IMG/VR virus record: IMGVR_UViG_3300024432_000057
Coordinates: 1 to 28,558 of that record
Strand: one strand, 5' to 3'
DNA length: 28,558 bases
From: a virus
In this document: piece by piece, positions 1 through 28,558 of the stretch
Numbering within the stretch: the first letter of the stretch is position 1
How the letters are laid out: every line of letters begins with the position of its first letter
Program-made: the position numbers and the translations under genes
The notes under the pieces: generated by a model
Seen by the model: the letters and a program-made list of their open reading frames with translations, nothing else
What the model was told of the DNA's origin: nothing
Database searches by the model: none

Positions 1-2
1 AT

Positions 3-326
3 ACCCCAAAGAGTACTACCAGAGATAAGAGGGATAAACCCTCTTCTTCAGTACAAGAAGTCTTTGAAGCTATGAGAGCCTACTTTGGATATCCGGATAA
101 GATAACTCAGGATCCAATCCCAAGTTATGGCAGGGAAGGGAAGGCGATTAAAACGCTATTAGACCGCGGCTTCTCGATTCCGGATATCTTAGAGTGCTGG
201 ATGGAGAAATGCAGGAAAGCGGACGGCTTCAAATCAATGACCTTCGTTAATGAGGATATAAAGGCTAAAGGCAGCGCGATTAATAAATATGCCGGCGGGA
301 AATACGGTCATATGGTACAGAGATGA
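3..326 (+). CDS. C-terminal part of a phage replication-type protein (cut by window edge)
   Basis: The reading frame is open from the left edge, so this is the last 107 codons of a longer gene; the ATG at 72 is internal. The tail contains a stretch like FGYPDKI..DPIPSYGREG followed by KTLLDRGFS and ILECWMEKC, with FVNEDI near the end. This pattern occurs at the C-terminus of phage replication-initiation or DnaD-like proteins, where it is usually preceded by a winged-helix DNA-binding domain. That N-terminal domain is outside the window, so the assignment is an inference. The stop overlaps the ATG of the next small ORF (ATGA), suggesting translational coupling. Confidence 0.55.
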   Translation, partial: TPKSTTRDKRDKPSSSVQEVFEAMRAYFGYPDKITQDPIPSYGREGKAIKTLLDRGFSIPDILECWMEKCRKADGFKSMTFVNEDIKAKGSAINKYAGGKYGHMVQR

Positions 327-499
327 CCTGGAAACCTAAGAGAGTAGGCTATGGTAACGAACCATCCTACTACCGGGAAGATAACGGGTGCCGATATTTT
401 GAGAGGTGCCTGCATTGCTATTTCCTTGAATGTCTGTATGTTCTAAGGAAGGGGGAACGGCAAGTGGCGATCAGGAAACGAAACGGAGGGGCAAAATGA
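323..499 (+). CDS. Small Cys-rich phage protein, 58 aa
   Basis: This short ORF starts at an ATGA overlap with the preceding stop and ends at a second ATGA overlap with the next gene, so it sits exactly between its neighbours. It encodes 58 residues with a compact cysteine cluster at about residues 23-36 (C-x5-C-x2-C-x4-C, within CRYFERCLHCYFLEC), followed by a basic tail. The spacing suits a small metal-binding knuckle. Similar short Cys-cluster proteins occur beside replication genes in other phages, but I know no function. The tight coupling on both sides is the main evidence that it is translated. Confidence 0.6.
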   Translation: MTWKPKRVGYGNEPSYYREDNGCRYFERCLHCYFLECLYVLRKGERQVAIRKRNGGAK

Positions 500-834
500 A
501 AGTATCAGAACTTATCAAGGTTGGGGATGAGATAAGGAACTGTGAGGATATACCTCTTTTGGTAACTTCGGCGGTGCCAGGGCGGTATGGATTGCTTGTT
601 AAAGGTAGGTTTGATGACGAGGATTTGTATGAAGCCTTTGCTCCTTATGAGTTAGCAGCTAGTCAGTGTATGGCAGATTGGCGTGGTTGGAGCAGTCGGG
701 CACATCTGGTACTCCCGAATCGAATGTGGTTGGGTACTGTAAGCCTATGGCGGAGTGACTCTAGAGACACCATCGAGGAATACGATGCCATGTGGGAAGA
801 GACACTGGAACTGATGAGTTCGGGGGCACAATGA
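496..834 (+). CDS. Hypothetical protein, 112 aa
   Basis: Function not recognised. I place the start at the ATG at 496 because GGAGGGG lies just upstream and it gives an ATGA overlap with the preceding small ORF. An in-frame ATG at 430 would overlap that ORF by 70 bases. The protein begins MKVSELIKVGDEIRNCEDIP, has a middle part rich in aromatic and acidic residues, and ends in an acidic helix (EEYDAMWEETLELM). No signal peptide or membrane segment is visible. Confidence 0.65.
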   Translation: MKVSELIKVGDEIRNCEDIPLLVTSAVPGRYGLLVKGRFDDEDLYEAFAPYELAASQCMADWRGWSSRAHLVLPNRMWLGTVSLWRSDSRDTIEEYDAMWEETLELMSSGAQ

Positions 835-905
835 GACGGCTATGGTTCCTATTTATCTGGACAGTTCTGGGTCCGTATAACAGGGGGGATTTCCCGAAGA
901 GGTGA
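831..905 (+). CDS. Possible 24-aa hydrophobic peptide
   Basis: A very short ORF starts at an ATGA overlap with the preceding gene and ends just before the resolvase start. It encodes a basic N-terminus, a short hydrophobic run (LWFLFIWTVLG) and a polar tail, so it could be a tiny membrane peptide. The evidence is only its exact fit between two genes. It may instead be a translated spacer that couples them. Confidence 0.35.
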   Translation: MRRLWFLFIWTVLGPYNRGDFPKR

Positions 906-910
906 GTGCG

Positions 911-1420
911 ATGAAGGTATTAGGTGTTGATCCCGGAAGTCGTGTCATCGGCTATGCGATATTAGATACTGGAGATGAATTACTCGGGTTCGGTGAGCAT
1001 AGCTTTCACAAGAAGGAATACCTAGATAGATTCATTACGCTTGAAGCTACGCTCGACTGGATATTTCAAGTTTACCCGAATATAGACGAAGTGGCCGTAG
1101 AACAGGCTGTGCGTTTCCGTGATAGAAAGATAGCAGAGCTTGAAGTTGCGGTCAGAATAATTAAAAAGTGGGCTCAGAGGCAGAAGAAGAGAATAGGCTT
1201 ATATTACCCGGCTACCTGGAAGGCCGGCGTAACCGGTAAATCCAAGGCCACTAAAGACAACGTGGCGAGGATTGTCTGCCTTCACTTTCCCCAGGTGCGG
1301 GAAGAAAGCGATCACGTCACCGATGCAATCGCCATCGGTATGTACCACCGGGCCAGAAGAAAGACAGATTTAATGGTAGAAGCTACCGCACAGGGTAAGG
1401 TGTGGGAAGGAGAAATATGA
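911..1420 (+). CDS. RuvC-like Holliday junction resolvase
   Basis: RuvC/RNase H-fold endonuclease of 169 aa. It begins with the family signature VLGVDPGS, giving the first catalytic Asp at residue 7. The second acidic residue is Glu64 in VAVEQAV, and the C-terminal cluster is SDHVTDAIAIG (D134, H135, D138). These match the metal-binding active site of RuvC-type resolvases, and the length is close to bacterial RuvC. The phage enzyme probably resolves branched DNA during replication or before packaging. AGAGGTG precedes the ATG at 911; a GTG at 902 is a possible alternative start. The stop overlaps the next ATG. Confidence 0.85.
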   Translation: MKVLGVDPGSRVIGYAILDTGDELLGFGEHSFHKKEYLDRFITLEATLDWIFQVYPNIDEVAVEQAVRFRDRKIAELEVAVRIIKKWAQRQKKRIGLYYPATWKAGVTGKSKATKDNVARIVCLHFPQVREESDHVTDAIAIGMYHRARRKTDLMVEATAQGKVWEGEI

Positions 1421-1794
1421 TCAGGCAGGAGCAGATAAGGGAAGGGATGGAGGCTACGATATGCACCTTTTGTGCAATAACTGATTGCAAACTAGAAGAG
1501 GTGTGTGGGAATTGTTCAAATTTAGCTGAGGGAATTATCAAGAAGCAGGACTCTCAAGGTGTAGTGATAAAGGTGGAGAGGGAGACGGATGAAGAGCTGA
1601 GAGAAAGGCATGCACTCGAGTATCGTCAGGGTAGCACTAATATGACGTATGCTACTTGGACTATCGCGCGAGATATGTTTCCTAGAGAACTTGCAGCAGT
1701 AGAGCCATTGATAGATACCAGAATAATAGCTGAATTAGAAAGTGGGGGAACTGCCGATATGACACCACCGTCGCTGAATGAAAGGGAGGAATGA
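1417..1794 (+). CDS. Hypothetical Cys-containing protein, 125 aa
   Basis: Function not recognised. I chose the ATG at 1417 because AAGGAG lies at suitable spacing and an ATGA overlap couples it to the resolvase stop. The N-terminal third holds four cysteines in two CxxC pairs (CTFC, then CGNC) with another two between them, suggesting a small zinc-binding unit. The rest is charged, with an acidic helix rich in E and R. It ends at the start of the putative small terminase. Confidence 0.6.
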   Translation: MIRQEQIREGMEATICTFCAITDCKLEEVCGNCSNLAEGIIKKQDSQGVVIKVERETDEELRERHALEYRQGSTNMTYATWTIARDMFPRELAAVEPLIDTRIIAELESGGTADMTPPSLNEREE

Positions 1795-2441
1795 TGCCCG
1801 ACCGTAGTGCTCAAGTTAGCAAGAGGCAGGAGAGAGAGAGGGTCAAGTCGCAGGCCCTGTTCCTTGCTTATAAGAATATGGGACCTGATCGAACGTTAGA
1901 GAAGTTACACGAAATGTGCCTCTATATTGGGCTGAAACTCGCCGTTAATACCATTAAGAGATATTCTGTTAAGTATGGGTGGCAGAGGCAAATACTCGAA
2001 TTACAGTCGAAGGAAGCCGAAGAAAGGGAAAGTGACGTAGCCCGGTTAGTAGACGATATGAACAAACAGGATGCCAGCTTAGCTCAGGGAATGAAAGGCC
2101 TTGTCGCAGCCGGCATTAACTTTAAGAGGGAACATATCAAGAAGAAGGCCGGTACTGACGTTCAGGTCTTGGAGATGGAATTCAAGGATATTACCAACCT
2201 TGCCAGGACCGCACAGCAGATTGAACGATTGGCAAGGGGGGAAGCCACGTCAAGGACCGAGGTGTGGACTTCAGTGGCCTCTACGGTGGTGAGGGAATTC
2301 GTCCTGATCTTTATGGCCGTGAATGACATAGAAGATAGAGACCAGAGGAAAGACGAGTTCGTCCGGCTGGGTGACGAAATGATGATGCGGTATTACTCTG
2401 AGGCTACCAAGAGAAGCCTGGAATATCATGGTAAGGATTAA
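1794..2441 (+). CDS. Probable small terminase subunit (TerS-like)
   Basis: A 215-aa, highly charged helical protein. The N-terminal 65 residues look like a helix-turn-helix DNA-binding domain: LAYKNMG...TLEKLHEMCLYIG, then TIKRYSVKYGWQRQI, a pattern common at the front of small terminases. The middle and C-terminal parts are predicted helical, suiting oligomerisation. The small subunit recognises phage DNA and hands it to the large subunit. The large terminase lies about 5 kb downstream, an unusual separation. Two adjacent ATGs (1791, 1794) follow GGGAGGA; 1794 has the better spacing. It could instead be another phage HTH protein. Confidence 0.55.
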   Translation: MPDRSAQVSKRQERERVKSQALFLAYKNMGPDRTLEKLHEMCLYIGLKLAVNTIKRYSVKYGWQRQILELQSKEAEERESDVARLVDDMNKQDASLAQGMKGLVAAGINFKREHIKKKAGTDVQVLEMEFKDITNLARTAQQIERLARGEATSRTEVWTSVASTVVREFVLIFMAVNDIEDRDQRKDEFVRLGDEMMMRYYSEATKRSLEYHGKD

Positions 2442-2604
2442 TCGCTTTCAAGAGTGGTTTGCCTTATGGCAATACTGCCGGGAAAACAGGGAAGAATTAG
2501 AACGTAGAGGCATTATGATTGCCCTGGTGTATGCTTTACAGAGACATTGGGCAAAAGTCATAGAAACTGAGCCTCTCAGGTCAATGAGGAGACTAGCAAA
2601 ATAA
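2428..2604 (+). CDS. Hypothetical small basic protein, 58 aa
   Basis: This ORF overlaps the end of the preceding gene by 14 bases and fills the gap to the next one. It encodes 58 residues rich in Arg, Trp and Glu (RFQEWFALWQYCRENREELERR), predicted mostly helical. The ribosome binding site is weak. The coding look of the sequence and the compact layout support it, but I do not recognise a family. Confidence 0.5.
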   Translation: MVRINRFQEWFALWQYCRENREELERRGIMIALVYALQRHWAKVIETEPLRSMRRLAK

Positions 2605-2632
2605 GAAAGTAGTGTTATAAGAGGTAGGTAAA

Positions 2633-2815
2633 ATGAAAGATATGCTGATAATCAAAGCGACCCAACTGGGTGACAAATTTCCAAGTTATGAAGTGATCTA
2701 CAATGCTGATTTCAGGCCGTTGGTTGATGGAGTAGGCGTTTGCCTTGATGAGCGCCGGTTGTTTGAGACCTGGCTTCATACTGCGTCGTATATCGTGAAC
2801 GGCAAAATCAGTTAA
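2633..2815 (+). CDS. Hypothetical protein, 60 aa
   Basis: Small ORF with a good ribosome binding site (AAGAGGTAGG) before the ATG. The product starts MKDMLIIKATQLGDKFPSYE and has an alternating hydrophobic pattern consistent with a small beta-sheet domain. I do not recognise it. It is the last gene before a long structured non-coding leader. Confidence 0.6.
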   Translation: MKDMLIIKATQLGDKFPSYEVIYNADFRPLVDGVGVCLDERRLFETWLHTASYIVNGKIS

Positions 2816-2826
2816 TCAACAAAGGC

Positions 2827-2855
2827 TTGACAGTGGCTATGTGGTGTGGTAGCAT
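2827..2855 (+). promoter_or_regulatory. Sigma70-type promoter
   Basis: TTGACA at 2827-2832 is a perfect -35 match. After 17 bases comes TAGCAT at 2850-2855 (4 of 6 to TATAAT). The expected start site is near 2862, so the transcript would begin just before the structured region. Confidence 0.65.
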
Positions 2856-2861
2856 TTTAAC

Positions 2862-3085
2862 AATAGGATGAATTTGGGGGTGAGACCCGATGTGCGAGAT
2901 CGTCTTAGTGGTGTGGAACGCCCGCACAGGTGGCACACCAGCCCCCAATTTATCGAATAGTCAGCTACCAGTGTCGAGTCTGGACAAAAGACTATGTAAT
3001 ACTAGCTGGCTCCGGTAAGGGTGGGGTTGTGTGATGCTCAACTGATGAGAGGTTAAAAGAAACCAATCCCACCCAGAGCCGAGAA
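2862..3085 (+). ncRNA. Structured 5' leader RNA candidate upstream of accessory operon
   Basis: This is the longest gene-free part of the left arm and is rich in long complementary segments. Stem 1 pairs 2871-2880 with 2942-2951 (9 of 10 pairs) and encloses stem 2, 2909-2915 with 2934-2940. Stem 3 pairs 2959-2967 with 3003-3011 (9 pairs, one G-U) and encloses 2977-2981 with 2989-2993. Stem 5 pairs 3019-3029 with 3064-3074 (11 pairs, one G-U). A further stem, 3008-3012 with 3076-3080, shares bases with stem 3, so the two exclude each other. The ribosome binding site of the next gene follows immediately. Possible roles are a regulatory leader or an independent small RNA; I do not recognise a named class. 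Confidence 0.55.
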
Positions 3086-3097
3086 AGGAGAATAAAG

Positions 3098-3421
3098 ATG
3101 GAACCAACAGAAGCACAGATTAAAGAGTTCTGGGAGAAGATAGGATTACCTTATTCTGGCTATGGCAATGCTGAGAGAGAAAAAGCCAAGAGCCTGCCCC
3201 CGATAGACCTCAACAACCTCTTTAAGTATGCTGTGCCACTATTACGAAACTTATCAGAAGATAACACGCTTCAAGACATTGAGTTCCATTGGCAGGGTAT
3301 TAATATTAGTAACCTAGTCGAATGTAATTTGGTATTTGATGAAGCACAGTTTGATGGTACAGATAAAGACCCTGCTCTTGCTCTATTCTGGGCAATCTGG
3401 GAAGTATTGAAGGAGGCATAA
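3098..3421 (+). CDS. Phage hypothetical protein with ABA-sandwich-like features, 107 aa
   Basis: First gene after the structured leader, with AAAGGAG at good spacing. The protein begins MEPTEAQIKEFWEKIG and contains PPIDLNNLFKYAVPLL, a motif I recognise from a widespread group of uncharacterised phage proteins. The C-terminal half ends DPALALFWAIWEVLKEA, which resembles the end of phage ABA-sandwich domain proteins. No biochemical role is known to me. It probably starts the accessory operon. Confidence 0.65.
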   Translation: MEPTEAQIKEFWEKIGLPYSGYGNAEREKAKSLPPIDLNNLFKYAVPLLRNLSEDNTLQDIEFHWQGINISNLVECNLVFDEAQFDGTDKDPALALFWAIWEVLKEA

Positions 3422-3691
3422 ATGACATTAAGGGAAGAGATAGCAAAATATCAAATGGAGTTGTATTGCTTCAGTAAGGGATGGGAAGTGGATGATTGGT
3501 ATGACCTACCCGATGAAGTTCACGAAAAATATAGAAGTGAGGCTGACCAAATCCTCGCCAAAGTAAAAGAGCATCTGGAGAAAGTGGAAAAACCAGTAGC
3601 TTATTATCCCGATGATGGGATTGCCTTCTCGGCATATAGGAACGGCTATCAAGCCCAACTTGAAGCCATAATCAAATCACTAGAGGAGTAA
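3422..3691 (+). CDS. Hypothetical protein, 89 aa
   Basis: Starts immediately after the preceding stop and has AAGGAGG at the end of the previous gene as its ribosome binding site. The product is acidic and mostly helical (REEIAKYQMELYCFSKGW, later DQILAKVKEHLEKVEK), with a C-terminal helix LEAIIKSLEE. I do not recognise a family. Its position in a run of short accessory genes suggests a host-takeover or regulatory role, but that is only inference. Confidence 0.65.
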   Translation: MTLREEIAKYQMELYCFSKGWEVDDWYDLPDEVHEKYRSEADQILAKVKEHLEKVEKPVAYYPDDGIAFSAYRNGYQAQLEAIIKSLEE

Positions 3692-3693
3692 GA

Positions 3694-3951
3694 ATGGCAA
3701 AGATAACTGAAACCACCGATGAGAAAACTGGTATAACAACTCTAAAGAGACGATATTCTACCACAGTATTTGCACCATTTAAGGTTGATGTTCCTTATCG
3801 ATTCGACAAAAGATTAATAGCAGAGATAAGTGAAGGTACGATTGTAGGCTTCAGTGCCTTGGCTGATTTCTGTGGTGCAACGCCTGATGACATAGAAAGA
3901 GCAATTAAGTTTCTACAAAAGGTGATTGATGTTATGAGGGAGAATAAATAA
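3694..3951 (+). CDS. Hypothetical protein, 85 aa
   Basis: Good ribosome binding site (GAGGAG) and a two-base gap to the preceding gene. The product has a basic N-terminal half with beta-like segments (TTVFAPFKVDVPYRFDK) and a C-terminal helix (DDIERAIKFLQKVIDVM). It overlaps the next ATG by one base. No family recognised. Confidence 0.6.
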   Translation: MAKITETTDEKTGITTLKRRYSTTVFAPFKVDVPYRFDKRLIAEISEGTIVGFSALADFCGATPDDIERAIKFLQKVIDVMRENK

Positions 3952-4439
3952 TGGCAGAAGATAAAGCAGCAAGCCAGTTCTATTGTTTTAAGTGCAAGAG
4001 GACATTCCCGCTTGAAAAAGAAGAGGGGAAAATAACTTATGCTGATGGTATCTGTGGTGATTGCCTAGTAGAAGATGATGTTAGGCTGACACGGGAGGAA
4101 TACATAAAGGCGTTCACTGATAGGGGCATACCAGAGGTCTGTGCAGTTTACGATGAAGATACGATAGCTGCCCTCGATGAACAGATAGACAAGATGCTAA
4201 GGCTCGGTTATATCAAGCCCACTGAGGCACCAGCTTTATTGAGTGAGGATAACATGACTATAGACGAAGCTATCGAAATTCTAACACCCTTGACTGATGC
4301 AGACACAACACCATTAACTTACGGTGAAACGGAATCCATCAAGCTAGGCATCGCAGCCCTGAAACTGGTAAGAAATAACGATGATGCGCCTTTGCTACCA
4401 GGGGAAACAGTACCAAATGAGACTTTAGATCGGGATTAG
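3951..4439 (+). CDS. Zinc-ribbon protein of unknown function, 162 aa
   Basis: The N-terminal 40 residues hold two CxxC pairs (FKCK is preceded by C, giving CFKC; then CGDC) separated by about 20 residues, a zinc-ribbon arrangement. An acidic helical middle follows (DEDTIAALDEQIDKMLRLGY), then a second helical part (IDEAIEILTPL, ESIKLGIAALKLV). No catalytic motif is visible. The start overlaps the previous stop by one base. It could be a small regulator or adaptor; the function is unknown. Confidence 0.65.
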   Translation: MAEDKAASQFYCFKCKRTFPLEKEEGKITYADGICGDCLVEDDVRLTREEYIKAFTDRGIPEVCAVYDEDTIAALDEQIDKMLRLGYIKPTEAPALLSEDNMTIDEAIEILTPLTDADTTPLTYGETESIKLGIAALKLVRNNDDAPLLPGETVPNETLDRD

Positions 4440-4455
4440 ATTGGAGGGTTTAAGG

Positions 4456-4743
4456 ATGAAATTCAGAAAGAAACCAATAGTGGTAGAGGCGGAGCAATTC
4501 CGCAAAGACAAAATACCTTACCCAGAGGGTGTCTATATCGGCAGTTCTTACTGCACTACGCAAGATGGGGGTGAGTGGTGTGAGCTACACAAGGCTTATC
4601 ACATTTACCCTATATATTGCATTAAGACGCTCGAAGGAGAGCACGTTGTCTCCCATCTAGACTGGATTATTACGGGGGTTCAAGGTGAGAAATACCCTTG
4701 TAAACCAGACATATTTGAACAGACCTATGAGCAAGTAGCCTGA
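4456..4743 (+). CDS. PGDYG-type phage protein, 95 aa
   Basis: I place the start at the ATG at 4456, eight bases after GGAGG. An in-frame TTG at 4441 lies before this site and is unlikely. The protein begins MKFRKKPIVVEAEQF, the hallmark opening of a small protein family found in many phages. In the middle it has SHLDWIITGVQGEKYPCKPDIF, which matches the conserved C-terminal block in which other members carry a PGDYG-like or GEKYPCKPDIF-like element. The biochemical role of the family is not established. Confidence 0.75.
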   Translation: MKFRKKPIVVEAEQFRKDKIPYPEGVYIGSSYCTTQDGGEWCELHKAYHIYPIYCIKTLEGEHVVSHLDWIITGVQGEKYPCKPDIFEQTYEQVA

Positions 4744-4765
4744 ATCTACCGTTTAGAGGGGGATT

Positions 4766-5305
4766 ATGAAACCTATTATATTCTCAACTGATATGATAAG
4801 AGCTATCTTGGATGGCAAAAAGACTATGACCAGAAGGATTATTAAGCCACAGCCAGAACAATCCCCTAATGCTGAGTGTGATATTAAATGGGGATTCCAG
4901 TATTACAACAAAGCACACTTAGAAGACGTGATCTCACGCTGTCCCTTTGGTCAAGTAGGTGACAGGCTGTGGGTAAGAGAGACATTTTCATTAAGAAACG
5001 ACGGCCAACAAGTGATGCACAAAGAAGGGTACTTAGAAATCATAAAAGCCCTAGAAATACCAGACCTCAATATTAAGTGGAAACCCTCAATCCATATGCC
5101 ACGCTGGGCATCCAGAATAACCCTAGAGATTACAGAAGTCAGGGTTGGGAGGCAATTAGATATCACACTCCAAGATGCTATTGCCGAGGGCTTCGGAGGT
5201 GAAAGGGAATTCAACGAGACATTCCTTCGGCTCAATCCGAATCTAAGGGAAGAGAATCCTTGGGTCTGGGTAATTAGTTTTAAGCAGCTACCCAATGGAA
5301 CTTAA
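4766..5305 (+). CDS. ASCH/PUA-like phage protein, 179 aa
   Basis: Begins MKPIIFSTDMIRAILDGKKT, followed by MTRRIIKPQP. Later it has GDRLWVRETF, then PSIHMPRWASRITLEITEVR and an AIAEGF element. This order of motifs is typical of phage proteins with an ASCH domain, a PUA-related beta-barrel linked to RNA or modified-nucleotide binding. The length (179 aa) is usual for the group. GAGGGGG precedes the ATG. The cellular role is not known, though it lies close to the base-modification genes. Confidence 0.8.
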   Translation: MKPIIFSTDMIRAILDGKKTMTRRIIKPQPEQSPNAECDIKWGFQYYNKAHLEDVISRCPFGQVGDRLWVRETFSLRNDGQQVMHKEGYLEIIKALEIPDLNIKWKPSIHMPRWASRITLEITEVRVGRQLDITLQDAIAEGFGGEREFNETFLRLNPNLREENPWVWVISFKQLPNGT

Positions 5306-5468
5306 TATAGTGGCAGTTGGGATGACAATCGAACACGATGGGGAAACTATGCTATTTCTCGGGGAAGATTTGCCCCCTGATTGCGTAGTGGTTTTTATGG
5401 ACAAAGACTCCTGGGAGATATTAAAGAAGCAGCTACCCAGTAAAGAGAGTGAAGCCGATGAAGGATAA
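5295..5468 (+). CDS. Hypothetical small acidic protein, 57 aa
   Basis: This ORF overlaps the end of the ASCH-like gene by 11 bases and runs to three bases before the transporter start. It encodes 57 residues with an alternating hydrophobic pattern (ELNIVAVGMTIEHDGETMLF) and an acidic tail. The ATG at 5322 is an alternative start. It fills the gap exactly, which supports it, but no family is recognised. Confidence 0.5.
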   Translation: MELNIVAVGMTIEHDGETMLFLGEDLPPDCVVVFMDKDSWEILKKQLPSKESEADEG

Positions 5469-5471
5469 GGG

Positions 5472-5966
5472 ATGAAGCAGATATTTATAATTTTAATGTA
5501 TCTAAGTGCAGTGGTAATTGCCAATTTGACTGTAGCACATTTTGGCACTATGGCAGTTCTGCCTGTGGCATTCGTTCTTATCGGGTTCGATCTAACGGCA
5601 AGGGATTACTTGCATGAGGTATGGCAAGGCAAGCTATGGTTAAGGATGTTCCTTTTAATTGGCTCTGGGTCGCTGCTATCTTGGGTCTTAAATAGAGATG
5701 CTGGGCAGGTCGCTCTCGCATCATTTCTAGCCTTTGCTGGCGCCGGCCTTGTAGACACAATTATATATAGCATATTACATAAAAGGCTCTTTCTTATCAG
5801 AGTGAATGGTAGCAATTTATTCAGCTCTTTTACCGACTCCGCTTTATTTTTAACTATAGCGTTTAACTCATTTATGCCGTTCCTAATTATGCAACAGTTT
5901 GCTGTTAAGGTGGGAGGAGGGTTCCTATGGTCGCTGGCGCTAAGTAAATTCAGAGAACGCAAATGA
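5472..5966 (+). CDS. VUT/YhhQ-family membrane transporter (probable queuosine-precursor type)
   Basis: A 164-aa integral membrane protein with four to five hydrophobic segments at about 2-21, 28-40, 57-74, 79-98 and 122-142. Family motifs are visible: ANLTVAHFG near residue 17, LIGFDLTARDYLHE at 36-49, SWVLN, then DTIIYSILHKR and RVNGSN, and DSALFLTIAF at 122-131. These match the VUT group, whose member YhhQ imports the 7-deazaguanine precursor preQ0. It lies next to a DpdA-like gene, with the stop overlapping that start, which suggests it supplies the base for DNA modification. Substrate specificity is inferred from family and context. Confidence 0.8.
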   Translation: MKQIFIILMYLSAVVIANLTVAHFGTMAVLPVAFVLIGFDLTARDYLHEVWQGKLWLRMFLLIGSGSLLSWVLNRDAGQVALASFLAFAGAGLVDTIIYSILHKRLFLIRVNGSNLFSSFTDSALFLTIAFNSFMPFLIMQQFAVKVGGGFLWSLALSKFRERK

Positions 5967-6751
5967 AAGTGTACTGGGGAATGACAGCCACTAGAAGTTA
6001 TATAAGAACTATTCCGGCGGATGAATCAGTGATGATTTCTGCAGGTAGCCTTTGGAATGATAAAAGAAAGTCGCCCGGGTTTATCGACAAACGCTACTGG
6101 ATATGGCCAGATTTCGCCTTAGACTCCGGTGGCTTTGTAGCTTTGAATAAATGGGGCGATTATCCATTTACCGCCGAAGATTATTTGAATTTAATAGACC
6201 ATATGCAACCATCGTGGGCTGCCTCTATGGACTACCCGTGTGAGCCTGATATTGCGAAAGGAACTAAATTATCTGTTAATGAAAGGATTATGGCGACAGT
6301 TGAATATGCTGTTTATTTATCGAGGCGTAACGAGAAGATAATACCTGTCTTGCAAGGCTACACACCTGATGAGTATGAGCAATGCTATAGGCTTTTGTCA
6401 TCCAAAATGAGGGTGACAAGGCTCGCTCTTGGGTCAGTCTGCAAAAGGCAATCAACCAGGGAGATAGCTGACCTGTGTTGGGAACTAACGCAATTTTTAC
6501 CAGCAGTACCAATTCATGGTTTTGGCGTTAAACTCAGAGCTCTAGCTTTCCCCGAAACGTGGGCATTGTTCTCAAGCATAGACACTAATGCTTGGGAGTT
6601 CTATCACCGGACTAAGTATTGGCCTAAAAACAGGGATTATGGGAGACGATTCACTGATGCAGAGGTATTTCGTGAATATCGTGAGAAGATCGAATCACTT
6701 GTCAACAAACCCAGGCAGTTAATGTTGAAGCCAATAGATGAAGCAGGATAA
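5963..6751 (+). CDS. dpdA: DpdA-like DNA guanine transglycosylase (7-deazaguanine insertion)
   Basis: A 262-aa member of the tRNA-guanine transglycosylase superfamily. It shows DSGGF at 54-58, the substrate-pocket motif; a MDYPCEPDI segment at 89-97; IPVLQGYTPDEY at 127-138; LALGSVCKRQ at 154-163; HGFGVK at 185-190; and SSIDTNAW at 204-211, whose Asp207 is the likely nucleophile. The CxCxxC zinc site of tRNA enzymes is absent and the protein is short, both typical of phage DpdA. These enzymes swap guanine in DNA for preQ0 or derivatives, protecting against restriction. The gene is coupled to the transporter by an ATGA overlap. No FolE, QueD, QueE or QueC gene is seen here. Confidence 0.8.
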   Translation: MKVYWGMTATRSYIRTIPADESVMISAGSLWNDKRKSPGFIDKRYWIWPDFALDSGGFVALNKWGDYPFTAEDYLNLIDHMQPSWAASMDYPCEPDIAKGTKLSVNERIMATVEYAVYLSRRNEKIIPVLQGYTPDEYEQCYRLLSSKMRVTRLALGSVCKRQSTREIADLCWELTQFLPAVPIHGFGVKLRALAFPETWALFSSIDTNAWEFYHRTKYWPKNRDYGRRFTDAEVFREYREKIESLVNKPRQLMLKPIDEAG

Positions 6752-6757
6752 GGGATA

Positions 6758-6814
6758 ATGAAGAAGTATCAGATAGATGCTGAGGGATGGATAGGATGGC
6801 ACCGAGTAGTTTAA
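6758..6814 (+). CDS. Possible 18-aa peptide (leader or gene remnant)
   Basis: A short ORF begins MKKYQIDAEG six bases after the DpdA stop, with AAGGG just upstream. It overlaps the start of the next gene in another frame. Seventeen bases at its start (6759-6775) recur exactly at 12282-12298. It may be a genuine small peptide, a translation-coupling leader or the relic of a duplicated gene start. Confidence 0.3.
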   Translation: MKKYQIDAEGWIGWHRVV

Positions 6815-7188
6815 AGAAACGGTGGATAGATGCGATGCTAAAAATAACCTTTTCTTTAATTGATGGTAAGAGACTAACTGGTGAGATGGGTGTTATTGTG
6901 GCTCAATGCTTTAACGAAGATGCCCCTGAACATCCTAGTAGAGAAGTTGTGGAATCTCTTGAGGCAGAAGCCTTGGGCTTGAAGTCCTTTTCTACACTAG
7001 CTAAGGAAAGGACAAAAGTTCTAACCGATAAAACCCCTAGAAAACAGAGGGTTTCAAAAGAACAATCACCAAACCCCGATGATTTTCCTTCTCCTTGGTG
7101 TACGGTTAAAAATAGCAAAGGCGATGTAATCCGCTATGAAGATGCTAATGGTAGAGCTATCCGTAAAATACTGTGGCCAACGAAGTAG
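6796..7188 (+). CDS. Hypothetical protein, 130 aa
   Basis: Function not recognised. The ATG at 6796 has GAGGG nine bases upstream; the in-frame ATG at 6787 touches that site directly and is less likely. The N-terminal half looks helical (SLKKRWIDAMLKITF, REVVESLEAEALGL). A Lys/Pro-rich linker follows, and the C-terminal 35 residues form a compact basic segment (FPSPWCTVKNSKGDVIRYED). It is the last gene before a terminator-like hairpin. Confidence 0.6.
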   Translation: MAPSSLKKRWIDAMLKITFSLIDGKRLTGEMGVIVAQCFNEDAPEHPSREVVESLEAEALGLKSFSTLAKERTKVLTDKTPRKQRVSKEQSPNPDDFPSPWCTVKNSKGDVIRYEDANGRAIRKILWPTK

Positions 7189-7224
7189 AGTGATTCAGGG
7201 ATAACAGAGTAAGTGTTAAGGGGG

Positions 7225-7253
7225 TTGACCAGATTGAAATGAAGTGATACTAT
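7225..7253 (+). promoter_or_regulatory. Sigma70-type promoter
   Basis: TTGACC at 7225-7230 (5 of 6), a 17-base spacer, then TACTAT at 7248-7253 (5 of 6). The expected start is near 7260, just ahead of the hairpin at 7276-7312, so this promoter would make an RNA of only about 60 bases if the hairpin terminates. Confidence 0.6.
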
Positions 7254-7275
7254 AGATACGTCTTACTTTGGCATG

Positions 7276-7320
7276 GTGAAGCGTCCGAGTGTAGTCGCAC
7301 CGGGCGTTTCACTTTTATTT
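7276..7320 (+). terminator. Rho-independent terminator-like hairpin
   Basis: A 12-bp stem pairs 7276-7287 with 7301-7312 (two G-U pairs). The apical GTG/CAC at 7289-7291 and 7298-7300 can extend it. TTTTATTT follows directly. It could end transcripts of the accessory operon, the short RNA from the promoter at 7225, or both. Confidence 0.65.
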
Positions 7321-7347
7321 GACATATTATTTGGAGCGTGTTAATAT
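7319..7347 (+). promoter_or_regulatory. Sigma70-type promoter for the terminase region
   Basis: A perfect TTGACA at 7319-7324 is followed by a 17-base spacer and TAATAT at 7342-7347 (4 of 6). The -35 box overlaps the T-run of the terminator-like hairpin, so one transcription unit ends where the next begins. The start site would be near 7354, at or just before the first ATG of the next gene. Confidence 0.65.
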
Positions 7348-7354
7348 TTCGCAA

Positions 7355-7513
7355 ATGGAAGCTATCATGGAAGAAATCGTTGCCGAATGCTTAAAGTGCG
7401 GGAATACCGTTACCGGTAAAGAGGTAAGCGAAGATAAGACCTTGAGGGTCTTCTGTCTTCACTGTGGCCAGCCTTCCATGAGTAAAGTAGAACAGCTAAA
7501 GCTACCAGTTTAA
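7355..7513 (+). CDS. Mini zinc-ribbon protein, 48-52 aa
   Basis: The frame is open from 7319, but that TTG lies inside the promoter -35 box, so the real start is downstream. The ATG at 7355 would be nearly leaderless if transcription starts near 7354. The ATG at 7367 has GGAAG six bases upstream and gives 48 aa. The product holds two CxxC pairs (CLKCG and CLHCGQ) about 22 residues apart, a minimal zinc ribbon. It immediately precedes the large terminase; no specific role is known. Confidence 0.6.
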   Translation: MEAIMEEIVAECLKCGNTVTGKEVSEDKTLRVFCLHCGQPSMSKVEQLKLPV

Positions 7514-7533
7514 GTTTCTTGTTGGTGCGATAA

Positions 7534-8988
7534 TTGACGAGTCAACTTCTACTCCCTAGTTACGCTTACGAAGCTGAGAAGAAAAAAGATACCGACTGGC
7601 TCCTAACGCCGGCCCGTACTGCCGTTCACCTCTCCCGGGGTAAGTGGATTCGAACCCGCCATCTCGATCTCATATCAAACGAAGTCTCCAAGTTAAAAGA
7701 CCATCCCATCTTCCTTATTGTTACCTTACCTCCTAGGCACGGTAAGAGTAGTTTGATATCGCACTGGACCCCGGTGTGGTTCTTGAAAACTTGGCCTCAT
7801 AAGCGTGTTATCCTGGCTTCTTACCAGACTGACTTTGCCGCCGATTGGGGCGGTGACACCAAGAACACCATAACAGAGAATGTCTTGGAATTAGGCCTTG
7901 AACTGATGCAGGATACCAAGGCTAAACACCAGTGGAGAATCAAAGGGCACGGCGGCGGCATGACCGCCACCGGGATAGGCGGTTCTCTCACCGGTCGCGG
8001 TGGAGACCTGATTGTTATTGACGATCCCGTGAAATCCCAGAAGGAAGCCTTATCCGAGACATACCGCAGGACGACAAAGCAATGGTATCAAGCTACATTG
8101 AGGAGTCGTTTACAACCTAATGGTTCAATTATTATAATAATGACACGCTGGCACGAAGATGACCTCGTGGGTTGGCTTTTAAGTGAGACTTCTGAGGAAG
8201 TAAAATATAAAGACGATTGGAAGGTCATTAATATGCCGGCTTTCGCCGAATCAGACGACGTATTAGGTCGGAAGGAGGGACAGGTACTCTGGCCGGGTAT
8301 GTACAGTCGGGAATCCCTATTGGCGTCGAGGGAAGCGGTTGGACCTTACTGGTGGAGTGCTCAATATATGGGATCACCTAGACCGGAAGGCGGTGCGATA
8401 TTAAAAGAAGCCTGGTTTCAGTATTTTACCGATGAAGACGATCCGCTTGAAAATGACGAGGTTAAAATATTACGATGTCTGCAATTCTGGGATACCGCCT
8501 TCAAGAAAGACCAGCAAAATGACAGGTCGGCTTGTTGTACGTGGATAGAAACGAATAAGGGTTACTTCCTTCACGATGTATGGGTTGGCCGACCTGAGTT
8601 CCCCGAATTGGTAGAGATCGTAAAGGCCAAATACCGGCAATATATACCCGACCAAATACAGGTTGAAGACAAAGCCTCCGGCCAATCCCTAATCCAGCAG
8701 TTACGCCGTGATACGAGGTTACCTATTAAGGCTATTAAAGCAGTAGACGATAAGACCATCCGGGTTAATTCGATAGCCGGTATCGTAGAGGCTGGAAGGG
8801 TATTCTTACCTTCAAGAGCTCCCTGGTTATCGGAATTTCTGCACGAAGTATGCTCATTCCCTTCTGCGATGCATGACGATATTACAGACGCATTCGCCTA
8901 TGGGTTAATGGCTATGAAACCCCAGCGAGTAATTGGAGGACGCAGTTCGGTCAGCCGTGGTAAGAAACAATCTACCTGGAGGGATTAG
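7534..8988 (+). CDS. terL: Terminase large subunit (packaging ATPase/nuclease)
   Basis: A 484-aa packaging motor. The ATPase domain shows Walker A PPRHGKS at 66-72, Walker B LIVIDDP at 159-165 and the coupling motif TRWHEDD at 204-210. The C-terminal RNase H-like nuclease carries acidic residues in FWDTAF (Asp320), VEDKASG (Glu378/Asp379) and HDDITDAFAYG (Asp448, Asp449, Asp452). It translocates DNA into the prohead and cuts the concatemer. The only start that keeps the conserved N-terminus is TTG at 7534, directly after an in-frame stop and with a weak GGTG ribosome binding site. Expression may depend on coupling to the upstream mini gene. The probable small subunit lies about 5 kb upstream. 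Confidence 0.95.
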   Translation: MTSQLLLPSYAYEAEKKKDTDWLLTPARTAVHLSRGKWIRTRHLDLISNEVSKLKDHPIFLIVTLPPRHGKSSLISHWTPVWFLKTWPHKRVILASYQTDFAADWGGDTKNTITENVLELGLELMQDTKAKHQWRIKGHGGGMTATGIGGSLTGRGGDLIVIDDPVKSQKEALSETYRRTTKQWYQATLRSRLQPNGSIIIIMTRWHEDDLVGWLLSETSEEVKYKDDWKVINMPAFAESDDVLGRKEGQVLWPGMYSRESLLASREAVGPYWWSAQYMGSPRPEGGAILKEAWFQYFTDEDDPLENDEVKILRCLQFWDTAFKKDQQNDRSACCTWIETNKGYFLHDVWVGRPEFPELVEIVKAKYRQYIPDQIQVEDKASGQSLIQQLRRDTRLPIKAIKAVDDKTIRVNSIAGIVEAGRVFLPSRAPWLSEFLHEVCSFPSAMHDDITDAFAYGLMAMKPQRVIGGRSSVSRGKKQSTWRD

Positions 8989-8989
8989 A

Positions 8990-9193
8990 ATGAAACATAG
9001 ATGTTCTTTGTGTGGCAGGTCTGTAAGGAGGATTACTGAAGCTGTTGGGCTTCCACTGTCTACTGGATTTCCACCCGACAGACCTATGTTTGCAAGTACT
9101 ACACCCTATGCTCCCTTCTCGTGTTCTAATCATAAACATACACCAATGGGAGGGAATCGCGTAGAATATCAGCCTGTTAATTGGAGGGAATAG
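8990..9193 (+). CDS. Small Cys/His-rich protein, 67 aa
   Basis: Starts at the ATG at 8990, after GGAGG inside the end of the terminase gene and two bases past its stop. It begins MKHRCSLCGRSVRR and has a late FSCSNHKH segment, so one CxxC pair plus a Cys/His group could hold zinc. Pro and Thr are frequent between them. The family is not recognised. The TAG stop forms part of the -35 box of the portal promoter. Confidence 0.65.
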   Translation: MKHRCSLCGRSVRRITEAVGLPLSTGFPPDRPMFASTTPYAPFSCSNHKHTPMGGNRVEYQPVNWRE

Positions 9194-9219
9194 ACAAATC
9201 AGAAAGTGTACATTATATT
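9191..9219 (+). promoter_or_regulatory. Promoter of the portal/head operon
   Basis: TAGACA at 9191-9196 (5 of 6 to TTGACA), a 17-base spacer, then TATATT at 9214-9219 (5 of 6 to TATAAT). Transcription would start near 9226 and give a leader of about 160 bases before the portal ATG. Confidence 0.55.
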
Positions 9220-9225
9220 ATAGAT

Positions 9226-9386
9226 AAATAAGAAGAAAGCCGCTCTGCAAAGCGACTAACGTCAAGGTGTGTCTTCAGGATTCAGTTAAAAATAGGTCAC
9301 TTATGTATATAGTTACCTAAAAATAAGATACACCCTTGGCGGCGTTTTGTCAAATCCCTCGCCTGTTAAGGGTGGGGGATTGTTTT
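9226..9386 (+). ncRNA. Structured 5' leader of the portal gene with RBS-sequestering hairpin
   Basis: This untranslated leader has an ordered set of pairings. A basal stem pairs 9239-9243 with 9339-9343 and competes with a small hairpin, 9241-9244 with 9251-9254. A long stem pairs 9263-9275 with 9325-9338 (13 pairs, one bulged C) and encloses a hairpin, 9293-9300 with 9312-9319. Downstream, 9353-9364 pairs with 9370-9381 around a GTTAA loop; its 3' arm is the GGGTGGGGGA ribosome binding site of the portal gene, followed by GTTTT. The layout of an upstream structured domain followed by an RBS-covering hairpin is like that of translational riboswitches or protein-bound leaders. The ligand, if any, is unknown. 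Confidence 0.6.
9353..9381 (+). promoter_or_regulatory. Hairpin covering the portal ribosome binding site
   Basis: A 12-pair stem (three G-U) with a five-base loop ends six bases before the portal ATG and hides its G-rich ribosome binding site. The trailing GTTTT means it could also act as a weak terminator. Confidence 0.6.
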
Positions 9387-10769
9387 ATGAGCGACAAAAA
9401 GCGAAGTAAGCGCAACCAGTACTTTTCAAGGCGCGAACAATCATCTCAAACCGAAGGTGGTTACCTCACCCCGCAAGAGCGAAACCCCAACAAACTCTAT
9501 CAGAGAAAGGATCAAGACCCCCTCGGTGTGCGTGGGCTCCGGCACGCGGCAGGCAGAATTCAGGAAGAGTGGAAGAGAGAGTTTCAAACCTGGGATCGGG
9601 CTGTCAAAGTCTATCTCGAAATGAGAGACGACGTTATAGTCGGGACTTTATTGGATGCAATCAAACTCCCCCTTCTGGCAGCCACTTTCTCGGTGAATCC
9701 GGCAGAGGGTAATACTGCCGGTGACCAGGCTGCCGCCGATTGGTTGTATGACACCATGCACCGCATGAATAAGCAGACCTGGAAGTCTTATGTCTCGGAT
9801 TGCCTTGACGCTCTTGACTTTGGATGGGCGGTTAGTGAAATCGTTCTAGAGAAGCGGGCCGATGGTCGGATGTGGCTGAGGAATATCGACCCCAGGGGTC
9901 AAGAGACTCTACAGAGGTGGATATTCGATGAAGAGCACTCAGACGAAGTAGCCGCAATGGTGCAGCGTGACCCTAATACTAGAAAGGATATCCCGATTCC
10001 TTTATCAAGGTGCGTTCACGTTACGTTTAGAGGTAGAAAGGGAAATCCAGAGGGTAGGTCATTACTATATTCGCTCCATAGGCCGTGGAGGTTCTGTAAG
10101 GACTTTGAGAACTTTGAGGGGATAGGCGTAGAGCGTGACGTAGGGGGAATGCCGGTAGCCAAGTTGCCTGAGACTGGAGATATTTCCGCTGCTGATATAG
10201 CCGCTTTGGATGAAGCCATGGCAGGTATGAGGCGGGATGAGAATGAATATCTACGTTTACCCGGCGGTGTAACCATTGAACCTTATGGATCGGGTAATAA
10301 GATGTACGACGTCGGAGCTATTATTGAAAGGAAGCAGAAGGAAATCTTAACCCGTATGTTCGCACAGTTCCTTAAATTAGGTATGGATAATGTCGGCACT
10401 CAGGCTCTAGTCCAGGGTTCGCAGGCTTTCTTTAATCTGGGTCTGGGTTCGGTTCAGGAACAACTAAAGGAGGCGTGGAACCTGCAACTGGTACCTTATC
10501 TATTCCAATGGAATCACTTCCCCGGTATGACCGACTATCCTGAGATAGCGTGGGAGGCACCCGGTGAACTGAAGGTCGCCGAGCTGCTAACATCTCTCAA
10601 TACGGCAGTCGGAGCTAAGGTATTCACACCCACCGATGTTGATGAAGACCATGTAAGAAAACTACTGGACTGGCCAGAGCTTCCTGAAGATGAACGAGGT
10701 CAACCCCGAGATGTTGAGCAACCACCGATGGCCGGTATATTTAGCCCGGTGAGGAGGGTTATCGAATGA
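9387..10769 (+). CDS. Phage portal protein (DUF935/Mu gp29-like)
   Basis: A 460-aa portal, the dodecameric ring through which DNA enters and leaves the head. I place the start at the ATG at 9387 behind GGGTGGGGGA; the frame is open to a TTG at 9336, but that lies in the structured leader. The sequence has DVIVGTLLDAIKLPLL near the N-terminus, a conserved SLHRPWRFCKDFENFEGIGVERD block split by its usual hinge, then AGLPV-like GGMPVAKLP and a C-terminal clip and crown region. These match the DUF935 portal group of Mu-like phages. The stop overlaps the next ATG. The MuF partner follows two small ORFs and a zinc-ribbon gene. Confidence 0.9.
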   Translation: MSDKKRSKRNQYFSRREQSSQTEGGYLTPQERNPNKLYQRKDQDPLGVRGLRHAAGRIQEEWKREFQTWDRAVKVYLEMRDDVIVGTLLDAIKLPLLAATFSVNPAEGNTAGDQAAADWLYDTMHRMNKQTWKSYVSDCLDALDFGWAVSEIVLEKRADGRMWLRNIDPRGQETLQRWIFDEEHSDEVAAMVQRDPNTRKDIPIPLSRCVHVTFRGRKGNPEGRSLLYSLHRPWRFCKDFENFEGIGVERDVGGMPVAKLPETGDISAADIAALDEAMAGMRRDENEYLRLPGGVTIEPYGSGNKMYDVGAIIERKQKEILTRMFAQFLKLGMDNVGTQALVQGSQAFFNLGLGSVQEQLKEAWNLQLVPYLFQWNHFPGMTDYPEIAWEAPGELKVAELLTSLNTAVGAKVFTPTDVDEDHVRKLLDWPELPEDERGQPRDVEQPPMAGIFSPVRRVIE

Positions 10770-10891
10770 GGTTACTTAGGTGGTACATCAGAAGTTTGGA
10801 TAAAACTATGATGGAGATGATGGAGATGCCAGAGCCCCATCGCTCTTGGATTCTCTTTGATTTCATATTCTTCGGTGGAAGTATAAGATGA
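10766..10891 (+). CDS. Hypothetical 41-aa peptide
   Basis: A short ORF linked by ATGA overlaps to the portal stop before it and to the next small ORF after it. The product has a basic start (MRLLRWYIRS), a Met-rich acidic middle (MMEMMEMPEP) and a hydrophobic end (WILFDFIFFGG). The double coupling supports translation; the function is unknown. Confidence 0.45.
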   Translation: MRLLRWYIRSLDKTMMEMMEMPEPHRSWILFDFIFFGGSIR

Positions 10892-10995
10892 AGTACATAG
10901 CGAAAGTAATATTTGAGGTAGTGGTGGCCGGGGCCGTATTGGTACTGGTTGTCTATTTCCTACTTAAATATTTGGGATTAACTGATGCTTTATAA
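10888..10995 (+). CDS. Small single-pass membrane peptide, 35 aa
   Basis: Starts at an ATGA overlap. The 35-residue product is nearly all one hydrophobic segment (VVVAGAVLVLVVYFLL) with a Lys-containing N-terminus, so it should sit in the membrane. In a phage late operon such a peptide could be holin- or spanin-related, but a single segment of this type is not diagnostic. Confidence 0.5.
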   Translation: MKYIAKVIFEVVVAGAVLVLVVYFLLKYLGLTDAL

Positions 10996-11004
10996 GGAGG
11001 AATT

Positions 11005-11328
11005 ATGGTACACCACAGATGTACGAGATGTAAGCAAGAGTCGTATCCCAGACATAAGTGGCACGGTGGCGTTTTCTGCGACGACTGTATAAGGTGGATA
11101 AGGGGCTTCCGGCCGCATATGGCGGTGCAACATAGTTGGCTCCGTCGATTGTGGGCTAGGATAGCTGACTTTGCCAGTGTCGTTGTCCAGCAGAAGCGGG
11201 TAAAGCGGGTCAGTCTGATTCAGGCTAAGGTAGAAAATAGAGCCAGACAGAGCCAGTACAAAGCCGTGCAGTCGAGGGCTAGGGATATCCCGGCTAGTGC
11301 TCAGAGCGCATTACCACAAAATAGGTAA
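11005..11328 (+). CDS. Zinc-ribbon protein, 107 aa
   Basis: Strong AAGGAGG ribosome binding site. The N-terminal 30 residues carry two CxxC pairs (CTRC and CDDC), a zinc ribbon. The rest is strongly basic and probably helical (RRLWARIADFASVVVQQKR, then an Arg/Gln-rich tail). It could bind nucleic acid in or near the head. No named family is recognised. Its end precedes the MuF gene by 25 bases. Confidence 0.6.
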   Translation: MVHHRCTRCKQESYPRHKWHGGVFCDDCIRWIRGFRPHMAVQHSWLRRLWARIADFASVVVQQKRVKRVSLIQAKVENRARQSQYKAVQSRARDIPASAQSALPQNR

Positions 11329-11353
11329 AACGATTAAGAATGGGGAGATTGTT

Positions 11354-12127
11354 ATGTCTCTTCTCTATGAAGCCAGACCCGAAGCCGGGCAGAAACAACG
11401 CTTTGCACCCGGCGATTGGGAGCGGGCTACTAACAAGCAGCAGAGAAGGCTAGTTCGTGCTTTCGACAAGTGGAGCGCGGAGATTAAGAAGCGAATGCGC
11501 ATCATGGCTGCTGCCGGGGCTTCTACTGTGGAGCAGCACGCTGTATTTGAAGAATCTCTGAGCAAACTTGAAGATAACCTCCTTGATTTGATTGAAAAGG
11601 GAATAGTATCTGCATCTAGGTTATCAGCTGGTGATAGAGCTGACTTGCCAGAAGTCAAAGAGCTTGCCGATAGGCACATTGCCGAGAATAAGAAGCTGGT
11701 GTCCGATGCGCTCATCCCTTCTATCCATAAGAAGCTCCTACCGACTATTGCTTTGGGGGCGGCGGTCAGTGCCACTGCACTTAGCACGGCTTTTAACACG
11801 GTCAGGGCTGCGCCAGCTCAATACGCCGGTGGGTACTGGGTGATGATTTTCGATACCCAGAAAACACTCGGCAAGAAGAGAGAACTAGAGCGCATTTCAG
11901 CAGGAGAGGATGTAGAACCTATCAGATGGGTAATAGACCCGCGTGCCGTACATTGTGTGGCGTCTAGTGGGCATTATGGGTGTAAAGACCTTGCAGGGAT
12001 TTATGAAGGAGGTTGGTCTGCCCTTCCTACTATTCCTGCGGGCTTAACAACGTGCCGTGGGAATTGCAGATGTCACTTGGAGGTTAAGAGGGATGGGAAG
12101 TGGCAGCGTGGTGTCTATGGAGATTAA
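11354..12127 (+). CDS. MuF-like minor head protein
   Basis: A 257-aa protein starting at the ATG at 11354 behind GGGGAG; the frame is open further upstream, but that part overlaps the previous gene. The N-terminal two-thirds are helical and charged. The C-terminal 60 residues carry the conserved MuF (gpF) signature: WVIDPRAVHC, a GCKDLAGIYEGGWSALP block, then LTTCRGNCRCHLEV. MuF proteins bind the portal and occur in one or a few copies inside the head; some are injected with DNA. It follows the portal in the usual order. The short C-terminal extension carries no toxin domain that I recognise. Confidence 0.85.
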   Translation: MSLLYEARPEAGQKQRFAPGDWERATNKQQRRLVRAFDKWSAEIKKRMRIMAAAGASTVEQHAVFEESLSKLEDNLLDLIEKGIVSASRLSAGDRADLPEVKELADRHIAENKKLVSDALIPSIHKKLLPTIALGAAVSATALSTAFNTVRAAPAQYAGGYWVMIFDTQKTLGKKRELERISAGEDVEPIRWVIDPRAVHCVASSGHYGCKDLAGIYEGGWSALPTIPAGLTTCRGNCRCHLEVKRDGKWQRGVYGD

Positions 12128-12284
12128 GGAAGCCGAACATCTCGAAAGCCATGAAACCGAAATTGTCATAACTCCACACGACCTTTACCCAGATTATATC
12201 GAGCTATGCTGGAAGTGGTGCTGGGATTGCAATGACTATATTAGTTATTGGACTAGAGAAAAGAAGATTATGGAGATTAGTTGA
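12093..12284 (+). CDS. Hypothetical acidic Trp-rich protein, 63 aa
   Basis: Overlaps the end of the MuF gene. I prefer the ATG at 12093, which has GGAGG eight bases upstream; the ATG at 12117 is an alternative with a poor site and gives 55 aa. The C-terminal half is rich in Trp and Cys (ELCWKWCWDCNDYISYW), so a small metal site is possible. It is the last gene before the degenerate repeat array. No family recognised. Confidence 0.5.
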   Translation: MGSGSVVSMEIKEAEHLESHETEIVITPHDLYPDYIELCWKWCWDCNDYISYWTREKKIMEIS

Positions 12285-12301
12285 AGAAGTATCAGATAAT
12301 T

Positions 12302-13147
12302 GGTTAAAAATTGCAATATTTGCTAAAACTTGAAATAGAAGAGGGTAATATCCAGTTCTCGGTAAAATCATTCTAGGGCTCGAAATAAAAAACTGATAGT
12401 CCGATATGCTGTAATAATATTCAATAGGCTAAATGAAAATAGGGACAATCTAATATATGCTGGGATTTGTTAGGGTGTTAGAGGGAAATGGCGATAATTG
12501 GAAAGACGGGAAAATTCTGCGAAGCCCTAAATTAAAAAGCTGACAATGCGATATGTAGTAGAATTCTGTGGACTCTTGCAGGAAAATAACGATAGTCGGA
12601 TTTAGCTCGGAATTCTTCAAGGGACTAGATAAAAAACTGAACAATCGGAAAGTTGGTAAATTTCTACAAGGGCTTAAAAAAGAACGGTGATAATCCTAAA
12701 TCTAGGCACGAATTTGGGCTGTTTTTGCAGAAAAAAGACAATAACCGGATTGTTAAGAAATTTCTGCAACGGGTTACAGAAAAAGGGGGACAATCCGAAA
12801 GGTGGGATTTTTCTTCGAGGTTCTGGAGGAAATCGGTTGTAATAGTAAAGGGCGGGAATTTCTCGAACGGCTTGCAGGGAAAAAGTGGTTATGGCAAAGG
12901 GGTTGATTTTATTCAGGCTCTTGCGGGAAAAACTCAACAATGGTGAAAGGGTCATAATCCTGCGAGATCTTGAGGAAAAATGGTGGTAGTTCAATATAGG
13001 CAATGGATTCTTTGGGGTGTTAAATAGAAATAGAGATAAGCCGAAAGAGGGTAAAATCCTGTGAGTGTGTGTAGGAAAAAGGGAACAATTAAAAGTCCAC
13101 TTTTCTCAGTAGGCGCTTGCAGAGAAATCGTTACAATCCATTGCTGT
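12302..13147 (+). repeat. Degenerate tandem array, about 49-bp period, at least 16 units
   Basis: This 850-bp stretch has no credible gene. Read in register it divides into sixteen units of 46-51 bases from 12360 to 13147 (starts 12360, 12411, 12462, 12508, 12558, 12608, 12655, 12706, 12755, 12804, 12854, 12903, 12952, 13001, 13050, 13099), mean 49.25. A looser copy at 12302-12359 precedes them. Units are diverged but share an order of elements: a GGGAAATTTCT-like start, a TGCAAG...CTTGCAG core, a GGAAAAA run, a GACAAT element and a CGAAAGG end. The last eight units are 49 bases each except one of 50-base length at 12804. The period is not a multiple of three, so reading frames drift. It lies between the MuF and protease genes inside the late operon. 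Confidence 0.75.
13102..13127. repeat. Inverted repeat core of the last array unit
   Basis: The 13-base arms (13102-13114 and 13115-13127) can form 12 of 13 pairs, three of them G-U, with only one mismatch. This is the clearest dyad of the array. The unit at 12755 has a comparable one at 12761-12782 with nine of eleven pairs, and the unit at 12804 has seven consecutive pairs at 12810-12816 with 12826-12832. Confidence 0.65.
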
Positions 13148-13180
13148 AATGAAGTAGAAGCAGTGATATAGAGTTGTGAA

Positions 13181-13375
13181 TTGAAGACCATCACTAGGAA
13201 CTTAGGTAATTGGATGCCTGAATGCTGCCCTAAGTGCGGCCAAAACTTCTGGGAGCTGGACGACATTAGCCTCCACTGTATCTACGACGGGTATGTTGTC
13301 TACATCAATAATAAGATGATGACAGCTATTTTGAATGGAGAACTTGACAAAGCAAAATGCGTAAAAAATAATTAA
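13181..13375 (+). CDS. Small zinc-ribbon-like protein, 64 aa
   Basis: First ORF after the repeat array. The frame opens at TTG 13181; an ATG at 13214 would give 53 aa and also keeps the whole metal site. The sequence has CCPKCGQNFWELDD and then LHC, a Cys-rich ribbon with an incomplete second knuckle. The ribosome binding sites are weak for both starts, so expression may depend on read-through from upstream. A function cannot be named. Confidence 0.5.
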   Translation: MKTITRNLGNWMPECCPKCGQNFWELDDISLHCIYDGYVVYINNKMMTAILNGELDKAKCVKNN

Positions 13376-13391
13376 AGTATGGAGGTGTATC

Positions 13392-15131
13392 ATGCCTTTC
13401 GGACCGTATGATAATTTCCAGGATTGTCTTAATCAGAACCAGGACAAAGCCAACCCACCTGCTTTCTGTGCATACCTTCATAAGCAGATAACCGGAGCCT
13501 ACCCATCTGAAATGCAAGCTAATATGCCGGAAGATGCTTGGACTATCTTCTTAGAGAAGTATACCGGTCATCTTACCGGAGACGGAAAAGATAAACCTGC
13601 TCTTGAAGCCGAGAGAGAAGCTAACGGTGTTGGTATCACTGCATTAAACGAAGCCGGCTGGATTTACTCCCGTATTGGCTGGGTTCACCAGTTCGCAGCT
13701 CCGAAGCTCCGTAATGTTACAGGGGTAAGGGTATTCGCCACCGGGTCGTGGACTGATAGCGCTGGTAATGCAACTGATTATAAAGAAAGCGACCTGGATG
13801 TTATGGTGCAGGCCTTCAATGCTGGTGTACCTTCCAATGTTCCGCTAAAGGCCGGACACACGGCGGATAGCTTCAACCAGCAAATAGCCGAGAAGCTGGG
13901 AGTGCCAGTTGAGGTTGTTACCGGTGACCGCGGAAGTGGCCAGATCGCAATAGGTAGAATGGTTACACTAGAACGCCGGACTAACTTGTTATTCGGTGGC
14001 TTTGAAGGTGTACCTGATCCTATCGCAGATCTCATTGAATCCCGGCTCTATAATACCGTCTCCGTGGAAATTGAGGATGATGTCAACGGATACAAGGCCG
14101 TGATAACTGCGGTGGCCTTGTTAGGGGCTGAGGAACCGGCTGTAGATGTGGCTACATTAGATAGGGCTCTAGTCTTCGGCGGGAAACGACCTAATGCCCG
14201 GGTTGTCACTTTCTCCAATAATGCAGGGGACTTGGAACGTGAATTTGCCACGGTCAAGGAAAAGATGGCTGAAGTAATCAAAGGGATGCGCGGTGCACCT
14301 ATCTTTAGGGCTTTGCTGTCCACATTAACGAATCAGTTCAACCAGCTTATCAGGAAGAAAGGGGAACATCAGGCATCAGATATACCGGAAGAAGTGTTGC
14401 CTTTACTTATCGGTGAATATCAGGGGAATATCGATGCTCTTATTCGGTGGGCGAAGGGAGTAGGATTTGACCAATGTGTAGTAGACCTCCAGGGGAAGGT
14501 AACTGACCCTGTGAAAGTCTGTGGCTGGCTCAAGGGCCAAGCACTATCAAAGGAGGCAGGAATGGAATACCAGATTTCGGAAGAACAGTTAGCCGCTCTG
14601 ATTGCGGCTCTGGGGCTCAGTGAAGGGGCTACTTTTGAAGATATAATGGCCGCTATCGCAGAGTTGAAGGGTGGAGAAGGTGGAGAAGTAGCGCCCGGAG
14701 CTATGGCCGCTGAGTTCTCTAAGACGAAGACCGAATTGACGAAAGCCAAAGACCGGATTACCCTCTTAGAGAAGAGCGAAACAGAGCACGGCTTCCTCGA
14801 ACAGACCCGTCTGTTTACTGCGATCCCCAACCGTAAACCGGAGGAGATTGCCGTAGAGTTAGCCGAAATCCAGGATAAGCAGGGCAAGGAAGCCGCCGAT
14901 AGAATGCTTAGTACCTATCAGGAACTAGACAAGATGGGGCAGGCAGCTTTATCAGCCGTGGGAACTTCCCGAAAGGGCGATACCCAGGTTAGCTTTGAGC
15001 AGAAGGTAACTGACTACATGAAAGACCATCCAGATGTATCTTCAGCAGATGCAAATAAGGCGGTAATGCAGGCGAACCCCGGCTTGTATAGTCAATATGC
15101 AGCCGATGTTCGCGGTAAGAACGTAAGTTAA
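13392..15131 (+). CDS. Prohead protease fused to scaffold (Mu gpI-like)
   Basis: A 579-aa protein behind a clear GGAGGTG site. The first 35 residues (FGPYDNFQDCLNQNQDK...FCAYLHKQITG) form a small Cys-containing element seen in other phage capsid-protease proteins. The protease domain spans about 85-260, with PLKAGHTAD (His156) and NTVSVEI (Ser224) as the probable catalytic pair, as in gpI-type peptidases. The C-terminal part (about 390-579) is helical, with a coiled-coil-like stretch near 435-515, and should be the scaffold. It shapes the prohead and then cleaves internal proteins. A strong internal start at 14562 can make scaffold alone. Decoration and major capsid genes follow. Confidence 0.85.
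   Translation: MPFGPYDNFQDCLNQNQDKANPPAFCAYLHKQITGAYPSEMQANMPEDAWTIFLEKYTGHLTGDGKDKPALEAEREANGVGITALNEAGWIYSRIGWVHQFAAPKLRNVTGVRVFATGSWTDSAGNATDYKESDLDVMVQAFNAGVPSNVPLKAGHTADSFNQQIAEKLGVPVEVVTGDRGSGQIAIGRMVTLERRTNLLFGGFEGVPDPIADLIESRLYNTVSVEIEDDVNGYKAVITAVALLGAEEPAVDVATLDRALVFGGKRPNARVVTFSNNAGDLEREFATVKEKMAEVIKGMRGAPIFRALLSTLTNQFNQLIRKKGEHQASDIPEEVLPLLIGEYQGNIDALIRWAKGVGFDQCVVDLQGKVTDPVKVCGWLKGQALSKEAGMEYQISEEQLAALIAALGLSEGATFEDIMAAIAELKGGEGGEVAPGAMAAEFSKTKTELTKAKDRITLLEKSETEHGFLEQTRLFTAIPNRKPEEIAVELAEIQDKQGKEAADRMLSTYQELDKMGQAALSAVGTSRKGDTQVSFEQKVTDYMKDHPDVSSADANKAVMQANPGLYSQYAADVRGKNVS
14562..15131 (+). CDS. Internal in-frame start: scaffold protein (Mu gpZ-like), 189 aa
   Basis: Within the protease-scaffold gene, AAAGGAGG at 14549-14556 lies five bases before an in-frame ATG at 14562. 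It is as strong as the sites of neighbouring genes. The product begins MEYQISEEQLAALIAALG and contains only the helical scaffold part. Mu makes Z from inside I and lambda makes Nu3 from inside C by the same arrangement, which supports the reading. Direct proof of translation is lacking. Confidence 0.65.
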   Translation: MEYQISEEQLAALIAALGLSEGATFEDIMAAIAELKGGEGGEVAPGAMAAEFSKTKTELTKAKDRITLLEKSETEHGFLEQTRLFTAIPNRKPEEIAVELAEIQDKQGKEAADRMLSTYQELDKMGQAALSAVGTSRKGDTQVSFEQKVTDYMKDHPDVSSADANKAVMQANPGLYSQYAADVRGKNVS

Positions 15132-15147
15132 TAAAGGAGGCTAAGTG

Positions 15148-15540
15148 ATGGCAAGTGCTTCAGAGAAATCAATCTGGACTGAAACATTTACGGCTGACGA
15201 AGCTCTAACTGATTACCAGTATCACGGTGTCAGAATGAGTGATGACCGGAAGTGCGAACTGATGGACAATGTTACCTATAAGCCAGTTGGCGTACTCTTA
15301 AACGAACCTGGAGATGAAGAGGAAGCCCTGGTGTGTGTTATCGGCAGGTCTCCAGTTGTACTGGGTGATACCATGTCGGCAGGTGAGTATGTCCGATTCG
15401 ATTCTTCAGGTCATGCCATACCCTGGGATGCCGGAACCGATACGACAATGTACAGTGCCGGCATGATAACCATAGGCGGTGTTTCTGGTGAAGTTGGCGA
15501 GATGCTGGTTGGTGTCTGCCCGCCTAGAGGTGCCTGCTAA
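15148..15540 (+). CDS. Probable capsid decoration protein (DUF2190-like)
   Basis: A 130-aa beta-rich protein with AAAGGAGG six bases before the ATG at 15148; a GTG at 15145 is a less likely start. It contains VGVLLNEPGDEEEALVCVIG and LGDTMSAGEYVRFDSSGHAI, which resemble DUF2190-type proteins in which a small beta-barrel recycles repeated turns. Such proteins stabilise capsids and usually lie between the scaffold/protease and the major capsid gene, as here. The function is inferred from family resemblance and position. Confidence 0.75.
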   Translation: MASASEKSIWTETFTADEALTDYQYHGVRMSDDRKCELMDNVTYKPVGVLLNEPGDEEEALVCVIGRSPVVLGDTMSAGEYVRFDSSGHAIPWDAGTDTTMYSAGMITIGGVSGEVGEMLVGVCPPRGAC

Positions 15541-15566
15541 TAGATTATAAAGGAGGTATTAGGTAA

Positions 15567-16520
15567 ATGCCTGATCCGACTAGAGCACAGATACACATCA
15601 ATAGTCCATTAACCGATATCGCTATTGCGTATGGGAATGAGGACTATATCGCAAACCAGGTATTCCCCTCCGTCCCGGTTGATAAACAATCGGACTACTA
15701 CTTTGTCTGGACTAAAGGCTTCTGGCTGAGAAATGCGGTCCAGCGACGTGCTCCTGGCGATACCTATCCGGAAGGAAGGATAGAAGTCTCCAGCACGACC
15801 TATATGTGCAAAGAGTTCGCCTTGGGATATGGTATTCCTGACGAGGATGTTCAGAATCAGGATACTGCGATACAACTGGAAATCACCGGCGCCGAATGGT
15901 TGGCTGACCAGTTCCAGCTTAACAGGGAAATCCAGATTGCTGCTGATATCTTTACTACAAACGTCTGGGCTAACGATGTAACCGGTGGTACCGACTTCAC
16001 GGTATGGAGTGATTACGATGACTCCAATCCTATGACCGATTTGATTACCGGTATGCAGACCATCCAGCCATCTACGGGCAAGAAGGCTAATACCCTGGTT
16101 ATAGGCAGGCAGGTATTCGATCAGCTTGCTGAACATCCAATGTTACTGGATAAGTTCAAGTACACCGGGGCCGGTATTCTCAACAACGATGAAGTGCGCC
16201 GGGCTCTGCGCGTAGACCGTCTCATAGTAGGCGAAGCGGTTTATGAGTCCACTATGGAAGGCGACTCCACACCTACCCGGTCATATATCTGGGGTAAACA
16301 CGCACTTCTGTGCCATGTTCCTCCGTCACCGGGTCTAAGGGTTGCCGCTTGCGGTTATACCTTTGAGTGGAAACTCCCGGGTGCGGGTGGAGCAACGGTG
16401 GCTATCGGGAATAGCCGTGAAGACTGGCGAGATCGTGACTTCCTGAAAGGGAAACACGCCTTTGACGACAAGGTTACTGCAACAGACCTCGGCTACTTCT
16501 TCAGCGGTGCAGTGGCGTAG
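15567..16520 (+). CDS. Major capsid protein
   Basis: A 317-aa protein directly after the decoration gene, with AAAGGAGG upstream. It begins with a region that should contact neighbours (PTRAQIHINSPLTDIAIAY), then has SVPVDKQSDYYFVW and AEWLADQFQLNREIQIAADI, a long helix fitting the spine of the HK97 fold. Later come ANTLVIGRQVFDQLAEHP and VDRLIVGEAVYE, typical of Mu-like and related capsids. Size and order in the operon fit the capsid. The N-terminus shows no obvious scaffold domain, in keeping with the separate scaffold gene. Confidence 0.85.
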   Translation: MPDPTRAQIHINSPLTDIAIAYGNEDYIANQVFPSVPVDKQSDYYFVWTKGFWLRNAVQRRAPGDTYPEGRIEVSSTTYMCKEFALGYGIPDEDVQNQDTAIQLEITGAEWLADQFQLNREIQIAADIFTTNVWANDVTGGTDFTVWSDYDDSNPMTDLITGMQTIQPSTGKKANTLVIGRQVFDQLAEHPMLLDKFKYTGAGILNNDEVRRALRVDRLIVGEAVYESTMEGDSTPTRSYIWGKHALLCHVPPSPGLRVAACGYTFEWKLPGAGGATVAIGNSREDWRDRDFLKGKHAFDDKVTATDLGYFFSGAVA

Positions 16521-16521
16521 A

Positions 16522-16537
16522 GCGCCTGAGAAGGCGC
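16522..16537 (+). promoter_or_regulatory. Short GC-rich hairpin after the capsid gene
   Basis: Six perfect pairs (GCGCCT with AGGCGC) enclose a GAGA tetraloop two bases after the capsid stop. No T-run follows, so it is more likely an mRNA stability or processing element than a terminator, which would suit a highly expressed capsid message. Confidence 0.5.
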
Positions 16538-16569
16538 AGAGTAGAAACTAAATAAATGGAGGTTTTGAA

Positions 16570-17520
16570 ATGCCACCTACAATAAGATATAGAGGACGCC
16601 GGGTCTTCGACTTCCTTGTAGCTAAGAGGCTGCAGGGAAATATCGGTAGCTTTGGAAACGGCGATACATTCTATGTTGACGGAATCAGCGGAAGTGACGG
16701 GGCTGCCAATGGAGGCAACCTGCCCACCTCTCCGCTTCTCACTATTGATCGTGCCTTGGAGCTGGCTACTACCGAACATGACGATTACATATTCGTCATG
16801 GATTGCTGGAGTTCAGGGGAACCGATAGAGGTTGATAAATCCTTAGTCCATATCATCGCCTTGAATAATCCGCAAGCTCCGTGGGCAGCTTTGAATGCCG
16901 GGGCAGATACAGCCATCTTTACAGCCAGTTCCGCTGGCAATTCCTCGGAGATTTCAGGCTTTAATATCGGTGGGGGTAATAGTCATGCCGGTATTGAGAC
17001 TACTAACTGCATCGGTCTGTGGATTCACCACAATGCCTTCGGCCATCCGTTCTCTTCGGATACTCCTCTATACGGGATCTGGAATGGAGTTGCCGGTAAC
17101 CCAGCTTACTGCCTGATTGAGGATAACCGCTTCTACGGTGATGGGAAGTCCGATGGTGATATTACCAGTAATGGTATCTACATACACGGCAGCCTCTATA
17201 CGATGGTAAACGGGATAATCCGCAGAAACGTGTTCTTGGGATTGGTGGGAGCCACAAATGCCGGTGCTATCTATCTCTCAGCAGTGCAGGGTGCGGAAGT
17301 CTCAGATAATATCTTCCACTTCACCGATGCCGCCAACGGAGATGCGATTAACCTTGGATCTACGACCAGACATTGTATCATCGAAGGAAACAGGGCATCT
17401 CATGGGATGCTGAATGCCGGCAACACATATAATCCCTACCGAGACCTGGCAACTAATACGCTTAACGGTTGGGGCTTGAACTATCGAAATAACTCGGTCA
17501 TGGAACCGGTTGGGGTATAA
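16570..17520 (+). CDS. Right-handed beta-helix virion protein A, 316 aa
   Basis: A clear pectate-lyase-like parallel beta-helix. An N-terminal cap has FYVDGISGSDGAANGG, then LLTIDRALELA (the usual start of such repeats). The body has short rungs such as GLWIHHNAFGH, CLIEDNRFYG, GIIRRNVFLG, AEVSDNIFHF and HCIIEGNRAS. It is paralogous to the next gene. The position right after the capsid gene suggests it may be attached to the head as a decoration or fibre, though a tailspike-type role is also possible. No catalytic residues can be named. The ribosome binding site is TGGAGG. Confidence 0.8.
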   Translation: MPPTIRYRGRRVFDFLVAKRLQGNIGSFGNGDTFYVDGISGSDGAANGGNLPTSPLLTIDRALELATTEHDDYIFVMDCWSSGEPIEVDKSLVHIIALNNPQAPWAALNAGADTAIFTASSAGNSSEISGFNIGGGNSHAGIETTNCIGLWIHHNAFGHPFSSDTPLYGIWNGVAGNPAYCLIEDNRFYGDGKSDGDITSNGIYIHGSLYTMVNGIIRRNVFLGLVGATNAGAIYLSAVQGAEVSDNIFHFTDAANGDAINLGSTTRHCIIEGNRASHGMLNAGNTYNPYRDLATNTLNGWGLNYRNNSVMEPVGV

Positions 17521-17531
17521 GGAGGTAAACA

Positions 17532-18452
17532 ATGTTCGATCAAATAGGTAGCTCGATAATGATGCCAGCTGATGCCTCCAGGGTAATATCACCTGCTGGT
17601 GGTAAGACCTTTTACGTGAGCCAGCTGGATCTGCATCTTGGGTCAGATAGCAACGAAGGTACTGATCCTGAATTCCCGTTACTTACCTTAGATGTTGCTC
17701 TAGGTAAGTGTACTCAGCGGAGACACGACTATATCTTTGTGCAAGACCTGTACCAGGATGATACGGCGCCGACCATAGTCGACGTCAGGAATGTCCACAT
17801 AATCGGTATGAGTGAAGGTAACCAGCTAGGTAGCCGCGCCGTATATGATGGGCAGGGTAGTGCCTGTTTCCAGGTTGGTAGTACAGGGGGCAGTTTGGAG
17901 CTTGCCGGCTTCAGGCTAGGTTCTTTATCTTCATACGGTATTGAGGTAACGAGTGATGCCTGGTACAATCACATTCACCATAACGCCTTTGGTCATATGA
18001 TAGCAAGTACGACGAGCGGTATCTACTGTCCAACCAACTATCATATGCAGAGTTGGATGATCTCTCACAACTATTTCTCAGACGAAATGGCCAGTCACGC
18101 TATTGATGTCGGCAACGCAACTTGGAGCCACATTAACCATAACGTGTTTCATCATGGTGGTGCAGGAAGTTGTATCTACGTCAGAGCCGGACCCGATTCC
18201 GGGCCCACAATTATAGGAAACTGCTTTGCGGCTCTGAGATCATGGGCTGAACCAATAGGGTGGGCGATATACTTGATAAACTGTTCTAAGGGCATAATCA
18301 TGGGGAACTATGCCTCTGAGACCGGATCGAGTGCCGGGAATGGTCCTTATCTGGATTTATCCACTGCTGATCAGGATACTTTAACAAATGCCTGGGCTGG
18401 GAACGTAGCAGCTGATGCTTATGCTAATCCGGGCGATAGCGGCGATGATTAA
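17532..18452 (+). CDS. Right-handed beta-helix virion protein B, 306 aa (paralogue)
   Basis: Second beta-helix protein, 11 bases after the first, behind AAGGAGG. It repeats the first one's plan: an FYV..LGSDSNEGTDP cap, FPLLTLDVALGKC, HDYIFVQDLY, HIHHNAFGH, SWMISHNYFS and HINHNVFHH rungs, and an acidic tail (YANPGDSGDD). The two share the HHNAFGH and HDYIFV elements, so they are duplicates that have diverged. The first 18 coding bases after the A of ATG match a site in the 722-residue gene downstream. It may form trimers with its paralogue on the virion surface; this is inference. Confidence 0.8.
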   Translation: MFDQIGSSIMMPADASRVISPAGGKTFYVSQLDLHLGSDSNEGTDPEFPLLTLDVALGKCTQRRHDYIFVQDLYQDDTAPTIVDVRNVHIIGMSEGNQLGSRAVYDGQGSACFQVGSTGGSLELAGFRLGSLSSYGIEVTSDAWYNHIHHNAFGHMIASTTSGIYCPTNYHMQSWMISHNYFSDEMASHAIDVGNATWSHINHNVFHHGGAGSCIYVRAGPDSGPTIIGNCFAALRSWAEPIGWAIYLINCSKGIIMGNYASETGSSAGNGPYLDLSTADQDTLTNAWAGNVAADAYANPGDSGDD

Positions 18453-18508
18453 TCAGGAGCAATAAGATGCCGATATACGAAAGCGTAGAATAAGGCAGGG
18501 GGTGACTC

Positions 18509-19105
18509 TTGTTTCTAAGGACATGGATGCTCTGGAGTCCTATGCGGCAATATGTGATTGAAAAGATTAAGACGCCACTGATGAAGTCTATAGTAGCCTT
18601 CGGCAAAGGTGGTTCGTGGCTAGGTATGTTAATTGCCTTAATCCAGATAATCCGTACGGCTAAGAAGTATCCTGTTCCTTCAGAGGAGATTGTCCAGCAT
18701 CCGAATACCCTCATATTACTTGATATTCAAGAAAAGTTCTTTAGGTATGAGGATAACCCGGGTAGGAACGCATTATTCCGGGCTATTTGGCGCATCTTTA
18801 TTGACGAGTACGAGCATGATCCCTACTACCGGTATCGCATTGACTGGGTACTTGAGGAAGTAAGTAAAACCGATTGGTTGCCTAGAGAGATGCGGGAGGT
18901 GCAATGCTGGAACGGACCAACAGATGGCCAGGATGGAGATACGCCCCTTGCTTTGAGGAGGAGGCAGTTATCTCAAATTCTCCGAACAATGTCTGGCCCA
19001 AGAGTCACAGGCAATAACGTAATTTTAACAAGTACGGAACTGATGACGATGCTTCGTCTTTGTATGTCAACCATTGATGAGGAGAGGGTGTATGCCGGTC
19101 TATGA
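18509..19105 (+). CDS. Hypothetical late protein, 198 aa
   Basis: Not recognised. TTG at 18509 has AGGGGGTGA six bases upstream; an ATG at 18527 is an alternative start. The N-terminus has a hydrophobic segment (SWLGMLIALIQII, about residues 36-48) after a basic helix, so membrane association is possible. The rest is charged and Trp/Tyr-rich (FFRYEDNPG, DEYEHDPYYRYRIDWVLEEV), ending in a helix rich in Leu and Met. It overlaps the next gene by 14 bases. Late position suggests a morphogenesis role. Confidence 0.6.
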   Translation: MFLRTWMLWSPMRQYVIEKIKTPLMKSIVAFGKGGSWLGMLIALIQIIRTAKKYPVPSEEIVQHPNTLILLDIQEKFFRYEDNPGRNALFRAIWRIFIDEYEHDPYYRYRIDWVLEEVSKTDWLPREMREVQCWNGPTDGQDGDTPLALRRRQLSQILRTMSGPRVTGNNVILTSTELMTMLRLCMSTIDEERVYAGL

Positions 19106-19412
19106 ATTCAAGTGCGATCGGTGCGGAGCCGAGAGGGAGGAGTTACTTCCTCGAAGCCAAGCCGGGGATGCCTTGGAATGTCAATGCGGGAATGCGATGA
19201 GGCGGAGATTTTCGCTTTCGAACTTCAGGGTTCCGCGGACAGGAAGGGACAAGGTGCTAAGTACCTTAAATAGAGACGAAGGCAGTCAAACTTATCCCGG
19301 TGGCGAGATGTATAGTAAAAGATACGATCAAGCCTTGGCAAAAGGGATAGACGGAAGCCAGCGTACTTCTCAGTCTGGTCAATATAGACCTGTGAACGGA
19401 GCCAAAGCATAA
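19092..19412 (+). CDS. FmdB-type zinc-ribbon protein, 106 aa
   Basis: Starts MPVYEFKCDRCGAE, the hallmark of FmdB-family zinc ribbons, with a second pair CQCG about 20 residues later. The metal-binding head ends by residue 35; the rest is a basic, disordered-looking tail. I place the start at 19092 because GGAGAGGG lies upstream. The family is widespread in bacteria and phages with no agreed role; it may regulate late transcription. Confidence 0.75.
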   Translation: MPVYEFKCDRCGAEREELLPRSQAGDALECQCGNAMRRRFSLSNFRVPRTGRDKVLSTLNRDEGSQTYPGGEMYSKRYDQALAKGIDGSQRTSQSGQYRPVNGAKA

Positions 19413-19422
19413 GGAGGTAGAA

Positions 19423-19533
19423 ATGCCGTCTAAAAAAAGAACCGATACAGTGAAAGCTGATAAAGAAAGGGCGGAAGCCAGAAAGACCAAGAAGACCTGG
19501 CTTCAGTATGTCGCTGACCATCCTAAACTATAG
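19423..19533 (+). CDS. Small Lys-rich protein, 36 aa
   Basis: A strong AAGGAGG site precedes the ATG. The 36-residue product is highly basic (PSKKRTDTVKADKERAEARK) with an aromatic C-terminal segment (WLQYVADHPKL). Both the site and the spacing suggest a real gene. It could bind DNA or RNA; no family recognised. Confidence 0.6.
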   Translation: MPSKKRTDTVKADKERAEARKTKKTWLQYVADHPKL

Positions 19534-19542
19534 TTAAACTGG

Positions 19543-19572
19543 GGGGGGATTGGCCGCCTGGTTGATCCCCCC
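19543..19572 (+). terminator. Strong 13-bp hairpin between operons (terminator-like, no T-run)
   Basis: Six G-C pairs followed by further A-T, G-U and G-C pairs give a 13-pair stem (19543-19555 with 19560-19572) around a four-base GCCT loop. A CACGG/CCGTG hairpin lies at 19588-19607. No T-tract follows, so it may slow or process RNA rather than end it. The gap from 19534 to 19638 holds nothing else. Confidence 0.5.
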
Positions 19573-19638
19573 TTGAAAATGGAACATCACGGAGCATTCC
19601 ACCCGTGAATATGACCTTTCATTTACAAGGAGGAAGAC

Positions 19639-21807
19639 ATGGCAGATACTAACTACAGACAGGCTATATCAAAAGCATTCAGAAGTGCTACCAATCTTTT
19701 ACAAGTTGCTATCTCTGCCGGCACCTCTGTCATAGGCAGGATACGCCTTGTTACCGCTTCCGGGGACGAAATCACCGATGATACCGCAGATGCCATAAAG
19801 GCGTTACCCGTTGACGGTGCAGGGGACGATATTACCGATGGTGATGCCGATGCACTGAAAACGTTAAGTGTCGATGGCGCCGGTGAAGAAATTGCCGATA
19901 TAGAGGCAAATGCAAACAAGGTATTACCCGTAGATACTGCCGGCGTGGCCATGGTAGATGAAACTGCTTATGCAGAGAGAGTCATGCAGGTAGATCCCGA
20001 GGGCACTACCATTGCCAGGGATGAGGATGACGCTCATACCAGTGGACAGCCCGGACTCCCTATTCTTGGTGTAAGACGAGATATACCGGCCTCTATGGTT
20101 GACGCTGACGGTGACTACACACTACTTCAGTTCGATCAAATAGGTAGGCTGAGAGTCAATTCTGGTGGTGCTGATTTCTCAGCTATGATAGGTGAGCCAG
20201 AACTCCGCGCAGATTGCACCGGGTGGGCTGTCTGGGAAAAGATAGCCAGAAATGCCAATTATGTTCTTGGTACTGAACCCAACAGGCAATTTAGACAGGG
20301 GCCATGGGCTGCACACCTAAACGGTGGAGCTCAGAACTGGGCATCGGGCTATGAGGACTGGGCTTCGGTCTGGATACCTATAAACGAGATGCACCTCACC
20401 GATCTTGACGAAATCATGTTTACCTACTATAAGTTCCTTGCCGGGACAGGAGATGTAGGTGTGGCGGCTCCGAATATTGCTATTCGAGTCCACGATCCAG
20501 ACGATCACGATCAGAGAGCAGAGATAACCGATACTGGCGCTGGCGTGGTTACTGAGGGATGGCATGAGGTTATATTCAACGAAACCGCTACGGCTGTGCT
20601 CTGGTACGGTAATGTAACAGCAGGAACTCCCTCCCTCTGCCCGCTTGAGGGAACTAATTACACCTGGGCCAATTTCCAGGCCGACTCTATATTTAGCACC
20701 TGGACAGTTTACCAGATAAATATCGACTACGGTTACTGGGGACAGACCAGAAGTACCGGTGATGTCTGGATTGGCTCTTGTCAGATAAATAACATCCCGA
20801 TTAAATGGGAGCCTACAGACCTGAACGACCTCGGGACCAGACCGAATCTAACCGGGTCTCCGTTTGGCGAACCTACCTTGGTAGCCAGAAATAATGGCGA
20901 TGCAGTCTGGTCAAGACCAGGAATCAATCCCTACTTCCAAAAGAGTGGCTCTGGTTGGTTGGCCAATCTCTATGGTGGTGTTCAATCGGCGTGGGATGAC
21001 TTCGCGGCTATCTATATCCCAGTCAATGAGCTACCAATTCCCTTGTTCGGCACGGCCAGGTGGACTTATTACCTCAGTGCGGCGGAAGCCTTTGGCATCA
21101 ATATGGTTATCTGGGTACACGATCCGTTTGACTTCGATAGGAGGGCTGAGATAACCCAGGAAGCTGATATAGCGACGCTTGCCAAAGCACAGTATTGGAA
21201 TGCCCATGAATTAAACCAAACTACAGACCAGTTCTACTACTACGGTGAAAACGAATCTAATACAAGCCTGATAACAGGAGAAGGTCCGGGTAACCTCTAT
21301 GGGTGGGACGATTTTCAGGGTGACGAGTGCTTCAATACCTGGACTATCTACCGAATCTCCTTTGAGTACGGTTGGCACACTGGGGACAATGAATTCACAG
21401 ATGCTTGGGTAGCTGACATCGTTCTTAACAACGAACAGATTGCCTTGAAGCCTGACAGTGGTGGGAGTGGAAGGATAGGCCATAGGCGCTACTTCAGTAC
21501 TGATACCTCAGCTGCTAGCACTCTTGCTCCTAAGACTCCATTCAGGCTACTTAGCATAGACTGTGAGATAGATACAGCGGGTACTACTGATGAGAGTCTA
21601 ACTATAACGAAGGACTCTGGTACGGCTGATACCTACGATACATTACTATTTACCCAGAATACCAAGACACCTGCTATAGTTAGCCTCTTTGTTCCCTTCG
21701 GAGAGGGCTACGATTTCCTGGACTCTGATGAACTTGATATGCTGTGGAATAATGCACAGGCTAGAGACTTTGGATTCACCTGGACTTACCAGACGGTGTT
21801 TGGCTAG
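19639..21807 (+). CDS. 722-aa virion protein with tandem N-terminal repeats and a duplicated core
   Basis: Strong AAGGAGG start. Residues 39-138 hold five 20-residue repeats ending in LPV or similar (AGDDITDGDADALKTLSV is typical). A short phage-type motif follows (LPILGVRRDIP, then DGDYTLLQFDQIGRLRV). Residues 184-391 and 408-605 are copies of one domain: both have GEP..., WIPINE or YIPVNE, VHDP...RAEIT, FQ......TWT.Y and a final V/L..N. The last 110 residues (612-722) form a separate domain with different codon use. It is probably a surface fibre or adhesin-like protein with a carbohydrate-binding fold, but the fold is inferred from pattern alone. Confidence 0.65.
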   Translation: MADTNYRQAISKAFRSATNLLQVAISAGTSVIGRIRLVTASGDEITDDTADAIKALPVDGAGDDITDGDADALKTLSVDGAGEEIADIEANANKVLPVDTAGVAMVDETAYAERVMQVDPEGTTIARDEDDAHTSGQPGLPILGVRRDIPASMVDADGDYTLLQFDQIGRLRVNSGGADFSAMIGEPELRADCTGWAVWEKIARNANYVLGTEPNRQFRQGPWAAHLNGGAQNWASGYEDWASVWIPINEMHLTDLDEIMFTYYKFLAGTGDVGVAAPNIAIRVHDPDDHDQRAEITDTGAGVVTEGWHEVIFNETATAVLWYGNVTAGTPSLCPLEGTNYTWANFQADSIFSTWTVYQINIDYGYWGQTRSTGDVWIGSCQINNIPIKWEPTDLNDLGTRPNLTGSPFGEPTLVARNNGDAVWSRPGINPYFQKSGSGWLANLYGGVQSAWDDFAAIYIPVNELPIPLFGTARWTYYLSAAEAFGINMVIWVHDPFDFDRRAEITQEADIATLAKAQYWNAHELNQTTDQFYYYGENESNTSLITGEGPGNLYGWDDFQGDECFNTWTIYRISFEYGWHTGDNEFTDAWVADIVLNNEQIALKPDSGGSGRIGHRRYFSTDTSAASTLAPKTPFRLLSIDCEIDTAGTTDESLTITKDSGTADTYDTLLFTQNTKTPAIVSLFVPFGEGYDFLDSDELDMLWNNAQARDFGFTWTYQTVFG

Positions 21808-21815
21808 GAGGAGCT

Positions 21816-22646
21816 ATGGCTACTATAAATGGGATTAAGAATAAGGTAGCTCCTAGAACTATCAGTAGTGTTAATGGGGCAAAGTACATCTCTCATAATG
21901 GTATTAGGCAGCTTGACTATGACAAGTGGAAGATGGTCTGGAATGGGAATCACTTTGCTCCACCTGACCTTAGCAGTAAGCTCTATCTACCAGGAGTTCC
22001 AGGTGCAGGTGCTACTATCTTCGACTTTGGTGGCTCTACTAATGGCACGGTAGTTGGTGCTACCTGGATGCAGCTGCCAACTGGGCTTCTGTATCTATCC
22101 TGTGATGGCACTGATGACTATGTAACTATATCTAATCCTGCTGTTACTACTGATGAGATAGGCACTATATCTATGTGGATAAAGAAGGATGGTGCAGGTA
22201 CTCGACTAGGCTTCTTCTGCTACGTTAAGGAATCCTCAGCATCAGTTGATTCTATGAGGTTCTACATAAACGCTGATGAGGGAGTTATGTACGATGTCTA
22301 CGATGGTGGTGTTTACACTATGGAACTCAGTACAGCTGATAGTGTTATCACTGTTGGGCAGTGGCATAAGGTTACCCTCACTAGTAATGGTTCTACAATA
22401 GTATGTTATGTAGATGGCGTTGCTAAGGCGTTGGCAGAAGATACTGGGACTAACACTGGGATATGGTTTGCTGATATGCAGGGTGAGCCCGCTGATACTA
22501 TTGTTCTTGGTGGCTACTACCGACTGGATACGTTAGTTGAGGACTTTGCTGGTGACATAGCCTTGTTCGAAGTAACTAGTGCTACCAGGTCAGCAGACAA
22601 CGAAGCAAGATTGTTCGCTGCAGAACGACATCTTTTTGGAGTGTAA
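21816..22646 (+). CDS. LamG/concanavalin-like lectin-domain protein, 276 aa
   Basis: First gene wholly inside the compositionally different block; AGGAGG lies upstream. After an N-terminal region that resembles a short virion-attachment segment (ATINGIKNKVAPRTISSVNG), the protein shows a LamG-like jelly roll: DGTDDYVTISNP, TISMWIKKDG, GQWHKVTLTSNGSTIVCYVDG, then DFAGDIALFEV. This order is typical of concanavalin A-like glucan-binding domains in phage adhesins. It probably binds host surface sugars. No catalytic residues are recognised. Confidence 0.8.
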   Translation: MATINGIKNKVAPRTISSVNGAKYISHNGIRQLDYDKWKMVWNGNHFAPPDLSSKLYLPGVPGAGATIFDFGGSTNGTVVGATWMQLPTGLLYLSCDGTDDYVTISNPAVTTDEIGTISMWIKKDGAGTRLGFFCYVKESSASVDSMRFYINADEGVMYDVYDGGVYTMELSTADSVITVGQWHKVTLTSNGSTIVCYVDGVAKALAEDTGTNTGIWFADMQGEPADTIVLGGYYRLDTLVEDFAGDIALFEVTSATRSADNEARLFAAERHLFGV

Positions 22647-22648
22647 CT

Positions 22649-22891
22649 ATGTTAAAGAGAATTAGATTAGACATTGCTTATGAGCCTGACAGTGAAGGAG
22701 AAGCTCCTGAACTTTACGACCTAATAGAAGAAGCCCGAAGGCGTGTGGATGCTGGAGTTGTCATAAATGAAGGAGAACCTAATGAGGAGAGAGGCTTCTT
22801 TGAGGTTCAGAACTGTCAGCATACCGATACTCCTCCAGGTCCTTGCACTATCATAGAGAGATGGGAAACTGGAAGAGGGCAGGTGGTCTAG
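22649..22891 (+). CDS. Hypothetical acidic protein, 80 aa
   Basis: Starts two bases after the lectin stop; TTGGAG is a moderate ribosome binding site. The product has a helix with alternating Arg and Glu (ELYDLIEEARRRVDAG) and a C-terminal segment with two cysteines. The stop overlaps the next GTG start by one base. Family not recognised. Confidence 0.6.
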   Translation: MLKRIRLDIAYEPDSEGEAPELYDLIEEARRRVDAGVVINEGEPNEERGFFEVQNCQHTDTPPGPCTIIERWETGRGQVV

Positions 22892-23943
22892 TGGTTAGGG
22901 CTATATCAGGAACTCTACTAGCAGCCCAGAATGCCGCAACTGTAACTCCATATATCAAGCTGCTCTTCACTAGCAAAGATGCAGGCATAACTGTTGACTT
23001 AAGTACTGACAGCTCTGCCTACGGAAATCGCATCTTGCTGATAGACCATACCGAAGAGCCTTATGATGACTTTGCCACTATTATTCTGAGAAACTATGAT
23101 AAGACTATTCCTGACATGAAAGGCTACTGGACTGAAATTGGTTATGGTGCTGTGACTGCTGCTAGCAATGAGTACATAGGGGATGGTACTAGTGAAGGTG
23201 CTATACCGAGGCTCTGGGTTAAGCATCAGCAAGACATATCAGCTGGAGGTAAGATTTGGACTGTACTGGAACTTGAAGGTATGTGGGCAAGGCTGAGAGA
23301 AATGCTCATACGCCTAGGTGACCCTCCGCTGTATACTCAAAGTTACACTACTGACACAATCTATGATATAATAGGCTACGTGCTGGCTGAGTTGAGCCTA
23401 ACACTAAAGGCTCTAGGTGAGGATGATTCTATTATAGATGCCTTGCAGCCTCAGTTCGACATCAACGCTCAGCCTTTTGAGTATGCAGCTTCTCTGATAT
23501 ATAGACTACTACATATGACTAAGAGCTACCTGAAAGCACTAGACGACTTGGAGTTTGAGATTAAGTATCCTCAGGCTAGTGATGCAGTGAACTTAACCTA
23601 CTACTCTAATGCAGCTCCTTACTTCTATGAGTACATGGAAAGGAAGAATGTGCTAGTACCTAACCACTTCCTAGTCTATGGCAACTCTGGGGATGATGGT
23701 CTATGGACTGACTACCTATACAGTGCTAGTCCTTATGGAATAGACCAGGCTGCAATAGACGAGTACTTTGAAGTATACAAGGTAATACTAGCAGGCTCAC
23801 TAACCGTGCAGGCTGATGTAGATAATAGAGCAGATGCACTACTAGCCAGAGCTAAGTTTGAAGCATTAGCTGGGAGGCTCTACGCTCCTCACGACTGCCA
23901 AGTTGAACTATATGATAAACTGGAGATACAGGACTTTAGATAA
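22891..23943 (+). CDS. Virion protein, tail/baseplate-type, 350 aa
   Basis: I use the GTG at 22891, six bases after AGAGGGCAGGTGG-type spacing and overlapping the previous stop; an ATG at 22843 would overlap that gene much more. The product begins MVRAISGTLLAAQNAATVTP and continues with YGNRILLIDHTEEPYDD and ATIILRNYDKTIPDMKGYW, motifs common in phage proteins lying beside propeller-like and lectin-like genes. The C-terminal 150 residues are alpha-helical and Tyr-rich. A baseplate or fibre-attachment role is likely, but not certain. Confidence 0.65.
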   Translation: MVRAISGTLLAAQNAATVTPYIKLLFTSKDAGITVDLSTDSSAYGNRILLIDHTEEPYDDFATIILRNYDKTIPDMKGYWTEIGYGAVTAASNEYIGDGTSEGAIPRLWVKHQQDISAGGKIWTVLELEGMWARLREMLIRLGDPPLYTQSYTTDTIYDIIGYVLAELSLTLKALGEDDSIIDALQPQFDINAQPFEYAASLIYRLLHMTKSYLKALDDLEFEIKYPQASDAVNLTYYSNAAPYFYEYMERKNVLVPNHFLVYGNSGDDGLWTDYLYSASPYGIDQAAIDEYFEVYKVILAGSLTVQADVDNRADALLARAKFEALAGRLYAPHDCQVELYDKLEIQDFR

Positions 23944-25337
23944 TGGCTATAGGAACTATTACTGAGGAGATTATTGATAGCCTGATACTAGACTCAGGGT
24001 ATCCAAGCACTTACCCTAATGCAATTCCTATTTCAGGTGATGTCTTTGCCTGCGTATATCAGGATGGAGATGGACATGGCTGGCTAAAGACATTCTCTGT
24101 AGATAGTGAGGGGGCTATTAGTGATACTGTAATCGCATCCTTGGAGTTTGATGGAACTGACGGTAAGATACCGTCTATTATTCCAATAGCAGGAATTGTC
24201 TACCTTATATCCTATACTACTTCAGGCAGTTATGGGGGAGATGCTAGACTATACACGATAAGTATAAGCAATGATGGTGCTACCTTAACTCCTATAGATG
24301 CTTGGACATTTACCTCTCAGGGTGGCGGAACTGGCATAGCGTGTAAGAATGTCTCTGGTACTACTTATGTCGTTGCCTACACTCATGCTATAGTGCCTAC
24401 TTATAGGTTAAGCACTGTTACTATTGCAGATAACGGCATGATTACCAAGTCGCTAATAGATACACTTGATGTGAGCACAGGGTCTCATCCTAGGACCTTA
24501 ATACATCATCTAGGAGAATTGTTTATCTATGCCTCAGCTAACCTTATTGCTGTTGTTAGGATTAGCAGTGCAGGGGCTATAACTGACCCACTTGTTAACT
24601 CTTCTAGTATTGATGTTGCAGGAGCCACAGGCACACGCCTACTTAGGCTGAACGATATCGTTAGCCCAGCTTACTATGCTATATTCTTCAGAGAAGCTAG
24701 TGGTGCTTTTGACGGTAATATAACTACACTATCGGTCTCTTATGCTGGGGTTATAAGTAGTGTTATAGAAACTCAGAAGGTGTCGAATGATATGCACTCG
24801 AACTATGTACTAACTGCATCTCGAGATGTTAGAATATGGTGCGAGGAAGGACCTAGCAATGACGGCTATGTTCGCACTCGCAGCATCACTACTGTTGGGG
24901 ATATTACTGACACTAATGTAGACAGTTGGGAGTTTGATGAAACTCAAGGTGCTCAACCCTTTGCTCTGCACATTTCAGGTAACATATTTATGATAGTTTA
25001 TAGCTATGTGACTGGAGTGAAGGCTATCACGTTAAACATAAGTGCTCCTGCTATATATCCTTCTGACGCTATAGCCAGAGTATCTTCTATCCGCCACATC
25101 TACCGACCTGGGATGTATAGAATGCAAGTTGGACTTGGCGACTTAGGTCTTGATATAGACATAGCTGAGGCAGCAATAAGAAGGGAGCTTGAGGAAGAAG
25201 TGATACAGGAGCCTATTCCAGATATACCTGCAATGCCTACGATAATTACTTGTCCTATCTGTGGGATGCAGGTCCTACTAGATGACTGGGTAAATCATCT
25301 TGAAACTTACCATCCTTGGCTAAGACCAATAGAGTAG
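23943..25337 (+). CDS. Beta-propeller-like virion protein with C-terminal zinc finger, 464 aa
   Basis: Repeated blades of about 45-50 residues span most of the protein, each with a strand-rich segment such as FACVYQDGDGHGWLKTFSV, YLISYTTSGSYGGDARLYTI, TYVVAYTHAIVPTYRLSTV and FMIVYSYVTGVKAITLNI, and a turn with GAI-like sequences. A linker with IYRPGMYRMQVGLGDLG follows. The last 30 residues carry CPICGMQVLLDDWVNHLETY plus His, a C2H2-type zinc finger (C-x2-C-x11-H-x4-H). The propeller probably contacts the host or other fibre proteins; the finger may anchor it. The gene starts on the last base of its neighbour's stop. Confidence 0.7.
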   Translation: MAIGTITEEIIDSLILDSGYPSTYPNAIPISGDVFACVYQDGDGHGWLKTFSVDSEGAISDTVIASLEFDGTDGKIPSIIPIAGIVYLISYTTSGSYGGDARLYTISISNDGATLTPIDAWTFTSQGGGTGIACKNVSGTTYVVAYTHAIVPTYRLSTVTIADNGMITKSLIDTLDVSTGSHPRTLIHHLGELFIYASANLIAVVRISSAGAITDPLVNSSSIDVAGATGTRLLRLNDIVSPAYYAIFFREASGAFDGNITTLSVSYAGVISSVIETQKVSNDMHSNYVLTASRDVRIWCEEGPSNDGYVRTRSITTVGDITDTNVDSWEFDETQGAQPFALHISGNIFMIVYSYVTGVKAITLNISAPAIYPSDAIARVSSIRHIYRPGMYRMQVGLGDLGLDIDIAEAAIRRELEEEVIQEPIPDIPAMPTIITCPICGMQVLLDDWVNHLETYHPWLRPIE

Positions 25338-25345
25338 AGGTAGTA

Positions 25346-25627
25346 ATGGTTAGACCGAAGCGCCTATCAGAGAGACCTAGGGATGAGCCTATCTTCACTA
25401 GTCCAACTGGTATGGACTTTGAGAAGAGAGAAATAATATTCCCTAAAGACTTTATTGATAGGATAGTACTTAAGGGAGGTAGTGAGTACGTGACAGCTGA
25501 TGACTTAGCAACTCTGGTTCAGGTAATTATTGTTCAGGCAGAGGAGATACGCAGGGAGATAGTGCAGATTAAACTCCATCTTGCCAGCCTGTCTGATGAG
25601 AACATAGGAGATAAGGATGCCGACTAA
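25346..25627 (+). CDS. Small hypothetical virion-region protein, 93 aa
   Basis: ATG at 25346 behind AGAGGTAG. The product is basic at the start (MVRPKRLSERPRDEP) and then has a Glu-rich amphipathic helix (DLATLVQVIIVQAEEIRREI). It overlaps the next gene by 11 bases. This suits a short coiled-coil connector between larger virion proteins; no family is recognised. Confidence 0.55.
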   Translation: MVRPKRLSERPRDEPIFTSPTGMDFEKREIIFPKDFIDRIVLKGGSEYVTADDLATLVQVIIVQAEEIRREIVQIKLHLASLSDENIGDKDAD

Positions 25628-26228
25628 GGTAAAGTTCTATGACAAGAATGGCAATGTTCTCTCGCTAGATGAGATACTGGTAACTGACCTAGGTGGTAGG
25701 CTGGTTATGCTTACATCTCCTGAGTATGAGGCACATGAGGGACATGCCTTTACTATTGCTACTGTTGATGAGACCTTAGCCGATGCTGAGACTATAAACA
25801 TCTGCTTTAAGACCTGCAGTCCGACAGGTATGGAACGAGCACATTTCTATGCAGGCTTTTCAACTCTGGTAGGTGGCTCACTGGAGTTATTAGAATCTCC
25901 TACCTGGACTACTAATACAGGCACAGCTACTGCTATTATAAACCGTGGCAGGCAGGACTACCCAAATAGGTCTGCATTTGAGGAAGACAAGACTTACACG
26001 CCAACATTTATGCCTACTAACAAACTCCTGGTGAATGTCACTGGACTGGCTGGGGGTACTTCACTATGGAAGCGGTATGCCTGGGGTGAGAAGGGTAAGA
26101 TAGAAGCAGGTGACTATAGAGCGGAGAATGAGTTCTTGCTAAAATGTGGTACTCAATATGCAGTAGTGTTTACTGCTATTGGAGCTTCTAACAAAGGGCA
26201 GATAATACTGAACTGGATAGAACATTAG
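25617..26228 (+). CDS. Conserved phage virion-type protein, 203 aa
   Basis: AGGAGATAAGG precedes the ATG, which lies inside the end of the previous gene. The sequence has HEGHAFTIATVDETLADAET, GGSLELLESPTWTTNTGTAT and LLVNVTGLAGGTSLWKRYAW, and ends GASNKGQIILNWIEH. I recognise this pattern from proteins repeated in many uncultivated phage genomes. A beta-rich fold and a surface location are probable, but no function is established. Confidence 0.7.
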   Translation: MPTKVKFYDKNGNVLSLDEILVTDLGGRLVMLTSPEYEAHEGHAFTIATVDETLADAETINICFKTCSPTGMERAHFYAGFSTLVGGSLELLESPTWTTNTGTATAIINRGRQDYPNRSAFEEDKTYTPTFMPTNKLLVNVTGLAGGTSLWKRYAWGEKGKIEAGDYRAENEFLLKCGTQYAVVFTAIGASNKGQIILNWIEH

Positions 26229-26236
26229 GAGGTAGT

Positions 26237-26509
26237 ATGGCATTTTGTCCTTTCTATGTATATAGAGATTGTCCGCAGGCTAGTGAGTGCTACATGTGGA
26301 CTGACTTCGGATGCTGCCTGATAAATAAGCCTGGCATTATGGCTATCTACACTGACGGTGAAGAAGACCCAGTAGATGTCTACATACTAGATATTAAGGT
26401 GACAGATGCTGATATACAGACTGATAAACTGATTATCTATGCGTTAGCTTCTACTGGAGCAATATATCTGGAAACTGATTTGACTAAGTTTGCAGTACAC
26501 TTATTATAA
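26237..26509 (+). CDS. Hypothetical Cys-rich protein, 90 aa
   Basis: Good AGGAGGT site. Cysteines cluster in the first 27 residues (positions 4, 12, 18, 26 and 27), suggesting a metal site or disulphide-rich head. The remaining part is beta-like and hydrophobic (VDVYILDIKV, DKLIIYALASTGAIYLET). Function unknown. Confidence 0.6.
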   Translation: MAFCPFYVYRDCPQASECYMWTDFGCCLINKPGIMAIYTDGEEDPVDVYILDIKVTDADIQTDKLIIYALASTGAIYLETDLTKFAVHLL

Positions 26510-26530
26510 AAATCAATAGGAGGAAAGACA

Positions 26531-27157
26531 ATGGATGTAGAACTTTTTGGAGTAAGAATCTCAACAGGGCAGGCTACTAAGATAAGGTCTACTAGGGAAG
26601 GAGCCTTACATGTAGTCCAACATCTGCCGCCTTATGCGGTGCTGTCAGCATTAGGAGGAGTGGTAAGGGTTGACTGCACTTCCGATGTAGCAAGTGTGGT
26701 TGCTATTCCAACTACAACTGCTATGCTAACTGTCTGGAATGGAGACACTGAGAGGAGCTATGTTATAGACAAGCTCATAGCATCTATCTGGGATGTGAAC
26801 AACAATGATGAGGGGCAGATAACTATCGTGTCTTGTCTGCATCCAGTAGGCATGGCACAGCCTAGTGCTCAAGACCTCACACCTAAGAAGATGAACGGTA
26901 ATGGTTCCTATGGAGGAAATGCCTGGTGTGATGTAGGAGCTACAGTTATAGACAATGGCTGGCAGCCTTGGGATAGTATGAACATCACTAACCTGTCTGA
27001 TGATGCTATACCAGGTGGGTCAGTCATAGCGGATATTGAAGGAAGGATAGTACTGCCTCCCAGAGCTGGTCTGTCTATGTCAGTTCTATCTGATGCGGTA
27101 GCACAAACTGTGAAGTGCGCTATGTCCTGGTTTGAGGTTTATCTAGATTTAGGTTAA
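26531..27157 (+). CDS. Hypothetical virion protein, 208 aa
   Basis: Strong AGGAGG site. The first part (MDVELFGVRISTGQATKIRS, then GALHVVQHLPPY) matches an opening often seen in uncharacterised phage surface proteins. The body is beta-rich (VVRVDCTSDVASVVAIPTTT) and the C-terminus has SMSVLSDAVAQTVKCAMSW. No domain can be named. The position beside lectin- and propeller-like genes suggests a tail or fibre role. Confidence 0.55.
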   Translation: MDVELFGVRISTGQATKIRSTREGALHVVQHLPPYAVLSALGGVVRVDCTSDVASVVAIPTTTAMLTVWNGDTERSYVIDKLIASIWDVNNNDEGQITIVSCLHPVGMAQPSAQDLTPKKMNGNGSYGGNAWCDVGATVIDNGWQPWDSMNITNLSDDAIPGGSVIADIEGRIVLPPRAGLSMSVLSDAVAQTVKCAMSWFEVYLDLG

Positions 27158-27168
27158 GGAGGTAGACT

Positions 27169-28558
27169 ATGGGACGTAAAACAAGGGTAATGATGAGAGC
27201 TGACCTTAGGTTAGACTTAAAAGACGCATCTACTGACTGGTCTAATGCTGAACTTGATAGATGCATAGAGAGAGCTATATCTGACCTCAGCCGCTTCTTG
27301 CCAGATGAGAAGATATATGAGGACTCCTTGCAGTTTGCTGTGGCTGATGAGTCAGTAACCTTCCCACTAGATGCAGTTGCTGGACAGATAGTGGCTGTAG
27401 AGAGCCTTGCTAATACAGTTGTAGCTGGTAGTCTGGCTACCATAGATGGTCAGCCTGATGTGCCTAGACCATTGAGATATCTGGTGACAGATGCTAATGA
27501 TAGCATACAAGGTATGACTACAATAGTAGAAGGTATAGATAAGGATGACCAGGCTTTACAGGAGATATATCACTATACTATAGGTGATGATAAGCTATGG
27601 ATGGGCAAGAAATACTTCAAGGCTGTGTATAGTGTTGAGTTTGACCAGATAACAGGTAATGGTGCTCCTGATCAGTTTGAGTTGGGTATAGGAGATTATA
27701 CTGATGTTTGGGTATATCTAGCCAATAGTCCTATCAAGTGGGGGAGTGAGTCTGCCACTGATGATATTAGTGTTGCCATAGTTCGCAATACCGACTTCTA
27801 CGTAGACTATGCTAATGGTAGAGTAAAGGCTATTAGTGGTGAAGATATATCTGCTTCTGAGGTGTGCACTTTCGCCTACACCAAGAGTCAGATTGGTATT
27901 GATATTAGTGGACTGCCTGACCTAATTAGAGTTCAGCGGGTAGAATACCCAGTAGGCAATATGCCCCAGAACTTTGTCCAACATGATACTTTTGGTGAGT
28001 GGGTAGTTGTTACTGGTAGTGGTGAGGATGAGGAGCAGCGGCCAATGGCTGAGGATAAGCAGTACAGGATATACTACGATGCTAGACATCAGATGCCAGG
28101 AGAGTATTCCCCGAGTACTGCTCCTGCATTCTTGGAAGACACTGTGCTGCTAGCTGCTGGAGCCTATGCACTCTACATCTACGCACTGAAGCAGGAGATG
28201 GCAGGGGAGGATAGCATAACACTGGCTGGTACTGCACTCGGTAATGCTACTGGCTCGCACTCTGCATTGGCTATTGCTCTTACTAGCTTAAAGAAGTATC
28301 TAGACAACAATAATACTACAGATGCTGCTGGCTTAATGGATGATGTGAATAATGCAGCTGAAGCCTTAAAGGGGCTTATAGAAACTGCCCTAGCTGCTGC
28401 TAACGCTTTCTTGGATGTAGTAGCTGATGACCTAACTAGTGCTAATGCTGTAAGAGATAGCTATATAGCTTCTACTGACTATGTAGATGGAGGGACTGAG
28501 CCTGACATTAAGACTTATCTGGAATCTGGGGATGCACTGCTAAATACTGTAGCAGTTG
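27169..28558 (+). CDS. Head-tail adaptor-like protein with long C-terminal extension (cut by window edge)
   Basis: Starts at ATG 27169 behind AAGGAGGT and stays open for about 463 codons to the right edge. The N-terminal 40 residues (RADLRLDLKDAS..DWSNAELDRCIERAISDLSRF) resemble the opening of gp6-type head-tail connectors. After that comes a larger beta-rich region (VEFDQITGNGAPDQFELGIG) and, near residue 330, a helical TVLLAAGAYALYIYALKQEM segment, again connector-like, then an Ala-rich helical part. Much longer than ordinary connectors (about 100-200 aa), so an insertion or fusion is likely. The end is not visible. Confidence 0.6.
   Translation, partial: MGRKTRVMMRADLRLDLKDASTDWSNAELDRCIERAISDLSRFLPDEKIYEDSLQFAVADESVTFPLDAVAGQIVAVESLANTVVAGSLATIDGQPDVPRPLRYLVTDANDSIQGMTTIVEGIDKDDQALQEIYHYTIGDDKLWMGKKYFKAVYSVEFDQITGNGAPDQFELGIGDYTDVWVYLANSPIKWGSESATDDISVAIVRNTDFYVDYANGRVKAISGEDISASEVCTFAYTKSQIGIDISGLPDLIRVQRVEYPVGNMPQNFVQHDTFGEWVVVTGSGEDEEQRPMAEDKQYRIYYDARHQMPGEYSPSTAPAFLEDTVLLAAGAYALYIYALKQEMAGEDSITLAGTALGNATGSHSALAIALTSLKKYLDNNNTTDAAGLMDDVNNAAEALKGLIETALAAANAFLDVVADDLTSANAVRDSYIASTDYVDGGTEPDIKTYLESGDALLNTVAV

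Follow-up and report, generated by a model that had tools for sequence, protein, structure and literature searches.

A lineage-specific structured leader upstream of a phage portal gene: a possible attenuator-type RNA switch

The locus and the portal promoter

The DNA analysed here, which we call the window, is the whole of a 28.6 kb virus record. Its tailed-phage genes lie on the plus strand and include, besides those listed in Table 1, genes for a head protease and the major capsid protein. A gap of 193 nt separates a 67-aa ORF, for which neither Pfam nor PHROGs gave a match, from the portal gene, and the leader described below is located in this gap. A related phage (L002) carries a different small Cys-rich ORF in the corresponding place, between terminase and portal promoter. 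Elsewhere in the window, a DpdA-like gene of the queuine tRNA-ribosyltransferase family (5963-6751) suggests 7-deazaguanine DNA modification.

The first-pass annotation had placed a promoter just upstream of the leader, and the site (P+) is found at the position it gave. Portal searches in IMG/VR returned about 50 relatives with 23-70% identity, and the upstream DNA was readable in most of them; portal alignments run twice against genome contigs turned up no relative, and neither did a terminase query in IMG/VR. Of 25 tabulated relatives, 24 carry a sigma70-like promoter with the end of its -10 lying 19-43 nt 5' of the portal ATG, the exception being L106, whose best promoter site is weak and lies 91 nt from the portal ATG. 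The close relatives L002-L005 and L091 have T[AG]GACA-17-TANNNT in common, the start region AGATAAA is common to the window, L002 and L003, and the Shine-Dalgarno sequence (SD) of the relatives, AAGGGGG or similar, sits in the same place as that of the window. Because the same promoter precedes the portal gene in relatives, P+ is very probably real and very probably drives the portal gene. The comparison also reveals a conserved promoter before portal across a large family of uncultured phages.

Distant relatives (L093-L104, L109-L113 and L122) share a further feature, a near-perfect palindrome, GTGTCAACTTGACAC, that overlies the -35 of the portal promoter and in some of them sits within a longer inverted repeat, such as CCATAGTGTCAACTTGACACAATGG in L101. 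This palindrome is probably an operator through which a dimeric regulator acts on the head operon. In L121, a perfect inverted repeat (GGTAGTGTATCA...TGATACACTACC, at about 3790-3880) lies just 5' of the portal promoter.

Table 1. Genes, promoters and RNA elements at and around the portal leader (positions in the window).
Feature	Position	Strand	Remarks
Terminase small subunit-like protein	1791-2441	+	
Large terminase	7534-8988	+	
67-aa Cys-containing ORF	8990-9193	+	
Portal/head-operon promoter P+	9191-9219	+	TAGACA-17-TATATT; expected start ~9226
Structured leader	9226-9386	+	~140 nt longer than in relatives
Predicted antisense RNA, ~85 nt	9232-9318	-	Putative; limits given by P- and by the terminator-like hairpin on the minus strand
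Terminator-like hairpin of the antisense RNA	9238-9257	-	AGTCGCTTTGCAGAGCGGCT, then TTCTTCTT; U tract weak, termination score weak (-12)
CGCUC	9241-9245	+	Predicted pairing with GAGCG (9389-9393) over the start codon, closing the whole fold
Basal stem, 5' arm	9247-9256	+	Pairs with 9342-9350; competes with hairpin 9238-9257
Segment 1, 5' arm of long stem	9260-9275	+	CGUCAAGGUGUGUCUU
Inner hairpin in long-stem loop	9293-9319	+	UAGGU...ACCUA
Segment 2	9325-9344	+	9325-9341 is the long-stem 3' arm with segment 1; or 9331-9344 pairs with 9360-9374
Antisense promoter P-	9325-9358	-	GGGATTTGACAAAACG-N12-TATCTT; -35 at 9353-9348, -10 at 9330-9325
Segment 3, 5' arm of SD-sequestering terminator-like hairpin	9353-9364	+	
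Segment 4, 3' arm of SD hairpin	9370-9381	+	Holds SD GGGGGA (9374-9379), then GUUUU
Portal gene, putatively controlled by the leader	9387-10769	+	ATG at 9387; Portal_Mu 3e-34, phrog_113 9e-65

The extra leader and its predicted folds

In the window, P+ and the portal ATG are 167 nt apart, and the roughly 140 nt between promoter and SD are absent from every relative examined. The first-pass annotation had recognised no known RNA class here, and in an Rfam search no family matched at the gathering score or at E values up to 10, the best E being 3.6. No homologue of the leader was found in phage records. Exact leader patterns searched in IMG/VR gave 84 matches for a 14-mer, five for a 16-mer and none for an 18-mer; local blastn that included the 14-mer matches was unconvincing (best E 0.009), and local alignment of the 16-mer matches stayed at chance level. 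A homologous leader in L106 was considered and rejected, as convincing sharing is limited to the promoter motif and the SD of L106 is not closed. The leader is thus known from one genome and appears to be lineage-specific.

The predicted fold of 9220-9400 has an energy of -57.7 kcal/mol (z -4.96), as good as which none of 200 shuffles came, and when the whole window was scanned in frames of 165 nt, 9231-9395 ranked first of 713 on the plus strand (z -6.08). The minus strand at the leader is not unusually folded in the same scan. Strong folding is confined to the plus strand because some pairs of the long, basal and SD helices are G-U pairs, available on this strand only, with 16, 9 and 12 pairs, respectively, against 14, 7 and 9 on the minus strand; owing to these G-U pairs, the long stem (segments 1:2), the basal stem, the SD hairpin (3:4) and the alternative helix described below (2:3) are complete on the plus strand only. 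Two other strong plus-strand folds stand out in the window: the second strongest, at 16481-16685 (z about -5), runs from just 3' of the major capsid gene into the next ORF, and the third, at 4481-4685 (z -4.8), lies within ORF 4441-4743 or close to its start.

The architecture sketched by the first-pass annotation reappears in the predicted fold. The long stem is present, although with 16 pairs and a bulge instead of the 13 pairs described; the inner hairpin is found in its loop, the basal stem does compete with a small hairpin, and a 12-pair hairpin covers the portal ribosome binding site, with the SD inside its 3' arm. Three features described here go beyond that annotation: an alternative helix, a promoter on the minus strand and the absence of the leader from relatives. 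By default, helices 1:2 and 3:4 form with predicted probabilities of about 1. The SD hairpin is worth -18.6 kcal/mol, and the SD is unpaired with a probability of 0.02, compared with 0.19-0.75 in relatives; opening it would cost 21.1 kcal/mol, compared with 0.6-14.4. Among the phages compared, the SD is thus predicted to be closed in this phage only. Of the terminator-like sites in the window, this hairpin is also the strongest by stem length, with a weak U tract and sense-strand terminator scores of 8.8, -17 or -18 depending on how the stem is parsed. In these models sequestration of the SD is clear, and a terminator role of 9353-9386 is borderline.

A second pairing is available to the same RNA. 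Helix 2:3, in which CACCCUUGGCGGCG (9331-9344) pairs with CGCC and GUUAAGGGUG (9360-9374), has 14 predicted pairs and an energy of -21.6 kcal/mol, compared with -18.6 for the SD hairpin. It takes bases from each arm of the SD hairpin, so that the two are mutually exclusive, leaves GGGGA of the SD free, and also competes with the long stem. Such pairing is unlikely to have arisen by chance, as judged from shuffles of segment 2 (P 0.0035) and from 34-mers genome-wide, about 1% of which do as well. An expression platform such as a ligand riboswitch has, with mutually exclusive helices that control an SD or a terminator, is predicted here; the helices suggest an attenuator-like logic of two states, closed with 1:2 and 3:4 and open with 2:3.

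The balance between the two states depends on the 5' part of the leader. When 9230-9318 was blocked, a range chosen from the limits of the antisense promoter P- and independent of the fold, the opening of the SD in an RNA ending at 9386 rose from 0.001 to 0.61. This rise was matched in none of 300 sequences in which 9226-9352 was shuffled and the SD hairpin kept, and in none of 400 in which only 9319-9352 was shuffled. With the 5' part blocked, helix 2:3 reaches about 0.5-1.0 for 3' ends at 9376-9379 or 9386-9395, and the SD hairpin is favoured again for 3' ends at 9382 or 9400-9430; once coding sequence is included (3' ends 9400-9430), the probability of 2:3 falls from 0.76 to 0.21 and then to 0.01. 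Blocking segment 1 alone (9260-9275) gives hardly any opening once the SD hairpin is complete. Opening would therefore rest on kinetics: helix 2:3 would have to form first, while the RNA is being made and most of its 5' part is occupied.

A probable antisense promoter within the leader

The leader also contains a promoter-like site on the opposite strand, P-, which points left while all identified genes of the window point right. Its score is reached in 0.9% of leader shuffles (P = 0.009). P- is one mismatch away from GGGACTTGACAAAACG, a sequence present at L004:5819 and L106:3738 and matched within two mismatches in none of 100 whole-window shuffles. In close relatives, promoter motifs of this class occur before portal and before a second gene, and an IMG/VR scan that required a -10 at spacer 17 beside the motif returned nine contigs; in most of these a gene begins just downstream, and several come from phages with no visible relation. 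P- therefore very probably belongs to a real promoter class, as judged from these motif matches. In L106, the same 16-mer stands without a -10 at the right spacing, so that the motif may have a role beyond that of a promoter. Antisense promoters of comparable quality near portal are almost absent in relatives (L113 scores 11, L170 scores 10). The L113 site, TTGACA-18-TATTAT on the minus strand about 70 nt 5' of the portal ATG, is the sole one in a relative to score above that of the window.

Related motif copies of the form GGGACT[TAG]GACAAAACG occur at L002:1494 and 4796, L003:1688, L004:3430 and 5819, and L106:3738, where they precede portal and a second gene downstream. Several contain an inverted repeat of the type GACAAAACG...CGTTTGTC in the spacer, and the copies are possibly sites of a shared regulator. 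P- may have arisen by inverted duplication of P+: the alignment of the two beats shuffles, but it is gapped and includes letters that promoters share.

An RNA from P- would start near 9318, form AGGUAAC...GUGACCU, and could end in AGUCGCUUUGCAGAGCGGCU-UUCUUCUU (9257-9230), where the hairpin at 9238-9257 has eight of eight pairs on the minus strand and six on the plus strand. The predicted RNA is not unusually folded (z -0.8). It would be complementary to segment 1 and the loop and would miss segment 2, because P- itself overlaps segment 2.

Models for control of the head operon

Several known systems offer close comparisons. In the plasmid antisense attenuators pT181 and pIP501, a long leader likewise holds a convergent antisense promoter, leader segments pair in alternative ways, and a terminator-like hairpin that holds the SD lies just before the start codon (PMC5703833, PMC5435934). 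The pT181 antisense RNA (RNAI), at 87 nt, is close in size to the ~85 nt predicted here (PMC5703833, PMC5435934), and the rep leader of pSK41 pairs an ~83-nt RNAI with an SD-sequestering stem-loop (PMC5703833). Two marks of an antisense attenuator appear in the window: from the letters alone, an opposite-strand promoter inside the leader, and directly before the start codon a hairpin with clear SD sequestration and a borderline terminator score. By analogy, the leader would work most like the attenuators of pT181, pIP501 and pSK41. The plasmid systems control rep, whereas here the gene is a phage portal, and there is no sequence relation. They also differ in sign. In pT181 and pIP501 the hairpin is prevented until antisense RNA binds, whereas the hairpin in the window forms by default, and covering its antisense-complementary part favours the competing helix; a defining feature of pT181, a pre-emptor that keeps the hairpin from forming until antisense RNA binds, was not found here, as the competitor wins only with the 5' part blocked. 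In pSK41, antisense binding induces sequestration (PMC5703833), the opposite of the sign predicted here.

Among phages, PAK_P3 (KC862299) has an antisense RNA where terminase and portal meet, and its promoter lies close to the start of portal. Its early antisense RNAs lie over structural genes, and a negative role has been proposed for them (PMC4933390); those at the terminase-portal junction extend over hundreds of nt and run across genes, and no dedicated folded leader was shown for them (PMC4933390; KC862299). The rnk leader (RF01771) gave the best Rfam score and has a similar CCCUCGCC hairpin before the start codon, but membership was rejected at 15.5 bits against a gathering cut-off of 50 (E 3.6). 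Leader-peptide attenuation was likewise set aside, as no small ORF with a good SD crosses segment 1: a GTG at 9267 starts inside it without an SD, and MYIVT at 9303 lies beyond it. An in-frame portal start at TTG 9336 has no SD, and the N-termini of relatives favour ATG 9387.

We tentatively favour, at somewhat short of an even chance, the reading that the leader is a lineage-specific RNA switch of the attenuator type, placed at the start of the portal/capsid operon and run by an antisense RNA from P-. In this model, the long stem 1:2 of a transcript from P+ would fold first, and 3:4 would then hide the portal SD; as 3:4 also resembles an intrinsic terminator, the gene would be closed by default, as folding predicts. 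If segment 1 were held during transcription, segment 2 would be free to pair with 9360-9374, and this helix, close in energy to its competitor, would block 3:4 and expose most of the SD. The likeliest holder of segment 1 would be the antisense RNA, provided that P- is used and its RNA does pair there. Antisense RNA would then open the gene, by exposing the SD, by preventing termination, or both. The sign of this effect is the least certain step, since convergent transcription or cleavage of the duplex (RNase III) could make the antisense RNA a repressor. The more specific version, in which a default-closed attenuator on the head operon is opened by a self-encoded cis-antisense RNA activator that takes segment 1 and lets segment 2 unlock the portal SD, we regard as rather doubtful.

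Translational control by the leader, as the first-pass annotation proposed, or control of the attenuator type is well supported by the conserved promoter, the SD closed only here and the competing helix with its two-state logic. The annotation's term 'riboswitch-like', taken as a ligand aptamer, found no support, with no Rfam match, no homologue in the viral contigs scanned and an element absent from relatives. The same switch could nonetheless work with P- incidental if a phage protein, a host protein or a small ligand, the last making it a true riboswitch, occupied segment 1 or the long-stem domain. The two-state logic needs no antisense RNA, and the complex 5' domain with its three-way closing helix over the start codon would suit such a binder. 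This is unlikely in our view: neither an Rfam class nor a homologue in the contigs scanned was found, and no conserved, covarying aptamer core emerged, the relatives and pattern scans having given no homologous leader. The leader is lineage-specific, which most ligand riboswitches are not. P-, moreover, is a strong motif match placed exactly so that its RNA can cover segment 1, and the presence of an antisense promoter inside the leader speaks for control by RNA instead of by a ligand aptamer.

We consider it quite unlikely that P- serves to repress the head operon, by antisense RNA or by convergent transcription, with the SD hairpin simply keeping expression low. P+ and P- do converge from about 100 bp apart, in PAK_P3 antisense RNAs arise early over the structural region, with one of them annotated across the junction of terminase and portal, and the 83-87 nt antisense RNAs of pT181 and pSK41 act against leaders with an SD/terminator hairpin; yet the pT181 hairpin is prevented by default where this one is formed, and blocking the antisense-covered part weakens the SD hairpin instead of helping it. 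The strong fixed fold, with 1:2 and 3:4 both near certainty, and the stem length of the SD hairpin as a terminator-like site would also suit a structure that does not switch, be it a fixed damper, an RNase-processing or mRNA-stabilising element, or a stand-alone small RNA from P+ ending at 9381-9386. Against this, which we hold to be distinctly unlikely, stand the competing helix, not expected by chance, and the direct service of the same promoter to portal in relatives, which makes a complete stop improbable. Recently inserted DNA that folds but plays no role in portal expression would account for the absence of the leader from all relatives examined. It is very unlikely given the top-ranked plus-strand fold, the strand-specific G-U pairs, the SD within the structure and the promoter motif.

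The timing of phage late operons is usually credited to promoters and protein factors, and the opening of a gene by a natural antisense RNA that pairs with its leader in cis appears rare. If the favoured reading is true, capsid gene expression in this phage would be tied to a timed small RNA, and a leader that locks the portal gene, together with the tiny antisense RNA that works it, would form a compact, RNA-only timer of capsid assembly.

Follow-up and report, generated by a model that had tools for sequence, protein, structure and literature searches.

The stretch of DNA analysed here (28,558 nucleotides, called the window below) contains a degenerate tandem array at positions 12313–13139 of the + strand, made up of 17 diverged units arranged head to tail with a period of 49 bases. 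The array is non-coding and is located in the late head-gene region, between the gene for a MuF-like head protein and that for a small Zn-ribbon protein. The explanation we favour, with about an even chance of being right, is that of a lineage-specific, satellite-like array, which was amplified in tandem long ago within a cargo slot and has since been diverging under weak constraint.

Autocorrelation of positions 12280–13170 gives identities of 43% at lags 49, 98 and 147 and of 41% at lag 196, while none of 500 dinucleotide shuffles exceeds 35% (z of 10.85 for the observed value at lag 49). The first-pass annotation had claimed a degenerate array of about 49 bp here and had named a missing lag-49 peak as counter-evidence; the peak is present, far above shuffled sequence. 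Segmentation with a cyclic 49-column profile places the unit starts at 12313, 12361, 12411, 12460, 12509, 12558, 12607, 12656, 12705, 12756, 12805, 12854, 12903, 12952, 13001, 13051 and 13098, with the end of the array at 13139. The first unit is 48 bases long (one column short) and the second 50, followed by six units of 49, one of 51, five of 49, one of 50, one of 47 and a 42-base partial unit. The length is thus exactly 49 bp in 11 of the 17 units, with about six short indels across the whole array. In this phase, five of the last nine units are 49 bases long, rather than the eight counted earlier. Single-unit profile matches are found at each unit, the profile derived from the units recovering all of them at the expected pitch, with no comparable match elsewhere in the window. 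Directly upstream (12279–12312, + strand), a possible partial, frame-shifted extra unit can be discerned by eye, with TTGAAGAAGTATCAGATAAT resembling consensus columns 19–39, although it is unscored by the unit profile and uncertain. The constant-period, head-to-tail arrangement of a minisatellite-like tandem repeat is therefore present above chance; the high identity between copies that characterises such repeats is not, the mean pairwise identity of the units being 0.50. Tandem Repeats Finder does not detect the array, because the copies are less than about 70% alike.

The unit consensus is GGAAAATTCTGCAAGGGCTTGAAGAAAAAAGGTGATAATCCGAAATGTG, in which the elements listed in the first-pass annotation (CTGCAAG/CTTGCAG, GGAAAAA, GA(C/T)AAT and CGAAA) can be recognised. 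Columns T20, A28, A29 and A37 are near-invariant, and the blocks TTCT, AAAA and GA-AAT are conserved. The consensus also contains a dyad, TTCTGCAAG-GG-CTTGCAGAA, the arms of which pair in 73% of cells; this dyad was picked after inspection and is of uncertain significance. The array is C-poor, with a GC content of 37–41%, below that of most flanking genes. Within the array, the dominant sub-harmonic peak is at 8.2 bp, which differs from the helical repeat of 10.5 bp; phased A-tract (curved) DNA, in which A-tracts recur every 10–10.5 bp or so, is rejected on this basis.

The period of the array is not a multiple of three and its + strand is dense in stop codons (16 to 23 per frame over 828 bp), so the array is non-coding and a coding repeat is rejected. 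The longest open reading frames within it start with TTG and are inconsistent in strand. The earlier description of a real, degenerate, fixed-length, non-coding array holds. The four flanking reading frames described next are on the + strand. Upstream lies the MuF-like gene (11297–12127; about 46–58% identical in close relatives), named from its position and a cysteine/histidine motif, with no matches in Pfam or PHROG. Its stop codon is overlapped by a 55-codon open reading frame of uncertain coding status (12118–12284; the mechanical start in the reading-frame list is a GTG at 12057), for which no relatives were found. Downstream, the small Zn-ribbon gene (13181–13375), present at the same place in relatives L047, L126, L127 and L128, is followed by a head maturation protease-like gene (13392–15131; PHROG 3894 and 976; 46–53% identical in the closest relatives). 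The earlier statement that no plausible gene lies between the MuF and protease genes stands for about 12285–13180, but not for the 55-codon frame and the Zn-ribbon gene. The gene order in the window is terminase small subunit, Vut-type transporter and DpdA, terminase large subunit, portal, MuF-like protein, array, Zn-ribbon protein, head protease, scaffold and major head protein. A sigma-70-like site (TTGACA-17-AATAAT, 11 of 12 positions) is located at 13344–13372, shortly before the protease gene; it falls within Zn-ribbon codons (LDK) conserved in L047 and may be coding-driven. The DpdA-family gene (PF23859, 5472–6751) adjoins the Vut_1-type transporter gene, and the pair suggests a phage DNA modified with 7-deazaguanine from an imported precursor.

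Syntenic relatives were fetched via profiles of the head, portal, protease and MuF-like proteins; single-sequence protein searches found no relatives in viral contigs and, for the protease, none among phages, while alignment-based searches did retrieve them. The closest relatives share 50–70% protein identity (portal, capsid), and the array is absent from every relative with an intact MuF-protease interval, the number of copies found in relatives being zero. In L047 the site is empty: the last base of the MuF-like stop is 2339, and the Zn-ribbon gene begins with the ATG at 2341. The junction is similarly short in L127, L128 and L129, and in L126 the sole difference is an insert within the MuF-like gene. 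In comparison with these relatives, the inserted segment runs from the MuF-like stop to the Zn-ribbon start (12128–13180). In more distant relatives, the variable small reading frames between MuF and protease take up anything between next to nothing and about 2 kb, and none of them is periodic. The empty site in L047, the tight junctions and this variable cargo mark the array, together with the 55-codon frame, as an insertion that is lineage-specific and occupies a cargo slot. The first-pass annotation had named a conserved protein encoded at this site in related phages as counter-evidence; none is encoded there, the insertion being absent or other small reading frames present. The conserved gene order on both flanks argues against an assembly chimera.

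The MuF-protease interval is itself a hot spot for variable small genes, reaching about 2 kb, in L131, L134, L137, L142, L147, L149, L289 and others; that of L131 contains at least one further Zn-ribbon-like reading frame. The insert of L126 (about 3690–4590) is in frame, sits between the CRGNC and CRCNLEV motifs of the MuF-like protein and is intein-like, beginning with C and ending with N followed by C; it contains a 236-codon reading frame on the opposite strand.

No relatives of the array were found by blastn in phage and plasmid records or by pattern scans of viral records including IMG/VR, and the 21 matches in a pattern scan of GTDB contigs are not periodic. A unit profile run over 308 loci revealed no related array, nor did a sequence-only covariance model in 20 virus records or, more weakly (150 candidates scored per genome), in seven bacterial genomes. 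All these searches are insensitive to copies as diverged as the units are from one another. A non-triplet comb signal comparable to that of the array was not seen in the other loci scanned, except in L182, where a different array of short period occurs. A search of GTDB contigs by portal alignment found no prophage from which to assign a host.

The identity between units shows no clear dependence on their distance along the array, so their divergence is roughly star-like. The unit tree has a total length of 6.5–7.6 substitutions per column, or about 0.4 substitutions per site per unit; multiplied by 49 columns, this amounts to about 340 substitutions, against about six indels, a proportion of indels that seems low for unconstrained DNA when usual ratios are considered. 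Nine near-constant columns are observed, whereas simulation on the tree gives an expectation of 2.9 under the HKY model (p 0.001) and of 4.7 under GTR (p 0.045, marginal). This tree-based test was relied on in preference to a star-model test, which gives p 0.0004 and ignores the relatedness of the units. Allowing gamma rate variation among columns improves HKY by 4.8 log units and brings no gain under GTR. The column excess and the retention of length suggest constraint on the array. The selection on spacing or structure proposed in the first-pass annotation is weakly supported.

The observed basis for an amplification consists of the tandem structure, the roughly equal divergence of the units, their absence in relatives and the lack of coding. 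It is favoured by a period far above chance, the star-like identities, the empty site in L047 and the variable cargo of other relatives. A non-coding seed of 49 bp would have been amplified head to tail at the site flanked by the MuF-like and Zn-ribbon genes, once the phage had split from its known relatives, probably by slippage or unequal recombination. The units would then have diverged separately, chiefly by substitution, and would now be carried untranslated and C-poor inside the late head-gene region. The present constraint is probably slight, affecting length and some of the columns and falling short of a strict function, since GTR needs no rate variation among columns and leaves the excess of conserved columns marginal. 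Against such weak constraint alone stands the column excess under HKY, and the small number of indels speaks against unconstrained drift. Compact phage genomes also tend to shed useless DNA, and the persistence of the array through this much substitution per unit counts against its being a relic.

Some of these observations also speak for the main rival explanation, a functional DNA-binding array, which we consider less likely. Each degenerate site would comprise the dyad followed by the A-run and GAYAAT, at a 49-bp pitch, and the candidate reader would be a phage or host protein acting in replication, segregation, packaging or late transcription. The near-invariant columns and conserved blocks fit such sites, as do the few length changes and maintenance over long divergence; the excess of conserved columns is indirect evidence for them, and the half-sites are conserved without covariation, as DNA sites would be. 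However, a candidate binding protein was not found, the array is common to no relative and the dyad on which the sites are modelled was chosen post hoc. A pitch of 49 bp corresponds to 4.67 helical turns, so that successive sites rotate around the helix, and the array neither adjoins the terminase small subunit gene (1791–2441) nor coincides with a GC-skew turning point. A more specific form, that of a novel phage DNA element whose protein-recognition units in the head-assembly operon are kept for copy number and spacing over exact sequence, for example to organise or mark the phage DNA so that it can be packaged or its late genes transcribed, is improbable.

If the array does have a function, a DNA role, as repeated recognition sites or as a spacer, is more likely than a folded RNA. 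It is unlikely that the + strand transcript folds into many hairpins, or acts by titrating an RNA-binding protein or a type III toxin, although the array is on the late-gene strand, some phages reportedly make RNAs that mimic ToxI antitoxin repeats, and folding of the + strand is slightly better than that of dinucleotide shuffles (z of −1.7, 0 of 20). The dyad arms do not covary (p 0.27 with GU pairs, 0.81 with Watson-Crick pairs only), pairing is as good between arms of different units as within a unit, and RNAalifold finds zero consensus pairs in the units. Folding of the array is no better than that of column-shuffled controls, with a z of +0.7 on the + strand and of +2.3 on the − strand. 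A structured array of hairpins, as the first-pass annotation had envisaged, is disfavoured by the missing covariation and folding gain. Its other suggestion, a decoy, was tested for CsrA-type GGA motifs only and these are not enriched (23 observed, 23.0 expected), leaving a CsrA/Rsm-type sponge unsupported. No terminator-like sites were found in the array, so a terminator array is rejected, and no Rfam family matches it above chance. Capture of a fragment of a host or mobile-element repeat family would suit the cargo slot and the low GC content, but is very unlikely given that no related array was found in IMG/VR, GTDB contigs, or phage or plasmid records, even with the low sensitivity of those searches for diverged copies.

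Compact phage genomes rarely contain long non-coding arrays, and here the period is unbroken at half identity, which makes it possible to test on this array whether selection can act on spacing independently of sequence. Should the array be a relic, it shows that close to a kilobase of decaying satellite DNA can be carried in a phage head operon; should it be functional, it points to a phage DNA site not described before. As standard tandem-repeat software misses such arrays, they may be under-counted.

When the array is compared with known systems, CRISPR arrays and RNA anti-CRISPR mimics are like it in their period, which is several tens of bp, and in having a partial dyad. However, the near-identical repeats and unique, variable spacers of a CRISPR array are absent, no block of columns is exact and conservation spans the whole unit, so this identity is rejected, as it had been from the first. 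The type III antitoxin RNA repeats (ToxI, CptI, TenpI) and phage pseudo-ToxI are likewise tandem units of a few tens of nucleotides, but those antitoxin repeats are near-identical and form pseudoknots, while the array has no shared structure and no Rfam match and is accompanied by head genes and the Zn-ribbon gene instead of a toxin gene. Iteron and centromere-like arrays (plasmid iterons, parC/tubC) resemble it in their repeated degenerate sites, conserved blocks and fixed spacing; their sites are 11–22 bp long and lie near a rep or par gene, whereas the array has 17 units of 49 bp, with no rep or par gene identified nearby. In the distant relative L182, a non-coding, degenerate A-tract array, likely to be curved DNA, is located directly upstream of the portal gene (4480–4750). 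Like our array it is fixed-period DNA in a head operon, but its period is 9.8 bp and there is no sequence similarity; its lag-49 signal is a harmonic of that period and was rejected as a sign of kinship. The minisatellite-like VNTRs of bacteria and phages consist of non-coding units, tens of bp long and joined head to tail, which slippage or unequal recombination can explain, as in the array. Ordinary VNTRs have near-identical copies in variable number, while the copies of the array are about 50% identical and have nearly kept their length.
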